Shown in pieces: positions 1 to 64,000 of a stretch of 64,000 nt of DNA. The position numbers and the translations under genes were made by a program. The stretch's first letter is position 1, and the number at the start of each line of letters is the position of its first letter. Location of the stretch: positions 1 through 64,000 of the forward strand of contig CALGOB010000010.1 in the NCBI GenBank assembly GCA_937958005.1. Reading direction: 5' to 3'. The notes below the pieces were generated by a model that was not told where the DNA came from, searched no databases, and saw only the letters and a list, made by a program, of their open reading frames with translations. The DNA is from an uncultured Cyclobacteriaceae bacterium. Its GTDB lineage: Bacteria > Bacteroidota > Bacteroidia > Cytophagales > Cyclobacteriaceae.

Positions 1-95
1 ATCAGCCTCTATTTTTTTTCGAAGACTCCATTCTTCCTACTTAAACTAATTAAAGGTGAAGTAACTGTTCATCAGTGTCTTCTCTGAAAAACACA

Positions 96-215
96 GGTGA
101 GGGTCATTAAATTGAAAGGCACCTACCTCACTTAATAGCCGTGATAGGAACGGCAGCCCGGAACGCAGTGAGGACTATAGTGGATAGCGCGAGCTGTCCC
201 TTGTAGAATAGATGA
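96..215. other. GC-rich hairpin-forming intergenic element
   Basis: The first 322 bases hold no convincing gene. Inside them, 96-215 is clearly richer in G+C than its surroundings and can fold: GTGAGG at 97-102 pairs with CCTCAC at 126-131, and GGCAGC near 152 can pair with GCTGTC near 193 using one G-U. From memory it resembles short sequences with 'gatagc...cgcag' blocks that recur between genes in Bacteroidota genomes; that resemblance is recall, not a search. It could be a repeat, a structured RNA or the 3' end of an upstream transcript. It lies about 100 bases before the sigma factor gene. Confidence 0.35.
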
Positions 216-322
216 ACCTGGGTGCTTCCATTTATTAAAATATTCTTACCAAGGCTGGAGTTTATTCAAAAAAATAAAATACTTCTGTAACTTTCTCTTT
301 TTTCAGGCGTCACCCTTGTGAT

Positions 323-841
323 ATGTCAAAAGGAACTTTCCACAAAAACATAATGCCCCTTGCAGATCGGATGTACCGATACGCGTTTAGCATGTTGCGC
401 AGTAATGATTTGGCGCAAGATGTAGTACAGGATTCACTCATGAGGATATGGGATAAAAGAATGACTCTTTCTTCTATTCAATATTTGGATGCTTGGACTA
501 TGAAAGTAGTAAGAAACGCTTGTCTAGATTATATCAGACGCAATCGGTTTACGGCTTTTGAAGAAAGTCATGAAAACTCACTGTTTGTGAATCAAGGGGA
601 TCATACTAGTTACAAAGATCAACATAGTTGGTTTGAAGAAGCAGTAAAGGCTTTACCAGATAAACAGCATGAGGTTTTTCATCTAAGGGAGGTTGAGGCC
701 CTTAGCTACCGAGAGATATCGGAAATAATGGGAATAGGTGAAAGTGATGTAAAAGTTAATTTACACCGTGCCCGAAATAAAGTGAGAGAAACAATGAAAA
801 AAGTAAATGATTATGGAACCAATAGAGTCACTGCTGGATAA
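323..841 (+). CDS. ECF-type RNA polymerase sigma factor
   Basis: A 172-residue protein with the usual ECF layout. Region 2 (about residues 10-75) carries the helix with DLAQDVVQDSLMRIW that binds core polymerase and the -10 element; region 4 (about 108-160) has LPDKQHEVFHLREVE followed by the helix-turn-helix SYREISEIMGIGESDVKVNL. Length and arrangement fit the family. It overlaps the next gene, whose product looks membrane-anchored, so the pair is probably a sigma factor and its tethering partner. The DUF4252 genes that follow are frequent neighbours of such pairs in Bacteroidota. Its target promoters and stimulus cannot be read from the sequence. Confidence 0.92.
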   Translation: MSKGTFHKNIMPLADRMYRYAFSMLRSNDLAQDVVQDSLMRIWDKRMTLSSIQYLDAWTMKVVRNACLDYIRRNRFTAFEESHENSLFVNQGDHTSYKDQHSWFEEAVKALPDKQHEVFHLREVEALSYREISEIMGIGESDVKVNLHRARNKVRETMKKVNDYGTNRVTAG

Positions 842-1244
842 GTACTGGAAGGGTGAAACGACATTGGAAGAAGAAAAGCTGGTAAAAAAGCATTTTGCTA
901 AGCAAAAGACTTCTGAAAATGTTGATGGGAGCTATTTCAATGGGATATCCAAAAGGAAAGAGATGAAATATAGGGGAGAAACACCCGGCTTTCACATCTC
1001 TTTTAACAAAAGGTGGGTTTCGCTAGCGGCCACTGTCATTATTGGGGTTATGGTTGGGATTATTTCCCTGCAGCAGGATTCCAGTAAAGATCCTTATTTG
1101 GTTGAAGATCCTGAAAAGGCTCTTGAAATTACCCGAAATGCGTTTCAGATGATTTCCAATAACCTAAATGAAGGTAAAAAGTATTCGAGGGAGATCAATA
1201 ACATCAATAAGTCGAGGCAGGTATTAGAAATTAATAGTAACTAA
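813..1244 (+). CDS. Single-pass membrane protein, probable anti-sigma partner
   Basis: About 143 residues from the ATG at 813; an in-frame ATG at 807 would add two. It overlaps the end of the sigma factor gene by about 29 bases, which implies translational coupling. The N-terminal third is acidic and helical (IESLLDKYWKGETTLEEEKL), a pattern common in cytoplasmic sigma-binding domains of Bacteroidota anti-sigma factors. One hydrophobic segment (WVSLAATVIIGVMVGIISL, about residues 68-87) would span the inner membrane, followed by a short charged tail outside. No zinc-binding ZAS motif is visible. The anti-sigma role rests on position and topology, not on a recognised domain. Confidence 0.65.
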   Translation: MEPIESLLDKYWKGETTLEEEKLVKKHFAKQKTSENVDGSYFNGISKRKEMKYRGETPGFHISFNKRWVSLAATVIIGVMVGIISLQQDSSKDPYLVEDPEKALEITRNAFQMISNNLNEGKKYSREINNINKSRQVLEINSN

Positions 1245-1287
1245 TTATAACACTTAAAAAATAAAGTTGACAATAAATAACAAAAAT

Positions 1288-1824
1288 ATGAAAAAGACAA
1301 TATTAGCATTAGCCCTATTATTTATCTCCGCTGGAGTCATGGCACAGAGTAAAGTAATTTCCAAGTATTTTGATAAGTATGAGGATAATGAAGATTTCAC
1401 AAAAGTATCTTTAAATGCCAGAATGTTTTCTTTGCTTGCGGAGCTGGAAACGGGTTCAAAAGAAGAACAGGAGTTTGTGGATGCTGTTTCTAAAATAGAA
1501 GGCCTAAAAGTACTGATGGGTGAACAGGTAGCAAATTCTGCGAGTCTTTATAAAGAAGCTATTAAAGATGTAGATAGAGCAGGTTACGATGAATTAATGA
1601 CTGTAAAGGATGCTGAAGAAAACATGAAGTTTTCGATTAAAGAAAAAGGTGGTATCATTGAGGAGTTAATTATGGTAGTGGGTGGAAATAAGAAGTTCAT
1701 CTTATTAAGCCTTTATGGGGATATTGATTTGAAGAAAATTTCAAGTATTGCTAAGAGCATGGATGTAGGTGGATTAAAGAACCTAAGCAGAATTAATAGC
1801 AAGGATGATAATAATGACAATTAA
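1288..1824 (+). CDS. DUF4252 family exported protein
   Basis: 178 residues from the ATG at 1288. A TTG at 1267 is in frame, but starting at MKKTILALALLFISAGVMAQ gives a clean signal peptide ending in an AQ cleavage site. The mature part (KYFDKYEDNEDFTKVSLNAR at its start, later a VVGGNKKFILLSLYGDID stretch) matches what I know of the DUF4252 family, small periplasmic or outer-membrane-associated proteins of Bacteroidota with unknown function. It is followed by a second member of the family. Position behind an ECF sigma factor and presumed anti-sigma suggests envelope stress or a secreted-protein regulon. Confidence 0.75.
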   Translation: MKKTILALALLFISAGVMAQSKVISKYFDKYEDNEDFTKVSLNARMFSLLAELETGSKEEQEFVDAVSKIEGLKVLMGEQVANSASLYKEAIKDVDRAGYDELMTVKDAEENMKFSIKEKGGIIEELIMVVGGNKKFILLSLYGDIDLKKISSIAKSMDVGGLKNLSRINSKDDNNDN

Positions 1825-1840
1825 ACGATAATAAACTCGC

Positions 1841-2368
1841 ATGTCAAAAAAACTCACAATACTCACAGTAATCATATGCTTATTTAGCTTTAAGGGTTTC
1901 TCTCAAGAGGGACCCTTAAAGGCATTTACAGAAGAAAATGAAAAGGCTGAGCTTCCACGGTTTTCAAAAATTTGCCTCTATCCCAGTACCCTTAGAATGG
2001 TCAATATTTCAAGAAATGAAGATTACAACCAATTAGTAAACGATGTAGAGAAAATTCTTATCTACACACTGGATAGAAATTTTAGAGAAAAAACTGATCT
2101 TAAGACTTTGTTTGACCAATATAAAGCACTTGGTTTTGTAGAATACGCTTCAGTGAAAGGAACTAAGCAGGACATGGTCATCCTTGGGGATGATAGTGAC
2201 AGCAATGAAGTGGTTGGTTCATTTTCCAGTGGAAACCGAGGGACTATCTTGTTTTATATGAGAGGTCAAATAAATTGGCAAAAAATCCCTACGCTACTGA
2301 AAACTCTTCAAGGAAATGATATGGTCAATATTTTTGATTTAGCCAAGTTAGGCCCAAATGATAATTGA
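1841..2368 (+). CDS. DUF4252 family exported protein, second copy
   Basis: 175 residues with a signal peptide (MSKKLTILTVIICLFSFKGF then SQ). The mature protein resembles the preceding gene's product in length and in layout: an N-terminal charged region, a conserved YKALGFVEYASVKG-type central part, and a final FYMRGQINWQKIPTLLK block equivalent to the LLSLYGDIDLKKI block upstream. Sixteen bases separate the two genes, so they are probably co-transcribed and arose by an old duplication. DUF4252 has no established function. Confidence 0.7.
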   Translation: MSKKLTILTVIICLFSFKGFSQEGPLKAFTEENEKAELPRFSKICLYPSTLRMVNISRNEDYNQLVNDVEKILIYTLDRNFREKTDLKTLFDQYKALGFVEYASVKGTKQDMVILGDDSDSNEVVGSFSSGNRGTILFYMRGQINWQKIPTLLKTLQGNDMVNIFDLAKLGPNDN

Positions 2369-2422
2369 TTATTGATCAAAACAGGTCTAATTATCATCAT
2401 TTAAACTTGAAAACCCATTCAG

Positions 2423-3082
2423 ATGGAATCCTTAAAAAACAAGCTTTTTTTTCAACTAGCTATCATTTATACGAGGTATCTGGTAGGTGGTGCTTTTGTA
2501 TTTGCCAGCATTATTAAAATAAAAGGAGAAAGGTTTACGGGAAATAGTGGTGCAGAAAATCCAATTAATTCAGCTTGGCATTTTTTTGAAACCGTGTACC
2601 AATCAGGGTTCTATTGGCATTTTATTGGGTTTGGCCAATTAGTTGTCGGTATGCCTCTGTTGACGCATCGTTTTAGAAAACTAGGGGCTCTCGTATATTT
2701 TCCTATTATCCTTAACATAACTGTCATTACCTATTCATATGATTTCAACTATACGCCTGTAATTACAACTGCTATGTTGCTTGCTAATGTCTTATTATTG
2801 ATATGGGATGTAGGTACTTTTAAAGTTCTTTTTAATTTAAAGGCCAGTGAAAATCCTTTTAGTGAAATTTTAGAAGATCATCCTATCTGGGAAATTACAG
2901 GTTTATTAATTTTTATTTTTACATTTCTCTACAGAGTCATGTACAATAGTTACAACATAACTTTTTGGCTAGCTATCTGTTTGTCAATAGGGTTAGCAGG
3001 GTTATTAATTGGTATATTGGGGAGAAAGAAAATAAATTACATAACAAGGTTAAACTACTCACACAAAACTCAAAATAGTTAA
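2423..3082 (+). CDS. DoxX-like integral membrane protein
   Basis: 219 residues with about six hydrophobic segments. The first (RYLVGGAFVFASIIKIKGE) and the second, around HFIGFGQLVVGMPLL, resemble DoxX/DoxD-like proteins, small inner-membrane proteins whose roles are often unknown and sometimes linked to redox or sulfur metabolism. The stop codon is immediately followed by the ATG of the ABC transporter ATPase, so it is probably translated with that transporter and may be an accessory subunit. The family assignment is from overall look and is tentative. Confidence 0.5.
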   Translation: MESLKNKLFFQLAIIYTRYLVGGAFVFASIIKIKGERFTGNSGAENPINSAWHFFETVYQSGFYWHFIGFGQLVVGMPLLTHRFRKLGALVYFPIILNITVITYSYDFNYTPVITTAMLLANVLLLIWDVGTFKVLFNLKASENPFSEILEDHPIWEITGLLIFIFTFLYRVMYNSYNITFWLAICLSIGLAGLLIGILGRKKINYITRLNYSHKTQNS

Positions 3083-3976
3083 ATGAATAAAACACTCGAA
3101 ATTAATAACCTAACCAAACATTATGGGAGGGTTAAAGCTGTTGAAAAGCTTAACCTGGTAGTAAACCCAGGTGAAATCTTTGGTATTTTAGGCCCTAATG
3201 GAAGTGGGAAGACTACTACATTAGGAATGATTTTAGATGTTATCGCCCCTACATCAGGCAGTTATGCTTGGTTTGACGGTGAAAATTCTGTCACCAGTAG
3301 ACAAAAAATAGGGTCTATCTTGGAAACCCCTTGTTTTTACAGCTATATGACCGCTGTACAAAACCTAAGGGTTGCGGCGCATATCAAAGAATGCACTTTT
3401 GATAGGATAGATGAAGTTTTAAAACGTGTTAACCTTTATGAAAGAAGACATGATCCGTTCAAGACATTTAGCTTGGGAATGAAACAAAGGCTATCTATTG
3501 CTGCTGCACTTTTAGCAAATCCTCCTGTTTTGATTTTAGATGAACCTACCAACGGCTTAGACCCGCAGGGTATTGCTGAAGTAAGGTCTTTAATTAAGGA
3601 AATAGCAGATGAGGGGAAAACCATTGTGATTGCAAGTCACTTGCTAGATGAAGTGCAAAAGGTTTGTACGCACTTTTGTGTTATGAGGCGTGGAGTAAAG
3701 TTACATGATGGGAGCGTTAGCGATATTTTAGGTGAAACCAATTATGTCACCATTTCTGGCAAGGACAAAGAAAGAATAAAGCATGTTGTAGAAAGTTTTG
3801 ACGGATTTAGAGGATTGACAAATGAAAACAATGGGCTTTTAGTAGAACTAAAAGATGGTTTTACTTCATATGAGCTAAATAGTTATTGCCATGCTCAAGG
3901 GGTTACTCTGGGCAAACTGGATCCTAAAACAAAATCATTGGAAGAAGAATTTTTAAAGATACTATCAGAAAAATGA
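3083..3976 (+). CDS. ABC transporter ATP-binding protein
   Basis: 297 residues. Walker A is GPNGSGKTTT near residue 38; the Q-loop region lies near residue 80; the signature is SLGMKQRLS (a variant of LSGGQ); Walker B is VLILDEPTNGLDP; the switch histidine is in IASHLLDEV. The C-terminal 80 residues are an extension typical of the drug/antibiotic or lantibiotic-type ABC-2 exporters. It begins directly after the DoxX-like gene and overlaps the permease gene by four bases (ATGA), so the three are translationally coupled. The substrate is unknown; class and neighbours suggest export across the inner membrane. Confidence 0.9.
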   Translation: MNKTLEINNLTKHYGRVKAVEKLNLVVNPGEIFGILGPNGSGKTTTLGMILDVIAPTSGSYAWFDGENSVTSRQKIGSILETPCFYSYMTAVQNLRVAAHIKECTFDRIDEVLKRVNLYERRHDPFKTFSLGMKQRLSIAAALLANPPVLILDEPTNGLDPQGIAEVRSLIKEIADEGKTIVIASHLLDEVQKVCTHFCVMRRGVKLHDGSVSDILGETNYVTISGKDKERIKHVVESFDGFRGLTNENNGLLVELKDGFTSYELNSYCHAQGVTLGKLDPKTKSLEEEFLKILSEK

Positions 3977-4809
3977 AAAAGGCTTTTATACTAGAATGGT
4001 TGAAGGTACGCCATTATCGTGTTTTCTGGATTTTATTAGGGCTGTACCTATTATCCCTAATTATTTTAACTTCTGGTGGAGCTGTTTTCTTGGAGTTCCT
4101 CAAATACAAGGGACTGGATTATAAAGGAATAGATCCTACTTGGTTACCCATTTACGACTTCCCTGATATCTGGCATAACAATACTTTTTTGGGGCACTAT
4201 ACCAAAATTTTTCTCGCTTTTATTGTTGTTATTTCAGTAACTAATGACTGGTCATTTAACACGATGCGCCAAAACATCATAGATGGCATTAGCAAAAAAG
4301 AGTTTGTAATGTCTAAGGTCATTCTCATTGCGTCACTTGGTGCACTTAGTACGGTTTTTATTTTTGTAACAAGTCTACTAATAGGGTTTGCCTACTCACA
4401 TACTTTTGAAATTAGTGCTATCTTCTCTAATATGGAGTTCCTTTTTCTCTATTTTGTGGATATATTCAAGTATTGCACTTTTGCTTTGTTTGTCACCATT
4501 ATTATGAGAAGACCTGGTTTTGTCATTGTATTTCTGATATTCTATTCCTTAATCATAGAACCACTATGGATTGCATTGCCACTTAAAGAATGGAATTATA
4601 TCAATGAATATACTGCTTGGATAGAATCTTTATTACCTTCAAGTTATTTCAGCTTTAGAACTGGGCTAATCCAAATACCTTTCCAAAGGTATTTCTTACA
4701 AGAGGTTCAGGAAGGAATAGTTTGGAAACCACTATTAATTGCCATTGGTTGGTCAGCAATTTTCATTTACTTGACAGCCAGAAGGTTGATCAAAAAAGAT
4801 GTAAGGTAG
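3973..4809 (+). CDS. ABC-2 type transporter permease
   Basis: 278 residues with about six transmembrane segments: one near the N-terminus (FWILLGLYLLSLIILTSG), a second after a long loop (IFLAFIVVISVTND), then several in the middle and one near the end (LLIAIGWSAIFIYLTARRL). This is the usual topology of ABC-2 permeases that pair with a separate ATPase as homodimers. The start overlaps the ATPase stop by four bases. A long hairpin 27 bases downstream probably ends the transcript. Confidence 0.85.
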   Translation: MKKAFILEWLKVRHYRVFWILLGLYLLSLIILTSGGAVFLEFLKYKGLDYKGIDPTWLPIYDFPDIWHNNTFLGHYTKIFLAFIVVISVTNDWSFNTMRQNIIDGISKKEFVMSKVILIASLGALSTVFIFVTSLLIGFAYSHTFEISAIFSNMEFLFLYFVDIFKYCTFALFVTIIMRRPGFVIVFLIFYSLIIEPLWIALPLKEWNYINEYTAWIESLLPSSYFSFRTGLIQIPFQRYFLQEVQEGIVWKPLLIAIGWSAIFIYLTARRLIKKDVR

Positions 4810-4835
4810 TATGGCTTGATCCTACAATAATGTAT

Positions 4836-4876
4836 CTACTATGAGTTTTTACCAAATTTGGTATAGCTTATAGTAG
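4836..4876 (+). terminator. Long hairpin after the ABC transporter operon
   Basis: CTACTAT at 4836-4842 pairs with ATAGTAG at 4870-4876, and the interior holds a second perfect stem, TACCAAATTTGGTA. There is no downstream run of T, so it may stop or protect the transcript rather than act as a strong intrinsic terminator. Confidence 0.45.
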
Positions 4877-5033
4877 GTATTAGTTCAAACAATATGTTTT
4901 TAGAAAATTTAGTTTCATCAATTCATCTATTTCAGAGATTCATTCACTTATGAGTTCGGTTAATAATTTCTTCCACTTTTCATTTCTTAACTCACATATT
5001 CGACTCATTTACAAGCATTTATCTTGACAACCC

Positions 5034-5250
5034 TGTCTTCAAGCCAGACGAGCTCCTACAGCAACGGCTGCCGCTTTTTGCAGCTGTCCGCCGCCGAGGT
5101 GGCAAAAAAGTAGTCGCAGTGGCGAACCACCAAAAACCCTAGCCGCCATGGAATGGAAAAATTTGAAATCGCACGGGCGGCCCCGTCAATCGCTCTGAGA
5201 GCGATCTCAAACAGCAAGGGCTGCCCCAGTTCCACTGCGGCAGCGTGGCT
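5034..5250. repeat. GC-rich dispersed repeat (family R3), copy 1
   Basis: This stretch is far richer in G+C than the genome around it. Its core (CAATCGCTCTGAGAGCGAT then CTCAAACAGCAAGG, 5187-5219) reappears in reverse complement at 55838-55864 with few changes, and the blocks CCCTAGCC (near 5137) and GTCTTCAAGC (5035) also recur there in the matching order. The core contains its own palindrome, ATCGCTCTGAGAGCGAT. Open frames across it on the minus strand show no family resemblance and look like chance. Function unknown. It is the first member of a three-repeat cluster. Confidence 0.6.
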
Positions 5251-5330
5251 GACCAAGCAAGTCCAAAACTGTTCCGGGTAGACGGAGACCTTCTATGCGT
5301 ACTTTTTAAAATCGAGCTCAGGTTTATAAG

Positions 5331-5462
5331 AAAATGAACCAACCCCGACCCAAGGGTACGGGGTCTCTCTTCTACCTGATTAAGCCACTGTTCAAAATTG
5401 TACTTTTTTATCTAGTACAAACATATGAGAGTCGGGGAATTAGGTATCCCTCAGGGATTAAG
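5331..5462. repeat. Multi-hairpin dispersed repeat (family R1), copy 1
   Basis: One of four copies in the window. The left block, ATGAACCAACCCCGACCC then AAGGGTACGGGG, contains a nested hairpin (CCCCG with CGGGG, CCC with GGG). The right block, GAGTCGGGGAATTAGG then TATCCCTCAGGGATTA, can pair its GTCGGGG with the CCCCGAC on the left and has a palindromic end, ATCCCT-AGGGAT. The spacer between blocks is the longest of the four (about 60 bases) and differs in sequence. The arrangement resembles REP/BIME-type palindromic repeats, but no associated transposase is present here. Confidence 0.75.
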
Positions 5463-5541
5463 TTTCAACCGAATTTATTCCTCCTAAGTTAAATTCTTTT
5501 GACAAACCCTATCATATGCTACTAATTTGAGTTTCAATTTT

Positions 5542-5722
5542 AACCCGAATGATGCAATAGAAATTTGATGCAAACCATAACTAAACAGTCATCTAGCCAC
5601 CTAAATCCTAATTTCCTACTCATCATAATGGAGACTATGTCTGCGTTGTAAATCAGAATTTAGGCAGCTATCTAACAGCCATTTATGATTATCTCTTAAA
5701 AGTCTAATGCATCATTCGGGTT
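5542..5722. repeat. 181-bp fold-back element (family R2), copy A
   Basis: The ends are perfect 15-base inverted repeats, AACCCGAATGATGCA and TGCATCATTCGGGTT, and the similarity continues inward so that nearly the whole element folds on itself: for example TAGCCACCTAAATCCTAATTT on the left matches the reverse complement of AAATCAGAATTTAGGCAGCTA on the right, with a few mismatches. TTAA lies at or beside both outer edges. A close copy is at 46226-46406 and a shortened inverted one at 55672-55773. This is the structure of a non-autonomous MITE. Its right end is only 22 bases before the start of the next gene. Confidence 0.75.
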
Positions 5723-5744
5723 TAACGAAACATTCAAGTACAAT

Positions 5745-6101
5745 ATGCCAGTTACCACTATTTTACATAAAGGAAAAAGGGTAGTTTACATAGATTATTC
5801 AAATCTAAAAACAGAGGAAGAGGCTATGAAAACACTCTATGAAGTGAGGGATTATTTAGTAAATTCTCCTACCAAGGTTCTAAAACTCAATAATGTCACC
5901 AATGCATTTGCCAGTACACAATTTATGAATGAGACAAAAAAACTTAGCAAAGAAATTCTAGATGAAAAAACAGAGAAAGGCGCTATAATTGGTATCAGTA
6001 GGATACAAAAAATACTATTAAGGAGTGTCAATATTTTTCTAAAAGAAAAGCTAAAACCATTTGACACAATGGAAGAAGCTCTTGACTATTTAGCTGCTTA
6101 A
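5745..6101 (+). CDS. Small protein, possibly STAS/SpoIIAA-like
   Basis: 118 residues, no signal peptide or membrane segment. It starts with a beta-hairpin-like stretch (TTILHKGKRVVYIDYSNLKT), then alternates helices and short hydrophobic strands (KVLKLNNVTNAFAS, EKGAIIGISRIQKILLRS) and ends with a helix (FDTMEEALDYLAA). That pattern and length suggest a STAS or SpoIIAA-like fold, a family that includes regulators of kinases and phosphatases, but I cannot confirm it. The fold-back element R2 copy A ends 22 bases upstream, so the promoter must lie within or beyond that repeat. The gene converges on the amine oxidase gene, 14 bases away. Confidence 0.6.
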   Translation: MPVTTILHKGKRVVYIDYSNLKTEEEAMKTLYEVRDYLVNSPTKVLKLNNVTNAFASTQFMNETKKLSKEILDEKTEKGAIIGISRIQKILLRSVNIFLKEKLKPFDTMEEALDYLAA

Positions 6102-6115
6102 ATAATTGGTTTGTT

Positions 6116-7186
6116 TTATTTTTTACACTGAGTCATTATTATATCAGCTACTTGACGAGCACTAAGAATAGCTCCTTCCATATAACCAGGAAATGAAACA
6201 GAAGTTTCTGAACCTGCTATGATGAATTTTTCATTAAAATAAGGTTGTCTAAAAATAGGATGCCCATTATTCTGATGTGGTGTAATAGAAGAATCGTAAT
6301 TAGCATATGTATATGGTTCATGTACCCAGACTGATTCTTCATAGCTAATAAAATCATCAATATCATCAGGGTAGTACTTGCTCAATTGCTTTATAATGAT
6401 TGCTAATCTTTCTTCTCTTGTATTAGCATAGTAAGCTCCATTTAAGAATCCTTTTAAAGCATGATATTGGTTTTGTTCATCTGAATGGTCATACAGTTCC
6501 GATACGGGGCCTACATTACTAAAAACAGAGCAACCTACTTCTTTCTCTTTCCAAAATGGTCTTTTGTACCGCAAAGCTATTTTTATAGATTCGCCCATCC
6601 ATGTGTGAGTTTTTTTAGCTATCTGCATTAGATCCTCAGGTAGCTGTGGATGCCAATCAATACTATTTACCAATAAATTAGGAGGAAGGGTAGAAACAAG
6701 GATGGGTGCTTGAAATTCTTTTTCATTGGAGCTTAGAGTGAATCTACTCTCTTTGAAATTTATCTTTAAAACTGGGCTTCCTGTATGAATTTCCACATGA
6801 TTAAGTTGAGATGCCAATGTTTCAATCAGGTTAGAAGTGCCTCCACTAATTCTATAACTCGGATCAGGGTTAGGTGGTAAAGGAACTATTTGCGGAGGGC
6901 TAGTAGAAATAGGTTCATAGACAGCTCTTTCCCCCATAGTCTGTTCATATATTCCAATCCCTAACTCACTTAACAGGCTTGTTAGGGATTCGTGTTTTTT
7001 TCCTAACCAGGTAGCTCCCATTTCTACCGGAGCTAGGCCGTTATCCATTTTAGTGTAAATCCGCCCTCCTATTCTACTTCTTGCTTCTATTATATTAATG
7101 GAAATACCTGATTTCCTTAAAAAATATGCAATGGACAAACCCGTTAAACCTGCTCCTACTATTACTACATCTGATTTAAACATCAT
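6116..7186 (-). CDS. Flavin monoamine oxidase family protein
   Basis: 356 residues. The N-terminus has the FAD-binding Rossmann motif VIVGAGLTGLSIAYFLRKSG, then EARSRIGGRIYT and MGATWLG, the typical start of the amine oxidase superfamily. The C-terminus has FIIAGSETSVSFPGYMEGAI, where the family binds the flavin and places its substrate cavity. It is shorter than classical monoamine oxidases (about 450) and has no exported signal, so it is probably a cytoplasmic amine or sugar-amine oxidoreductase. It is the last gene in the direction of the sugar operon, 55 bases after the isomerase gene; co-transcription is possible but its substrate may be unrelated. Confidence 0.85.
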   Translation of the reverse strand: MMFKSDVVIVGAGLTGLSIAYFLRKSGISINIIEARSRIGGRIYTKMDNGLAPVEMGATWLGKKHESLTSLLSELGIGIYEQTMGERAVYEPISTSPPQIVPLPPNPDPSYRISGGTSNLIETLASQLNHVEIHTGSPVLKINFKESRFTLSSNEKEFQAPILVSTLPPNLLVNSIDWHPQLPEDLMQIAKKTHTWMGESIKIALRYKRPFWKEKEVGCSVFSNVGPVSELYDHSDEQNQYHALKGFLNGAYYANTREERLAIIIKQLSKYYPDDIDDFISYEESVWVHEPYTYANYDSSITPHQNNGHPIFRQPYFNEKFIIAGSETSVSFPGYMEGAILSARQVADIIMTQCKK

Positions 7187-7241
7187 AATGAATCATCCTA
7201 TTTATATTCAACTCCATAATGTACTTGAAGCCAAATATTTA

Positions 7242-8111
7242 CTAGACCAGATTGGCTTTCACAAAATCAAAAGATTTCTTGATACTTTTAAGTGGGTCAT
7301 TACTTTGGTCTTGTTCAACAAAGAAATAATCTAAACCAGCTAGCTCTTTGTTCTTAAACGCCAAATCAAAGTCTACACTTCCATTTCCTACTTCTGTAAA
7401 ATCTCCATTACTATCCATGTCTTTAGCATGCCATAAAGCTACTCTTCCACTATACCTCGTAAAGAACTCTTTTATATCGTAACCAGCCTTTGTTATCCAA
7501 TAAAGATCCAGTTCCATTTTGAGCAAATTCTTATCTGTATTATCTAAGATATAATACATTGGCAGTTCCCCTTCCATTTCTTTAAACTCAAAATCATGGT
7601 TATGATAGCATAATTGTATCCCAGCCTTATTTGCTTTTTCAGAGGCAAAATTTAACAGGTCTACTAATCTTTTATAATCTTCTAAAGAAGTTCTTTCTTC
7701 CTCTCTTAAATAACCCAATACAGCATATTTTTGGCCTATTTCATTCATCTCATCCAATGCTCTATCCCATCCATTTGATAATGTACCTACATCACTTGGG
7801 TTAGGAATTCCAGAGGAATAGTGGCCACTAATAGGGTTCAGATTAAGTTTCTTTAGCAATTCACCAAATTCTTTAGGAGCTAACTTATAATAGGCACCCC
7901 CTCCGTGACCAGCACTTTCGATATGGGTATAGCCAATCTCAGCCACTCTTTCAAGTGTTTTTTCGAAGTTATCTACTAATTGGTTTCTGAGGGTATATAA
8001 TTGCAAACCTATCTCTTTTCTCTGTTCTTGAGGTGCTATACAATTTGCAAATATTGCACTACCAGCAGTCATTAATGCTGCTTTTTTTATAAATGATCGG
8101 CGGTTTTCCAT
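7242..8111 (-). CDS. Exported sugar phosphate isomerase/epimerase family protein
   Basis: 289 residues. The N-terminus MENRRSFIKKAALMTAG carries a twin-arginine-type signal, followed by IFANC, a possible lipobox, so the enzyme is likely exported folded and perhaps lipid-anchored. The rest is an AP-endonuclease-2-like TIM barrel: LQLYTLRNQL at the first strand, then metal-ligand segments CYHNHDFEF, MELDLYWITKAG, WHAKDMD and a final FVEQDQS. These families isomerise, epimerise or cleave sugars, including keto-sugars. It begins 2 bases after the sugar dehydrogenase gene, so both belong to one operon. Confidence 0.85.
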   Translation of the reverse strand: MENRRSFIKKAALMTAGSAIFANCIAPQEQRKEIGLQLYTLRNQLVDNFEKTLERVAEIGYTHIESAGHGGGAYYKLAPKEFGELLKKLNLNPISGHYSSGIPNPSDVGTLSNGWDRALDEMNEIGQKYAVLGYLREEERTSLEDYKRLVDLLNFASEKANKAGIQLCYHNHDFEFKEMEGELPMYYILDNTDKNLLKMELDLYWITKAGYDIKEFFTRYSGRVALWHAKDMDSNGDFTEVGNGSVDFDLAFKNKELAGLDYFFVEQDQSNDPLKSIKKSFDFVKANLV

Positions 8112-8113
8112 CG

Positions 8114-10822
8114 TTATAATGTTTTAATGTAAGTATTTGATATGCTTTCTTTGTCAAAATAGATCCAGTCTAAAGGAGGAAATATTTCTTTTACTGCTTC
8201 AGGACTTTTAAATACAAAACACAGGTCTGTCTTCCCTTCATAATCAACTTTCATTGCTTTGTAATGTGAATAATAACTCTCACTTAAATTGACTTTACCT
8301 ATTAGTTTTCCATTTGGTGAGTCTTCATGAAGTTCTATAAATGCTTTTTCCAATTGACTGCTTGGCGTATCTAAAAACCCCAAAATCAATTGATCTATTT
8401 CTGTCAGGTCATACGATTTAAAGATTATATATGAATCATGATAAATGTCCCTTACAAATTTCTTTTCATCTTTAAAGTCAAATATAACTACCTGCTTTCC
8501 CTCATCAAATAACTCAGCCTGTACTAAAGGATTCCTTAAAATGATTCTGTGGTTCTTCTTTATTGGGGATATGTTGTCTCCTCCATTGTCTTCATATACA
8601 CTACTGAATATATAAGTTCCGTCAAAATTATTTTTCTTTCCGTTAGCAAAAGTATAATCCCCTTTCAAAGGTCTTTTATAAACATTGGTGGCCTTCCCTA
8701 CAGAAAGGATATATTTGACAATTTCCTCTGCCTCAGATGGTGCTAAGTCTGGATGTGCTGACATCGCCTGTTCCCCCCAAACTCCTGCCCCACCAGCAAT
8801 TATTTTACTAGACAAATAAGCAATTGCATCTTTCTTCTCACCATACTTATTGGCTACTGCTTCATAACTAGGCCCTATTGACTTTTCATTCAACTTATGA
8901 CATGATTGGCAATCGTTTTCCCCAATTAATCTTTGACCTTTAGATACAATCTGATGTCCTTGGGCTGACTTGGCTAAATCAAGGCCTTCAGCTAAATAAT
9001 CTATTCGGAAATCCACCTCATAATCCTCTATGCCATTTCCTAATGAGCCATCTTCTTTATCGGTTAATTTTACTTCATATTTTCTTTCTCGGCCCGGGAA
9101 ATAAAATGTATTATTTCCCGAAAGAACTATTTCTAATTCAGGAGGTTCATTACCTACCTCTATAGTTAATTGCCGTGAGATTGTTCCACCAGATTGGTCT
9201 TTTACAATCAACTTTGGGTAATAAATGCCAGGCTTTTCAAATGTATAGTTAGTATTGGCTTCTTTGATTTTTTGTCCATCAATTTCCCAGGTATAAAATA
9301 GTTTCTCTCCATCATAATCATAAGTTCCATCAGATGAAAATTCCACTTCCAAAGGAGCAGCACCTTGATGTTTACTGGCTTTAGCTTGTAATACTGGTGT
9401 TCTATTTCCACCATTGAAATCAATTCTGGTGATAGAACTGTCATCATTCTTAGTAAACCAACCAGTACCGTATTCTAGGATATACAAAGCGCCTTCTGGT
9501 CCCATTTGCATATCAATCATATAATTGAATTTTACATCAGGCATAAAAGGTTCTATTTTCCCTAGCTTTCCTTCATCGTTTATGGTCACAGTGAAAATCC
9601 ATCCCCTAATCCAATCATATATAAATAATTTACCATCATAAATAGCTGGTAAAGAGTTAGGCTCAAGTTTAAAATCACTTGAATAATAAATAGGGCCAGC
9701 CATTGCATTCCTTCCACCTTTTCCAAGCATTGGGAATTCATCAGATTCTGCATACGGATACCAGATCAATGCTTTTTGTGCTGGAGGTAAGTCAACCAAT
9801 CCGGTATTATTAGGTGATAAATTCTTAGGGCTACTTGCTAAAAAAGCATCTGCACTCTGTTTACTCTGAAAATTATAGTCTCTATAGGCTTTATTATCTC
9901 CCACAAAATAGGGCCAACCAAAATTACCAGCCTGTTTCGCTAAATTAATCTCATCATGTCCTCTTGGTCCTCTATTTGATGTGGTTTCACCAGCATCGGG
10001 CCCTACTTCTCCCCAGAAAAGCCAATTATTTTTTTGATCAATTGAAATCCTGTATGGGTTTCTACAACCCATCACATATATTTCAGGTCTTGTACCAGCA
10101 GTTCCCAATGGAAACAGGTTACCTTCTGGGATTTTATATGTCCCATCTGAGTTCATTGATATTCTTAAAATTTTACCTCTTAAGTCATTCGTATTTCCAG
10201 ATGATTTCTGGGCATCCCAAGGGCTTCTTCCTGAACCTTCATCAATAGGGGCAAAACCCTCAGAACCGAAAGGGTTTGTATCATCACCCGTAGATAAATA
10301 AAGTAATCCATCTGGGCCAAATTCTATGGAACCGCCTGTATGACAACATTCTTGTCTTTGAGTGGCAACTTCAAGCACAATTATTTCTGATGACATATCT
10401 ACTTGATCACCATTAAATTGAAATCTTGACAGGTGTTGTTTCTCTTCTGGTCCTTCAGGTGAATAATAAAGATAGATCCAACCATTATAATCAAAATTGG
10501 GATCTAATGCGATTCCCATTAGGCCATCTTCTTGTTCCGAATATACAGGGATATGACCAATTAATTTGATAGTTCTGCTGCCTTCATCGAACAGTTTGAT
10601 ATCTCCCTTCCGCTCTACGACAATTACTTTTTTATCTGGAAGTATGACAAACTCTGTCGGTTCATTTAAGCCACTATATAGGGTGACTTTAGTGTACCTA
10701 CTAGCGTCTTTATAGTCTACTTTTTTAATAGTTTTTTTTTCGCTCTCTGAGCAACTAACAATAACTACAGATAAGAAAATCAGTACTATCGAAAGTTTAA
10801 ATTTTGCTAACCTCATGCTCAC
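8114..10822 (-). CDS. PQQ-type sugar dehydrogenase lipoprotein with PKD and cytochrome c domains
   Basis: 902 residues. A lipoprotein signal ends at Cys24 (VVIVSC). Residues about 40-470 form a glucose/sorbosone dehydrogenase beta-propeller (VVERKGDIKLF, LMGIALDPNF, HTGGSIEFGPDGLLYLSTGD, RNPYRISID). A PKD domain follows at about 475-556. A class I cytochrome c domain spans about 625-710 with haem motif CQSCH at 638-642 and a likely methionine ligand in EQAMSAHPD. The last 190 residues look like a beta-sandwich, perhaps carbohydrate-binding (CBM6-like). The likely role is periplasmic oxidation of a sugar with electrons passed to its own haem. Genes on both sides are spaced by 2 bases. Confidence 0.9.
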   Translation of the reverse strand: MSMRLAKFKLSIVLIFLSVVIVSCSESEKKTIKKVDYKDASRYTKVTLYSGLNEPTEFVILPDKKVIVVERKGDIKLFDEGSRTIKLIGHIPVYSEQEDGLMGIALDPNFDYNGWIYLYYSPEGPEEKQHLSRFQFNGDQVDMSSEIIVLEVATQRQECCHTGGSIEFGPDGLLYLSTGDDTNPFGSEGFAPIDEGSGRSPWDAQKSSGNTNDLRGKILRISMNSDGTYKIPEGNLFPLGTAGTRPEIYVMGCRNPYRISIDQKNNWLFWGEVGPDAGETTSNRGPRGHDEINLAKQAGNFGWPYFVGDNKAYRDYNFQSKQSADAFLASSPKNLSPNNTGLVDLPPAQKALIWYPYAESDEFPMLGKGGRNAMAGPIYYSSDFKLEPNSLPAIYDGKLFIYDWIRGWIFTVTINDEGKLGKIEPFMPDVKFNYMIDMQMGPEGALYILEYGTGWFTKNDDSSITRIDFNGGNRTPVLQAKASKHQGAAPLEVEFSSDGTYDYDGEKLFYTWEIDGQKIKEANTNYTFEKPGIYYPKLIVKDQSGGTISRQLTIEVGNEPPELEIVLSGNNTFYFPGRERKYEVKLTDKEDGSLGNGIEDYEVDFRIDYLAEGLDLAKSAQGHQIVSKGQRLIGENDCQSCHKLNEKSIGPSYEAVANKYGEKKDAIAYLSSKIIAGGAGVWGEQAMSAHPDLAPSEAEEIVKYILSVGKATNVYKRPLKGDYTFANGKKNNFDGTYIFSSVYEDNGGDNISPIKKNHRIILRNPLVQAELFDEGKQVVIFDFKDEKKFVRDIYHDSYIIFKSYDLTEIDQLILGFLDTPSSQLEKAFIELHEDSPNGKLIGKVNLSESYYSHYKAMKVDYEGKTDLCFVFKSPEAVKEIFPPLDWIYFDKESISNTYIKTL

Positions 10823-10824
10823 AC

Positions 10825-11535
10825 TTATAAATCTCTTATTTTAATATTCCTAAACCAAACCTTATCCCCATGATCTTGTAATACAATGTACCCTTTATCA
10901 GAAGAACCAAACCCCTGCCACTCTTTGAATTTTGAATGATCAATTAACTCTTGCCATTGAGGAGTGCCCATCTCAAAAGAAACTACCTTTTGACCATTTT
11001 GCCAATGCTCAACCTGTCGGTTTTTAGAAACAATTCTAATTTTATTCCATTCCCCAGGTTCATAAACTGTAAGGTGTTCACACTGGATTATATCGTACAA
11101 ATCTCCAGCTCTGTGCTTAAGGATTTTACCATCAGTGTGTCCTTCATCATCTAAAATTTGCATCTCAGGGCCTGTCATCCAAGCAAAATCATAATCACTA
11201 CTTTCAACTACATTGTATATAATGCCGCTATTGCCTCCTTTTGATATCTTCCACTCTAAATAAAGTTCAAAGTCTGTATAATTTTTACTCGTAATCACTA
11301 TATCTCCGCCACCCTTTTCTGACAGGTGTAAAGTTCCGTTCTGAACAATCCATGATTTTCCAAGTGTTTGTTTTCCATAGTTCCTTAATCCATTGGTTGT
11401 TTTTCCATCAAACAAAAGTTTCCAACCATCTTCAACTTCAATAGTAGTCAGGCTATTATGTTCTTTCTGGTTTTCAAAAGGATCACAATCTACACCAATC
11501 AAAATCAATAGATATAAATTCAATATCAATTTCAT
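10825..11535 (-). CDS. DUF1080 (3-keto-disaccharide hydrolase family) lipoprotein
   Basis: 236 residues. A short hydrophobic N-terminus ends near Cys17 (LIGVDC), consistent with a lipoprotein. The core has the DUF1080 hallmarks: DGWKLLFDGKTTNGLRNYG, the WKISKGGNSGIIYNV strand pair, QILDDEGH and a closing GYIVLQDHGDKVWFRNIKI. The fold is a concanavalin-like beta-sandwich; characterised relatives hydrolyse glycosides oxidised at C3. The gene abuts the isomerase gene (stop and start adjacent) and lies 2 bases before the dehydrogenase. That linkage supports a pathway working on oxidised sugars. Confidence 0.88.
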   Translation of the reverse strand: MKLILNLYLLILIGVDCDPFENQKEHNSLTTIEVEDGWKLLFDGKTTNGLRNYGKQTLGKSWIVQNGTLHLSEKGGGDIVITSKNYTDFELYLEWKISKGGNSGIIYNVVESSDYDFAWMTGPEMQILDDEGHTDGKILKHRAGDLYDIIQCEHLTVYEPGEWNKIRIVSKNRQVEHWQNGQKVVSFEMGTPQWQELIDHSKFKEWQGFGSSDKGYIVLQDHGDKVWFRNIKIRDL

Positions 11536-12603
11536 TCAAACGGAGTTTTTAGAAAGTCCCAATATTTTACGATTTATTGATTCATCTGAATCAGTTCCAG
11601 CAAAATCATCAAACGCTTTTTCAGTTACTTCAATGATATGATCACCAATAAATGGCGCCCCTTCTGTAGCTCCTTGCACGGGGCTTTTAATGCAACACTC
11701 CCATTCTAAAACAGCCCAACCATCAAAATCATACTGAGACAGCTTACTGAATATTTGTTTAAAATCGACTTGCCCGTCTCCTAAAGATCTAAATCTCCCA
11801 GGTCTATCTACCCAACCCTGATACCCTCCATAAACACCTGATCTTCCATTAGGAATGTACTCGGCATCTTTTACATGAAACATTTTAATGTAATCATGAT
11901 AAATATCAATGTACTGTAAATAATCCATTTGCTGTAATAACAAATGGGATGGATCGTATAATATCTTTACCTTATCATGATTTCCAGTTGCTTCCAAAAA
12001 CATTTCAAAAGTTACGCCGTCATGTAAATCCTCACCTGGGTGTATTTCATAACAAACATCTACTCCTTCATCATAAGCTACTTCTAAAATAGGTTCCCAT
12101 CTGGTGGCCAACTCATTGAATCCTGTATTTACAAGGCCGTTTGGTCTTTGTGGCCAAGGGTACATGGTTTGCCAAAGTAGTGCCCCACTAAAAGTAGCCA
12201 TTCGGTCTATACCCAGTTTTCTACTCACCCGTGCTGCTTTTTTGACTTGATTTACTGCCCATTCTGTTCTTGCTTTTGGATTATTTTGCTTGTCCTCAGG
12301 TGCAAAAGCATCAAACATTGTATCATAAGCAGGGTGTACTGCAACTAATTGACCTTGTAGGTGAGTGCTTAATTCGGATATTTCCAGTCCATATTTATTG
12401 ACTGTCTCTTTGATTTCACTAAGGTAATCACTGCTTTCATCTGCTTTATCCAAATCAAAAACTCTTTTATCCCAACTGGGTATTTGAACTGCTTTGTAGC
12501 CCAAACCTGAAACCCATTTGCATAAGTCATCTAATGAATGATAAGGGGAAATATCATCTACAAATTGCGCTAAAAATATAGCCGGTCCTTTAATAGTTTT
12601 CAT
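11536..12603 (-). CDS. Sugar phosphate isomerase/epimerase family protein (cytoplasmic)
   Basis: 355 residues, no export signal. An AP-endonuclease-2-like TIM barrel with metal-ligand segments YEIHPGEDLHDG, LYDPSHLLLQQ, FHVKDAEY, a GDGQVDFKQIF strand and WECCIKSP near the end. It is longer than the exported paralogue at 7242 and has its own insertions around residues 125-165. The family isomerises or cleaves keto-sugars and inositols. The next gene begins directly after its stop, and the oxidoreductase gene lies 18 bases upstream, so it belongs to the same transcript. Confidence 0.88.
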   Translation of the reverse strand: MKTIKGPAIFLAQFVDDISPYHSLDDLCKWVSGLGYKAVQIPSWDKRVFDLDKADESSDYLSEIKETVNKYGLEISELSTHLQGQLVAVHPAYDTMFDAFAPEDKQNNPKARTEWAVNQVKKAARVSRKLGIDRMATFSGALLWQTMYPWPQRPNGLVNTGFNELATRWEPILEVAYDEGVDVCYEIHPGEDLHDGVTFEMFLEATGNHDKVKILYDPSHLLLQQMDYLQYIDIYHDYIKMFHVKDAEYIPNGRSGVYGGYQGWVDRPGRFRSLGDGQVDFKQIFSKLSQYDFDGWAVLEWECCIKSPVQGATEGAPFIGDHIIEVTEKAFDDFAGTDSDESINRKILGLSKNSV

Positions 12604-12621
12604 ATAAAATAGTTTTTCAAT

Positions 12622-13758
12622 TTAAGAAATAGTAATCCATGTATTTTCAGCTGCACTTGACTTCACAACTGCTTCAATAAATTTCATGCCTCGCACACCA
12701 TCTAAAATAGTTGGAAAGGCTCCTGAGTGATATTTTTCACCTTTTATTGCCTTGGCAGCACCTAGGTAGATATTCCCCATTGCATCAAATATACCTTCTG
12801 GATGCCCTGGAGCTATTTTAGAGCTAGATTGGGCAAAGTCAGTGTTGTAATCATTCCCTGGCTTAAGTACTCTGGCGGGTTGGCCTTCCTCTAGCCAAGT
12901 CAAATAATTGGGGTTTTCCTGTTCCCATTTCAGAGCTCCTTTAGTACCATATGCGGCCATCGTCAAATTGTTTTCTTCACCTGTGGCTATTTGACTAGCA
13001 CGTATGATCCCTTTTACATTTTCATTCATCCTAATTAAGGCTGTACCATCAATATCCAAAGGGTTATCGGCATACAAGGTATCCAAATCTGCCAATACTT
13101 TTTCCACTTTTAGCCCTGTTGTATATTCAATCATATTGAAAGCATGAACGCCTATATCTCCCATACAACAACTTATACCTGATACTTTTGGGTCTAACCT
13201 CCAAACAGATTTCCTTTTATCCGCCTCATGTATAACCGGGTTGATCCACCCTTGGTAATACTGAGCATCTACCTTCTGAATATTCCCTATTACTCCATTA
13301 GCAATCATAGATTTCATCTGTCTTACCATTGGGTATCCAGTATAGGTATGCGTGAGGGCAAAAACTACTTGGTGTTTTGCAACTAAATTCTCTAAATCAA
13401 CCGCTTCTTGAGAGGTAGTTGTTACTGGTTTTTCACAAATCACATGAAAACCACCTTGAATGAGTTTTTTAGCCATTTCATAATGAAGAAAATTTGGTGT
13501 CACTATCACTACAACTGCTATTCGATCTTTTGGATCCAATGCATTTTCAGCTTTGATAAATTGATCTATATCTGCATAAACCCTGGCAATATCTAATTCT
13601 AGACTATTGGCAAAATCTTTTCCTTTTTCAAAGTCATGATCAAAAACACCTCCTACTAATTCATATTGCTCACCCATGTAAGCTGCTATCCTATGAACTA
13701 TGCCTATAAATGAACTGTGGCCACCGCCCATCATGCCCATCTTAATTCTTTTACTCAT
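12622..13758 (-). CDS. Gfo/Idh/MocA family oxidoreductase
   Basis: 378 residues. The Rossmann start is MGMMGGGHSSFIGIVHR, with VVIVTPNFLHYEMAK and the family's catalytic CEKPVTTTSQEA segment; the C-terminal half has the alpha/beta dimerisation domain with GISCCMGDIGVHAFNMIEY. These enzymes use NAD(P) to oxidise or reduce sugars and inositols, often at C3. No signal is present, so it acts in the cytoplasm. It lies between the permease and the isomerase in the operon and probably interconverts a hydroxyl and a keto group on the imported sugar. Confidence 0.92.
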   Translation of the reverse strand: MSKRIKMGMMGGGHSSFIGIVHRIAAYMGEQYELVGGVFDHDFEKGKDFANSLELDIARVYADIDQFIKAENALDPKDRIAVVVIVTPNFLHYEMAKKLIQGGFHVICEKPVTTTSQEAVDLENLVAKHQVVFALTHTYTGYPMVRQMKSMIANGVIGNIQKVDAQYYQGWINPVIHEADKRKSVWRLDPKVSGISCCMGDIGVHAFNMIEYTTGLKVEKVLADLDTLYADNPLDIDGTALIRMNENVKGIIRASQIATGEENNLTMAAYGTKGALKWEQENPNYLTWLEEGQPARVLKPGNDYNTDFAQSSSKIAPGHPEGIFDAMGNIYLGAAKAIKGEKYHSGAFPTILDGVRGMKFIEAVVKSSAAENTWITIS

Positions 13759-13796
13759 AATATTATGTGATTATTATTTCTTGTAGCTATTTCTAT

Positions 13797-15023
13797 TTAT
13801 TGTTGATAGGTAACATCTTCGTTCTTGAAGGAAACAAAAAATAATAAAAATACTCCTGCAGAGAATGCTGCCGGTAATATCCAAATCATTTGCCAATCAT
13901 GTCCACCACTCAGTGTAAACTGGTCATAGATTTCTCCCGCAGCCCAAAAACCAATCAGCATACCTACTCCATATGTTGCTAAAGTGATTAACCCTTGAGC
14001 AGAGCTCTTATATTGCTCTCCTGCTTTAGAGTCTGTATAAATCTGTCCCGAAACAAAAAAGAAATCATAACAAATTCCATGAACTGCTATTCCTAAATAA
14101 AGCATAAACACCAAACTATCAGCGTTTCCAAATGCAAATAGCACATACCGCAATGCCCAGGCGATCATTCCTACTAACAGGGTTTTTTTGACACCAAACT
14201 TTTTAAAGAAAAGTGGTAGTAAAAGCATAAACCCAACTTCTGACATTTGACCAATAGTCATCTTTCCAGTAGGGTTACTTACCCCAATCTCTGCAAGGAA
14301 TGGGTTGGCATGCTGATAGTAAAAAGCTAAAGGAATGCATATTAATACAGAAGCAATGAAAAATATCAAGAAATTTGTATTCTTCAACAATTTCAGTGCG
14401 TCCAAACCAATAATATCACCAATTGATATCTTCTTATTTTTATCCTGAACAGGTGGAGTTTTAGGCAGTAAAAAACTAAAAAGGCCTAAAACAATAGATG
14501 CGATACTACACATCATGAATGTATTTTTTAACAGACCTTGAGCCCTAGAGGCCTCGCTATCCCAAGAAAACACAAAACTAATGACTAAGCCAGCCACAAT
14601 CCACCCAGCCGTACCCCAAACTCTTATCATAGAAAATTGCTTAGATGGATCTGTTAGTTGTCTAAATGCAACAGAATTCACCAATGCCAATGTTGGCATA
14701 TACAAGATCATATAGGCCAAAATATAAGGGTAAAAAGTACCGAAATCTGTAGAATTGGCCATCAAGTACATAAGTCCGCCACCAATCAAATGGATAACTC
14801 CTAATATTCTTTCAGCATTAAAAAATCTATCAGCTATTAATCCAACTATAAATGGTGCAATGATTGCACCCCAAGATTGAGTAGAGTACGCCATAGCCGT
14901 TTGGCTACCTGTAGCGTTTAGGTTATCCCCCAAAAAGGTTCCAAGCGTTACGAACCATCCTCCCCAAATAAAAAATTGGAGGAACATCATAAGGCTTAGC
15001 TTAGAGTAAGTGATATTATTCAT
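13797..15023 (-). CDS. Nucleoside:H+ symporter-type MFS permease
   Basis: 408 residues with about 12 hydrophobic segments. The N-terminus (LSLMMFLQFFIWGGWFVTLGTFL) and GLIADRFFNAERILGVIHLIG loop resemble the NupG/XapB nucleoside symporter branch of the major facilitator superfamily. In Bacteroidota, members of this branch often sit beside sugar-phosphate isomerases and Gfo/Idh/MocA enzymes, where they are likely to import sugars or inositol-like compounds rather than nucleosides. It is the first gene of the operon (38 bases before the oxidoreductase), so the promoter should lie in 15024-15160. Confidence 0.85.
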   Translation of the reverse strand: MNNITYSKLSLMMFLQFFIWGGWFVTLGTFLGDNLNATGSQTAMAYSTQSWGAIIAPFIVGLIADRFFNAERILGVIHLIGGGLMYLMANSTDFGTFYPYILAYMILYMPTLALVNSVAFRQLTDPSKQFSMIRVWGTAGWIVAGLVISFVFSWDSEASRAQGLLKNTFMMCSIASIVLGLFSFLLPKTPPVQDKNKKISIGDIIGLDALKLLKNTNFLIFFIASVLICIPLAFYYQHANPFLAEIGVSNPTGKMTIGQMSEVGFMLLLPLFFKKFGVKKTLLVGMIAWALRYVLFAFGNADSLVFMLYLGIAVHGICYDFFFVSGQIYTDSKAGEQYKSSAQGLITLATYGVGMLIGFWAAGEIYDQFTLSGGHDWQMIWILPAAFSAGVFLLFFVSFKNEDVTYQQ

Positions 15024-15160
15024 TAAAGAGTTTATTAGTAATACTCTGAAAATCTAGTTGATTTTATAAGTATTCGCAAATGAAGATTGGTTCTAAGGTA
15101 GAATATCACCATGAAAACCTTTTTATTTGCAGGTTTAGTCCAAAAATGGCTGTCTTTCTT

Positions 15161-17596
15161 TTACCTAGAGTTCTTGTAAATGGCTTGTATAAGTTCTTCA
15201 GGGTTAAAAGGCTTACTGACAAAATCATTCATACCAGCATCTACTATATCATTATAGACATTTGCAAAAATGTCCGCTGACAAAGCGACTATAGGAATAT
15301 TTTGGTACTCAGCGCCGTCTAAAGACCTAATCATTTGTGACACTTGATATCCATTCAAATCAGGCATTTGTAGGTCCAATAGTATAAGGTCAAAATCATC
15401 TTTCAATAAAAGGTTAATTGCTTGCTGTCCACTTTCAGCAGAAACATTTTTAATTTCCCATTTTTTAAAAAATTTTTCTAGCACCAATCTATTCATATGA
15501 TTATCATCTACGGATAAAATGTTTAGTGACCTTATTTGGTCTACCATATCCGTGATATTGTCCTTACTTGAATCGATTACTTTCTCTCCTTCTTGAAAAG
15601 ACAATTTGAAATAAAATTTAGAGCCGCTACCTAAAGTGCTATCCAAAAATATCCTACTTCCCATTATCTCTAACAACCGTTTAATAATGGCCAGCCCAAG
15701 GCCAGTACCCCCAAACCTCCTAGATGTGTCAGAGCTCGCTTGCGTAAACTGGTCAAATACTAGTGATTGTTTGTCTTTATGGATTCCTATGCCCGTGTCA
15801 ATGATCTCAAAAACAAGATCAATTCTATTCGAGTTAATGGTTGTAGGATACACTTTTAACTTCACCCCCCCTTCTAAAGTAAACTTGAGGGCATTGCTGA
15901 TTAGATTCATTAAAACCTGAGTGATTCGTCCTGGATCCCCAAGTAACCAATCAGGTATATCTTTAGCCACATGAACATCAAAGGTGATCTCCTTTTTATT
16001 AGCTCTTTCTTGAAACTGGTGTTGCAAGGCATTAATCAATCCCCTCAAACTAAAGTTAACAGTTTCTAATTCTATATTACCAGATTCAATTTTGTTAAAA
16101 TCTAATATATCATTTAAAAGCTTGAGCAAGTTTTCAGCAGAGAATTTTAATGAGTTTAAATTCTCTTGCTGTACCGGATTGTCTATTTCGTCCAAAAGTA
16201 AATGTGTCATTCCTATCACCCCATTCATTGGAGTACGGATTTCATGGCTCATAATCGATAAAAACTCTGATTTAGCTTTCAATGCTAAATCCGCTTTCTC
16301 TTTAGCTACTTGTAGTTGTTTGTTTTGGGAAGCTAGTTCATGAGTTCTTTCTTTTACTTTCTCTTCCAAAACTTGTTTTCTTTCTTCTACAAGTGCCTTA
16401 GAGTTTTCAAGTTCTAAAATTAATTGTTGTCTTACTGTATCTTTCTCAGTTTGTATTAACCTCAACCTTTCTCCCATTCCCAATGAAAAAAAAACAATTT
16501 CTATGATTATACCTACCTTAGTAAAGCTACCGACTATCAGGGAGCTATCCCATAATGTTGCATCTATAATAGTAGAAATAAGCAATAAAGAAGATCCTAA
16601 TATAAAATAATAGCCCAATTGAATTTTTTGCTTTACAATGTGAAATAATGTGGTAAGTGCTATTAAGGAGTTGATAATAATGAAGGTTTGACATATAACC
16701 CCAATATATTCCTCTAATTCTAAAAGGAAAATAATCAGGACCATTGCTGTAATTAGATAATTAAATTTCAGCAAAGAGTCAACCATTACCTTCACCCAAT
16801 TCTTGACTTGTTTAAAATCGATGAATTTTTTAAGAAACAAAAAATAGAAGATTGCAGCAGGGCAAAGGAAAATCAAAAATAAGTAAGTGAACTTGGGATA
16901 ATCTGGAATTAAATATTCTCTTAAAAAGGAGTCCGAAAAAAGATAGAATATAGCTATACTTGCTAGATAAAGGCTATAATAAAGATAAATCTTTCCCCTT
17001 AATCTTACATAGAGCAAGAGGCCAAACGAAATCATGATCCAAAAGATCCCTTGTAGAAACATGTTCCATAACTTTGAATACCAAAGTGATTTTACTCTAT
17101 ATAAAGCATTGTCAATACTAAAGTTCAAGTTATAGGCATGGAAGTCTTTTTCTAAACGAAAATGCACCCTTACTGTCCTTTCAGGCTCTAAATTGATTGG
17201 TACATAGTAAGATCCTACGATTATGGGCTTATCAGATCCTTTGGTTAAGTACCCTGTTTTGAAATGCCTTTCACCAATATAAACATCTACAAAATCGTTA
17301 TTTCCAAAATTAATCCACCAATCTACGTTATTGTACCCTTCATTCTTTATATCAAAATATCCCCATAAATACTTAGATTCTGCATCCCAGTTATTCTCTA
17401 AATGGTTAATTGGTGCCATATAAGAATTGAGCATTTCATTTAATTCTATCTTATCCTCAGATTCATAAACTTTTAAATACTCTTTTAATTGGTATTGATT
17501 TTTATTGGAATCAATAATTAAGGTATCCGCTTGAACAACAGTATAGCCTAAAAGTGACATTAGAAATAAAAAAAAGCGCAAGTACCTAATATACAT
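15161..17596 (-). CDS. Hybrid histidine kinase with 7TMR-DISM sensor (downstream copy)
   Basis: 811 residues. Signal peptide, then a periplasmic 7TMR-DISM extracellular beta domain (about 25-160, with WWINFGNND), then seven membrane segments (about 178-372). A coiled coil leads to the HisKA box [15 protein letters not shown] with His451, an ATPase domain (NALKF, DTGIGI, GGTGLGL) and a receiver domain ([11 protein letters not shown], acceptor Asp741, VSKPF). The sensor family is thought to bind carbohydrate-like or other small ligands. The upstream neighbour is a paralogue with the same layout; 37 bases separate them. No separate output regulator is adjacent, so phosphate is probably passed on to an Hpt protein elsewhere. 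Confidence 0.92.
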
Positions 17597-17633
17597 TCAA
17601 TATGTTAAATTATAAAAATCTTAAATTACATAA

Positions 17634-20105
17634 TCAGACTGTTATTCTCATGGTATATTTATAAATAACTTCAATTAATTCATTAGGATTTAAAGGCTTA
17701 GAAACAAAATCATCCATTCCTGATTCAATAATTTTATTATATACATTAGAAAAAACATCTGCCGATAAAGCTATTACTGGAATCTTCCTAGTAGATTCTC
17801 TATCTATTTTTCTTATAGCTGATGCGACCTCAAACCCATCCATAATAGGCATTTGTATATCCAACAAAACAATATCATAATCTTTTTCAGCAAAATTACC
17901 AAGTGCTTTCAAACCATCTTCTACACTATCATAAGTCATTCCCCATTTTGTAAGAAATTTCTCTAATATTAACCTATTCATTTTATTATCATCCACAATG
18001 AGTGCTCTCATACCACGAATCGACTTCTTCATAGATTCTATGCTATCTTTATCTACCCCCAATTTCTGTTCCTTTCCTTCTCTTAGTTTAAGAGCAAAAT
18101 AAAATTTAGATCCTTTCCCTACAATGCTATCCAGCTTAATTCTACTTCCTAATAATTCTAATAATCTCTTGGTGATTGCAAGACCTAAACCTGTCCCTCC
18201 AAATTTCCTACTAGTTTGAGAACTGGCTTGGGTAAATCTATCAAATATGATAGAACGTTTTTCTTGTGGTATTCCAATACCTGTATCATTTACTTCAAAA
18301 AACATATGAAGTTCTTCACCTATTACTTTGTCTAATTTGATGATTAAAGAAACTTCTCCCTCACTAGTAAATTTAACAGCATTACTAATAAGATTCATCA
18401 ACACTTGGTTGATTCTTGTTGGATCTCCATATAACCATTCGGGCACAGAGGGATCTATCTCCATTTTAAAACTAATATTCTTTAGTTCAGCCCTTGGCTT
18501 AAATTGATATCCTATCCCCCTGATCAGATTAGTGAGGCTGAAATTTATCTCTTCCAATTCTATCATTCCAGACTCTATTTTATTGTAGTCTAGAATGTCA
18601 TTCAGTAAGATCAATAAATTTTCTGCAGAAAACTTGAGTGTTTTCAAATTCTCTATTTGATCAGCCTTGGGTTCTTCTTGTAACAGAATATGAGTCATTC
18701 CAATCACTCCGTTCATCGGTGTCCTTATTTCATGACTCATTATAGATAAAAACTCTGTTTTGGCAATTGCTGCATCTTCTGCCTCTTCTTTTGCTAATTT
18801 TAAAACAGAAGCTTGTTCTTCTAGCTTTTGGGTTCGAATGGCTACTTGCTTTTTCAACTCTGATTGTCTTTTCTCAGCGCTTTCTTTATTGGTTTTAAGT
18901 TGGCTCATCAGTTGATATTGTACTTGTCTTTTAGCTTTTTCAACTAATTTCATCTTTTTACCTAGCCCTAGAGAAAAGAATAGGATCTCACCAATAAGTC
19001 CAAACCGAGTTAATAGACCATCATTTTCACCCAAATCCCAACGTATTGCATCTAATAAACTAGATACTAATAATAAAAGAGATCCATATACAAAATATCT
19101 AATCAGCCTATTTTGTTTCATGGATACTTTGATATTAATAAACAGCCCAATAAGACAGGAAATAACCACGATAACCCTTACCAAGATAGACATATAGATT
19201 AAATCTTCAACAAAGAAAAACATTAGGATTGCTACTACAAAAACGCCGAAATAAAAGACTTTCAACCAATAAAGCAGCTTATAAAGCTCCGGGATTAATT
19301 GTTTAATTTCCACATATTCTTGTAAAAACAAAAAGTAAAACAATGGGGTTAAAATTATTGGTGTAATAAACAGATAAGATAATTTGGGGTTCTCTGCAAA
19401 TAGATATTCTCTTAAGATCCCATCAGTCATCAAGTAAAAAACACAAATACTAATCAAGTAGACTCCATAATACAAATAAGCCTTATCCTTAAAGTTGAGA
19501 TAAACTAATAAACCATAAACAATCATAACAATAAGGATCCCTTGAAAACCATATGCTGTTACATAACTATAGACAGTATGTTTAATAAACCCGTTTTCGC
19601 CGCATATTTTGTACTTGAGATTGTATGGATGAAATCCTGGTTTAAATTTTAATAAAATTTCATACTCCCCACTTGTAGGTAAATCAAAGTATCCATAATA
19701 TGTGGAATTTTTAATAAGTTTCTCAGACTTTTTGCATAAGTAGCCAGTATTGAATGATTGTATTTTTTTTATTCCTTTGAAAAGAAAAACTTTTACAAAA
19801 TCATTTTTATTGGTGTAGAAATAAATTCTTTGATTAGTGTTATTGTATGAAGTGACCTTTAACCTAACCCAGTAAGATTCTTTTCTATCAAGATTCCCAA
19901 AATCAATAACGGGTTGGAATTTCTCTGATAAAGAAAAGGCTTCTTCAGCTAAGTAGTTATTTTTATTTGAGAGTACAGATAGGTCACTATTACTTATATC
20001 AACAATGAACTCACTACTTTTGGGAATAACGATTGTCTTTCCACTTGTGGTATTCAATAAAATGAATTGAAACAGGCAAACTATAATTAAACTAAGCCTT
20101 TTCAT
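17634..20105 (-). CDS. Hybrid histidine kinase with 7TMR-DISM sensor (upstream copy)
   Basis: 823 residues with the same order of parts as the next gene: signal peptide, periplasmic beta domain (about 25-165), seven membrane helices (about 185-385), coiled coil, HisKA ([17 protein letters not shown], His458), ATPase domain (NAVKF, DTGIGIP, GGTGLGL) and receiver (LIVDDNKMNRL, LLDIQMP, VSKPL). The catalytic halves are strongly alike between the two while the periplasmic halves differ, which suggests duplication followed by divergence in ligand. It starts at 20105 and has a 148-base upstream gap that should hold the promoter for both. Confidence 0.92.
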   Translation of the reverse strand: MKRLSLIIVCLFQFILLNTTSGKTIVIPKSSEFIVDISNSDLSVLSNKNNYLAEEAFSLSEKFQPVIDFGNLDRKESYWVRLKVTSYNNTNQRIYFYTNKNDFVKVFLFKGIKKIQSFNTGYLCKKSEKLIKNSTYYGYFDLPTSGEYEILLKFKPGFHPYNLKYKICGENGFIKHTVYSYVTAYGFQGILIVMIVYGLLVYLNFKDKAYLYYGVYLISICVFYLMTDGILREYLFAENPKLSYLFITPIILTPLFYFLFLQEYVEIKQLIPELYKLLYWLKVFYFGVFVVAILMFFFVEDLIYMSILVRVIVVISCLIGLFINIKVSMKQNRLIRYFVYGSLLLLVSSLLDAIRWDLGENDGLLTRFGLIGEILFFSLGLGKKMKLVEKAKRQVQYQLMSQLKTNKESAEKRQSELKKQVAIRTQKLEEQASVLKLAKEEAEDAAIAKTEFLSIMSHEIRTPMNGVIGMTHILLQEEPKADQIENLKTLKFSAENLLILLNDILDYNKIESGMIELEEINFSLTNLIRGIGYQFKPRAELKNISFKMEIDPSVPEWLYGDPTRINQVLMNLISNAVKFTSEGEVSLIIKLDKVIGEELHMFFEVNDTGIGIPQEKRSIIFDRFTQASSQTSRKFGGTGLGLAITKRLLELLGSRIKLDSIVGKGSKFYFALKLREGKEQKLGVDKDSIESMKKSIRGMRALIVDDNKMNRLILEKFLTKWGMTYDSVEDGLKALGNFAEKDYDIVLLDIQMPIMDGFEVASAIRKIDRESTRKIPVIALSADVFSNVYNKIIESGMDDFVSKPLNPNELIEVIYKYTMRITV

Positions 20106-20253
20106 TAATTCCTTTCCATTATCTCAGTAATTTATCTAATACTAATATACTGAGTGTAAGTAGAAAGTCACCTAGACATCTATTGGGCTTTTCTTATTTT
20201 TCGACGAGCATTTAGATATTCTCTACGAAATAAAAAGAAGATGATTCAAGTGA

Positions 20254-22362
20254 TTAAATGAGATTAACATTTATCACTTGTTCCTTAGTGATTTTATAGA
20301 ATTGGTTGTGAATATTGAATCGCTTATCGCCTTTTTTGGATTCGATTTTAGAATAAGTCCCATCTTCCTTCATTTCATAGGAATTACTAGTATCCTTTAA
20401 ATTGTAATAAAGAATGTTAATTACTTGTTTCATGAGTAATTTGTCTTTTAAAACAAATAAAGATTCAAGCCTTCTATCAAAGCTTCTAACCATCATATCT
20501 GCACTACCCGTATAAACCTTTGGTTTACCGCCATTGTAAAAATAGTATATTCTAGAATGCTCTAGATAATCTCCTACTATAGATTTCACTTCAATATTTT
20601 CACTTAGCCCTTTCCTACCTGGGCGTAAACAACAAATTCCTCTGATGATTAACTTAACTTTCACACCACACTGCGATGCTTTGTATAGGGCTTCAATTGA
20701 ATCTTTGTCCTGTAAGGAGTTGATTTTAAAAACAATGCTACTCTCTAAGCCTTTTTTTGCGTTTTTTGCTTCATTTTCAATGAGTCTCACTAGCTCATTC
20801 CTCATATCTCTAGGCGCAGTAATCAGGTTGTTGTACCCCTTTGGTTGGCTATGTCCTGTAATTACATTAAAAAACTCAGAAATATCATTAGCATACGTTT
20901 CATCTGAAGACATGAAACCTATATCGGTATAAAGTTTTGAGGTACTTTCATTATAGTTTCCACTAGACATATGCACATATCTTTTTATATCCTCTTTCCC
21001 TTCTTTTCTTACAATTAGTAAAAGTTTAGTATGTGTCTTAAAATTACCTACTCCATATATTACATAACAGCCAGCTTCTCTTAATTTATTAGCTTGCCTG
21101 ATGTTATTTTCTTCATCAAAACGAGCTTTCACTTCAAATAGTGCTGCGACATTCTTCCCATTTTCTAATGCACGCAACAAAGCTGATACCACCCTAGAAT
21201 TTTTAGCTAGTCTGTAAACGGTAAGTTTAATAGATAATACTTTAGGGTCGTCAGCTGCCTTTTCTAACAATTCTAACATAGGTTCAATAGAATTGTACGG
21301 ATGATGAAGTAAAACATCTCTCTTTTTAAGAATCGTAAAAATAGACTCTTCATCCTTTCTATTTTCTAAACTCAAAGGAAGAACTGGTTTATGGGTTTCT
21401 GGTAAATGATCACTAAATTCATCATGATTGATAATTTGCCATAAACTTGTAAAATCTAAGATTCCAGATTTATAAATTTCAAAGATGTTGTTGTCATCAA
21501 TATTCCACCGTTCTTTTAACTGCTCCAATAACCAAGGATCAGTTCCTTTTTCAATTTCTAGTCTTACTACGCGGCCAGTCTTTCTTTCTTTTATTTTTTG
21601 TTTTAATTCTTCTAGAAAATTAGTTTCAATATCCTCTGATTCCTCTAGAGTAAAGTCCCCATTTCTTGTTACTCGAAAAACAGATACTGAGTCAATTTGC
21701 ACATTCCTAAATAGTTCATGTATGAAAGAAGTCACTATTTCTTCCAAAGGTAACATGAGTAATTCTCCATTTCTTTGGATTTCAAAAAAGCGTGGCAAAT
21801 TCAATGGGATTTGTACAAAAGACATTTTTTTGATCTCATCTTCAGAAGAAACTACTCCTACTATGATCACCTTATTCATTAAGGTAGGAAATGAATGATA
21901 AGAATCATAGGTCATGGGGGTAAGCATAGGATAAACAGTCTTATTAAAATAGTCTTTAGCAAGTTGCTTCTCCCTCTTAAATAAGTTATTATATTTTACA
22001 ATTCTAACTCCATATCCTTTTAAAGAAGCAATTACCTCTTTATTAAAACAGGTGTTTTGTAAATAGTGGAACTTTCTTATTTCTTCAAATAGCTTACGCT
22101 TAAATGACTTAGACCTTAGCCCAGAATAGTCTACTCTGTCTTTGTCATAATCTAAGTAATTATACAAACTCCCTACCCTAATCATGAAAAACTCATCTGC
22201 ATTGGAGGCAGTAATGGCAAGAAATTTCATTTTCTCAAACACATTCCTACCAGCCATTTTCGCCTGATCTAAAACACGATAGTTGAACTGTAACCAGCTG
22301 AGATCCCGACTGATTAGGTTACTCTTGAAAATGGATTTTTCGTATTTATCTTTAAAGGCCAT
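20254..22362 (-). CDS. ppk1: Polyphosphate kinase 1
   Basis: 702 residues, the family's usual size. It begins with the N-terminal domain motif SRDLSWLQFNYRVLDQA and FLAITASNADEFFMIRVG. The catalytic part contains HHPYNSIEPMLELLEKAADDP, KLTVYRLAKNS, the phospho-histidine segment VHMSSGNYNESTSKLY and the second histidine-bearing C-terminal half (HSRIYYFYNGG, GSADMMVRSFDRRLE). The enzyme makes inorganic polyphosphate from ATP, usually at the inner membrane. It is followed by mdh in the order read on the genome but each has its own gap; a strong terminator (22386-22421) between them shows they are separate transcripts. Confidence 0.96.
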   Translation of the reverse strand: MAFKDKYEKSIFKSNLISRDLSWLQFNYRVLDQAKMAGRNVFEKMKFLAITASNADEFFMIRVGSLYNYLDYDKDRVDYSGLRSKSFKRKLFEEIRKFHYLQNTCFNKEVIASLKGYGVRIVKYNNLFKREKQLAKDYFNKTVYPMLTPMTYDSYHSFPTLMNKVIIVGVVSSEDEIKKMSFVQIPLNLPRFFEIQRNGELLMLPLEEIVTSFIHELFRNVQIDSVSVFRVTRNGDFTLEESEDIETNFLEELKQKIKERKTGRVVRLEIEKGTDPWLLEQLKERWNIDDNNIFEIYKSGILDFTSLWQIINHDEFSDHLPETHKPVLPLSLENRKDEESIFTILKKRDVLLHHPYNSIEPMLELLEKAADDPKVLSIKLTVYRLAKNSRVVSALLRALENGKNVAALFEVKARFDEENNIRQANKLREAGCYVIYGVGNFKTHTKLLLIVRKEGKEDIKRYVHMSSGNYNESTSKLYTDIGFMSSDETYANDISEFFNVITGHSQPKGYNNLITAPRDMRNELVRLIENEAKNAKKGLESSIVFKINSLQDKDSIEALYKASQCGVKVKLIIRGICCLRPGRKGLSENIEVKSIVGDYLEHSRIYYFYNGGKPKVYTGSADMMVRSFDRRLESLFVLKDKLLMKQVINILYYNLKDTSNSYEMKEDGTYSKIESKKGDKRFNIHNQFYKITKEQVINVNLI

Positions 22363-22385
22363 GGAGCAATAGGAATTCGCTGGAT

Positions 22386-22421
22386 TAAAAAAGTCGTACT
22401 GTTTCTTCTACAGTACGACTT
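22386..22421 (-). terminator. Intrinsic terminator of mdh
   Basis: AAGTCGTACTGT at 22391-22402 pairs perfectly with ACAGTACGACTT at 22410-22421, with a seven-base loop; on the minus strand the stem is followed by a run of T (22386-22392). It ends the mdh transcript 20 bases after its stop codon. Confidence 0.88.
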
Positions 22422-22441
22422 AATATAATTATTGTTCTATC

Positions 22442-23374
22442 TTATTTAGAAAGATTATCCAATACAGACATTACTTCTTTAACATGAGTTCTAGAGGTCT
22501 GAAGTAATTCTTTTTCAGAAGCATTAAGATCTAACTCTATAATTCTCTCAATACCATTTTTGCCAAGAATTACTGGAGCTCCTAAGTAGCAATCGTCAAT
22601 ACCATACTCACCATCTAATTTCACACATACAGGAAATACCCTTCTTTGGTCTTTAGCAATCGCTTCTACCATTTGTGCAGCTGCTGAACCTGGAGCATAC
22701 CAAGCAGATGTCCCCATCAGTTTCACCAATTCTCCTCCACCTTTTTGAGTTCTAGTGATAATAGCTTCTAGTTTATCTGCTGCTATTAATTCCGTTACTG
22801 GAATTCCTCCTACCGTAGTATATCTAGGTAGAGGAACCATTGTATCACCATGTCCTCCCATTAATACCGCTTGGATATCTTTTGGTGAAACATTTAGTTC
22901 ACTAGCTAAAAATGCTCTGTATCTGGCAGTATCTAAGATACCAGCCATACCCATAACCCTAGTTCTGTCAAGGCCAGAAGTTAAGTGTGCTTGATAAGTC
23001 ATTACATCTAAAGGATTGGAAACTATGATAATGATCGCATCAGGAGAATGTTTCACTATATTTTCTGTTACCATTTTCACAATTCCAGAATTAGTCTCTA
23101 TCAAGTCATCTCTTGTCATACCTGGTTTTCTTGGCAAACCAGATGTAATCACAACTATGTCTGAACCGGCAGTTTTAGAATAGTCATTTGTAGAGCCTAT
23201 TGTTCTTGAATCGTAAAGGTTGATAGGTGCTTTTTGCCAGATATCAAGTGCCTTCCCTTCTGCTACTCCTTCCTTGATATCTAATAAAACTATTTCATTC
23301 GCTATCTCTCTGTAAGCCAAAACGTCAGCACAAGTTGCTCCCACGTTTCCAGCTCCAACTACAGTAACTTTCAT
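22442..23374 (-). CDS. mdh: Malate dehydrogenase
   Basis: 310 residues. NAD-binding start VTVVGAGNVGATCADVLAYR with the acidic residue in VLLDIKEG that selects NAD; substrate arginines in LPRKPGMTRDD (the mobile loop with two arginines typical of malate rather than lactate dehydrogenases); SNPLDVMTYQ, and the catalytic histidine in GGHGDTMVPL. It belongs to the LDH-like malate dehydrogenase group common in Bacteroidota and catalyses malate to oxaloacetate in the TCA cycle. Monocistronic: a terminator follows and a long repeat-bearing gap precedes it. Confidence 0.96.
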   Translation of the reverse strand: MKVTVVGAGNVGATCADVLAYREIANEIVLLDIKEGVAEGKALDIWQKAPINLYDSRTIGSTNDYSKTAGSDIVVITSGLPRKPGMTRDDLIETNSGIVKMVTENIVKHSPDAIIIIVSNPLDVMTYQAHLTSGLDRTRVMGMAGILDTARYRAFLASELNVSPKDIQAVLMGGHGDTMVPLPRYTTVGGIPVTELIAADKLEAIITRTQKGGGELVKLMGTSAWYAPGSAAAQMVEAIAKDQRRVFPVCVKLDGEYGIDDCYLGAPVILGKNGIERIIELDLNASEKELLQTSRTHVKEVMSVLDNLSK

Positions 23375-23413
23375 AATATTTTATATAATTTGTGAATTTT
23401 GCTTTCTAGAGAC

Positions 23414-23421
23414 CAAAACTA
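23414..23421 (-). promoter_or_regulatory. Possible mdh promoter -7 element
   Basis: On the minus strand TAGTTTTG matches the Bacteroidota -7 consensus TAnnTTTG about 40 bases before the mdh start codon. I see no good TTTG at the -33 position, so this is a weak call. Confidence 0.25.
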
Positions 23422-23675
23422 AGTAAACCGCTACATTTAATGAAGCCACTTATACATTTTGTTATTTAAGTGACATTGATTATTTAATTGTTTTCGAAAA
23501 AAGTAGTGAATTACCTCTAAAACATAAATTGAAAAAAATACTATCAGCCAAAGAAAAGCTTTCTCAATTAGGCAGTTTTCGTTCATTATTTTTGTCACTT
23601 CACTAATCTGACCTTCCTAAAATATAAAAAGAAATACTAGTATCCGAGAAAAAAGATATTCATTTTTATGCGTTT

Positions 23676-23850
23676 AGGTGGGTTGGCAAGGTACGCCGTC
23701 GCAGTGAGAATTTAGCGGGGTGTGCGAGACGTGTGTCGTCCTAAAATAAGTTTACAGGTTAAATATATAGTCCTATAATAGATTTACATTTTTTTGATCA
23801 ATCGGATCGCCGAAGCGACAAAAAATGAATCGGACTGTCGCCAAAGAAAG
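23676..23850. other. GC-rich island in the 733-bp gap before mdh
   Basis: The gap 23375-24107 has no gene I can support. Its middle (about 23676-23850) is GC-rich against AT-rich flanks, with GGTACGCCGTCGCAGTGAG near 23691 and two similar blocks, ATCGGATCGCC near 23800 and ATCGGACTGTCGCC near 23831, either side of GAAGCGACAAAAAATGA. It looks like a degraded dispersed repeat of the kind seen at 5034 and 55838, but I could not align it to either. Confidence 0.35.
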
Positions 23851-24070
23851 CAACCTATTCAGGAAAACCATTTTAAGATAGGGGGTGTTTTTTGAACTTA
23901 AGAAATAACTTTTGTTTCATCGATTTAAAGCTAGATTTTTCTTGAATTCTAAATTTAGTCGGAAGAAAGTAAAAAGAAATACCTTTATCTGAGATATTGA
24001 TAAAAAATTGAAGTAAGTATTGTAATGGTTTGTTTATTTGACACGGAAAGTTGTACACTTAGGTAAGATC

Positions 24071-24103
24071 AAAGACCTATAAAATAAATTCTATAGGTCT
24101 TTT
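24071..24103 (-). terminator. Terminator of signalling cassette A
   Basis: AAAGACCTATA at 24071 pairs with TATAGGTCTTT ending at 24103 around an 11-base loop. It lies just beyond the stop of the 78-residue gene. The T run on either strand is short (three or four), so it may work in both directions with modest strength. Confidence 0.6.
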
Positions 24104-24107
24104 AGTA

Positions 24108-24344
24108 TTAATCTTGAAGTACACTCTCTTCTAGAGATACTTGATAAATCTCTTCTATTTTGCTCTTGAATATTACAAATGCTTCATCTGAAAGTTCATC
24201 AGTTTTGGATGGCTCTTCTAATTGGTCAAAATTTATATTCAATGCATCTAATTCATCAAACAATTCTAATCCCAATCTCTGCCATGCCATGGCACTAATG
24301 TTTGTATCACACCACTTCTTCAACACTTCAGTTCTAACTCCCAT
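24108..24344 (-). CDS. Small KWC/MAW/LEEPS protein, cassette A
   Basis: 78 residues, acidic, no signal peptide. I do not recognise a family. It shares a clear pattern with the 76-residue gene at 56151: KKWCDTNISAMAWQR here and KKWCEENITPMAWPR there, then a helix, LEEPS, a short acidic gap, and a helix ending in IEEIYQV/LMTIYDM. Both genes are third in a row behind a histidine kinase and a receiver-SpoIIE protein, 21 bases after the latter here. The conserved Cys, paired Trp residues and fixed position suggest a small partner or target of the phosphatase; that role is inference. Confidence 0.75.
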   Translation of the reverse strand: MGVRTEVLKKWCDTNISAMAWQRLGLELFDELDALNINFDQLEEPSKTDELSDEAFVIFKSKIEEIYQVSLEESVLQD

Positions 24345-24365
24345 TTTCTATGTTTAATTGCTCCT

Positions 24366-25646
24366 TTAATTATTTTCTTTTTTCAATTCAAAACCCATTA
24401 CCAAAACATCATCTGTTTGATCTTCATTCCCTTTCCAATCTTTAAATTTTTCTTCCAAAAGAAGTTTCTGTTGATTTTGTTCTTTATTGCTTATACTTTT
24501 AAGTAATTTCTCAAATGATGATTTTGAAAATTTCTTAGAGTTATCCCCACCAAACTGATCTTTATAACCATCACTATATAAATAGAAGGAATCAACTCCT
24601 TCTAAAGATATTTCTTTTGTTTCAAAAACAATGTCTAATTCGAAATTTCCACCTATACCAAACTTAACGCCTTTTTCAATAGATTGTTTGTTATTTCTGA
24701 AAATCATTAGCTCTTGTCTTGCGCCTGCAAAGGATAATGACTTTTTAGATTTGTCAATAATTACCACCGCAACATCCATGCCATCCCTGTTTCCATTCTT
24801 ATCCTGATTGAGAATTGACTGAACTCCTTCATTCAAAAGCAGCAGAACTTCCTTAGGGTCAGTTACTTGTTTATTATAAATAATATCATTCATCAGCAAA
24901 TCCCCAATCATACTCAGTAAAGCCCCAGGTACACCATGGCCTGTGCAATCTAACAAAGCAATTATTTCTAAATCTTCATTAGAAGGATTAACTCCATACC
25001 AATAATAATCTCCACTTACTTTTTGTAATGGTTTATGATAAATAAATGTCTTTAATAAGCTATTCTCCATTTCTTCCTCTTGTGGAAGCATTGATTTTTG
25101 AATAAACGAAGCATATTCAATACTGTCCTTGAACCGATCATTGGAAAGCTCCAATTCCTTAGTTCTTAACTTAACTTTCTCTTCTAGCTCATTATTCAAC
25201 TTCTCCAATGACTGGTTGGCCACATGGAGTTCATCCACTAAAGAATTTTTTTGTTTTTTAAGCTCTAAGCTTTCCAAGGCTTTATCCATGGTCTGCTTCA
25301 TTTCACCTTTATCGTATGGCTTGGTTACATATTTATAAACGCCACATTTATTAATGGCTTTTATAATAGCTTCAATATCAGCGAAACCTGTCAGTATAAT
25401 CCTCATTAAATTAGGAAACTCATCTACTGTTTGTTCCAATAACTCTGTACCAGTCATTTCTGGCATCTTTTGATCAGTTACAATGAGATGAATATTTTCT
25501 CTTCGCATCAGCTCGATTGCTTCATCGCCGCTTATTGCCGTGAACACATTATAACTTCTCCTAAATCCACTTTTGAAGATTCTCAAGTTAATCTCTTCAT
25601 CATCTACATAAAGGACATTGTATTTTTTATCAGTAATTTCTGCCAT
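24366..25646 (-). CDS. Response regulator with SpoIIE-type PP2C phosphatase domain, cassette A
   Basis: 426 residues. Receiver domain 8-125 with DD15-16, phospho-acceptor Asp58 (IVTDQKMP) and Lys109 (VTKPY). A coiled coil follows (about 125-180). The phosphatase domain (about 195-420) keeps every metal-binding segment I expect: VSGDYYW (Asp213), LLDCTGHGVPGAL (Asp233), RDGMD (288-291), YSDGYKDQFGG (Asp359) and QTDDVLVMG (Asp412/413). It should dephosphorylate Ser/Thr proteins when its receiver is phosphorylated by the kinase upstream, whose gene ends 15 bases away. No STAS or anti-sigma kinase gene is adjacent; the following small gene is the only candidate partner on the transcript. Confidence 0.92.
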   Translation of the reverse strand: MAEITDKKYNVLYVDDEEINLRIFKSGFRRSYNVFTAISGDEAIELMRRENIHLIVTDQKMPEMTGTELLEQTVDEFPNLMRIILTGFADIEAIIKAINKCGVYKYVTKPYDKGEMKQTMDKALESLELKKQKNSLVDELHVANQSLEKLNNELEEKVKLRTKELELSNDRFKDSIEYASFIQKSMLPQEEEMENSLLKTFIYHKPLQKVSGDYYWYGVNPSNEDLEIIALLDCTGHGVPGALLSMIGDLLMNDIIYNKQVTDPKEVLLLLNEGVQSILNQDKNGNRDGMDVAVVIIDKSKKSLSFAGARQELMIFRNNKQSIEKGVKFGIGGNFELDIVFETKEISLEGVDSFYLYSDGYKDQFGGDNSKKFSKSSFEKLLKSISNKEQNQQKLLLEEKFKDWKGNEDQTDDVLVMGFELKKENN

Positions 25647-25661
25647 TGTGACGAATAAGTT

Positions 25662-28600
25662 TTATTTAGATAATTTAGGAAGATTAATTACAAATTCAGT
25701 CCCTTTTCCTACTTCACTGTTAACATTGATAGTTCCATCGTGCTTTTCAATAATTCCATAACTTATAGAAAGACCAAGACCTGTACCTACTCCAACATCT
25801 TTTGTAGTGAAAAATGGTTCAAAAATTCTCTTTTTAACATGCTCAGGAATCCCAATACCATTATCCTTAATCCTGATTTTAATCACACTATCAGTATCTT
25901 CAGTAAATATTTCAATAACTGGTTTTTCATGATCTTCTGGAAATGCTTGAACCGCATTATTCAAAAGATTCATAAATACTTGATTTAACTGTCCTGGGTA
26001 GCAAAAGATACTTGACATATCTTCATCAAAAAACCTCTTGACCAGAACTTTATCTTTCGTTTTGTTTCTTAGAAGAATAAGTGTCGCATCTAAATTTTCA
26101 TTTACGTTTGCTTTTTTACGCTCCTCCTCATCTAGTCTTGAGAATACTCTCAGTCCTTTTACGATCTCGATTGTCCTGACTGCACCCACTTTGATATCAT
26201 CAATCATCTGATTAATATCCTCAGTTAAGAATTCATAATCTAATTTATCCTTCAAGTCTTTGATTTCCTGTAAAATATCATCAAAATTACTATTGGCATT
26301 ATCCAAATCTTCATATTTATTAATAATGGTCATCATCTCATCCATAGATTCTTTAAGAGTCTCCACTCCATTATAAACGAAATTGATTGGGTTATTAATT
26401 TCATGAGCAATACCTGCTGTAAGCTGTCCTAAGGATGCCATTTTCTCAGAATTCACCAATTGAGATTGTGCCTCTTTCAACGAATCCATCGCATTCAATA
26501 GCTTACTAGAACCTTCTCTTTCTTTATCGAGTGTTTTCTTCAGTTCTTTTTCAGCAAGAATTAATTTTTCTGCCGCTTTAGTTTGTTCTAAAGCAACTTT
26601 CTGCATTTTCTTACTCATAGCAAGAGATTTCTCATTTGCTTTCCTAAGTGCTTCTTCTTGTTTCTTTTGTTCTGTAACGTCTTTAATAGTAAACTGAGTA
26701 AGAGGTTGTCCGTCTCTCATTTCAATAAATGAACCATTAATGAGAGAATCTATCAGTGTCCCATCAGGTCTTTGCAGTACCCACTCAAATTCTTGTGTAC
26801 CCTTCTCGATTACTTGTCCGAATATTCCATTTAGTTTCTCTACGCTGGTTGTTCCATCTGGCTGAAATTCAGGAGAAATATCAAATGAAGTCTTACCTAA
26901 TAATTCAGAGTCACCTTTAAATCCAAAGAGGTTTAAAAAGGATTGGTTAGTTTCCACAAATTGTTCTCCATGAATCATTACAATTCCATCCAGTGATATA
27001 CTTTCAAGTTTATGTCGTATTGCAACCGCTCTTTCTAGCTCTTCCTGAGCTTGTTTTTCTACTGTAATATCTTTGATTGTTAATTGGAATAGTGGTTTAC
27101 CATCTAATTCCTCAATAAAAATCATGTTTACAAGACCAAGAAACTGCGAGCCGTCAGGCCTTTGGTGTAACCACTCAAACTCATTTGTTCTATTCTCAAT
27201 GGTATATTTAATTCTTTCCACCGCTTTTTCCATCGCCGGTGTTCCATCAGGTTGTATAGGTGCAGATACATCCGTAATAAACTTGCCTTCAATACTATCA
27301 AACCCAAAGAAGTCCAAGTATGATTGATTCGCATCTGTAAACTCCTCTCCATGTAAGATTAAAATTCCATCATTAGAAATCTCAAATAATTTCTGTCTTA
27401 ATTCTGCCGCTTGACGAAGAGATTCATTCGCACGTTTCTCTATGGTAATGTCCTTTACTGTAAACTCCATTAAAGGTTTTTCATCTCTCATTTCAATAAA
27501 TGCTCCTGAAATTAAAGCATCAAATTCTGTTCCATCAAGTTTAGTGTGAACCCATTCAAAATTATTAGTTCCATTCTCAATGGTTTTGTTAATTTCGGCC
27601 ATCGCTGCAGCAGAACTGAGTTGACCATCAGGCTGAAATTCTGGAGAAAAATCAGCAGGTGTTTTGCCTATAAAATCAGATGGGTCTTTAACTCCATATA
27701 TTTCAAGTCCTGCTCTATTTGTTTCCAAGAATACTCCCCCATGTGCCAATAAAATTCCATCATTGGAAATATCAAGTAATTTTTTCCTCATTTCAATTGC
27801 CTTAGTCTGTTCCAATGCAATGTCTCGCATCTTCTTACTCATGGCATTTGCTTTCTCACTCGCTTCTCTTAAACTTTCTTCTTGTTGCTTTCTCTCAGAA
27901 ATATCCTTAATAGTAAATTGAGTTAATGGTTGATCATCTTTCATTTCAATAAAAGAACCGTTGATCAAGGTATCAAATGTACTCCCATCTGGACGTTGTA
28001 ATTGCCACTCAAATTCTTGGGCTCCTTTTTTAATTACCTGTTCAAAAATACCATTTAATTTCTCTACACTAGTGGTCCCATCTGGCTGAAACTCTGGCGA
28101 GATGTCAAAAGAGGTCTTTCCTAATAATTGCGATTCTTTCTTAAAACCGAAAAATTTCAAGAATGACTTATTTGCTTCAGTAAATTGCTCTCCATGAATC
28201 GTCACAATTCCATCTAAAGAGATATCCACCAGTTTTTTTCTTATTGATGCCGCTTTCTCAAGTGCTTCTTTAGCTTCTTTCTCAAGTGTGATATCCTTTA
28301 TTGTCAACTGAAGAAGTGGTTTACCATCTAATTCCTCAACAAATATCATGTTTACAAGCCCAATAAACTGTGAGCCATCAGGTCGCTGGTGCAACCACTC
28401 AAACTCATTGGTTCTATTCTTTATTGCTTCTTCTATTCTCTCAACTGCCTTTTCCATCACTGGTGTCCCATCTTGTTGAATAGGTGCGGATACATCAGTA
28501 ATAAGCTTCCCTTTAATGTTATCAAAGCCGAAAAAGTCTAAATATGCCTGGTTAGCTTCTGTAAACTCCTCACCATGCAGCATCAAAATACCATCATTTG

Positions 28601-29531
28601 ATATTTCAAATAGTTTTTGTCTCATTTCGGCAGCCTTGGTTTGTTCAAGGGCAATCTCTCTCATCCTCTTACTCATGGCATTTGCCTTTTCAGTTGATTG
28701 CTTTAATATTTCTTCCTGTTGCTTTCTCTCAGAAATATCTTTGATGGTAAACTGGGTCAATGGTTGATCTTCTTTCATTTCTATGAAAGAACCATTGATC
28801 AAGGTATCAAATGTAGTGCCATCTGGACGTTGTAACTGCCAGTCAAATTCTTGAGTCCCTTTCTCTATCACTTGTCCAAAAATACCATTCAACTTCTCTA
28901 CACTGGTCATCCCATCTGGCTGAAACTCCGGAGATATATCAAATGAAGTTTTCCCTATTAATTCCGATTCTTGCTCAAATCCGAAAAAACTTAAAAAAGA
29001 ATTATTAGCCTCCACAAATCGTTCTCCATGGATCATTACAATCCCATCTAAGGAAATATTTACTAGCTTCTTTCGTATAGCGGCAGCTCTTTCTAGAGGT
29101 TCTTTTGCCTCATTTTCTTGAAGTAGATTCTCAAACAACGATTTTTGTTCAATTAATTCATGCTCTTTTTCAGCCAATAATTTACTTGCTCCCTTATTTT
29201 GAGCATAGATTTTAGAAGCTTTATTTTTTAGTTTATTGTAAGAATCTTTTGAACTACTTAATTCATTACTAGCTTCATTTAATTGACTAAGCACTTTACG
29301 CAAGGCTAAGAATCCTGTCAAAACTAATGCAGCTATCATAATTACATTAAACCACAGGTTTATTGTATTATATTGACTAACCTGTTCGATTATACTGTTA
29401 ATATTAGTGCTATCATTAACAGTATCTAACAAATCAAGTTTATTAAAAATAATGATATCACCAATCAACAAAATTGTAGCTATTATGACTGCAATTATAA
29501 TGTAATGTCTAATTAATGGTATGATTTTCAT
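25662..29531 (-). CDS. Membrane histidine kinase with six tandem PAS domains, cassette A
   Basis: 1289 residues. Two N-terminal membrane helices (about 11-30 and 61-77) bracket a short outer loop. A coiled coil leads into six PAS domains starting near residues 152, 302, 430, 581, 711 and 838. They fall into types: ISLDGIV (1, 3, 6), ISNDGIL with ITDVSAP (2, 5) and a mixed fourth; copies within a type are nearly identical over long runs. A further coiled coil precedes HisKA (GIAHEINNP, His1043) and the ATPase domain ([14 protein letters not shown]). No receiver. Several PAS domains share a QPDG segment; no haem or flavin ligand is evident. It presumably phosphorylates the adjacent receiver-phosphatase. 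Confidence 0.93.
26669..29078. repeat. Intragenic tandem PAS-coding repeats
   Basis: The stretch coding for the six PAS domains is an internal repeat array with units of roughly 380-450 bases in the order S-N-S-V-N-S. Identical strings such as ISPEFQPDG and NGSFIEM recur in several units, and at DNA level units 1, 3 and 6 share long runs. Such an array is open to unequal exchange and to misassembly from short reads. Confidence 0.85.
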
Positions 29532-29980
29532 AAGTGGTAAATAATAAATGTAATAAGTAAAGCTAGTAAATTATACTATTCTAATATTTTAATATTAGAC
29601 GATCAATTGAATACTTTCGGTCAGTCGGGGCAAAAGCAAGTCGAAATAATATCTTTAGAATTTACTATCAAATGAGAATATTCAAACAAAAAAGCACTTT
29701 ATTCCTCTAAATAGAAATAGAATATAAGGAGTAATTAGAAAATTTCTGATAGAATATTTTACATTGGATCATCATAGCGTAATAAAGTAATTTCAAAAAC
29801 TCTATTGATTGGAAAGTACAATAGATTAAATAAATTCTAATTTGTCTTAAAAGTGTCAATTACATAACTATCTAAAAGGAACTTTTAAATAAAGGATTCA
29901 TTATAGTTCATCATAAATGACAAAAGAATTTCCTTTCCAAAACACAAACTCAAAGTACAGCAATAAGTAACTAATAAACA
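29532..29980. other. AT-rich upstream gap of cassette A
   Basis: About 450 bases with no supported gene. It is strongly AT-rich and should contain the promoter of the kinase operon (reading minus) near its left edge; I see no clear -33/-7 pair or repeat. Confidence 0.4.
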
Positions 29981-30010
29981 AAAAAAAAGACGACTTAAAA
30001 GTCGTCTTCT
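29981..30010 (-). terminator. Intrinsic terminator of the 140-residue secreted protein gene
   Basis: AAGACGACTT and AAGTCGTCTT form a tight ten-base stem with a two-base gap, and on the minus strand it is followed by at least eight T. It lies about 47 bases past the stop codon of the gene at 30057. Confidence 0.88.
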
Positions 30011-30056
30011 TTTCAATCCAAAGCATAAATACTCTGGATTATCCTAAATGTTGTTG

Positions 30057-30479
30057 TTAACTCTTTCCTTTTTGCATTTTAGAAGCTGTGACAATCTTTG
30101 ATTGTAGCCTCTTAAATTTAGACTTGGAATCGGATTTTTCAGTCATCTCCAAGCAATTGATAAAATAACCTAAAGCTTTTTTAGGTTGCTTCGTTTCTAA
30201 ATAGTAGTCTCCCATAACTTCCATGGTATAAACATTCTTCTCCATAGTAAGGGATTTTTCAATCCACTCACCTGCTTCCTCTACGTTTAAACCTTGCTTC
30301 AAACAGGCATCTGCTGACTGCGCCAGTATATACCAGTTATTAGGTGAAGTTGAAACTGCTTCTCTAGCTTTTTTAATAACGTCTGGTCCACTCACAGCAG
30401 CAAATGCCATTGATTGACTTACAAGTACCAGTAACGCTAACGTTGCACCTTTGATGAATTTTGAAATTGATCTTTTCAT
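30057..30479 (-). CDS. Exported TPR-like small protein
   Basis: 140 residues with a signal peptide (SISKFIKGATLALLVLVSQSMAFA, cleaved after AFA or AAV). The mature part reads as short helices: DVIKKAREAVSTSPNNWYILAQSADACLKQG, AGEWIEKSLTMEKNVYTMEVMGDYYLETKQPKKA, LGYFINCLEM. The spacing of alanine, glycine and tyrosine fits two or three tetratricopeptide repeats, a protein-interaction scaffold in the periplasm. The precise role is unknown. It is a single-gene transcript with its own terminator. Confidence 0.7.
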   Translation of the reverse strand: MKRSISKFIKGATLALLVLVSQSMAFAAVSGPDVIKKAREAVSTSPNNWYILAQSADACLKQGLNVEEAGEWIEKSLTMEKNVYTMEVMGDYYLETKQPKKALGYFINCLEMTEKSDSKSKFKRLQSKIVTASKMQKGKS

Positions 30480-30986
30480 TTGAGTATTATTTTGAGTTCG
30501 ACCTGATTGTATCTAATACAATGCCAAATCCATAAGCAATTAACTATCAGCTATTTACTTATCTTTTAACATATATTAACACAAAAAAATGTTCAGAATT
30601 CAGACAAAAACTTGTTTAAAAACGAACAGATAACCTTATCAATTGATATACGTGTTGTTCAAATTTTATTTTTCCTTTAAATCAAAGTGTATTCCATTAC
30701 ACCTGATCATATCATATATCTAAAGAAAGGCTTTTAAATAGAATTTTTATATAAAGTTCTTATTTCGCCTCTTGATTACATCTTGATCCCGTCTCTAAAA
30801 TCAAATTCCTCTTAAAAAGTGCTGGCTTTTGGAAACACCAGCTAAGATTTGGTATATATATTGAGTAGGTTATTCATATCATTAGATAGGTAATGTAATT
30901 TGGAAAGAATAATCATATTTTTTATTCATATAATTATGTTTATAACAATTTTACTTTAACTTTATTCAACCAAAACTTACATAATT
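30480..30986. other. Intergenic gap without recognised features
   Basis: 507 bases between two divergently read small secreted-protein genes. It should hold both promoters. I see no repeat, RNA or further gene in it; composition is uniformly AT-rich. Confidence 0.4.
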
Positions 30987-31346
30987 ATGAAAAACATACT
31001 AGTTATAGCAATTTTGCTTGCATTTTATAATCTTTCTTTTGCTCAAGAAAATACAGCGACAGAACCTGAGTCAGAATTCAAAGAGGAGTTATTACTAAAT
31101 AAATGGTGGGTGTCCAACCCTAATAAAAACAATGGTAAAAATGGCTTAAAACAATACTATAGAAATCTTGGTAAATTCAAGACTATCGGTACCAATACAG
31201 GAAGTTGGGGATGGAGAAATAAAAATGAAGGTATTATGTACGTAGATTATGTTGGTCAAAAATGGCTTCAGAAAATAATCAAATTAACTGAGACTGAATT
31301 TGTCTATGAAAGAGATGGAAAAACATTTTATTTAAAATCAAACTAG
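30987..31346 (+). CDS. Small secreted protein of unknown function
   Basis: 119 residues. Signal peptide MKNILVIAILLAFYNLSFAQ with cleavage before ENT. The mature protein starts acidic, then has LLLNKWWVSNPNKNNGKNGL and several aromatic beta-strand segments (GSWGWRNKNEGIMYVDYVG, TETEFVYERDGKTFYL), a pattern like a small lipocalin-like or META-type beta barrel that reports a 'residual' domain, but I cannot name the family. It stands alone, with about 200 bases before the next gene. Confidence 0.65.
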   Translation: MKNILVIAILLAFYNLSFAQENTATEPESEFKEELLLNKWWVSNPNKNNGKNGLKQYYRNLGKFKTIGTNTGSWGWRNKNEGIMYVDYVGQKWLQKIIKLTETEFVYERDGKTFYLKSN

Positions 31347-31565
31347 AATTTGTATATAAAGTAAGTTTCCATTCTATGGTTGTATCCTATCAAGCCTGAC
31401 CCCACAATCATTTTCTGTCATACAGAAGGAGTTTGTGAAGACAGGATTCACAAGACACAAACCTAGACGGAAGATATAAGATCGGTAAACTATTTTAAAG
31501 GTTGATGATTTCAGACAATTATTTATTTGATTTATCGTCTTATATTTACTGCAAAAATCATATTT

Positions 31566-32333
31566 ATGAAAAGAATTATCATACTATGCATTATCTCGGC
31601 AATAATCTACAGTTGTGGAGATAACAAGTCCTCTTTTGAAAAAGTAGAAAATGAAGAATCCAAAGTCGTAGAAAGTAAACCAACAGAAAGTATCCTAGAA
31701 GAATCTGAGGCGGTATGTATATTGGACAAATTATCTCTACGGGAATCCCCTTCTAAGCAAGGAAAATGGATAACTTCTATCAGCTTAGGAGAAACTGTGA
31801 CATTCACTGGTATGCAAAAAAAAGATTCTGTCAGTAAAAATACTTTCTACAAGGTTAAATTGGCCGGTGGAGATGAAGGTTGGACACGAGGGGATTTCAT
31901 AGAAATAGGTGGGCAAGTAGCTGTATTTCTAAAAAATACTGAAATATATAAAAGGCCTGACCTCCTTACTAAAGCTAATAAGAAATATAGCCAAATGGAC
32001 ATCGTTGCAGTAACTAACAAACAAGGTGACTGGGTTGAAGTTAAAGGAAAAAGAAGTGAAGGAAAATACATTGAAAGTGGTTGGATAAAGTCTGGAAGTA
32101 CTTCTAGTGATGCCATAGACATAGCCGCAGCAAAATTTGGTTTAGCTGCCTTAGCAGAAACTGACGAAAGTAAGAGATTAGCCTTATTGAAAGATATTAC
32201 AGGAAATGACGATCTATCGTCTTCTAAATTCATACCAGTGCTTCAAGAAATATTAAGTAGTTCATTGGAAGCACCTGAAGAAGAGGTAATAGAAACTGTA
32301 ATTGAAAATAACGCAGAAAATGATTCTATTTAA
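31566..32333 (+). CDS. SH3-domain lipoprotein
   Basis: 255 residues from the ATG at 31566. The longer frame from 31527 adds 13 residues that spoil the signal; MKRIIILCIISAIIYSC gives a proper lipoprotein signal with Cys17. After an acidic linker there is a bacterial SH3-like domain (about 45-115: ILDKLSLRESPSKQGKWI, GDEGWTRGDFI) and possibly a second (about 115-180, ending ESGWIKSGST). The C-terminal 70 residues are helical and end in an acidic tail. Such domains bind peptidoglycan or proteins in the periplasm. Followed by a strong bidirectional terminator. Confidence 0.78.
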   Translation: MKRIIILCIISAIIYSCGDNKSSFEKVENEESKVVESKPTESILEESEAVCILDKLSLRESPSKQGKWITSISLGETVTFTGMQKKDSVSKNTFYKVKLAGGDEGWTRGDFIEIGGQVAVFLKNTEIYKRPDLLTKANKKYSQMDIVAVTNKQGDWVEVKGKRSEGKYIESGWIKSGSTSSDAIDIAAAKFGLAALAETDESKRLALLKDITGNDDLSSSKFIPVLQEILSSSLEAPEEEVIETVIENNAENDSI

Positions 32334-32354
32334 ACAATACTATTTTTAGGGATC

Positions 32355-32389
32355 AAAAAAAGCATTTGAGATAAATCAAATGCTTTTTT
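32355..32389. terminator. Bidirectional intrinsic terminator
   Basis: A(6)-AGCATTTGA and TCAAATGCT-T(6) form a perfect stem around a six-base loop, with A runs on one side and T runs on the other. It lies between two convergent genes (SH3 lipoprotein and acyl-CoA ligase) and can stop both transcripts. Confidence 0.92.
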
Positions 32390-32422
32390 CTATCTTTCTC
32401 TAAAAGAATGCGTCTACTATTC

Positions 32423-34240
32423 CTAAGCAAAAACTTCCTCTAATTGCTTTTCCTCTACAGCCTGTGCATCTTTAAATATATCTGATCTATCATTACGATA
32501 AATATCCATTATTATTTCACTGTACTTAGATAAGATAAATTTTCTTTTCATCTTTAATGTGGCTGCTAACTCACCAGTTTCCACACTCCATGACTTAGAA
32601 AGCAACCTAAACTCCTTTATTTTTTCCCATTTACTTAAATATTTATTAACCACTTCCAGCTCTTTCTCAAAAATTTTCAATGCTTCTTTAAGAACTACCA
32701 TTTCATTATTATCGGAAACCATTATAAACCTTTTACTCATCATTTCTAATAGTTTATCAAAGTTTGGAACAATCAATACAGAGGGGAATTTCTTCCCCTC
32801 TCCTATTAGCATAACCTGCTCAATGAAAATAGATTCTTTCAACTTATTTTCGATTAGTTGAGGGGCAATATACATTCCTCCTGAAGTCCTAAACATTTCT
32901 TTTTTCCTATCCATTATCCGTAAATAGTTAGAATTCAATTGACCTATGTCACCTGTATGAAACCAACCATCCTTAATTACCTCATCCGTCATTTTAGGAT
33001 TTGCATAATAACCTAACATCACATTTGGTCCTTTGACCAATATCTCTCCAGAATCAGAAATTTTAACTTTTACTCCTTTCAAAGGTTCACCTACAGTACC
33101 TACAACAGGCTTCTCTAAAGAATTAACAGATACTACTGGAGAAGTTTCGGTAAGGCCATACCCTTCTAGAAGGTTAATACCCGCAGCCCAGAACACTCTA
33201 ATCAGCCTTGGTTGCAAAGGTGCCGCTGCACAATTTATCTGCAACAAATTACCGCCCAACGCTTCTCGCCACTTTGAGAAAACTAATTTATCTGCTAATG
33301 CTAATTGTTTGCCATACAATCCGCTTTGGTTTTGTCCAGGTTCGTATTTTAAAGCTAAGCTTACAGCCCAATTAAAAACGCCCTTTTTCAGGGTACCCAG
33401 TGACTCTGCTTTAGTCAAAATCTTATCATAAACCTTTTCTAAAACCCTTGGGACAGTATTAAAGATATGTGGCTTAATTTGTTTTATTTCCTCTCCTATC
33501 TTATTTAAATGACTCGAAAAATAAATTTCACCCCCTAAGTACATAAATGTGTAAAGTCCAGCCCGCTCAAAAATGTGGTTCAAAGGCAAAAAACTGAGTG
33601 CCCTAAATTTTCCTTTTTCTACCTTTGCATATGCTTGACAAGACATTACATTGAATACAATATTTTTATGCGTTAACATTACGCCCTTTGGAACTCCAGT
33701 AGTACCCGAAGTATAAATGATTGTTAAAAGGTCATCTTCAGAAACGGCATCTCTATACTTCTTTAGTGTTGCCAAGTTTTTTGAGTTATAATTTAACCTG
33801 AGTGTTTTCCAAGATTTATAGAGCACATCCGTATTAAACATAAAGATATTTGAGAAACCATTATTCAAAAGAGCTTCGCTAACCTTGATATATATTATTG
33901 GATTAGAAACGAATATCATTTTAACATCCGTTTGACTAAAAATAAATTGATAGTCACTTGTTCTAATATTAGGATAAAGTGGTACAAGTACGGCTCCTAT
34001 TTGCTGTACCGCCAAATCTACTATCACCCATTCAGGTCTGTTCTCTGAGACGATAGCAATTTTATCCCCTTTTTTTATTCCTACCTTTAGGAGTCCAAAA
34101 GAAAGTTGGTTCGCAATATCCATTAGTTTACTTGTAGATAAACTATGCCATTCATCTTTCCTTTTATAATTTAAACATTTTTTGGTTGGGTAGTTCTCGC
34201 ATTGATAATTCACAATATCAAAAGTTCTTTTTATTTCCAT
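32423..34240 (-). CDS. Long-chain fatty acid-CoA ligase (AMP-forming)
   Basis: 605 residues. AMP-binding motif IIYTSGTTGVPKGVMLTHKN, then FLPLNHIFERAG, NCAAAPLQPRLIRVF, EGYGLTETSPVVS and GWFHTGDIGQL; the C-terminal domain has DRKKEMFRTSGGMYIAPQLIE. This is the layout of the bacterial long-chain acyl-CoA synthetases of about 600 residues (FAA1-like). The reaction activates fatty acids with ATP and CoA, at the cytoplasmic face. No beta-oxidation genes are next to it. Confidence 0.93.
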   Translation of the reverse strand: MEIKRTFDIVNYQCENYPTKKCLNYKRKDEWHSLSTSKLMDIANQLSFGLLKVGIKKGDKIAIVSENRPEWVIVDLAVQQIGAVLVPLYPNIRTSDYQFIFSQTDVKMIFVSNPIIYIKVSEALLNNGFSNIFMFNTDVLYKSWKTLRLNYNSKNLATLKKYRDAVSEDDLLTIIYTSGTTGVPKGVMLTHKNIVFNVMSCQAYAKVEKGKFRALSFLPLNHIFERAGLYTFMYLGGEIYFSSHLNKIGEEIKQIKPHIFNTVPRVLEKVYDKILTKAESLGTLKKGVFNWAVSLALKYEPGQNQSGLYGKQLALADKLVFSKWREALGGNLLQINCAAAPLQPRLIRVFWAAGINLLEGYGLTETSPVVSVNSLEKPVVGTVGEPLKGVKVKISDSGEILVKGPNVMLGYYANPKMTDEVIKDGWFHTGDIGQLNSNYLRIMDRKKEMFRTSGGMYIAPQLIENKLKESIFIEQVMLIGEGKKFPSVLIVPNFDKLLEMMSKRFIMVSDNNEMVVLKEALKIFEKELEVVNKYLSKWEKIKEFRLLSKSWSVETGELAATLKMKRKFILSKYSEIIMDIYRNDRSDIFKDAQAVEEKQLEEVFA

Positions 34241-34384
34241 AGCGGTTATAGATTGTTATTTAGTAAATAAGCTCATCTACTCGGTTAACCTAAAAAAGAA
34301 TCTAGCAAAGGGGAATATTTTCCAATAAGTAGGAAAATTATTATTTAAACAAAATGCTGGTTAAGTCCTGATAAAATAACTTCC

Positions 34385-34900
34385 CTATTGCTGCAACAAA
34401 ATATATTTTGCTGCATTAAGTAAATCGGACGATACATAATCAGCTATCTGATCATCGTTCCCATCTACTTGAATAGTATTGATCCCTAATTTAATTGCTG
34501 GTTCTAAATCTCTTTTTTTGTCTCCTATCATCCATGACCTGCCTACATCAATATCAAATTTAGCTATTGCTTTTTCAAACATTAATGATCCAGGCTTTCT
34601 GGTAAGTGATTCAGAGTAATCAGGGTGGTACGGACTGAAATAAATATGATCTATTAAATTTCCCGTTTCTTTTTGAAGAAAATCGTGGCATAGTTGCATA
34701 TCTTTTTGTGTATATATACCTTTTGCAATGCCGGATTGATTTGTTATTACAACGAGTATAAAGCCATTTTGTTTCAATAACTCAAAAGCTTCTGGAACTC
34801 CATCCAAGATAAAAAATTTCTCTAGTGTATAAGCATAATCGACAAAATCCTTATTTATAACACCATCTCTATCCAAAAAAACACACTTATTCTTAATCAA
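34385..34900 (-). CDS. HAD family phosphatase, GmhB-like (histidinol-phosphate/heptose-bisphosphate type)
   Basis: 171 residues. HAD motif I FLDRDGVINKD, motif II VITNQSGIAKG, motif III lysine in RKPGSLMFEKA and motif IV MIGDKKRDLEPA. The overall layout is that of D-glycero-D-manno-heptose-1,7-bisphosphate 7-phosphatase. GmhB proteins usually carry a zinc-binding loop with three cysteines and a histidine before the RKP motif; here that loop reads SPYHPDYSESLTRKP and has no cysteine, so it should not bind zinc. The substrate may be heptose bisphosphate or a related sugar phosphate. No LPS heptose genes are adjacent. Confidence 0.82.
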   Translation of the reverse strand: MIKNKCVFLDRDGVINKDFVDYAYTLEKFFILDGVPEAFELLKQNGFILVVITNQSGIAKGIYTQKDMQLCHDFLQKETGNLIDHIYFSPYHPDYSESLTRKPGSLMFEKAIAKFDIDVGRSWMIGDKKRDLEPAIKLGINTIQVDGNDDQIADYVSSDLLNAAKYILLQQ

Positions 34901-35083
34901 TTTTTTATCGCTTTTAAATTTAAATTATGTGTGTAAAAATATATTTTATTGAAGTAATGTGATACTAAATTAATTTTTATTCCCGTTTAAACAGTAAATA
35001 GTCCTGTTTATTTGTACATTTAACTGCTAATCAAAATCATGGCAGTATTTTGGCTATGAATAATGTAGGAAAAACAACCAGAT

Positions 35084-35272
35084 ATGAAATATATAATATG
35101 GTATGACTCTCTTAATGGAGAGTATAATTGGGGAGATAAAAACGCATATGATATTGCCTGTAACCTTTCTGAAGAAAATGCAATATTAGCTGAAGAGTTT
35201 GTGAATACTTCTGAACGCATTGTTGAAAAAATTACAGCTAAACTGAACAAAAACTTAACATTGGCCAAATAA
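35084..35272 (+). CDS. Small hypothetical protein
   Basis: 62 residues (MKYIIWYDSLNGEYNWGDK at the start). No domain recognised. The codon use looks natural and it lies on the same strand as, and 60 bases before, the next gene, which favours a real gene; a shadow frame on the opposite strand covers the same stretch but has no better claim. Confidence 0.4.
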   Translation: MKYIIWYDSLNGEYNWGDKNAYDIACNLSEENAILAEEFVNTSERIVEKITAKLNKNLTLAK

Positions 35273-35332
35273 ATTTAACCCAGTCATTTTCGAATAATTT
35301 CAATTTATAAAAGCTCCTAATCTTTAGAATGT

Positions 35333-35860
35333 GTGAATATCAAGTCACAAATTAACAAATCTCGCTCTAAAGAGAACGCCTGCTCAATTGCCAGATACAT
35401 TGGGAACAATTCTAATCTTTTTGCTGAACTTATAGAAATTCTTTTAGGTAACAATAATCAGCTTGCCTTGAGGGCATCAATGGTACTTGGCAAATGTACC
35501 GATCAATATCCTGATTTAATAATACCACATCTTCCTGAATTACTTGATTGTTTAAACAAAGATGTAATAGACGGTGTAAAACGATCCATAGTAAGGGGGA
35601 TCCAAGAAATAAATATTCCAGAAGCTCATTTAGGTATTGCCACAGATATTCTTTTCAAACTGATCTCTGATTACAATCAGCCTATTGCGATAAAAGTTTT
35701 TACAATGACCTCTCTGTATCATATTTGTGTAAGGGAACCACTACTTAGTCAAGAACTTAAACACATCATTGAAGATCAAATGTCATTCGAAAGTACTGGG
35801 TTTAAAAATAGAGGAGCAAAAACAGTCCAAATGCTTAACTTATTAATTAGTCAACAATAA
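35333..35860 (+). CDS. HEAT/ARM-repeat-like hypothetical protein
   Basis: 175 residues from a GTG start. It is built of short paired helices: FAELIEILLGNNNQLALRAS, MVLGKCTDQYPDLIIPHLPELL, VKRSIVRGIQEINIP, IAIKVFTMTSLYHICVREP. This spacing is like HEAT or PBS-lyase repeats, which form curved protein-binding surfaces. No catalytic motif or signal peptide. It is a probable cytoplasmic interaction protein; the family is not identified. Confidence 0.6.
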   Translation: MNIKSQINKSRSKENACSIARYIGNNSNLFAELIEILLGNNNQLALRASMVLGKCTDQYPDLIIPHLPELLDCLNKDVIDGVKRSIVRGIQEINIPEAHLGIATDILFKLISDYNQPIAIKVFTMTSLYHICVREPLLSQELKHIIEDQMSFESTGFKNRGAKTVQMLNLLISQQ

Positions 35861-36263
35861 ATAATTTTTAATAGTTAAAACGACTAAACCAAATAGTTTC
35901 ATATACTTGATTTATTTTTTCATTTAAATTCTAACCCTTTAGGGATTAACTGAATTAGCTCTTAAAATTAAATAAGAATTTATTGTACACTCAGTGGACG
36001 TTTTCTAGATAAAAATCAAGCAATAATTAGAAATAACATAATTCTATAAATTTAAAAAAAAAGGACAAATGTTTTAAATGGATATTTTTCAGCTTTAAAT
36101 ATAGCTTGTTAACACCTTAAAATAATATTCATCACAATTATTAACGATCACGTAAATATTATCCAAGTCAATCACAAAACACAAAAGATTGATAATTCTT
36201 TGAAAAGCAATTAAATTCAAATAGTATTGAAAAAAGAATATTTTAAATTTTAAGCAATATCTA
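35861..36263. other. Intergenic gap without recognised features
   Basis: About 400 bases, very AT-rich with long A and T runs. A frame of 77 codons crosses its right edge on the minus strand but its product is low-complexity and unlike a protein. I see no repeat or RNA. Confidence 0.35.
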
Positions 36264-36563
36264 ATGATCGCTAGAATTTGGCATGGAACTACCGCAATTG
36301 AGCACTTTGAGGAATATACTGAACTCATGAAAACAATTGCTATTCCAGATTACAGTAAGACCCCCGGTTTTAAAGATCTAACTTTCTTAAGAAGCAAAAT
36401 CAGTGGTGTAGCACATTTTACACTAATTACCTACTGGGATAATTTAGAAGTAATTAAAAAATTCGCAGGAGAAGATTACACCAAAGCAAAGTATTACCCT
36501 GAAGACCGTAAATATTTATTAGAATTTGAAGCAGAGGTCGCACATCATGAAGTCTTTTCTTAA
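36264..36563 (+). CDS. Antibiotic biosynthesis monooxygenase (ABM)-like small protein
   Basis: 99 residues. It begins MIARIWHGTT and has the ferredoxin-like beta-alpha-beta layout of ABM-domain proteins: HFEEYTELMKTIAIPDYSKTPGF as the first helix and FTLITYWDNLEVIKKFAGEDYTKAKYYPED, the characteristic 'W...l..f....h..a' stretch, then VAHHEVFS. These small dimers include cofactor-free monooxygenases and quinol oxygenases; many have no known substrate. It stands alone between two long AT-rich gaps. Confidence 0.72.
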   Translation: MIARIWHGTTAIEHFEEYTELMKTIAIPDYSKTPGFKDLTFLRSKISGVAHFTLITYWDNLEVIKKFAGEDYTKAKYYPEDRKYLLEFEAEVAHHEVFS

Positions 36564-37322
36564 TAGAAGTAATAAATGAATAGGTTAGTTATTTTTTACA
36601 AAATCAAAGTAAAAAATGAAGACTCTTATATACCAAACCTTAAATCACAGTAAATCTATTCAAAAGAATTTTCTTTAAAATTGTCCAAACAACTCATAAT
36701 TATCTATTCTAGAATTTAGAATTAATCATTCGTTAATGATTCCTTAGGCTTATTACCATGTTAAGTTATCGTAAAGGAATAGTTACTTTCTGAAAATTGA
36801 AAAACTAACTCTACAAATTGAGTTAATTAATATTCACCCCCCTACTAAAAGAAACTTTAGTGTTTTAATTTTATTGAAATAATCTGATTTCCTCTCAATA
36901 ATTTTATCATTTTGATAACAAAGCATCTAGATAAGAATCAAAAAATAGTGTAGGCAACTCATCTTTCAAAAAAAAGGCAACTAATAAGATAAAATTTGGA
37001 AAAAATATTTAATAACGAATAATATTTGTGGACATTCATTTTCTTTTGCTAAGATTAAAATCAATAAAACAAATACTATAAATTGTGGGAGATTTCGATG
37101 ATTTCTATTACTGATTTAGCAGGAATTTGACAATCAATGAAAAATTTTAAGTATTATTTCTGGTTTATCACTCTGTGATTGTAATATTAAGCAATGCTAC
37201 AAATGTGATAATAATGTTATGATGATTTACACACAAAATATCTCCTTAATTATGTAATACTTCAGCTTAGCGGGCAAAGCGCTACCTAATAAAATTTAAC
37301 CGAATAATTAACGTATTTATTA
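36564..37322. other. Long leader region before the giant secreted protein
   Basis: 759 bases with no gene I can support. Very AT-rich throughout. As the only upstream region of the 6.9-kb gene at 37323, it should contain its promoter and any regulatory sites. I see no clear -33/-7 promoter pair, tRNA or repeat. Confidence 0.4.
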
Positions 37323-40300
37323 ATGAAAAATTCTACTAATTTTCCAAGAATTGTTTTTCTTGGTGTATTTTTTATGCTTTTTTCTTCATCCATTTTTGCT
37401 CAAAAAGATGAAGAAAGTTCCAGGAATCAAATTCCAACAATGGATCAAGTACTCAAGGATATGCAAAAAGGGCAAAAGTATAACCTTAAGAAAGTATTAA
37501 ACCATAATCTTAAAGAAACCATCCCCAATACAGGTAGAAAGGATAATCCTCAATTAAGACAAGCTTTTGATTTAATGAGATTAAGAGATCCTAAGACTGG
37601 TAAAATTCCAGCTGGTATCAGGGAAAAAGAGCTAGATTATGTTCTTTCTCCTGAAGCCCATATGAGAGATGCAAAATTGCAATTAAAAAGTAAACGGTCT
37701 AATGGGTTGAGAGCTCCTGGAGACATTTTAACTCCTTGGATTAACAGGGGACCATTTAATGTAGGAGGAAGAACGCGTGCTTTGGCTCTTGACATTAATG
37801 ACGAAAATAGAATTTTAGCTGGAGGTGCATCAGGTGGTCTTTGGGAATCTACTGATTTAGGAGCTACATGGAGTCGAATTACTCCACCTCAAGATCACCC
37901 TACGATCACTGATATTGTTCAAGATCCAAGGGATGGTTTTCAGAACATTTGGTATTATGGAACTGGTGAAGATGCAGGAAATGCAGGTGCTAGAAACTTT
38001 AGTGCAAGATTTGTTGGAAATGGAATTTATAAATCTACTGATAACGGCCAAACATTTAGTCCTTTAGCTGTTACAGTATCAAATACACCTCAAGGTTTAA
38101 GCACTGCTGAACCTTTTGAGGTTATATATAATATTGACATAAATCCTGTAAATGGGGATTTATATGCAGCTACCTTATTTGGTATTTATAGATCTACAAA
38201 TGGTGGAACTTCTTTTGAGCCAGTCCTTTTGAATGGTGGAGGTACTACTGTAGCTGGAGTAATCACAGAAAGCGACATTCATATTACAAGTACTGGAGTC
38301 CTTTATGCAGCATTAGAATCAAATGCAACTGAGAGTGGAATCTTTAGGTCAACTACAGGTAATGCTGGAGAATGGACTAACATTACAGATGCAGGTTTTC
38401 CGACGGCATTTGGGAGAACTGTGATAAGCACTGCTCCAAGTAATGAAAATGTTCTTTATGTTTATGCAACCAATACCGATGCAGCGCCTGTTAATGTTGA
38501 CTTTTGGAAGTACACGTACGTTTCAGGTAATGGGACAGGAGTAGGAGGTACATGGGAAGACAGATCTGCAAACCTACCTGGTTTCGGCGCTCCGGTAGGA
38601 GATGTTGATACTCAAGGTGGTTACAATATGTTTGTAGTTGTACACCCTTCAGATGAAAACATAGTTTTTTTAGGTGCAACTGATGTATTTAGATCTACTG
38701 ATGGCTTTGCTACACCTATAACTTTAGCTGGATGGGTAGCTGGTTATAGCCCAAATAATAATATTAGTTTATATACTAATCATCACCCAGACAATCACGC
38801 GTTAATTTTTGTCCCTTCAAATCCTAATATGGCGATATCTGGACATGATGGCGGTTTAAGTATAACTGATGACATCTTAGCAACTAATCCTGGTATTGAG
38901 CCTGTAGCTTGGAACTCACTTAACAATGGATACCTTACCACACAAGCCTATGCAGTCTCTTTTGGGCCTGGTGATCAAATTATGGTTGGATTTCAAGATA
39001 ATAGTACATGGTTGACTACTTCTGCTGCTTCTGACGCTGTATGGAGTGATCAATTTAGCGGTGATGGATCTTATAATGCTTTTAATGATGATGGAACAGT
39101 CAGGTATTTATCCTCTCAAAATGGTCGGGTTTTCAGAATAACTTATGATAACGCTGACAGTGAAGTTGCGACTAGCTTTCAAGAAATTAGGCCAGCTGCA
39201 ACTGTAAATCCAGCCACAGGGGCTTTTGATGGAATTTTTGTCAACCCATTTGAATTAGATCCGAATAATGATGAAATTATGTACTTTCCTGCTGGTAATG
39301 TAGTTTGGAGAAATAATGACCTCTTAAATGCAAACACAAGCGCAGGGTGGACAGAAATAACAAATGGAGTAGTTGCTTCAGGTAATATATCAACTATCAG
39401 TGTATCTACGATACCAGCCAATGTTGTTTATTATGGTACAACTACAGGTGGAATATATAGATTAGATAATGCCAATGTAGGTAATCCAACAGCCGTAGAT
39501 ATTTTCACAGGAAAAGGCCTACCAACAGGTAATGTTTCATCAATTGCGGTCGACGAAACTAATGCAAACAACATTTATGCTACTTTCTCTAATTACAGCA
39601 TTCCTAGTATTTTCTTTTCTGATGATGCTGGAGATACTTGGACTGACATAAGTGGTAATTTAGAAGAAAATGCGGATGGTTCAGGATCTGGCCCATCAGT
39701 TAGGTGGTTCAACATCGTCGGTAGAAATAATATCTATTTAACAGCTACCAGTACAGGATTGTATTCAACAACTACTATAGATGGTGCGAGTACTGTTTGG
39801 ACACAAGTTGATCCGAATGGAATTGGTAATGCAGTTGCTGAGCAAGTAAGGTCAAGAGAAGATGGATTAGTTGTTCTTGGAACTTATGGTAATGGTATCT
39901 ACAGTGCTACATTTGAGGTTGATAGTAACCCAGTAATAGTTGCCAATGAGATTACTAATATTGTTGTGGACGCCAATGATCCAGACACTGAAATTGATGT
40001 AAGTGCAGTTTTCTCTTCTACGCTTGCCGTTCCATTGGACATAACAGTAACAATAGAAAACAATAGTAACTCTTCATTAATTACTACTGATGTAGATGGA
40101 GATCTACTAACTTTATCTTATACACCAGACACTTTTGGTTCAGCAACTATTTCTTTAAGAGGTGATGATGGAAATGGTGGGGCTGTGATTACTTCATTCG
40201 AAGTTTTAGTAAACCCTTTTCCTGTTAATTCTTTTCCTTATCTAGAATCATTTGATAATGATGGTGGCGCGTTACCTGGAGGATGGGGAATTGTTAGTTT

Positions 40301-43300
40301 ATCTCCTTTCAATTGGGCAATTAATTCGGGAGGTACTCCATCAGCAGGTACAGGACCTTTAAATGATAATACAACAGGTACAACTGGTTTTTACCTTTAT
40401 ACTGAGGCCTCTGGACCTAATTTAGGGGATGAAGCATCTATCTTATCAAGAGAAATTGATTTAACTGGTACTACATCTCCACAATTAGATTTCAATTACC
40501 ATATGTTTGGACCAACAATTGGAACATTAAATGTCAATGTGATAACCACTACTGATACTACTAATGTCTTTACTTTGACAGGACAACAACAAGCAGCTCA
40601 AGCGGATCCTTATATTGAAACAAGAGTTGATCTTACTGCTTTTCAAGGTGAAGTCATTAGAATTGAATTTGAAGGCTTAAGAGGCGATGGATTTACAGGA
40701 GATATAGCAATAGATGATTTAAGCGTGGTGGATCTTTCATTCAATGACCTTCAGGTAGTATCAATAGATTCACATGTTGAAGGTGAGAGTGTCCTTGCCA
40801 ATCAAGTCATCATTGCTACTTTCAGTAATTCTGGCATAAACGCACAAAGTAATTTTGATGTTGTTTATTCCGTAGGTGGCCTAGAAATTGGTAGGGAAAC
40901 AATCACTACAGTTCTAAATAGAGAAGATGAATTGCAACATACATTTGCAATGCCATTCAATTTCACAACTCCGGGTCCAGTAAACTTGGAAGTAACCGTT
41001 GAATTAGCTACTGATGAAATTCCAGCAAATAATTCATTAGCTATTGAGCTAATTGTAGCAAATCCAATCACTGCTTATCCATATGTTGAAACATTTGATA
41101 ATGATGGTGGAAATCTCCCTGCTCAATGGGCAATAGAAGATTTGTCACTTTTTGATTGGATAGTAGACAGTGATGGAACTCCATCAGGTGGCACAGGCCC
41201 ATTAGGTGATAATACTACTGGTACTGGTTTTTATGTTTATACAGAAGCAACTGGTGCAAACCTTGACGATCAAGCTTCCTTGTTAACTCCATATTTTGAT
41301 CTAGACGGACTTACAGCTCCTGAATTATCATTTGCATATCATATGTTTGGAGATTCTATCGGAACTTTGAATGTAAATGTTATTTCTATTTCTGGTGGTA
41401 CAACTAATATTTTTACCCTTAGTGAGGAGCAACAGGCAAATCAAGATGATGATTATATTACGGCAATTGTTGATCTTTCAGCTTTTATTAATGACACTAT
41501 CAGGATACAATTTGAAGGGATAAGAGGAAATGATTTCACTTCTGATATTGCTATTGATGATGTAGAAGTCTCAGATCTAAGTAATAATGATCTAGAAGTA
41601 GTTTCTATCGATTCTCCTGAGAGTTTAGTTTTTGGAGATGAAACAGTTTCTGCAACATTTAGAAATGCTGGATTAGTAGCGCAAAGTGATTTTGATGTAA
41701 CATATTCAGTTAACGGTAATGAAATAGATAGACAAACAATCACCTCTACATTAGATCCTGGGCAAGAATTAGAAGTAACATTTGCCACAACATTTGATTT
41801 CTCTGCAGTTGCAGCTTATCAATTAGAGGTTGAAGTAATTTTAACTGGTGATGAGGTAATTGAAAATGACGCTATTCTTACAGAAGTAAGAAGAGCATTA
41901 TTTACTGGTGACTATGTGATGATCCAATTAGTGAATGGAAGTGCACTTAGTGCGCAAGGTAATCCAAACGTATTTGCTGCTAATGGTATTAATACACCAG
42001 TCTTTGTTGATTTCATCAGCGAAACTGAAAGAGAAATCTCCATTGAATATGGATCAGGTATAGGTATAGGCCAAGGAGCATTTCCTTTTACTTTCACATT
42101 AAATGCGATGACTGGTGATGTTGTTTTTGGAAACGATCAATTTTCAGGACTTCAATTCGGTCCTACAAGACCTATTCTATTTAGTGCTGGAGCTACTCCG
42201 GGTGTATATGATCCAATGGATGAAAGTGCATTTACAATGACTTTAGTAGAAGATGCTAGTAACGAAGGTGGTGCAGGCCCATTCCAAGCATCATTCCAAT
42301 TGTTTATGAATGAAGCACCTACTTTAATTGACTTAAGTAATGCTGAAGTAATGGATAACCTACTATTAGGGGAAACTATCGGTATTTTAACAACTACTGA
42401 TGCCAATCCTAATGATAGATTTTCTTATTCTGTAGGTGGAACTGATGGAGCTAGTTTTGCAATAGGTCCTAATAATACATTAGTAAGTGCTGTAGAATTT
42501 GATGCTGCTGTTCAATCTTCATTTGACATCACTGTAATTGCTACAGATGCTGGCGGTCAATCAATAGATGAAGACTTTACAATCACAGTAGGAGATGGTA
42601 CAGGAACCTGGACTGGAACAGTAGATAATGATTGGAACAATCCTAACAACTGGGATGATGGAGTTGTTCCAACTGATCTTCAAGATGCTGTTATTCCTGG
42701 TGGTGTTACTAATATTCCAGTGATTATTTCTGGTGACTTTATTTTCATAAATAGCTTATTTGTAGAAGCTACTGGATCTATCTCTATTGAAGCTGGTGGT
42801 TTTTTAGCACTTATAAACAATTTATCCAATGAGGGTTCTGTTTCTATTGCTTCTGGAGGTTCTTTAGCTATTATTGGTACAAGGAGTGGAGGCGGTACCT
42901 CTACATTCAATAGAAATCTTACAGGGAATAGTGCACTATCTATTGTAGGATCTCCTATAACTGGGTTGACAGTAGCAGATTTAAATGCAGATTTAATCTT
43001 TGGCTATGATAATACGAATCAAGAATTTACTAATGTACCCGTAGTGGAAGACTTAAATCCTGGCAGTGGTTATTTTGTTAGTTCTTTTGAAAATACTTAT
43101 AGTTTAAGTTTTGAAGGTTCTCTAAATGCAGGTACTGTTAATGTACCTGTAACGGATGGAACTACTGGTGATGCCTTTAACTTGGTTGCCAATCCTTATG
43201 CTGCAAGTATTATTGCTAGTACCTTTTTCTTAAATGACAATAACACTGCTAATACAACTGGTAGTCTATATCTATGGGATGATGGAGGATCAAACACTGC

Positions 43301-44231
43301 CGGAAATGAAGGAAGAGGTGGTGATTATGTAACAGTAAATAGCATGGGTGCTGTTTCTGGTGTTGTAGACTTAGGTAATGGAATAGATGGAACGAATGGA
43401 TCTAGCGCTTTTATTGGTAGCATTAATTCTGGACAAGGTTTCTTTATAGAAGCTACTAATAGTGGATCTGTTACATTTACACCTAATATGCAGGGAATAA
43501 ACAACTTAGATGCTAATTTCTTTAGAACAGCTAATCAGCAGAATAATAGAAATATATTAAAACTATCTTTAGCTGGTGTTGATTCAGAAAATAGTAATCT
43601 ATACAATGAAACCATGATTGGATTTGATGCCAATGCTACAATTGGAGTGGATTATAGTTTAGATGCTAGGAAGTTTTCTGGAAATGAAAATATTTCTTTC
43701 TACTCTTTATTAGGTGATGAGTCTTATGCTATTCAAGCTTTACCTAAAGTTTTAGAAGAGACTTTTGAACTTCAATTAGCTTTTAATGTAGATGTAGCTG
43801 GAACTTACAAACTTTCTGTACAAGATTTCATTAATGTAGATGGTGAAGAATTTAAGTTATACTTAAATGACAACTTAGCTGGTCAATCATATGATCTTTC
43901 TAACCTAAATGACGTTTTATTCCAAACAAGTGCGACAGATCTTGACAAGCGTTTTACTATTACTCTAACACCAAATACTGTTTCTGAAATAGATGATAGT
44001 GAATTTAATGCTACTTCATTAAAATTAATAAGAGGAAACTCTGAAAGTTTAATTATTGGTTACCCTGCTGCTTCGGAGCATGTTGTTATTCATGATTTAG
44101 CAGGTAAAACAATTTTTGATTCTGAAATGAACTTCGAAAATGCTCAAACAGTTGTTAAAACTAACTTTAGTAGTAATACTGTTTATATTCTTCGAATAAA
44201 TGAAGAGGCAATAAAATTCATATTAAAATAA
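37323..44231 (+). CDS. Giant T9SS-exported multidomain protein with sialidase-like propeller
   Basis: 2302 residues. Signal peptide, then an N-terminal linker (about 30-135). Residues about 135-865 form a beta-propeller with repeated 'ST(D/N)-G-T-W' blades (GLWESTDLGATWSRI, IYKSTDNGQTF, IFFSDDAGDTWTDIS), like Vps10/BNR sialidase-type propellers. Then an Ig/cadherin-like domain (about 870-962); two MAM-like domains near 969 and 1251 with the same opening FDNDGG, each followed by a CARDB-like beta domain; a cadherin-like domain (about 1665-1757); a WTGT-NDWNNPNNW block (about 1762) and a C-terminal domain (2232-2302) of the T9SS type A kind. It is probably surface-attached or released; substrate unknown. 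Confidence 0.88.
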   Translation: MKNSTNFPRIVFLGVFFMLFSSSIFAQKDEESSRNQIPTMDQVLKDMQKGQKYNLKKVLNHNLKETIPNTGRKDNPQLRQAFDLMRLRDPKTGKIPAGIREKELDYVLSPEAHMRDAKLQLKSKRSNGLRAPGDILTPWINRGPFNVGGRTRALALDINDENRILAGGASGGLWESTDLGATWSRITPPQDHPTITDIVQDPRDGFQNIWYYGTGEDAGNAGARNFSARFVGNGIYKSTDNGQTFSPLAVTVSNTPQGLSTAEPFEVIYNIDINPVNGDLYAATLFGIYRSTNGGTSFEPVLLNGGGTTVAGVITESDIHITSTGVLYAALESNATESGIFRSTTGNAGEWTNITDAGFPTAFGRTVISTAPSNENVLYVYATNTDAAPVNVDFWKYTYVSGNGTGVGGTWEDRSANLPGFGAPVGDVDTQGGYNMFVVVHPSDENIVFLGATDVFRSTDGFATPITLAGWVAGYSPNNNISLYTNHHPDNHALIFVPSNPNMAISGHDGGLSITDDILATNPGIEPVAWNSLNNGYLTTQAYAVSFGPGDQIMVGFQDNSTWLTTSAASDAVWSDQFSGDGSYNAFNDDGTVRYLSSQNGRVFRITYDNADSEVATSFQEIRPAATVNPATGAFDGIFVNPFELDPNNDEIMYFPAGNVVWRNNDLLNANTSAGWTEITNGVVASGNISTISVSTIPANVVYYGTTTGGIYRLDNANVGNPTAVDIFTGKGLPTGNVSSIAVDETNANNIYATFSNYSIPSIFFSDDAGDTWTDISGNLEENADGSGSGPSVRWFNIVGRNNIYLTATSTGLYSTTTIDGASTVWTQVDPNGIGNAVAEQVRSREDGLVVLGTYGNGIYSATFEVDSNPVIVANEITNIVVDANDPDTEIDVSAVFSSTLAVPLDITVTIENNSNSSLITTDVDGDLLTLSYTPDTFGSATISLRGDDGNGGAVITSFEVLVNPFPVNSFPYLESFDNDGGALPGGWGIVSLSPFNWAINSGGTPSAGTGPLNDNTTGTTGFYLYTEASGPNLGDEASILSREIDLTGTTSPQLDFNYHMFGPTIGTLNVNVITTTDTTNVFTLTGQQQAAQADPYIETRVDLTAFQGEVIRIEFEGLRGDGFTGDIAIDDLSVVDLSFNDLQVVSIDSHVEGESVLANQVIIATFSNSGINAQSNFDVVYSVGGLEIGRETITTVLNREDELQHTFAMPFNFTTPGPVNLEVTVELATDEIPANNSLAIELIVANPITAYPYVETFDNDGGNLPAQWAIEDLSLFDWIVDSDGTPSGGTGPLGDNTTGTGFYVYTEATGANLDDQASLLTPYFDLDGLTAPELSFAYHMFGDSIGTLNVNVISISGGTTNIFTLSEEQQANQDDDYITAIVDLSAFINDTIRIQFEGIRGNDFTSDIAIDDVEVSDLSNNDLEVVSIDSPESLVFGDETVSATFRNAGLVAQSDFDVTYSVNGNEIDRQTITSTLDPGQELEVTFATTFDFSAVAAYQLEVEVILTGDEVIENDAILTEVRRALFTGDYVMIQLVNGSALSAQGNPNVFAANGINTPVFVDFISETEREISIEYGSGIGIGQGAFPFTFTLNAMTGDVVFGNDQFSGLQFGPTRPILFSAGATPGVYDPMDESAFTMTLVEDASNEGGAGPFQASFQLFMNEAPTLIDLSNAEVMDNLLLGETIGILTTTDANPNDRFSYSVGGTDGASFAIGPNNTLVSAVEFDAAVQSSFDITVIATDAGGQSIDEDFTITVGDGTGTWTGTVDNDWNNPNNWDDGVVPTDLQDAVIPGGVTNIPVIISGDFIFINSLFVEATGSISIEAGGFLALINNLSNEGSVSIASGGSLAIIGTRSGGGTSTFNRNLTGNSALSIVGSPITGLTVADLNADLIFGYDNTNQEFTNVPVVEDLNPGSGYFVSSFENTYSLSFEGSLNAGTVNVPVTDGTTGDAFNLVANPYAASIIASTFFLNDNNTANTTGSLYLWDDGGSNTAGNEGRGGDYVTVNSMGAVSGVVDLGNGIDGTNGSSAFIGSINSGQGFFIEATNSGSVTFTPNMQGINNLDANFFRTANQQNNRNILKLSLAGVDSENSNLYNETMIGFDANATIGVDYSLDARKFSGNENISFYSLLGDESYAIQALPKVLEETFELQLAFNVDVAGTYKLSVQDFINVDGEEFKLYLNDNLAGQSYDLSNLNDVLFQTSATDLDKRFTITLTPNTVSEIDDSEFNATSLKLIRGNSESLIIGYPAASEHVVIHDLAGKTIFDSEMNFENAQTVVKTNFSSNTVYILRINEEAIKFILK
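40228..41590. repeat. Two tandem MAM-like plus CARDB-like units inside the giant gene
   Basis: Units start near 40228 and 41075, about 282 codons apart. Both open with (S/A)xPYxE(S/T)FDNDGG, share GDxNTTGTxGFYxYTEA, YHMFG and IGTLNVNVI, and close with SNNDL(E/Q)VVSID. They arose by duplication and have since diverged moderately. Confidence 0.75.
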
Positions 44232-44242
44232 AGATTATTTGT

Positions 44243-44279
44243 ACACTCCATGTTGCATAAACAGTAACATGGAGTGTTT
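44243..44279 (+). terminator. Hairpin after the giant T9SS gene
   Basis: ACACTCCATGTT (44243-44254) pairs perfectly with AACATGGAGTGT (44266-44277) around an 11-base loop, followed by only three T. It could be a weak terminator or transcript-end stabiliser between the giant gene and the PID-CTERM gene. Confidence 0.6.
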
Positions 44280-44314
44280 CAAAAAGAAATTGATCATATC
44301 AAAAAAATAAGTAA

Positions 44315-44500
44315 ATGAAAAATTTAGATAAAATACTTCTCACCTTACTCGCATGTCTTGTAGTAACAACTACATTTGCACAAGGCCCTCCAGGCCCTCC
44401 TGCGACACCTATTGATGGAGGACTTAGTCTTTTGTTAGCTGGAGGTGTTGCATATGGAGCAAAGAAGATTAGAGATCATAGACGAAGTAAGAAAGGGTAG
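44315..44500 (+). CDS. PID-CTERM mini-protein
   Basis: 61 residues. MKNLDKILLTLLACLVVTTTFA is a signal peptide; only a short GPPGPPATP stretch follows before the PID-CTERM sorting signal PIDGGLSLLLAGGVAYGAKK and a basic tail (IRDHRRSKKG). The layout PID motif, hydrophobic glycine-rich segment, basic end is that of the PID-CTERM protein-sorting domain known in Bacteroidota, thought to be handled by an exosortase-like system. Almost nothing of the protein lies outside the two targeting signals, so the product after processing would be a tiny Pro-rich peptide. It sits between the giant T9SS gene and a strong terminator. Confidence 0.82.
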   Translation: MKNLDKILLTLLACLVVTTTFAQGPPGPPATPIDGGLSLLLAGGVAYGAKKIRDHRRSKKG

Positions 44501-44520
44501 AACCTGATTTTATTTCGTAT

Positions 44521-44570
44521 AAAAAAATCCCATTATCTCTCAATTGAGAATAGTGGGATTTTTTTTTTAA
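44521..44570 (+). terminator. Intrinsic terminator of the PID-CTERM gene
   Basis: ATCCCATTATCTC and GAGAATAGTGGGAT form a stem with a single mismatch and bulge around TCAATT, followed by nine or more T. It closes the giant protein/PID-CTERM unit. Confidence 0.85.
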
Positions 44571-44614
44571 AAGCATCTCTTGATATAAAAGATGAAATTG
44601 TATCCTTTATAAGT

Positions 44615-44795
44615 ATGGATCAAGCAGTAAACCTGTGGAATAGGAAAAAACTTTAAATCTATCCAACCCATAAAAAATAACATTTAAAATTTTAAGCGTT
44701 TAATAATCAAATACTTGACTTGATGTTTGCTAAAGAAGTTTGAGTTTGAGAGCGAGCTTAGAGGAGCTTCCCCACAGATTTATTGCTTGATCCAT
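44615..44795. repeat. Fold-back element with 29-base inverted ends
   Basis: ATGGATCAAGCAGTAAACC and the following TGTGGAATAG (44615-44643) reappear in reverse complement at 44767-44795 with about four or five changes; between them lie about 123 unrelated bases. The total length, 181, happens to equal that of family R2, but the sequences differ. Only one copy is present here. It lies between the PID-CTERM terminator and the 3' end of the peptidase gene. Confidence 0.5.
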
Positions 44796-44831
44796 AAATA
44801 TTACTAAGGTTTTATCAATCTCAATAGCATA

Positions 44832-45566
44832 CTAATTTAGCCCAATCAAATCTAAATACTGGTTATAAACCTGAAGTGATTTCATTTCCATCTTAATGGT
44901 ATTCGGTCTCATGTAACGTTCTCTATTTATTATACCTTCTACTTTTTCACCAGCCTTAGGTGCTGCTGGCTCGTTTACTCTTAAAGTTTTAATAGCATGT
45001 TCACTCCAAGCTAATAATTGAAAACCAAGGCCATGTTGAATAGCTCTCCTATCTGTTTCAAATTCAAATTGATCCAGAAATTTCCAAGAAAGATTCCCAA
45101 ACGTTACATTCAACATCTTAAAAAAGCTCCTTTGTTTGAAATCAGTAGAATGAGCTAATTCATGCCCTAAGACTCCTACTTGTGCATCAAAAGGCATATT
45201 TTCTAATAATATAGGACTAAATAATGAATGCTCTTTTGTTCTAATAAGGATCAAATAAGTACGTTTATCAGGACGTCTAAAAAATGTACTCCAAATGGTG
45301 GGTCTAGAAACAAAAGGTGCTCCATTTTTCCTTTTCTTAAACTTTATCTTTACGTTTTTAAGCTCCGGATAATGAGAAAGAGCAAGTAATGCCTGTAGTT
45401 CATATCCTTCAGGTAATTTTTTGTGATTACCAAATTCTTCCATCAAATCTTCTAAAACAATTTGAACTTTTATATTTTCATAGGATACAATTGGTTGTTG
45501 AGCATAAAGCATTGAATTCATAAGTATGAGAATCACAACCGTGGAAAACACTCTCTTCAAAATCAT
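44832..45566 (-). CDS. Exported zinc metallopeptidase-like protein (HELAH)
   Basis: About 244 residues from the ATG at 45566; the upstream ATG at 45587 adds PYKKNP before the signal sequence. Signal peptide MILKRVFSTVVILILMNSMLYAQ. The central GVLGHELAHSTDF contains HExxH (HELAH) and a later FEFETDRRAIQHG supplies the third zinc ligand, as in M48-type and related families. Nothing else matches a named family that I know. It may be a periplasmic peptidase or a relative that lost activity. The gap upstream carries repeat family R1. Confidence 0.7.
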   Translation of the reverse strand: MILKRVFSTVVILILMNSMLYAQQPIVSYENIKVQIVLEDLMEEFGNHKKLPEGYELQALLALSHYPELKNVKIKFKKRKNGAPFVSRPTIWSTFFRRPDKRTYLILIRTKEHSLFSPILLENMPFDAQVGVLGHELAHSTDFKQRSFFKMLNVTFGNLSWKFLDQFEFETDRRAIQHGLGFQLLAWSEHAIKTLRVNEPAAPKAGEKVEGIINRERYMRPNTIKMEMKSLQVYNQYLDLIGLN

Positions 45567-45744
45567 CGGATTTTTTTTATAAGGCATATGATCAATATAT
45601 ACCTATATTATAACACAAGTAGTTTTTATCAATACAACTTCCAATATCTGACAATTTTCTCAAAGACCAATAGATCTACTCATTTTTTGAATAAGTCACT
45701 GGGTTTATTGTATCAATTATAACAGCAAAATAATCCCAATTATA

Positions 45745-45846
45745 AAAATGAACCAACCCCGACCCAAGGGTACGGGGTATCTCTATCGGCCAAAAGCTTT
45801 TTTATCGACTCAAGAGTCGGGGAATTAGGTATCCCTCAGGGATTAA
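45745..45846. repeat. Multi-hairpin dispersed repeat (family R1), copy 2
   Basis: Left block ATGAACCAACCCCGACCC plus AAGGGTACGGGG and right block AGAGTCGGGGAATTAGG plus TATCCCTCAGGGATTA, identical to copy 1 in both blocks; the spacer (about 35 bases) is different from copy 1 and partly like copies 3 and 4 (ATCGACTCAAGAGTCGGGG). Confidence 0.8.
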
Positions 45847-46225
45847 AAAACTGAACCTAAAGGAATAAGTATGTATGCAAAATAAACAAAAATTAACTAT
45901 CTCCTCTATTGACCAAATAATAAGCCATCGGTAAAGCTCACTAACTGGTGAAACAATAATGATTAAACTAATTCTTACAGAAAAGGAGTTAGCTATTAGA
46001 ATATCATAAGTACTACTAGAAATTTTGTGGACTTATTAGTTTTCTTCTCTGCAATGCCTTCTGAAGGAGATCTTGCGCTTTTAGTCTCAATAATCATGGC
46101 TATTTAGGGTCTACCTGAATTTAACTTTGACATAAAAACATAACTATTTCATGACGAATATAACAAAATGAGCTTTCAATGACCAATTTGAGCTTATTTC
46201 CACAATAAGTATTACACTGATTTTA

Positions 46226-46406
46226 AACCCGAATGATGCAATAGAAATTTGATGAAAACTATAACTAACAGTCATTTAGCCACTTAAATCCTAATTTCCT
46301 ACTCACCATAATGAAGACTATGTCTGCGCTGCAAATCAGAATTTAAGCAGCTATCTAACAGCTATTTATGATTTTCTCTTAAAAGTCTAATGCATCATTC
46401 GGGTTA
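46226..46406. repeat. 181-bp fold-back element (family R2), copy B
   Basis: Same length and orientation as the copy at 5542, with about 90% identity by eye. The terminal inverted repeats AACCCGAATGATGCA and TGCATCATTCGGGTT are perfect and TTAA borders both ends (TTTTAAACCCG on the left, CGGGTTAAATT on the right). The full-length palindromic design is conserved, including the small changes TAGCCACTTAAATCC and AATTTAAGCAGCTAT on matching arms, which keep pairing (GCC-ACTTAAAT with ATTTAAGCAGC). Confidence 0.78.
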
Positions 46407-46958
46407 AATTTAGAAAACACCAATACCTCACTTTTGCTCGAATCCTTAAAAACCGAGGTATTGAATTTGTATATAAAAGGATAAATGTACTTCAAAACAC
46501 TTTAAACAAGGGTTTTTGTCATTTTTTAAATTCAGGGAGATCCTATCTAATGCTTCACAATGTTATTTTTATTGATTTTAGTAGCTACTTATTTGATTGA
46601 ATTGATTTAAATGGGGTGATCTACCAACATCCTATCTTTTTATAGATCCCATCATCATATCTATTGCTGGTCTAAATAGCAACAAGGTCTCTTGAATAAG
46701 ACCTGATTGTGAACCCAGTATTTTGGAAATCAAGATATTATTCAATAAATGGAATCGAAAATACTTATTAAGTGCTCAAATCAACACATCATTAACTATT
46801 TGTTTATAAATTACTTACAATAAGTTATACACATCCATTCTTCCTAAAACAGAATTTCGATAGAGTTTTACGTAATTGAGTTTCTAGCCTAGCTAACTAT
46901 GAAAAATTGAATAGATAAATGGTGAATTGATTATTTAATTTGAAAAAGTAATTCTTTC

Positions 46959-47057
46959 AAAATGAACCAACCCCGACCCAAGGGTACGGGGTATCTATGG
47001 GCAATAATTTAATGATCGACTCAAGAGTCGGGGAATTAATATCCCTTAGGGATTAAA
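46959..47057. repeat. Multi-hairpin dispersed repeat (family R1), copy 3
   Basis: Left block as in the other copies, spacer ATCTATGGGCAATAATTT then AATGATCGACTCAAGAG, right block with AATATCCCTTAGGGATTAA. It is almost identical to copy 4 (55538) through blocks and spacer. Its right end runs into the 3' end of the threonine synthase gene: the repeat palindrome encodes LIPKGY and the TAA stop. Confidence 0.8.
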
Positions 47058-48223
47058 TTCTCCATGTATTTATAACCACTCCCTGTATTGAGCAATAATA
47101 TATTTTCATCTGTCCGAATGCTTTCTGATCTGGTTAACATCTTTAACGCTTCCCAAATAGCTGCCCCTTCAGGAGAAATCAAAATACCTTCTGAACTACT
47201 AATTTCTGCCACACCTGCTAAAATTTGTTGATCCGAAACTGCAATTGCACTTCCATTAGATTCTTTTAACACTCGCATAATCATGTCTTCCCCAAAGGCA
47301 TGAGGAACTGACAAACCATTTGCAATAGACATTTTATAGGAATCACTATCCTGTATAACATTATTATAGGTATCTACTATTGGGGTACATTGTGTCGTTT
47401 GTACAGCTATCATTCTTGGCAATTTGGTTGAAGCAATCCAGCCCAATTGGATCATTTCTTGAAATGCTTTCCAGATTCCCAACAAGCCAGTGCCTCCACC
47501 AGTAGGGTACAAAATTACATCTGGTAAAATCCAATTCATCTGTTCTGCAATTTCATAACCCATAGTCTTTTTTCCTTCCAAACGATACGGTTCTTTTAAA
47601 GTAGCCATGTTAAAAGCGCCAGTTTTCTGCTGGATCTCCCCTGCTACTTTCCCGCATTGATTAATCAGGCCATCTACTAAAAATAATTCCGCACCATAAT
47701 GCTTACATTCATCTTGAAACATTTTTGGAGTTCCTATAGGCATAACTATAGTAGCTTTAATCCCAGCAGCGGCGCAATAAGCACTTAATGCTCCCCCTGC
47801 ATTTCCTGCCGTAGGGACAACACATTCTTGTACCCCATGTTCAACTGCCTTAGATACAGCCATGCTTATACCTCTAGCTTTGAAAGAGCCTGTAGGGTTA
47901 AGTCCTTCGTCTTTCACTGCTAAGTAATCATAACCATATCGATTGGCCAGTCTTCCCAGAGGTAATATTGGAGTCATCCCCTCCCCTAATGTCACCTTAT
48001 TTTTGCTATTGAAAAGAGGTAACATTTCTGCATAACGCCACATTGTCTGCTCTCTACCTATTAAATCTTCTTTAGCAAATACATCTTTGAAATCGTAATT
48101 AGTAACTAATGGTTTATTGCAACATGGGGAAAAAGTATGAAGCTTCTCTATATCGTAAACTCTACTGCATTGTGAACAAGAGAGGTGAGTTGCATTTGAA
48201 ATGGTATCAATGACATTTTTCAT
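47036..48223 (-). CDS. thrC: Threonine synthase
   Basis: 395 residues. N-terminal zinc-ribbon-like CSQCSRVYDIEKLHTFSPCC, typical of the B. subtilis/plant-like class. PLP lysine in NPTGSFKARGISMA; phosphate loop region PTAGNAGGALSAYCA; VILYPTGGGTGLLGIW. Makes threonine from O-phosphohomoserine. The last residues and the stop (LIPKGY-TAA) come from repeat R1 copy 3, which abuts the gene; the family's domain is complete before that (GSGYKYMEN). Threonine synthase is the best name, although related PLP lyases of this fold exist. A LysR regulator gene lies 71 bases upstream on the same strand. Confidence 0.88.
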   Translation of the reverse strand: MKNVIDTISNATHLSCSQCSRVYDIEKLHTFSPCCNKPLVTNYDFKDVFAKEDLIGREQTMWRYAEMLPLFNSKNKVTLGEGMTPILPLGRLANRYGYDYLAVKDEGLNPTGSFKARGISMAVSKAVEHGVQECVVPTAGNAGGALSAYCAAAGIKATIVMPIGTPKMFQDECKHYGAELFLVDGLINQCGKVAGEIQQKTGAFNMATLKEPYRLEGKKTMGYEIAEQMNWILPDVILYPTGGGTGLLGIWKAFQEMIQLGWIASTKLPRMIAVQTTQCTPIVDTYNNVIQDSDSYKMSIANGLSVPHAFGEDMIMRVLKESNGSAIAVSDQQILAGVAEISSSEGILISPEGAAIWEALKMLTRSESIRTDENILLLNTGSGYKYMENLIPKGY

Positions 48224-48294
48224 GCCTCAATATTGCAGAAATACTTATAACTTTAAAAATAGAAACTTATTATAAGTCATAACCTAAAGTTATA

Positions 48295-49182
48295 CTATTT
48301 CATTGATTCTTTAATAAAATAACGAAGCATACCTATACTTTCCTCCCCTTTTCTCATTACAAAATTAAACTCTCTTTCTACTCTAAATGAATCAATTTTA
48401 ATTTCTCTTAATTCCCCATTAGTCAATTCCTTCTCAACTGACAATCTAGATAAAAAGCCTATAGCCTCACCTGCTACTAAATAGTTTTTTAACGCTTCTG
48501 TACCACCCAATCTTGCAATGATGTTTAATTCACCCATCTTTACTGAGTGTTTTTCTAACTCCTTAGTCAATACTGATAAGGTTCCAGATCCTCTTTCTCT
48601 CAATGCCAAAGGGACCTCCTTTAATTGTGCCACTTTCAATCCTTTTCTTCCATAAGGGCTTTTACTAGAACATACTGATATGATTTCATCTTTCATGAAA
48701 GGCTGATATTGAACGGTATTTATTTGATGATTAGTCTCTATACATGCTAAATCAATCTCTTGATCCACCAATGCTTTTAATACATTTTCACTGTTTCTAT
48801 TAATTAATAGGATTTTGGTCAATGGATATTTCTTATGGAATGCCGATAATATTTTGGGCATTACATATAATGAAATGGTTGTGCTTGCACCTATTTTCAA
48901 TTCACCTTTAGTATCTAATTGACCCTTAACTAGATCAAAATCAGATTGTATTTGTCTCTGGATCAATTTAGCTTTTTGTAAGTTCTCAAAAAGCTTTTTA
49001 CCTGATCTAGTAGGCTTAATGGTATTACCATGTCTTTCAAACAAGGCAATTCCTATTTCCATCTCTAAATTCTTAACCTGTTTACTGATAGCAGGTTGTG
49101 AAATAAATAATTCTGATGCAGCTTTTGAAAAGCTCAAATGTGTTGCTACCGAAAAAAAAACCTCATATTTAAATGCCAACAT
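48295..49182 (-). CDS. LysR family transcriptional regulator
   Basis: 295 residues. Winged helix-turn-helix at the N-terminus (VATHLSFSKAASELFISQPAISKQVKNLE), then the two-lobed effector-binding domain (LKIGASTTISLYVMPKIL at its start). It resembles the CysL/YtlI-type LysR proteins in length and in the KIGAS...YVMP segment. It precedes thrC on the same strand by 71 bases. Whether it controls thrC, the divergent molybdoenzyme gene or genes elsewhere cannot be read from the sequence. Confidence 0.92.
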   Translation of the reverse strand: MLAFKYEVFFSVATHLSFSKAASELFISQPAISKQVKNLEMEIGIALFERHGNTIKPTRSGKKLFENLQKAKLIQRQIQSDFDLVKGQLDTKGELKIGASTTISLYVMPKILSAFHKKYPLTKILLINRNSENVLKALVDQEIDLACIETNHQINTVQYQPFMKDEIISVCSSKSPYGRKGLKVAQLKEVPLALRERGSGTLSVLTKELEKHSVKMGELNIIARLGGTEALKNYLVAGEAIGFLSRLSVEKELTNGELREIKIDSFRVEREFNFVMRKGEESIGMLRYFIKESMK

Positions 49183-49242
49183 AATTGAGTAGTAAACTAA
49201 TCTTTAACAATTATTTTCTGATTGCCTGTTGATCAATCATGA

Positions 49243-49551
49243 TCAATATCGCTTTAAATCAACTACTGAGCTCAGGACTAAATCTTTATATTTATTGAAT
49301 TCTAATTGGAAAACTGTCATATCAGCAGGAATAAACGCTTCTTTTTCCATAACAATGTATTTACTTAATGCCCCTTTAGGTCTAACAGGTCTTTTATCAA
49401 ATCCATTACTGCATTTACGGCAAATGTTTTCAAAAATATTCTTAGCACAATTTTGGCAATAAACACACTTAAAAGCACAGATCATAGCTCCAGAATTTTC
49501 AGAGAAAAGCTTCTTTCTACAATTTTCATATACTGGCCTTAATCCTAACAT
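49243..49551 (-). CDS. DUF1272 zinc-ribbon protein with C-terminal extension
   Basis: 102 residues from the ATG at 49551; the frame is open to 49584 but DUF1272 proteins begin M-L-x-LRP, as here (MLGLRPVYENCRKKL). Cysteines in ENC, MICAFKCVYCQNCA and CRKCS match the family's zinc-binding layout, and KRPVRPKG closes it. The family is normally about 60-75 residues; here about 40 more follow (SKYIVMEKEAFIPADMTVF) that I do not recognise. Function of the family is unknown. It lies between the LysR gene and the molybdoenzyme gene. Confidence 0.75.
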   Translation of the reverse strand: MLGLRPVYENCRKKLFSENSGAMICAFKCVYCQNCAKNIFENICRKCSNGFDKRPVRPKGALSKYIVMEKEAFIPADMTVFQLEFNKYKDLVLSSVVDLKRY

Positions 49552-49687
49552 AAGTAAATCTATCAATATTATGATCCACCCCAAAGACTTATCTTAAATT
49601 CCAAAATGTTCTAAAATATAGATTCATCATCTAACTACTCTTCCTTCCTTTTTGTTAACTTAACCTTAAATACTATTGAGCAGTCAA

Positions 49688-51994
49688 ATGAGTAACAGTA
49701 CAGAGAGAAAAGTTTCGGTAACAGGGCCTACAGAAGTTAGCAAACTTCTTCTGAAAGAACCAGCAGAGTATGCAGCTGGATTTACCGGGATCAAAGTTGC
49801 CTTGGCACATACATTTAAAGAAATGGGTGTAAGCAAATCTTTAAAAACTCTTTCACATATGAACCAACATGATGGATTTGACTGTCCTGGATGTGCATGG
49901 CCTGATCCTGAAAAAAGATCTAAACTAGGTGAGTACTGTGAAAATGGAGCAAAAGCATTAGCTGAGGAAGCTACCTTTTTAAAAACTGACGAAGACTTTT
50001 TTTCGAAACATTCTGTAGAAGAACTTTCAAATTGGAGTGATTATCAGCTGGGAAAAAGCGGAAGGTTAGTATGCCCATTAGTTTTAAAACCAGGTAAAGT
50101 CCATTATGAGGCAATCAGTTGGGAAGATTCTTTTGCTTTAATAAATCAGCATTTAAGTAAATTGGATAGTCCAGAAGAAGCTATTTTTTATACCTCAGGG
50201 AGATCAAGCAATGAGGCTGCTTTCTTATATGGTTTGTTTGTAAGACAATTTGGGACAAATAATATGCCTGATTGTTCCAATATGTGCCATGAATCTAGTG
50301 GGGTTGCCTTAAACGAGACACTTGGAATTGGGAAAGGCTCTGTAACCTTAGATGACTTTGAGCATGCTGAGGTAGTGATCGTTATGGGGCAAAACCCCGG
50401 GACAAATCATCCTAGAATGCTCTCTGCATTACAAAAATGTAAAGATAATGGTGGGAAAATAGCCACCATCAACCCGCTCAGAGAAGCAGGGCTTGTGAGG
50501 TTTAAAAATCCTCAGCAGATAGGTGGACTCATCGGGAATGGCACTATTTTGACTGATTATTTTTTACAGGTCAAAATTAATGAGGATGTTTCCTTGCTAA
50601 AATTAATCATTAAGAAATTAATAAAGCTAGCTGAAGAAGAGCCTACTGTTTTAGATCAAAATTTTATTAAAGAAAAGACTGAGGGGTACAAAGAATTATT
50701 AATCGATTTAGCCGCTTATCAGGAAGATACTTTATTGGATAAATGTGGTGTCTCAGAGGAGGTTATAGATGAATTAGTTAAAGAATTGGCCACTAAAAAA
50801 AGGATCATTGTCTGTTGGGCAATGGGACTTACACAACATAAAAACGCTGTTGATAACATCAAGGAAATAGTTAACCTGCTTCTGCTAAAAGGTAGTATCG
50901 GTAAAAAAGGGGCTGGTACCTGCCCTGTGAGAGGGCATAGCAATGTACAAGGTGATAGAACTGTGGGAATTATGCATCATGTGTCTCAACCTCTGAATAG
51001 TGCCATTGAGAAAACATTTGGATTTAAGCCTCCAAGTAAAGAAGGTTTAGATACCGTACATGCGATACAGGCAATGTATGATGGAAAGGCAAAAATTTTC
51101 ACCTCCTTAGGTGGGAATTTCGTATCTGCAGCATCAGATACTCATTACACGGCCAAAGCCTTACAGAATTGTGAATTGACTGTATCTATCAGCACCAAAT
51201 TAAATAGAACTCATCTTATAACAGGTAAAACTGCTTTAATCTTACCTACTCTGGGTCGATCTGAAATGGATTTTAAAGATGGCAAAAAACGTTTTGTAAC
51301 TGTAGAAAATAGCATGGGTAAAGTTCATAGGTCTTCTGGTCTTCTCCCACCTACATCTAATTTATTAAAAAGCGAACCCGAAATAATTGCCCAGTTAGGG
51401 CACCTGCGCTTTGGGAGTAAAACAATAGACTGGCAATCTATGGGTAGAAATTATGACCTAATCAGAGAAAAAATTGCTGAAGTGATCTCTGGTTTTAAAA
51501 ACTATACTGAAAAATCAAATAACAATGGGTTCTATCTACCTAACAATGCTAGAGAAGCGGATTTTTCAAAACTCACTAATGCCAAAGCTAAATTTAGTAT
51601 CTGTAGCCCTTCAAAACTTAATTTGTTGCCAAATGAATTTATCATGATGACTATTCGGTCACATGACCAGTTTAACACGACTGTCTATGGCCTAAATGAT
51701 CGGTATAGGGGAATATTCAACGAAAGGAGAGTTGTCTTCATTAATGAAATCGACCTAAAGAAACTAGGCTATAAACATCTAGACCAAGTGAATATTATGA
51801 GCAATTATGACAATCAAATAAGAACAGCTAAGAATTTCTGGTTGGTTAAATATGACATCCCGGCTGGCAATTTAGCATCCTATTTCCCAGAAACCAATGT
51901 GTTAGTCCCCATCCATCTTTTTGCTAAAAAAAGTAATACACCCATTAGCAAGTCTATCGTAGTTAAACTAGAGAAAATAAATCAACCAATTTAA
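49688..51994 (+). CDS. FdhF/YdeP family molybdopterin oxidoreductase
   Basis: 768 residues from the ATG at 49688; an in-frame TTG at 49676 is less likely. Motifs of the FdhF/YdeP group: GFDCPGCAWPDPEKR near residue 60, IFYTSGRSSNEAAFL, DCSNMCHESSGVAL, VVIVMGQNPGTNHPRML and GTCPVRGHSNVQGDRT, with a C-terminal molybdopterin-binding domain (MTIRSHDQFNTTVYG). The family resembles formate dehydrogenase H but lacks the N-terminal Fe4S4 cysteines and its substrate is largely unknown. No fdhD, moa or mob gene is in the window. Its stop overlaps that of the convergent hydrolase gene. Confidence 0.92.
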   Translation: MSNSTERKVSVTGPTEVSKLLLKEPAEYAAGFTGIKVALAHTFKEMGVSKSLKTLSHMNQHDGFDCPGCAWPDPEKRSKLGEYCENGAKALAEEATFLKTDEDFFSKHSVEELSNWSDYQLGKSGRLVCPLVLKPGKVHYEAISWEDSFALINQHLSKLDSPEEAIFYTSGRSSNEAAFLYGLFVRQFGTNNMPDCSNMCHESSGVALNETLGIGKGSVTLDDFEHAEVVIVMGQNPGTNHPRMLSALQKCKDNGGKIATINPLREAGLVRFKNPQQIGGLIGNGTILTDYFLQVKINEDVSLLKLIIKKLIKLAEEEPTVLDQNFIKEKTEGYKELLIDLAAYQEDTLLDKCGVSEEVIDELVKELATKKRIIVCWAMGLTQHKNAVDNIKEIVNLLLLKGSIGKKGAGTCPVRGHSNVQGDRTVGIMHHVSQPLNSAIEKTFGFKPPSKEGLDTVHAIQAMYDGKAKIFTSLGGNFVSAASDTHYTAKALQNCELTVSISTKLNRTHLITGKTALILPTLGRSEMDFKDGKKRFVTVENSMGKVHRSSGLLPPTSNLLKSEPEIIAQLGHLRFGSKTIDWQSMGRNYDLIREKIAEVISGFKNYTEKSNNNGFYLPNNAREADFSKLTNAKAKFSICSPSKLNLLPNEFIMMTIRSHDQFNTTVYGLNDRYRGIFNERRVVFINEIDLKKLGYKHLDQVNIMSNYDNQIRTAKNFWLVKYDIPAGNLASYFPETNVLVPIHLFAKKSNTPISKSIVVKLEKINQPI

Positions 51995-52953
51995 TTCCTA
52001 ATAAAATCATTTACTCTACTGACATACTCTGATGAGTATTTTGGATTTGTATAAATTTTAACGTGACTAGCACTATCCATAAACCATGTTTTAACCAAAG
52101 GACTATTTAACTTTTCTACTTCTTTTTTAGTTTGTTCTGCAGAAGTAGTTAAATCGTGGTTACTCTGTATAATTAGCATAGGTATATCATGTCCTTTCAT
52201 CAATTCGGAAAGTTTTAATTTAGAAGCATAATTATCTATTTCCTCATTAAAAAGCTCAAGAGTGTTTTCGTAAACAAATTCTGGTAATTTTAGCTTTGAA
52301 GCATTATCCATTAGTAATTGTTCTACATTCGTCAATGGACTATCTGTAATAATTTTTTGAATATCGTAATTATCTGATTGGAGTTCCCTCCTATCCAGGA
52401 AAGTATAACTTGCCATAGCACCCATTGAAAAACTATATAAAATAAAATGTTCTTGTTTTTTCGTGTTTTTAAGGTATGCTAGACCGCCTGCAATATCCTG
52501 AGCAAAAGAGTACCCCATAAAAGTTCTCGCCGTGGTAGATTTACCAGAATTTCTCATATCTGCTAAAAACACATTGTACAGAGTATCAATGCCTTTTTCT
52601 TTTAACAAACCTAAATATTTCATGGTTTTCAACCTATTAGAGGTCCTTCCATGTATTAAAAATATGGTACTATCTGTCTTCTTAGATGACTTAATAAACC
52701 ATCCGCTTAACACCAAACTATCAATTGCAGAATAAAAAGACACTTCTTCTGTATTATAGTATCCATAGTCCTCAGGTTTCTGATAATTTCCTAGTTCATA
52801 TTCAGCTAACCAAGTAGAATCTTCCAAAACCCTTTCAAAAGTAAAAGGTTCAAAATCTGTAATTTTCTGATATACGAATTGTGGTAAATAGAAATACACA
52901 AGTGTTAAAGCCAAAAGTATCACCACTAATATTCCATATAGGACTTTTTTCAT
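51991..52953 (-). CDS. Membrane-anchored alpha/beta hydrolase
   Basis: 320 residues. One N-terminal membrane segment (VLYGILVVILLALTLVYFYL). The alpha/beta hydrolase core has IFLIHGRTSNRLKTM (oxyanion region), the nucleophile in YSFSMGAMASYTF, an Asp in IQSNHDLTTS and a His in DSASHVKIYT, a complete triad. It is like the YqkD/BaeM... class of 'alpha/beta hydrolase' proteins with an outside-facing esterase or peptidase domain. The gene converges with the molybdoenzyme gene and the two stop codons overlap. Confidence 0.85.
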   Translation of the reverse strand: MKKVLYGILVVILLALTLVYFYLPQFVYQKITDFEPFTFERVLEDSTWLAEYELGNYQKPEDYGYYNTEEVSFYSAIDSLVLSGWFIKSSKKTDSTIFLIHGRTSNRLKTMKYLGLLKEKGIDTLYNVFLADMRNSGKSTTARTFMGYSFAQDIAGGLAYLKNTKKQEHFILYSFSMGAMASYTFLDRRELQSDNYDIQKIITDSPLTNVEQLLMDNASKLKLPEFVYENTLELFNEEIDNYASKLKLSELMKGHDIPMLIIQSNHDLTTSAEQTKKEVEKLNSPLVKTWFMDSASHVKIYTNPKYSSEYVSRVNDFIRN

Positions 52954-53169
52954 TGGGTAAAATTAAAAACTTTATAAATTATTCTTCTAATTTAAGCATA
53001 CACTTTAGACCAACATTCAGTTTTCTCCAACGAAAAATAAAAATAGTACTATTTTCAACCTATTCTAACAGAAAAATCTAATGAACCACAAATGAAAATA
53101 GTTGCAATTCTTCACTTAATTTTATAATGACCTTTCTTCATTTAAAGGCCTTCTTAGTAAATTGCAAGC

Positions 53170-55443
53170 ATGTTGGAAAATGGTAGCGAAGATTATCTCT
53201 CTGGTTTAAATCCACCGCAAGAAGAAGGCGTAGTGAATACCGAAGGCCCTACAATGATTATTGCAGGAGCGGGATCAGGTAAAACAAGGGTACTTACTTT
53301 GAGAATGGCTCACTTAATACGTGCCAAAAATGTGGACCCCTTTTCTATTTTAGCACTGACTTTTACAAATAAAGCCGCGAGTGAAATGAGAAAAAGGGTG
53401 GAAAGTGTAGTAGGAACAGATGCAAGGAATCTTTGGATGGGGACTTTTCACTCTGTTTTTTCAAGGATATTGAGAGCTGAGGCAAGTAAGCTTGGTTATC
53501 CAAGTAATTTTACCATTTATGATACAGACGATAGTAAATCACTCATAAAAACCATCGTAAAAGAATATGGTTTAGACGATAAATTATATAAGCCAAATGT
53601 AGTTTATAATCGCATTTCTTCTGCTAAGAATAGATTAGTTAGTTGGAGAGAATATATCAACAATCCCATTTTCAAGGAAGACGATGCAAGCAATATGAAG
53701 CCTGAAATGGGTAAAATCTACAAAACATATGTAGAAAGGTGTTTCAAGGCAGATGCAATGGATTTTGATGATTTATTATTCAATACCAATGTCTTATTTC
53801 GAGATCATTTAGATGTCTTAAATAAATATCAACAAAGATTTCAATACCTACTCATAGATGAGTTTCAAGACACCAATGTATCTCAATATTTAATTGCAAA
53901 AAAACTAGCTGCAGTACGTAGGAACATTTGTGTTGTAGGAGATGATGCACAAAGTATTTATGCTTTTAGAGGAGCTGATATTCAAAATATCCTTAATTAC
54001 GAAAAAGATTATCCAGAACTTAGGGTAATTAAACTAGAACAAAATTACAGGTCTTCTCAAAATATTGTGAACGCGGCTAATTCTGTTATTAGAAATAACA
54101 AAGGTCAACTTGAGAAAAGTGTTTGGACAGCCAACAATCAAGGGGAACTAATTGATTTAATAAAAGCTACATCAGATAACGAGGAAGGAAGATTAGTCGC
54201 ATCCTCTATTTTTGAAGCAAAAGTTAATAATCAACTCAAAAACAGTGATTTCGCTATTCTGTATAGAACCAATAGCCAATCTAGGGCAATGGAAGAAGCC
54301 CTGAGAAGAGCCAATTTGAAATACAAAATAATAGGAGGCTTATCCTTTTATCAAAGAAAAGAAATTAAAGACATTATTTCCTACATCCGCTTTGTAATCA
54401 ACCCAAATGACGAACAGGCAATGCGGAGAATTATCAATCTACCCAAACGCGGTATTGGCCCCGGTTCTATTGAGAAGATAATAGTAGCAGCTAATGAGCA
54501 CAACATTTCCGTCTGGGAAGTACTTCAGAAAGCTGGAGGTTACCTAACTGGTAGAGTAGCAACGGTCTTAGATCAATTTGCAACTCTTATTAAGAGTTTT
54601 CAACTGTCTGTAGAAAAAAGAGATGCATTTGAAGCGGCATCTTTAATTGCTAAAAATTCGGGTTTATTGAAAGAGTTGTATGAAGACAAAACTGTAGAAG
54701 GGCTCAGTCGGTATGAAAATGTACAAGAATTACTTAATGCGATCAAGGAATTTACAGATGATGAGGGAAGGGAAGACAAAAGTTTAGGAGCATTTTTGCA
54801 AGAAGTTGCTTTACTAACAGATGCTGATAATCAAAATAGTGATGATACTGATTTCATTACCTTAATGACTGTACACTCAGCCAAGGGATTGGAATTTAAA
54901 AATGTCTTTATTGTTGGTTTAGAAGAAGATTTGTTTCCTTCACAAATGATGTTGAACAGTAGGGCTGATTTAGAGGAAGAAAGAAGGCTATTTTATGTGG
55001 CAATTACAAGGGCGGAGAATAAACTTTCTCTATCATATGCGCTAAACCGATATCGTTTTGGCAGATTGAAAACATGTGAACCAAGTAGGTTTTTAGAAGA
55101 AATTGATAATTCTTTCCTAAATATTCCCAGAAGAACATCAATGAAATCTGGTTCAGATTCTCCTTCTCAAAGTTATTATGCCAAAAATTTTGTAAACAAT
55201 ATGAAATCACAAACCAATCGGCGTTTTGTGAAACATACATCACATTCTCCAAGCAAAAATTTTGTACCTTCCGACACTGCAGACCTAGAAGTAGGTATGA
55301 AAGTAGAACACCCCAAATTTGGATTTGGAAAAGTTATAGAAATTGACAGAGACGGAACTAACCAAAAAGCAAAGGTTGATTTTGAGAACAATGTTGGTGA
55401 AAAAACATTATTACTTTCATTTGCTAAATTAAAAATTCATTGA
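53170..55443 (+). CDS. UvrD/PcrA-type ATP-dependent DNA helicase
   Basis: 757 residues. Walker A in IAGAGSGKTRVLTLRMA, motif Ib TFTNKAASEMRKRV, Walker B LLIDEFQDTN, GDDAQSIYAFRGA (motif III), QNYRSSQNIV (IV), and VHSAKGLEFKNVFIVGLEE with VAITRAENKLSLSYA (V and VI). The C-terminal 70 residues (VGMKVEHPKFGFGKVIEID) are the Tudor-like domain that binds RNA polymerase in UvrD/PcrA. It unwinds DNA 3' to 5' in repair, mismatch repair and transcription-coupled repair. Confidence 0.95.
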   Translation: MLENGSEDYLSGLNPPQEEGVVNTEGPTMIIAGAGSGKTRVLTLRMAHLIRAKNVDPFSILALTFTNKAASEMRKRVESVVGTDARNLWMGTFHSVFSRILRAEASKLGYPSNFTIYDTDDSKSLIKTIVKEYGLDDKLYKPNVVYNRISSAKNRLVSWREYINNPIFKEDDASNMKPEMGKIYKTYVERCFKADAMDFDDLLFNTNVLFRDHLDVLNKYQQRFQYLLIDEFQDTNVSQYLIAKKLAAVRRNICVVGDDAQSIYAFRGADIQNILNYEKDYPELRVIKLEQNYRSSQNIVNAANSVIRNNKGQLEKSVWTANNQGELIDLIKATSDNEEGRLVASSIFEAKVNNQLKNSDFAILYRTNSQSRAMEEALRRANLKYKIIGGLSFYQRKEIKDIISYIRFVINPNDEQAMRRIINLPKRGIGPGSIEKIIVAANEHNISVWEVLQKAGGYLTGRVATVLDQFATLIKSFQLSVEKRDAFEAASLIAKNSGLLKELYEDKTVEGLSRYENVQELLNAIKEFTDDEGREDKSLGAFLQEVALLTDADNQNSDDTDFITLMTVHSAKGLEFKNVFIVGLEEDLFPSQMMLNSRADLEEERRLFYVAITRAENKLSLSYALNRYRFGRLKTCEPSRFLEEIDNSFLNIPRRTSMKSGSDSPSQSYYAKNFVNNMKSQTNRRFVKHTSHSPSKNFVPSDTADLEVGMKVEHPKFGFGKVIEIDRDGTNQKAKVDFENNVGEKTLLLSFAKLKIH

Positions 55444-55537
55444 ACCATACTTGAAGGATTGTGAGTGAATCATGCAAAAATCCTAAAGAAACGGTTCTTA
55501 TCTAACCCTGACACTTATATTTCATTAAAAGAGTCAG

Positions 55538-55649
55538 CAATGAACCAACCCCGACCCAAGGGTACGGGGTATCTATGGGCAATAATTTAATGATCGACTC
55601 AAGAGTCGGGGTGCCCGACCAGGGGAATTAATATCCCTTAGGGATTAAA
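55538..55649. repeat. Multi-hairpin dispersed repeat (family R1), copy 4
   Basis: Nearly identical to copy 3, with the same spacer (GGGCAATAATTTAATGATCG). It differs by a short insertion after AGAGTCGGGG: about 13 bases containing TGCCCGACCAGGGG, which itself echoes the repeat's CCCCGACC motif. It is about 95 bases after the helicase stop. Confidence 0.8.
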
Positions 55650-55671
55650 GATGACCTATAAAGTCAATGCT

Positions 55672-55773
55672 TTAACCTGCATTGTGCTTAGATTATTAAG
55701 AGAAAATCATAAATAGCCGTTATACCAGTTTAGATTTAAAGGGCGTATATCTATTACCCTAAGTTCGGGTTAA
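55672..55773. repeat. Shortened, inverted relative of the fold-back element (family R2)
   Basis: The reverse complement of 55672-55732 (ending ...CTATTTATGATTTTCTCTT and AATCTAAGCACAATGCAGGTTAA) matches the right end of copy B with moderate changes; the opposite end is TTCGGGTTAA at 55764-55773. Both ends are bordered by TTAA. About 80 bases of the other arm are missing, so it cannot form the full fold-back and looks like a deletion derivative. Confidence 0.6.
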
Positions 55774-55837
55774 GAAACCAACTTTAGTAGGTCTACATCC
55801 AGTTTTTGATAGATTAGTTAGTGGTTCCTTGCTGTTT

Positions 55838-55975
55838 AAGATCGACCTTAGAGCGATTGACGGGGTCCTTTAAAAGGCTAGGGTCTTGGCCACCTCAAAT
55901 CTGCTTCATTTTTACCACCGCCGTGGCAAACCGCTGAAAAAAGGAAAATCTAGTTTAGCTTGAAGACGGAGTCCA
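55838..55975. repeat. GC-rich dispersed repeat (family R3), copy 2, inverted
   Basis: Reverse complement relative to 5034-5250. TTCCTTGCTGTTTAAGATCG and AGAGCGATTGACGGGG match the first copy nearly base for base; GGCTAGGG, the TTTTTACCACC stretch and GCTTGAAGAC follow in the same order. It is shorter than the first copy and looks partly deleted. The remaining bases to 56084 hold no gene. Confidence 0.6.
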
Positions 55976-56084
55976 GACAAAAGCAACTAGAACGGCTTCA
56001 ATGAATATTTTTGCACTTAATTGCGATAAAACCTTATCTCAAATTCAGGTAATTGTTTTTTGAAAACAAAACTCTTTTTTACCT

Positions 56085-56117
56085 AAAAAAAAAGACGTTC
56101 AAAAATTGAGCGCCTTT
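56085..56117 (-). terminator. Intrinsic terminator of signalling cassette B
   Basis: On the minus strand AAAGGCGCTC pairs with GAACGTCTTT (one G-U and one mismatch) around a seven-base loop and is followed by nine T. It ends the cassette about 35 bases after the stop of the small gene. Confidence 0.8.
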
Positions 56118-56150
56118 ATTTAAACATATTAAAACTATATTCTTGTGTCT

Positions 56151-56381
56151 TTATACAGCCACAGTCTGCGGCATTTCCATATCATAAATGGTCATTAATG
56201 CCTTATTAAAAAGCTTAAAAGTAGCTTCATCGACTGTGAATTCTTCGCTTGGTTCCTCCAAATCCTTAACAGAATAGCCCTTCTCCCTTACTTCTGGAAC
56301 AATTCTTAACACTACCCTGGGCCACGCCATAGGGGTAATATTTTCCTCACACCATTTTTTACAGTTAATGACTTTAATCAT
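56151..56381 (-). CDS. Small KWC/MAW/LEEPS protein, cassette B
   Basis: 76 residues, no signal peptide. It has the same pattern as the gene at 24108 (KKWCEENITPMAWPR, DLEEPSEEF, a final helix with LMTIYDMEM) at about 35% identity by eye. Position is the same too: 20 bases after the receiver-SpoIIE gene, last in the transcript, before a terminator. No family recognised. Conserved Trp, Cys and Trp residues suggest a fixed fold or binding surface. Confidence 0.75.
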   Translation of the reverse strand: MIKVINCKKWCEENITPMAWPRVVLRIVPEVREKGYSVKDLEEPSEEFTVDEATFKLFNKALMTIYDMEMPQTVAV

Positions 56382-56401
56382 GTTGTGTATCCTTATTTTC
56401 T

Positions 56402-57676
56402 TTATAATTTGAAACCTAATACTGTATAATCATCTGATTGTCCTTCGACAAACGTTTTGTTAATAGCAGTATCTATTTCGTTTTTTTGTTCCTCAAAAGG
56501 TTTAGAAACATTACTTTCAACTAGCTGGGTGAAGGTTCCAATATCCATCAAATTCTTATCCATCCCTTGCGTAGAGGAAAGGAAACCACCAGAGAACATA
56601 TAAAATGAAACTGGTTCGGTATATTTTAATGTATATTTCTTAATTGCTTCTTTAGTATCACTGGGGTCTTCTTTAGATCCCTGTACCAAAGATAAATTAT
56701 TTTCGTGGTAAATTAATACATCATGACCGACACCTGCAAAACTCAATTTTTCATTGATATGATCAATTGATACAATTGATGCTTTTACTTTACCTCCAAG
56801 TTTTTCTTCAGTACCAGATTTAAACATTTCATTGAGTTCAATAAACAAGAATTGAAGAATATCATCTGCGTTGATAATTTTTCTAGCTTGAACAATTTCA
56901 TTTACCAATGAATCTGCTATAAAACTCTGTATAGAACCTATTAAACCTTCCCCTTTACACTCCAACAATGCAATAAAAGTGTATTGTTGTCCTCTCATAT
57001 CAATGCTTCCATGCCAATAAAAGTCAGCACTCACAATGCCTTTCGGATTGTAAATCACAAAATGCTCATCAAACTTTCGTTCTAACTTAGTAGGATTAGG
57101 CAACATTGATTTTTGGAGCTTTCCTACAAAATTTATACTTTTTGTTAAATCATCATTGAGATCTGAGAGCTCTTTGGTTCTTTCTTTTACCGTACTTTCT
57201 AAACCAACATTTACTGTTTTAAGCTGCTCTACTAAATTTACATTATCTTTTTTCAATTGATAAGACTCCATTGCTTTATCAATTGTGGATTTCATTTCAC
57301 CAAAATCCCAAGGTTTTGTAATGTATTTATAGATTCCTACTTTATTTACAGCATCTTTTATTACTTCAATGTCAGTAAATCCTGTAAGTATAATAGATAT
57401 CATTTCAGGATAATCAGGAGCCATCTTTTCCAAAAACTCCGTTCCAGTCATTATAGGCATTCGTTGATCCGTAATGACTAATTGTATCTCATTATTCTTT
57501 AGTATTTCAAAAGCTTCTGTTACTGGGTCTTCTGTTACATAGACATTAAAAAGCTTTTTAAAAAGTGATTTAAATACCCTTAAATTACTCTTCTCATCAT
57601 CGATGTATAAAATACTATAAGGTTTCTTTTCTCTAACCCTTCTTTCTTTAGTAGGTTCTGCTGTTGCTATCTCCAT
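56402..57676 (-). CDS. Response regulator with degenerate SpoIIE-type phosphatase domain, cassette B
   Basis: 424 residues. The receiver domain is intact (LYIDDEKSNLR, Asp70 in VITDQRMP, Lys121 in ITKPW). The coiled coil and the LQKSMLPNP entry to the phosphatase domain match cassette A. But metal-binding segments are altered: SADFYW keeps Asp218, LLECKGEG replaces LLDCTGHG (Asp to Glu239, His to Glu243), the RDGMD segment reads GGKVKA, YSDGYKDQ reads FSGGFLSS (both Asp lost), while QSDDYTVLG keeps Asp415/416. It is probably inactive or nearly so as a phosphatase, and may bind instead. The start ATG at 57676 is 44 bases after the kinase gene. Confidence 0.88.
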   Translation of the reverse strand: MEIATAEPTKERRVREKKPYSILYIDDEKSNLRVFKSLFKKLFNVYVTEDPVTEAFEILKNNEIQLVITDQRMPIMTGTEFLEKMAPDYPEMISIILTGFTDIEVIKDAVNKVGIYKYITKPWDFGEMKSTIDKAMESYQLKKDNVNLVEQLKTVNVGLESTVKERTKELSDLNDDLTKSINFVGKLQKSMLPNPTKLERKFDEHFVIYNPKGIVSADFYWHGSIDMRGQQYTFIALLECKGEGLIGSIQSFIADSLVNEIVQARKIINADDILQFLFIELNEMFKSGTEEKLGGKVKASIVSIDHINEKLSFAGVGHDVLIYHENNLSLVQGSKEDPSDTKEAIKKYTLKYTEPVSFYMFSGGFLSSTQGMDKNLMDIGTFTQLVESNVSKPFEEQKNEIDTAINKTFVEGQSDDYTVLGFKL

Positions 57677-57720
57677 GCTGTAGATTTGTGACTCATTTTT
57701 TCAAAAGACAAAACTGACAA

Positions 57721-59619
57721 TTATTTATTGAGAGAATAAACATCCTCTTTGTTTTTAGTTTTATCAATCTTTTTAGGTAGTGTAATCACAAATTCTGTAC
57801 CTACTCCTACCTCTGAATTTAACTCTATTTTTCCTCCATGCTTTTCAATAATGCCAAATGATATTGACATTCCTAAACCTGTACCTACACCTACTGGCTT
57901 AGTTGTAAAAAATGGTTCAAATATTCTCTGACGAACCTCGTCAGGAATACCACAACCATTGTCTTTTATTCTAATAACAACCGCATTGTCATCTATATTT
58001 TCAGTATAGATTTGAATTTCAGGGTTTTTTCTATCTTCAGGCATTGCTTGTATAGCATTGTTCAAGATATTCATATATACCTGATTTAACTGACCTGGAT
58101 AGCATTCTATCTCCCCAATGGTGTCATCATAGAATTTTGAAACTGTGATTTTATTTTTAGTCTTATTTTTAAGCAGTGTTAATGTTGCATCAATATTTTC
58201 ATTAATTAATGCTGGCTTACTTTCTTCTTCATCAAGTCTAGAGAATACCCTTAGGCCTTTTACAATTTCAATGGTTCTTACGGCTCCGTAATTTACGTCG
58301 TTCAAAATCTCATCCAAATCTTCTAAAAGCTCTTCGTATTCTACATCTTCTTTAAGTTCTAATATTTCCTCTTTTAATTCTGCAGGATCTGTACCCTCCT
58401 CCTCTAATTCAGAATATTTCTCAAGTACTTCCTTAACTGATTCTAAAGACATTTTAATGGAACTAATTCCATTGTATATAAAGTTTATTGGATTATTAAT
58501 CTCATGTGCAATTCCCGCTGTTAATTGTCCTAGAGAAGCCATTTTTTCAGAGTGTACCAACTGAGATTGTGTACCTTTCAGCCTATTCATGGCATCATTG
58601 AGGTTTTTAGTTGCTGACTGCTCTTTTGATAACAGGTCTTTCATTTTCTTCTCAGCTAAGAATAGTTTTTCATTATCTTCTAACTGCTTATCAGCTAATT
58701 CCCTAATCTCAACTTCAGAATTTTGAAGTTTCTGATAAGCTCCCTCTAAATCCTTCTGTGTTTTTAATAATTTCTCGTTAATGGATATCTGCTCTTTGGT
58801 ACTTCTTAACAATTTCTTTTCAGATTCTTCCAATTGAGCGTTTTTGATCTCCATTTGTTTTTTAGACCTTTTCAACTCTTTATTTACCGCTATTTGAGAA
58901 TCATATGACTTTCTTAAATCCTCTTCAGATTTCTTCACTTTTTGATAAGCTTTATTTGCTGAAAGAAAGTTTTTACCTGCTAAATTAACTGTGGGTCTAA
59001 AAATGAATAATGATTGAATTAATAATATGGCTCCTAGTGAACCTAATAAAACCCATTCCAACAAAGAATAACGGCCAATGTTTACTTCTGAAGTTGCTAA
59101 GAACCTGTTGGCCATTTCCTGTGTCCTTTCAGTAAAATTTCGTTCTAGTTGAAATATGTCATTCGTAAAACGCTGGAGTTTAAGTTTCCTATCCCCATCC
59201 TTAAATTTCACCAATATCAAGCTATTACTCGAATTTTCTAATAATGTATTGTAACCTTTTGTTTCTTGATACAAAGAAGCAATTTCATTATCATCCAACT
59301 GAGATTCTATCCCTAAATCATCACTTCCATCTCGAATTCCTTTGTATATCAATTGGAGTCTTTCAAGCGAACTCTCTACCTCAGCTTGAGCTCTTACGTA
59401 GTTCTTTTCGCTACGGTCAGAGGCATAAACCATGGCTGCGGCTGATTTTGCAATCTTTTGTATCATAATAGATTGTTCCCCTGCGAGGTTAATCAATTTA
59501 TTATTGACATTTTTTGCTTCAAGTACATCTCTTTGAAAGACAAACTCATTCGCAACTACAATACCTATTATCAAGGCAATTGTGATCACATATAGAATAG
59601 TAAATAAATTATTCTTCAT
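57721..59619 (-). CDS. Membrane histidine kinase with PilJ-like sensor, cassette B
   Basis: 632 residues. Two membrane helices (about 7-25 and 188-208) flank an outer four-helix region whose opening, NLAGEQSIMIQKIAKSAAAM, resembles the PilJ/NarX-type sensor of nitrate and type IV pili chemoreceptors. A long coiled coil (about 220-350) precedes HisKA ([14 protein letters not shown], His372) and the ATPase domain (GVGTGLGMSISFGIIEK). It has no PAS domain, unlike the cassette A kinase, but its HisKA and ATPase parts are closely similar to that protein. It should phosphorylate the receiver protein encoded next. Confidence 0.9.
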   Translation of the reverse strand: MKNNLFTILYVITIALIIGIVVANEFVFQRDVLEAKNVNNKLINLAGEQSIMIQKIAKSAAAMVYASDRSEKNYVRAQAEVESSLERLQLIYKGIRDGSDDLGIESQLDDNEIASLYQETKGYNTLLENSSNSLILVKFKDGDRKLKLQRFTNDIFQLERNFTERTQEMANRFLATSEVNIGRYSLLEWVLLGSLGAILLIQSLFIFRPTVNLAGKNFLSANKAYQKVKKSEEDLRKSYDSQIAVNKELKRSKKQMEIKNAQLEESEKKLLRSTKEQISINEKLLKTQKDLEGAYQKLQNSEVEIRELADKQLEDNEKLFLAEKKMKDLLSKEQSATKNLNDAMNRLKGTQSQLVHSEKMASLGQLTAGIAHEINNPINFIYNGISSIKMSLESVKEVLEKYSELEEEGTDPAELKEEILELKEDVEYEELLEDLDEILNDVNYGAVRTIEIVKGLRVFSRLDEEESKPALINENIDATLTLLKNKTKNKITVSKFYDDTIGEIECYPGQLNQVYMNILNNAIQAMPEDRKNPEIQIYTENIDDNAVVIRIKDNGCGIPDEVRQRIFEPFFTTKPVGVGTGLGMSISFGIIEKHGGKIELNSEVGVGTEFVITLPKKIDKTKNKEDVYSLNK

Positions 59620-59837
59620 AATTATTTTGTTATGAACCTGATTATTCGATTCTCAAATTTATTTTATCATTCGCTCTTAAACCAATAAACTTGCCTGATC
59701 CAGTTTATTTGATAATTGAACTAGAAAACTATTGTGATAAATTTTGATTATTGACTAACTACAATAAATTACAATAGTTGTAAAAATAAGGCAATGTTTA
59801 CATTAAATGCTTAATCAAATTTACAAATTATATTTTA

Positions 59838-61499
59838 ATGGGACAAACAACAAATAACCCACTTCCTGAAACATATTATTTGGATTATTTCAATTTCCTA
59901 CTTTCGTTCACCCAGAAGAACTATGCAAACATAATAGGAAAAAAGGAATTAAGCTTTATTAAGAAATTCCAAACCTTAAGTTTTGAGGCTAAGTGCTTAT
60001 TTGTTCGCATCTCTAACAGAAAAGGGCCTGCTTTTAGAGCATCAAAATTAGTTTATCGAGAAATCCCTAATCTTAATCCCTCAATCAAAGAACTTTGTCG
60101 AAATGAGTTCGTTTCATTTGAAAACAAGTTGGATGCAAAAGAATTATTATTGCTATTCACTAAAACTGAAATTCTGAAATTAGGAAAAGTCAATGACTGG
60201 CAAAGTTTATACAGCTCCTCCTCAAAAAAAGATGATATAATTTTTTCAATAACAGATGGTGTAAATGAAGATAAAATCACCAAAATTCTTTTCGACGAAG
60301 AGGTCATTATTTTCTTTGAATGCGTAGAACTGATCAACTTTTTTAAATTGCTTTTTTTCGGAGATTTATATTCAGACATGACTCAATTCGTTATTAAAGA
60401 CTTAGGTAATATAAAACTCGAAGACTTTACTGGAGTTACTTTCTCTCCTAATTTTGATACAAGGGAAGAAATAGATGAGTACATTAAAATAGCCAAGATC
60501 TATCAAGAATTTAAATCTGAAAAAGAATTACTACCTCCTCTTGATTGTTACTATTGGTTTAATGATTTACAACTAACTATTAATTCACCAAATCATAAAA
60601 AGATCAAAAGTCTTTATAAGAGATTCATTATAAAGTTAGCAAAGCATCTTGAGACAAATAATTTACTGACTGAAGCATTAGAAATATACCAAAAACTGAA
60701 TGTCTCCCCAGTCAGAGAGCGAAGGGTAAGGTTATTAGCTAAGTTAAACGAACTGGCACAAGCTAATCAACTTGCAAAAGAAATTTTAGAAAACCCAGAA
60801 GATGCTAATGAGGAACTATTTGCAAAGGATTTCCTAAATGCTAAAGAAGGTAAAATCAAAAAAAGTACTACAAGATCCTTAAAAACTGCAGAAGAAATAG
60901 TTATTGAGAGGAATACTTCAATCAATGTGGAACAACAGGCAATAGCATATTTTGAAAGTAAAGGTTATCACGCTTTTCATACAGAAAATACTCTATGGCG
61001 TTTCCTTTTTGGACTTGTTTTCTGGGAAGAGACGTATGACCTCAGCCAAAATTCATTTCACCATCCCTTGCAAAGGTCACCTTCAGATCTAAGAGACCTT
61101 TCATTTTACGAAAAAAGATCTGTTGCTATTGACAAACGGTTAAAGTCTATTAGATCAAAAAAGAAATTTAATTCGCTAGTTAATGATACTTACTCTTTAA
61201 AATATGGAATTGCTAATTATCTAGTTTTTTGGAACGAACAGTTATTAGAAGTTTCACTTAAATCAATTGAACTGCTACCGTTAATTGGGTTAAAAAAAAT
61301 ACTATTAATGATTGCAAAACATGTCAAGACTAATTCAACAGGCTTTCCAGATTTATTTATTTTCAGAAACAAAGAGTATCACTTTTATGAAATAAAATCC
61401 CCTACGGATCAACTATCTGCGCAGCAATTATTTTGGATTGACTACCTCAATAAATGCAAGATAAAAGCGGATGTTTTAAAAGTAAAGTGGCAAAAATAA
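59838..61499 (+). CDS. VRR-NUC domain (FAN1-like) nuclease
   Basis: 553 residues. The C-terminal VRR-NUC motif reads TGFPDLFIFRNKEYHFYEIKSP then TDQLSAQQLFWIDYL, with the catalytic PD-(D/E)xK pattern (Asp in PDLF, Glu and Lys in EIK). The middle has SAP/TPR-like helices and a VNDTYSLKYGIANYLVFWNE region as in bacterial FAN1/KIAA1018 proteins. FAN1 proteins cut branched and cross-linked DNA. No repair gene is adjacent; it has its own 218-base upstream gap shared divergently with the cassette B kinase. Confidence 0.85.
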   Translation: MGQTTNNPLPETYYLDYFNFLLSFTQKNYANIIGKKELSFIKKFQTLSFEAKCLFVRISNRKGPAFRASKLVYREIPNLNPSIKELCRNEFVSFENKLDAKELLLLFTKTEILKLGKVNDWQSLYSSSSKKDDIIFSITDGVNEDKITKILFDEEVIIFFECVELINFFKLLFFGDLYSDMTQFVIKDLGNIKLEDFTGVTFSPNFDTREEIDEYIKIAKIYQEFKSEKELLPPLDCYYWFNDLQLTINSPNHKKIKSLYKRFIIKLAKHLETNNLLTEALEIYQKLNVSPVRERRVRLLAKLNELAQANQLAKEILENPEDANEELFAKDFLNAKEGKIKKSTTRSLKTAEEIVIERNTSINVEQQAIAYFESKGYHAFHTENTLWRFLFGLVFWEETYDLSQNSFHHPLQRSPSDLRDLSFYEKRSVAIDKRLKSIRSKKKFNSLVNDTYSLKYGIANYLVFWNEQLLEVSLKSIELLPLIGLKKILLMIAKHVKTNSTGFPDLFIFRNKEYHFYEIKSPTDQLSAQQLFWIDYLNKCKIKADVLKVKWQK

Positions 61500-61792
61500 A
61501 GGTCATTAATCCAATGTTTAATGTAAATAGGTATTAGTATTTTATTTAAGCGTATCTTAATTGGCACTTATTTGTCACTAGCCATTTTTGGGTTTGTAAT
61601 ATCATTAAATGACCTTATTCAATCAGTGTTTCATTACTTAATAAGATAAAACAAACTGACATAAAGATACAGAGGCAAGTAAAAGTTAAATGAACAGTGA
61701 AAAGGATGATGGATTCATCTCAAATTATTCAAGCAGTTAAATAGAAATAAAAAGAGGTCTGATATTAGAGCAAAAACCATATCTTAGACCCT

Positions 61793-63091
61793 ATGAAAGT
61801 ATTGATGTTTGGATGGGAGTTTTCTCCACAATATACTGGTGGGCTTGGGGTAGTATGTCACGATTTATCCAATGCATTGTGTAAAAAACATGAGGTAACT
61901 TTCATTGTTCCCAGTAAGAAGAAACAATCTTTAAAAATAAAGAAAAAGAAAACTACTAGAAAGACGAACTTAAGAGCGGTAAGTCAAATTAAATCTGATC
62001 GGTTAAACAAGGTATTAAACAACCCTCAATTTAACTATCTTGATTTAAATTCGAACTTGGTTCCTTATGTTTCTGGTAAACTGATAGGTAGTTTAATAAA
62101 CAAGAGAAATGTCTCAAAGAAACAGAAAGAATTAGAGGTATTCAATTCCATTCCTTTGACTGGAGAGTATAATAACAACCTTACTGCTGAAGTAATTAAA
62201 TATTCAATAAGTGCTTCTGAGTTATATATGAACAAGGGGTTTGAAATCATTCATGCTCATGATTGGATAGGTATTAACGCAGGTATTTTAGCTAAAAAAC
62301 AACTAAAAATTCCATTAATAGCCCATATCCATAGTATAGAATTCGATCGAAATGGCCTATTTGGCAATCCAAGTATCATTAAAATGGAAAAAGAGGGCTT
62401 ACTGCAATCTGATGCAATTATTTGTGTAAGTAACAAAACCAAACAGAATATTATAGAGCAATATCAAATAGATCCATCTAAAATAACGATAGTTCCCAAT
62501 GCTCCAAGCTGGAATACTACTACTAGACAAGCTAAGAAAAACCAAAGAACCAACATCGGGTTTATTGGCCGGTTTACTTATCAAAAAAGCCCCGAAAAAT
62601 TCATTGATCTGGCTAGAGAATTGTTTAGCTACTCAAGTAAATTTAGTTTTTCAATGATTGGGACAGGGCATTTATCTGATAGGTTAGTTCATAAAGCCAA
62701 TCAATTAAACCTCACAAAACAAATAGAATTTAGAGGTTTCTTAACTAGAAAAGAGATAAAAAAAATACTCAAGAAAATTACAGTTCTAGTCATTCCATCT
62801 ATTTCTGAACCTTTTGGCTTGGTAGCATTAGAAGCTACCGCGATGGGAGTACCTGTTATTATTACTGATAACGCAGGGGTTTGCGAATATATTCCTTTCA
62901 AAACTTTCCCCCACTGGGACACTCATAAAATGAAACAATTAGTTATTGAACTGATTAATCATCCTAAAAAAACCATCAACTATGTCAATGACTGTCAAGC
63001 CCACGCAAAAAAACTAAAATGGAAAAAGGCTGCGAAACAAATTACTAAAGTGTATGAAAAGCAACAATTTAATGTTTCTAATCTTGAGTAA
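61793..63091 (+). CDS. Glycosyltransferase family 4/5-like protein
   Basis: 432 residues. The N-terminus MKVLMFGWEFSPQYTGGLGVV is the GT-B 'GGLG' loop of starch-synthase-like and family 4 transferases, and HAHDWIGINAGILAKKQ, GRFTYQKSPEKFI and ISEPFGLVALEATAMGVPVI complete a GT-B enzyme with the donor-binding E-x7-E motif. A basic insert (about residues 50-95, KKKQSLKIKKKKTTRK) is unusual and may be disordered. It probably transfers a hexose or related sugar; acceptor unknown. A 293-base gap upstream has no recognised feature. Confidence 0.88.
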   Translation: MKVLMFGWEFSPQYTGGLGVVCHDLSNALCKKHEVTFIVPSKKKQSLKIKKKKTTRKTNLRAVSQIKSDRLNKVLNNPQFNYLDLNSNLVPYVSGKLIGSLINKRNVSKKQKELEVFNSIPLTGEYNNNLTAEVIKYSISASELYMNKGFEIIHAHDWIGINAGILAKKQLKIPLIAHIHSIEFDRNGLFGNPSIIKMEKEGLLQSDAIICVSNKTKQNIIEQYQIDPSKITIVPNAPSWNTTTRQAKKNQRTNIGFIGRFTYQKSPEKFIDLARELFSYSSKFSFSMIGTGHLSDRLVHKANQLNLTKQIEFRGFLTRKEIKKILKKITVLVIPSISEPFGLVALEATAMGVPVIITDNAGVCEYIPFKTFPHWDTHKMKQLVIELINHPKKTINYVNDCQAHAKKLKWKKAAKQITKVYEKQQFNVSNLE

Positions 63092-63151
63092 ATTTCAATA
63101 TCCAATTATGGTTAATCTTAATCCTTTAAATTTAACATAAGCTATTTATTT

Positions 63152-64000
63152 GTGATTTCATTTTGGGAAAAATCCAGTTTGCTACAAAAAGACATTGTCA
63201 TAATAGGCAGTGGAATAACGGGTTTATCAGCTGCTGCTTGTATTAAAGAAATGCAGCCTGAGCGAGGAGTTACTGTTATAGATCAAGGCATTTTACCGAC
63301 AGGCGCCAGCACCAGAAACGCTGGTTTTGCCTGCTTTGGAAGCCTCAGTGAGGTTATAGATGATTTATTTACCATGCCTCAACAAGAAGTAATTGACCTT
63401 GTTTCTATGAGACTGAGTGGCTTGGATATCCTAAAAAAAAGACTTGGTGAAAAAAGTATCGATTTTCAACAACATGGGGGTTATGAAATAATCAATGAAG
63501 CTGATGTGCATTATGTAGAAAAAATCAACTTCATCAATGAGCTTTTAAGTCCCTTATTTGGAAGAAGTGTTTATGAACTAAGAGACGAAAAAATAAGCTC
63601 TTTTGGATTTTCTAGTGAACATATAAAACACTTGGTCTATACTCCATTTGAAGGGCAACTTGACACCGGAAAAATGATGTCTAAATTGCTTTCGTATTGC
63701 AGGGATCTTTCTGTTGAGTTCATAACAAACACTCCTGTCACTAAACTTGAGGATGTTGGTGATTCGGTATCTGTAGTGCTTCAAGATCTATTGATTTTAA
63801 ATGCCAATAAGGTATTGATAGCTACTAACGGGCTTACAGAAACATTAATTCCAAATACAAGCGTAAAACCGGCAAGAGGCCTTTTGTTTATTACTGCACC
63901 TATTCCAAAATTAAAGTTTAAAGGAACTTTTCATATGGATAAAGGATACTATTACTTCCGGAATTTCAATAAAAGGGTCATTTTAGGAGGTGGGAGGAAT
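63152..64000 (+). CDS. FAD-dependent oxidoreductase (partial, runs off the window)
   Basis: Open from a GTG at 63152 to the end of the window (283 codons, in frame with position 64000); an in-frame TAA at 63119 blocks anything longer upstream, and a TTG at 63179 is another possible start. The N-terminus has the FAD-binding motif DIVIIGSGITGLSAAACI and the ASTRNAGFACFGS segment of the DAO/glycine oxidase superfamily; later QLDTGKMMSKLLSYC and VLIATNGLTETLIP fit it. It oxidises an amine or amino acid-like substrate; the C-terminal third is missing here. Confidence 0.82.
   Translation, partial: MISFWEKSSLLQKDIVIIGSGITGLSAAACIKEMQPERGVTVIDQGILPTGASTRNAGFACFGSLSEVIDDLFTMPQQEVIDLVSMRLSGLDILKKRLGEKSIDFQQHGGYEIINEADVHYVEKINFINELLSPLFGRSVYELRDEKISSFGFSSEHIKHLVYTPFEGQLDTGKMMSKLLSYCRDLSVEFITNTPVTKLEDVGDSVSVVLQDLLILNANKVLIATNGLTETLIPNTSVKPARGLLFITAPIPKLKFKGTFHMDKGYYYFRNFNKRVILGGGRN

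Follow-up and report, generated by a model that had tools for sequence, protein, structure and literature searches.

Response regulators with a pseudo-PP2C output domain are known, RssB being one example. RssB of Pseudomonas aeruginosa and Escherichia coli combines a receiver, a helical linker and a PP2C fold, and it delivers a sigma factor, sigma-S, to ClpXP. Its role is described as independent of phosphatase activity, with the switch helices serving regulation; in SpoIIE, in RsbU and in RssB as an adaptor, these helices form the switch that is moved by linker and regulatory domains (excerpts of PMC5468089 and PMC12143880). SiaA is reported as the phosphatase of SiaC, and its PP2C part as a homodimer formed by the first helices (excerpt of PMC7647112). 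For HsbR/CrsR, two-component control of a PP2C domain is described within a partner switch in which a diguanylate cyclase takes part as well (excerpt of PMC6482189).

The DNA analyzed here (the window, 64,000 nucleotides of contig CALGOB010000010.1 from an uncultured Cyclobacteriaceae bacterium) carries two cassettes, A (24108-29531) and B, with identical gene order. The regulator of cassette B (hereafter B) has the receiver, helical linker and PP2C-like domain of RssB. On a narrow balance of probability, we regard it as a receiver-gated pseudo-phosphatase of RssB-like design that would modulate a SiaABC circuit by binding. The features were as follows.

57721-59619, minus strand: sensor histidine kinase of cassette B, 632 aa (HATPase_c above cut-off, HisKA below cut-off)
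56402-57676, minus strand: response regulator of cassette B, 424 aa; receiver, helical linker and probably catalytically degenerate PP2C/SpoIIE domain
57281-57613, minus strand: receiver domain (Response_reg), residues 22-132; Pfam 66.5 bits against a cut-off of 30.2; D70 and K121 kept
57107-57304, minus strand: long predicted helical linker, residues 125-190
56405-57097, minus strand: PP2C-fold domain, residues 194-424; Pfam SpoIIE below cut-off
56816-56965, minus strand: altered active-site loop and switch helices a1/a2, residues 238-287; 98 % identity with the same-genus orthologue (domain average 73 %)
56151-56381, minus strand: small conserved partner gene of cassette B, 76 aa, 20 bp downstream of the regulator
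25662-29531, minus strand: histidine kinase of cassette A, 1289 aa, with several PAS domains
24366-25646, minus strand: regulator of cassette A, 426 aa, with B-like architecture and six intact aspartates (comparison copy)
24108-24344, minus strand: small partner gene of cassette A, 78 aa

The reading frame of B (424 codons and a stop, starting with the ATG at 57676 on the minus strand) and its motif changes were found as the initial annotation had described them. The receiver retains D26, D27 and T98 in addition to Asp70 and Lys121, the two residues that had been reported as kept. Pfam SpoIIE scored 18.3 bits in B, under the cut-off of 25, versus 51.3 bits in the regulator of cassette A. A profile of intact PP2C domains matched B over its full length with 156 bits. 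B was modelled with AlphaFold as a single chain (mean pLDDT 78.4). Metal positions were taken from sequence alignment and not from superposition. The full-length match to P. aeruginosa RssB in the PDB (Z 26.3, 362 residues aligned, rmsd 7.9 Å) and the match of the phosphatase part to SiaA-PP2C, 6k4e_B (Z 25.8, 239 residues aligned, 3.3 Å), were tied in Z. The high rmsd of the RssB match probably stems from differing domain angles. The 6k4e_B match and the intact-PP2C profile both place a PP2C fold in B.

When B was compared with curated models, it reached 45.1 bits against RssB, far under the NF045505 cut-off of 700, and 90.8 bits over residues 146-424 against NCBIfam SiaA, below the NF038263 cut-off of 700. 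Its neighbours also set B apart from RssB: it lies next to a kinase and the small gene, which are joined in relatives by siaABC. The PP2C domain of B is of the same type as that of SiaA, and its cassette is linked to siaB and siaC in relatives. However, B takes a receiver as its input and is without D600 and the M3-supporting residues (see below). With HsbR, B shares a PP2C domain under two-component control, whereas the third kinase/anti-sigma domain of HsbR is missing from B, in which a Pfam scan up to E 10 listed no HATPase family. In addition, the HsbR phosphatase is reported to work and that of B probably does not. Judged from its sequence, B is therefore not RssB by the curated model, not SiaA and, without a third domain, not HsbR. 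The new elements are the distance from the curated RssB model, the SiaABC setting, the partner gene and the existence of intact versions in similar gene neighbourhoods. Among the open-licence PMC full texts listed by literature searches, none described a pseudo-phosphatase regulator with a link to SiaABC.

The surroundings of B-type regulators were counted in 15 relative loci (L036-L049 and L092). A kinase-B homologue lies upstream of the regulator in all 15 (two of the kinases are cut by contig ends), and a small gene of 75-83 aa lies downstream in all of them. Beyond the kinase, a SiaB-family gene was present in 12 loci (one cut; the contigs of L044 and L046 end earlier, and L036, from the same genus as the window, is the exception). 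SiaC adjoins SiaB in 11 (one cut). An intact HAMP-SpoIIE (SiaA-like) phosphatase ends beside the small gene in 12 of the 15 loci, the others being L036, L039 and L044. The full block, with the cassette between siaA and siaBC together with a coiled-coil gene and two flanking genes, was seen in ten. We take the two flanking genes to be DUF302 and DUF2911. Marinoscillum furvescens DSM 4134 (L038) and Ekhidna lutea DSM 19307 (L045) both have the cassette placed between siaA and siaBC. Among all 21 loci with dead regulators, siaA is adjacent in 17; the motif pattern used at first missed L077, which was recovered by phmmer, and L039 and L044 are the same sequences as L063 and L075. In the genome of the window and in G001, the block is present without the cassette, which is located elsewhere, and siaA lies beside siaB; in L136 and L137, from other families, siaA lies beside siaBC without the cassette. 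As the cassette of the window's own genus does not adjoin siaABC, the link between the two is drawn from the relatives.

The Sia families were scored against curated models. SiaC of the window's genome reached 134.2 bits against PF09345 (cut-off 24.5), the three tested copies of the SiaB-family kinase 129.5, 124.6 and 132.5 bits against NF038262 (cut-off 85), and two SiaA copies 219.8 and 194.6 bits against the equivalog NF038263, which is far above chance and below the cut-off of 700.

It is unlikely, in our estimate, that B acts outside SiaABC as an RssB-type adaptor, its dead PP2C domain delivering a sigma factor or another regulator to a protease as the receiver dictates and the small gene being an anti-adaptor-like regulator. 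RssB gave the top full-length structural matches of the B model, structures of RssB with IraM and IraD were among the matches by their titles, and RssB itself is described as a receiver plus a PP2C-like adaptor in which phosphatase activity is not needed (excerpt of PMC5468089). However, B stays far from the curated RssB model, the neighbours that can be named in relatives are SiaABC genes, and the small protein had no PDB match at E 0.001 or better.

The small gene has a reading of its own, which we consider somewhat more improbable still, namely that the regulator titrates or presents the 76-aa protein, which would stay bound to the dead domain or be set free depending on receiver state. The protein was modelled as helical with high confidence (pLDDT 94.5). 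No family for it was found in Pfam or NCBIfam at E 1, which points to a small protein family without a model in either, and the Foldseek search returned no PDB match at the threshold given above. There were 49 matches in 31 of 295 genomes of the bacterial family; among 395 genomes drawn phylum-wide, 394 gave no match at E 1e-6, and only the window's own genome matched. The small gene directly follows the regulator in B, in A and in the 15 relative loci, and 14 of the 49 matches lack an immediately preceding regulator, so that the domain may function on its own as well. Dead regulators precede 21 of the matches (in 21 genomes, B included), but intact ones precede 12 (cassette A, L080-L088, L095 and L146), and for this reason titration does not explain the catalytic loss. 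The last two matches follow regulators without detectable PP2C (L096, L101), which were excluded from both classes. The suggestion of the initial annotation that B titrates the shared small partner is therefore possible and has no specific support, as the small gene follows dead and intact regulators alike. In the preferred reading, the small protein probably binds the regulator as an accessory.

The kinase of cassette B lies 44 bp upstream of its regulator. Kinases A and B share 60 % identity across 312 C-terminal residues, and regulators A and B share 37 % over 423 columns. Dead and intact cassettes co-occur in three genomes (the window's, G154 and G091).

Active-site residues are numbered here after Pseudomonas SiaA-PP2C (6K4E), the best PDB relative of the phosphatase part of cassette A, which was mapped onto it by phmmer alignment. 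D457, D474, D600 and D653 are among the strictly conserved active-site residues of SiaA. Metals M1 and M2 are held by three conserved aspartates that are individually unnamed, D600 additionally holds M3, and D534 and D604 support M3 via water; whether M3 is general is left open there (excerpt of PMC7647112). For SpoIIE, the metal side chains named in the excerpted source are D628, D746 and D795, which on a reading of the motifs would correspond to SiaA D474, D600 and D653. The altered positions in B are listed below.

56960-56962, minus strand: E239, aligned with SiaA D474; Asp to Glu, a conservative change
56783-56785, minus strand: K298, aligned with SiaA D534 (M3 support); Asp to Lys, with K or R in 21 of 21 B-type sequences
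56588-56590, minus strand: G363, aligned with SiaA D600 (metal ligand); Asp lost, with G, K or N in 21 of 21 B-type sequences
56576-56578, minus strand: S367, aligned with SiaA D604 (M3 support); Asp lost

When the six sites 457, 474, 534, 600, 604 and 653 were read from the alignment and the codons checked, B had D, E, K, G, S and D. Four of the six active-site aspartates are replaced (D474E, D534K, D600G and D604S), and D457 (B D218) and D653 (B D415) are kept; cassette A has Asp at all six. The strictly conserved set of 457, 474, 600 and 653 is broken in B by the Gly at 600 and the Glu at 474, and neither M3-supporting Asp is present. Of the probable direct ligands D474, D600 and D653, one is Glu, one lost and one kept in B. 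It had been stated previously that at least three or four of the metal-holding aspartates were gone. Four changed sites agree with this number, but only D600 is lost among the three probable direct ligands, while the change at D474 is conservative, D653 is kept, and the loss at D534 and D604 concerns second-shell support.

We also compared B with other PP2C proteins of its own genome; in the loci tested, nine proteins exceeded 130 bits against the intact-PP2C profile. Six of the nine keep Asp at 457, 474, 600, 604 and 653, one of them (SiaA) having Glu at 534. The remaining three are B, L004 and L018. L004 (L004:1474-2643, minus strand, contig C170) also combines a receiver with PP2C, but its metal residues are lost in another pattern (V, D, N, S, G and Y at the six sites), and its 4.1 kb locus contains no kinase or small gene.

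Fourteen loci (L036-L049) were obtained when genome contigs were scanned with four aligned B-type proteins, and all 14 are altered at 474, 534, 600 and 604 and, like B, retain the D, D, D, T and K of the receiver. These loci form a subset of 21 distinct B-type sequences (B included) from 21 genomes, in which the same ligand loss was found in 21 of 21. D600 is replaced by N, K or G and D534 by K or R, D604 is never Asp, site 474 is Glu in 20 sequences and Ala in one (L041), and D653 is retained throughout. Site 457 is Glu in all except the two same-genus sequences (B and L036). Sequencing error was rejected, as the same positions are altered in L036 and the wider clade. One of the loci, L049, is labelled Rickettsiales; its regulator is nearly identical to that of Marinoscillum pacificum (L037), and it is probably a mis-binned metagenome contig.

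That B is still a phosphatase with unusual metal use, possibly of one metal, and with weak or specific activity, seems very unlikely to us. D457 and D653 are kept in B, D474 has changed merely to Glu, and across the dead sequences Glu at 474 (20 of 21) and Asp at 653 (21 of 21) persist; because of the three residues that remain in B, metal could still bind. Against this, every one of the 21 sequences has Gly, Lys or Asn in place of D600 and lacks both M3-supporting Asp, and D457 has become Glu outside the window's genus. We infer that the domain of B is catalytically inactive because of the ligand loss together with the conservation of that loss.

A maximum-likelihood tree was drawn for 45 PP2C domains with the ligand columns removed and rooted on the SiaA PP2C; L004, with its very long branch, was omitted. 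The 21 dead sequences formed a single clade (bootstrap 100; support 100/100) nested among intact regulators, with 97/93 for the node joining this clade with L095, L002, L035 and the L080-type rows. The places of cassette A, L095 and L034 are unsure owing to long branches. Since the dead clade is nested in this way, the simplest history is one loss, which would predate the split of the window's genus from the Marinoscillum/Ekhidna group. Identity of the PP2C domain within dead pairs was 73-96 %, and synonymous sites were saturated or nearly so (pS 0.63-1.01), for which reason no dN/dS is quoted. In each of the 8 dead pairs, non-synonymous change stayed far under synonymous change, which was close to saturation. 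The ratio of PP2C to receiver non-synonymous change was 1.04-3.27 in these pairs versus 1.56-6.81 in seven intact pairs, with approximate domain borders that differ slightly between intact and dead and with one intact pair (L087/L088) spanning 77 PP2C codons. The dead-pair ratio is not above the intact-pair ratio, so there is no sign of relaxed selection, and the dead clade is under purifying selection. Ordinary decay of a duplicated phosphatase into a pseudogene, for which the length of the dead clade's stem (0.76 changes per column) would speak, was rejected as having next to no probability, given the open frame, the identical positions lost in 21 of 21 sequences and the selection pattern. 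These results (loss in 21 of 21, one clade, purifying selection) give good support to the earlier proposal that B is a pseudo-phosphatase whose receiver is kept, and the initial interpretation as a whole is supported in part.

The conservation between B and L036 was also examined by segment. Identity was 96 % at the linker end (170-193), 100 % in the loop and a1 (238-265) and 95 % in a2 (266-287), and it was 57 % in the region of the lost SDG motif (353-376) and 33 % at 377-412. In a circular-shift check of 238-287, 5 of 230 shifts were equally high. For helix a1, the values were 0.87 in other dead members, 0.97 in intact L080-type regulators and 0.93 in SiaA. As a1 is equally or more conserved in the intact and SiaA proteins, the switch helices are retained and not newly constrained. 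For the SDG region, the corresponding values were 0.66, 0.86 and 0.71. Lower conservation at the SDG site is only in part a feature of dead domains, and the segment comparison separates dead from active domains poorly (SiaA 0.71 versus dead 0.66). Retention of the linker and switch helices agrees with the idea that B would report the state of its receiver and not hydrolyse.

Under the preferred reading of B as a receiver-gated binding protein, cassette B would serve as a module for two-component input, with a dead PP2C domain at the end of its response regulator. The upstream kinase would phosphorylate D70, and the receiver would reposition the linker and switch helices as in PP2C dimers of the RsbU/RssB type. 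This may alter what the pseudo-phosphatase domain binds, not whether hydrolysis occurs. As the catalytic loss is kept lineage-wide beside SiaABC, B probably works by binding and not by phosphate removal. Gene order suggests SiaABC as its target, and the partner switch adjoining the cassette in most relatives is the most likely one. The domain might bind SiaC or SiaC~P, or pair with the SiaA phosphatase dimer, so that receiver state would set the amount of SiaC accessible to SiaA and SiaB. Pairing of B with SiaA is conceivable because SiaA-PP2C homodimerizes.

Intact cassettes in comparable gene settings were found in nine genomes (G246, G196, G145, G065, G090, G260, G217, G175 and G233), where they are siaB-linked (L080-L088). 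In these genomes, the SiaB match with the highest score begins some 4.4-4.7 kb ahead of the small gene on the same strand, and the gene order was read out in L093 and L094 (cassettes L083 and L080). Cassette A and these loci resemble cassette B in having a receiver-PP2C regulator followed by the small gene, with a kinase upstream in A, L093 and L094. They differ in that all six aspartates are present and no siaA was found beside them (L080-L088 by motif pattern and SiaA search, L093 and L094 also by phmmer). In the SiaA search, the nine genomes gave nothing above 258 bits: five had no hit at E 1e-60, three had an unlinked 37 % match (253-258 bits), and in G065 only the cassette regulator itself matched. 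Six genomes with dead cassettes (G000, G001, G008, G036, G094 and G154) gave 353-847 bits. The pattern is clean at the chosen score thresholds, represents few independent evolutionary events and uses the best SiaB match, all nine intact-cassette genomes carrying further SiaB copies. In L095 and L146, intact cassettes adjoin a SiaC gene. In the simplest account, ancestral regulators of B type once dephosphorylated SiaC, as their place beside siaB or siaC suggests for lineages in which no siaA is linked. In the lineage with siaA next door, catalysis would have been lost and the receiver, linker and switch kept, which would leave a receiver-gated binder of SiaC, SiaC~P or SiaA. More tentatively, and with less than an even chance, we propose that a Bacteroidota lineage has coupled a histidine kinase to SiaABC through a dedicated dead phosphatase and a 75-83 aa protein, the receiver-phosphatase found there in other lineages having turned into a receiver-gated SiaA competitor or heterodimer partner where siaBC has its own SiaA.

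If true, B would join RssB as a further response regulator with a binding-only PP2C output, and a two-component input to SiaABC would be suggested. Since intact and dead versions occur in comparable gene settings, the change from regulated phosphatase to regulated binding protein could be tested directly, as could the proposal in the excerpt of PMC5468089 that the PP2C switch outlives catalysis.

Some minor observations were made on related proteins. The window's genome has, on other contigs, five stand-alone copies of the small partner with no regulator directly upstream (L089:4257-6673, L090:5139-5372 and L091:425-670); three of these copies share a 2.5 kb stretch of a single contig. At L057:4217-9323 (own genome, contig C40), L096:1590-2822 and L101:4455-5696, a kinase is followed by a receiver protein; the C-terminal part of these receiver proteins has no Pfam family above cut-off and almost no PP2C score, and possibly represents far remains of the same output domain. 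At L098:5782-7363 and L099:4087-5384, small-partner-like genes adjoin proteins of 144-148 aa that resemble globins on visual inspection; one of these neighbours was scanned against Pfam and gave nothing at E 1. Proteins of 116-156 aa at L097:5062-5532 and in L147-L150 have a weaker small-partner match (at the C-terminal end in L097) and no adjoining regulator. They are possible domain fusions, and L147 additionally carries a 77-aa small-partner copy. In the window, the cassette A kinase (25662-29531) contains six PAS_9 stretches of look-alike sequence by Pfam scan, with no DNA array detected by Tandem Repeats Finder at periods up to 500, and a 118-aa protein at 5745-6101 has a very weak SpoIIAA-like match (14.5 bits, cut-off 25).
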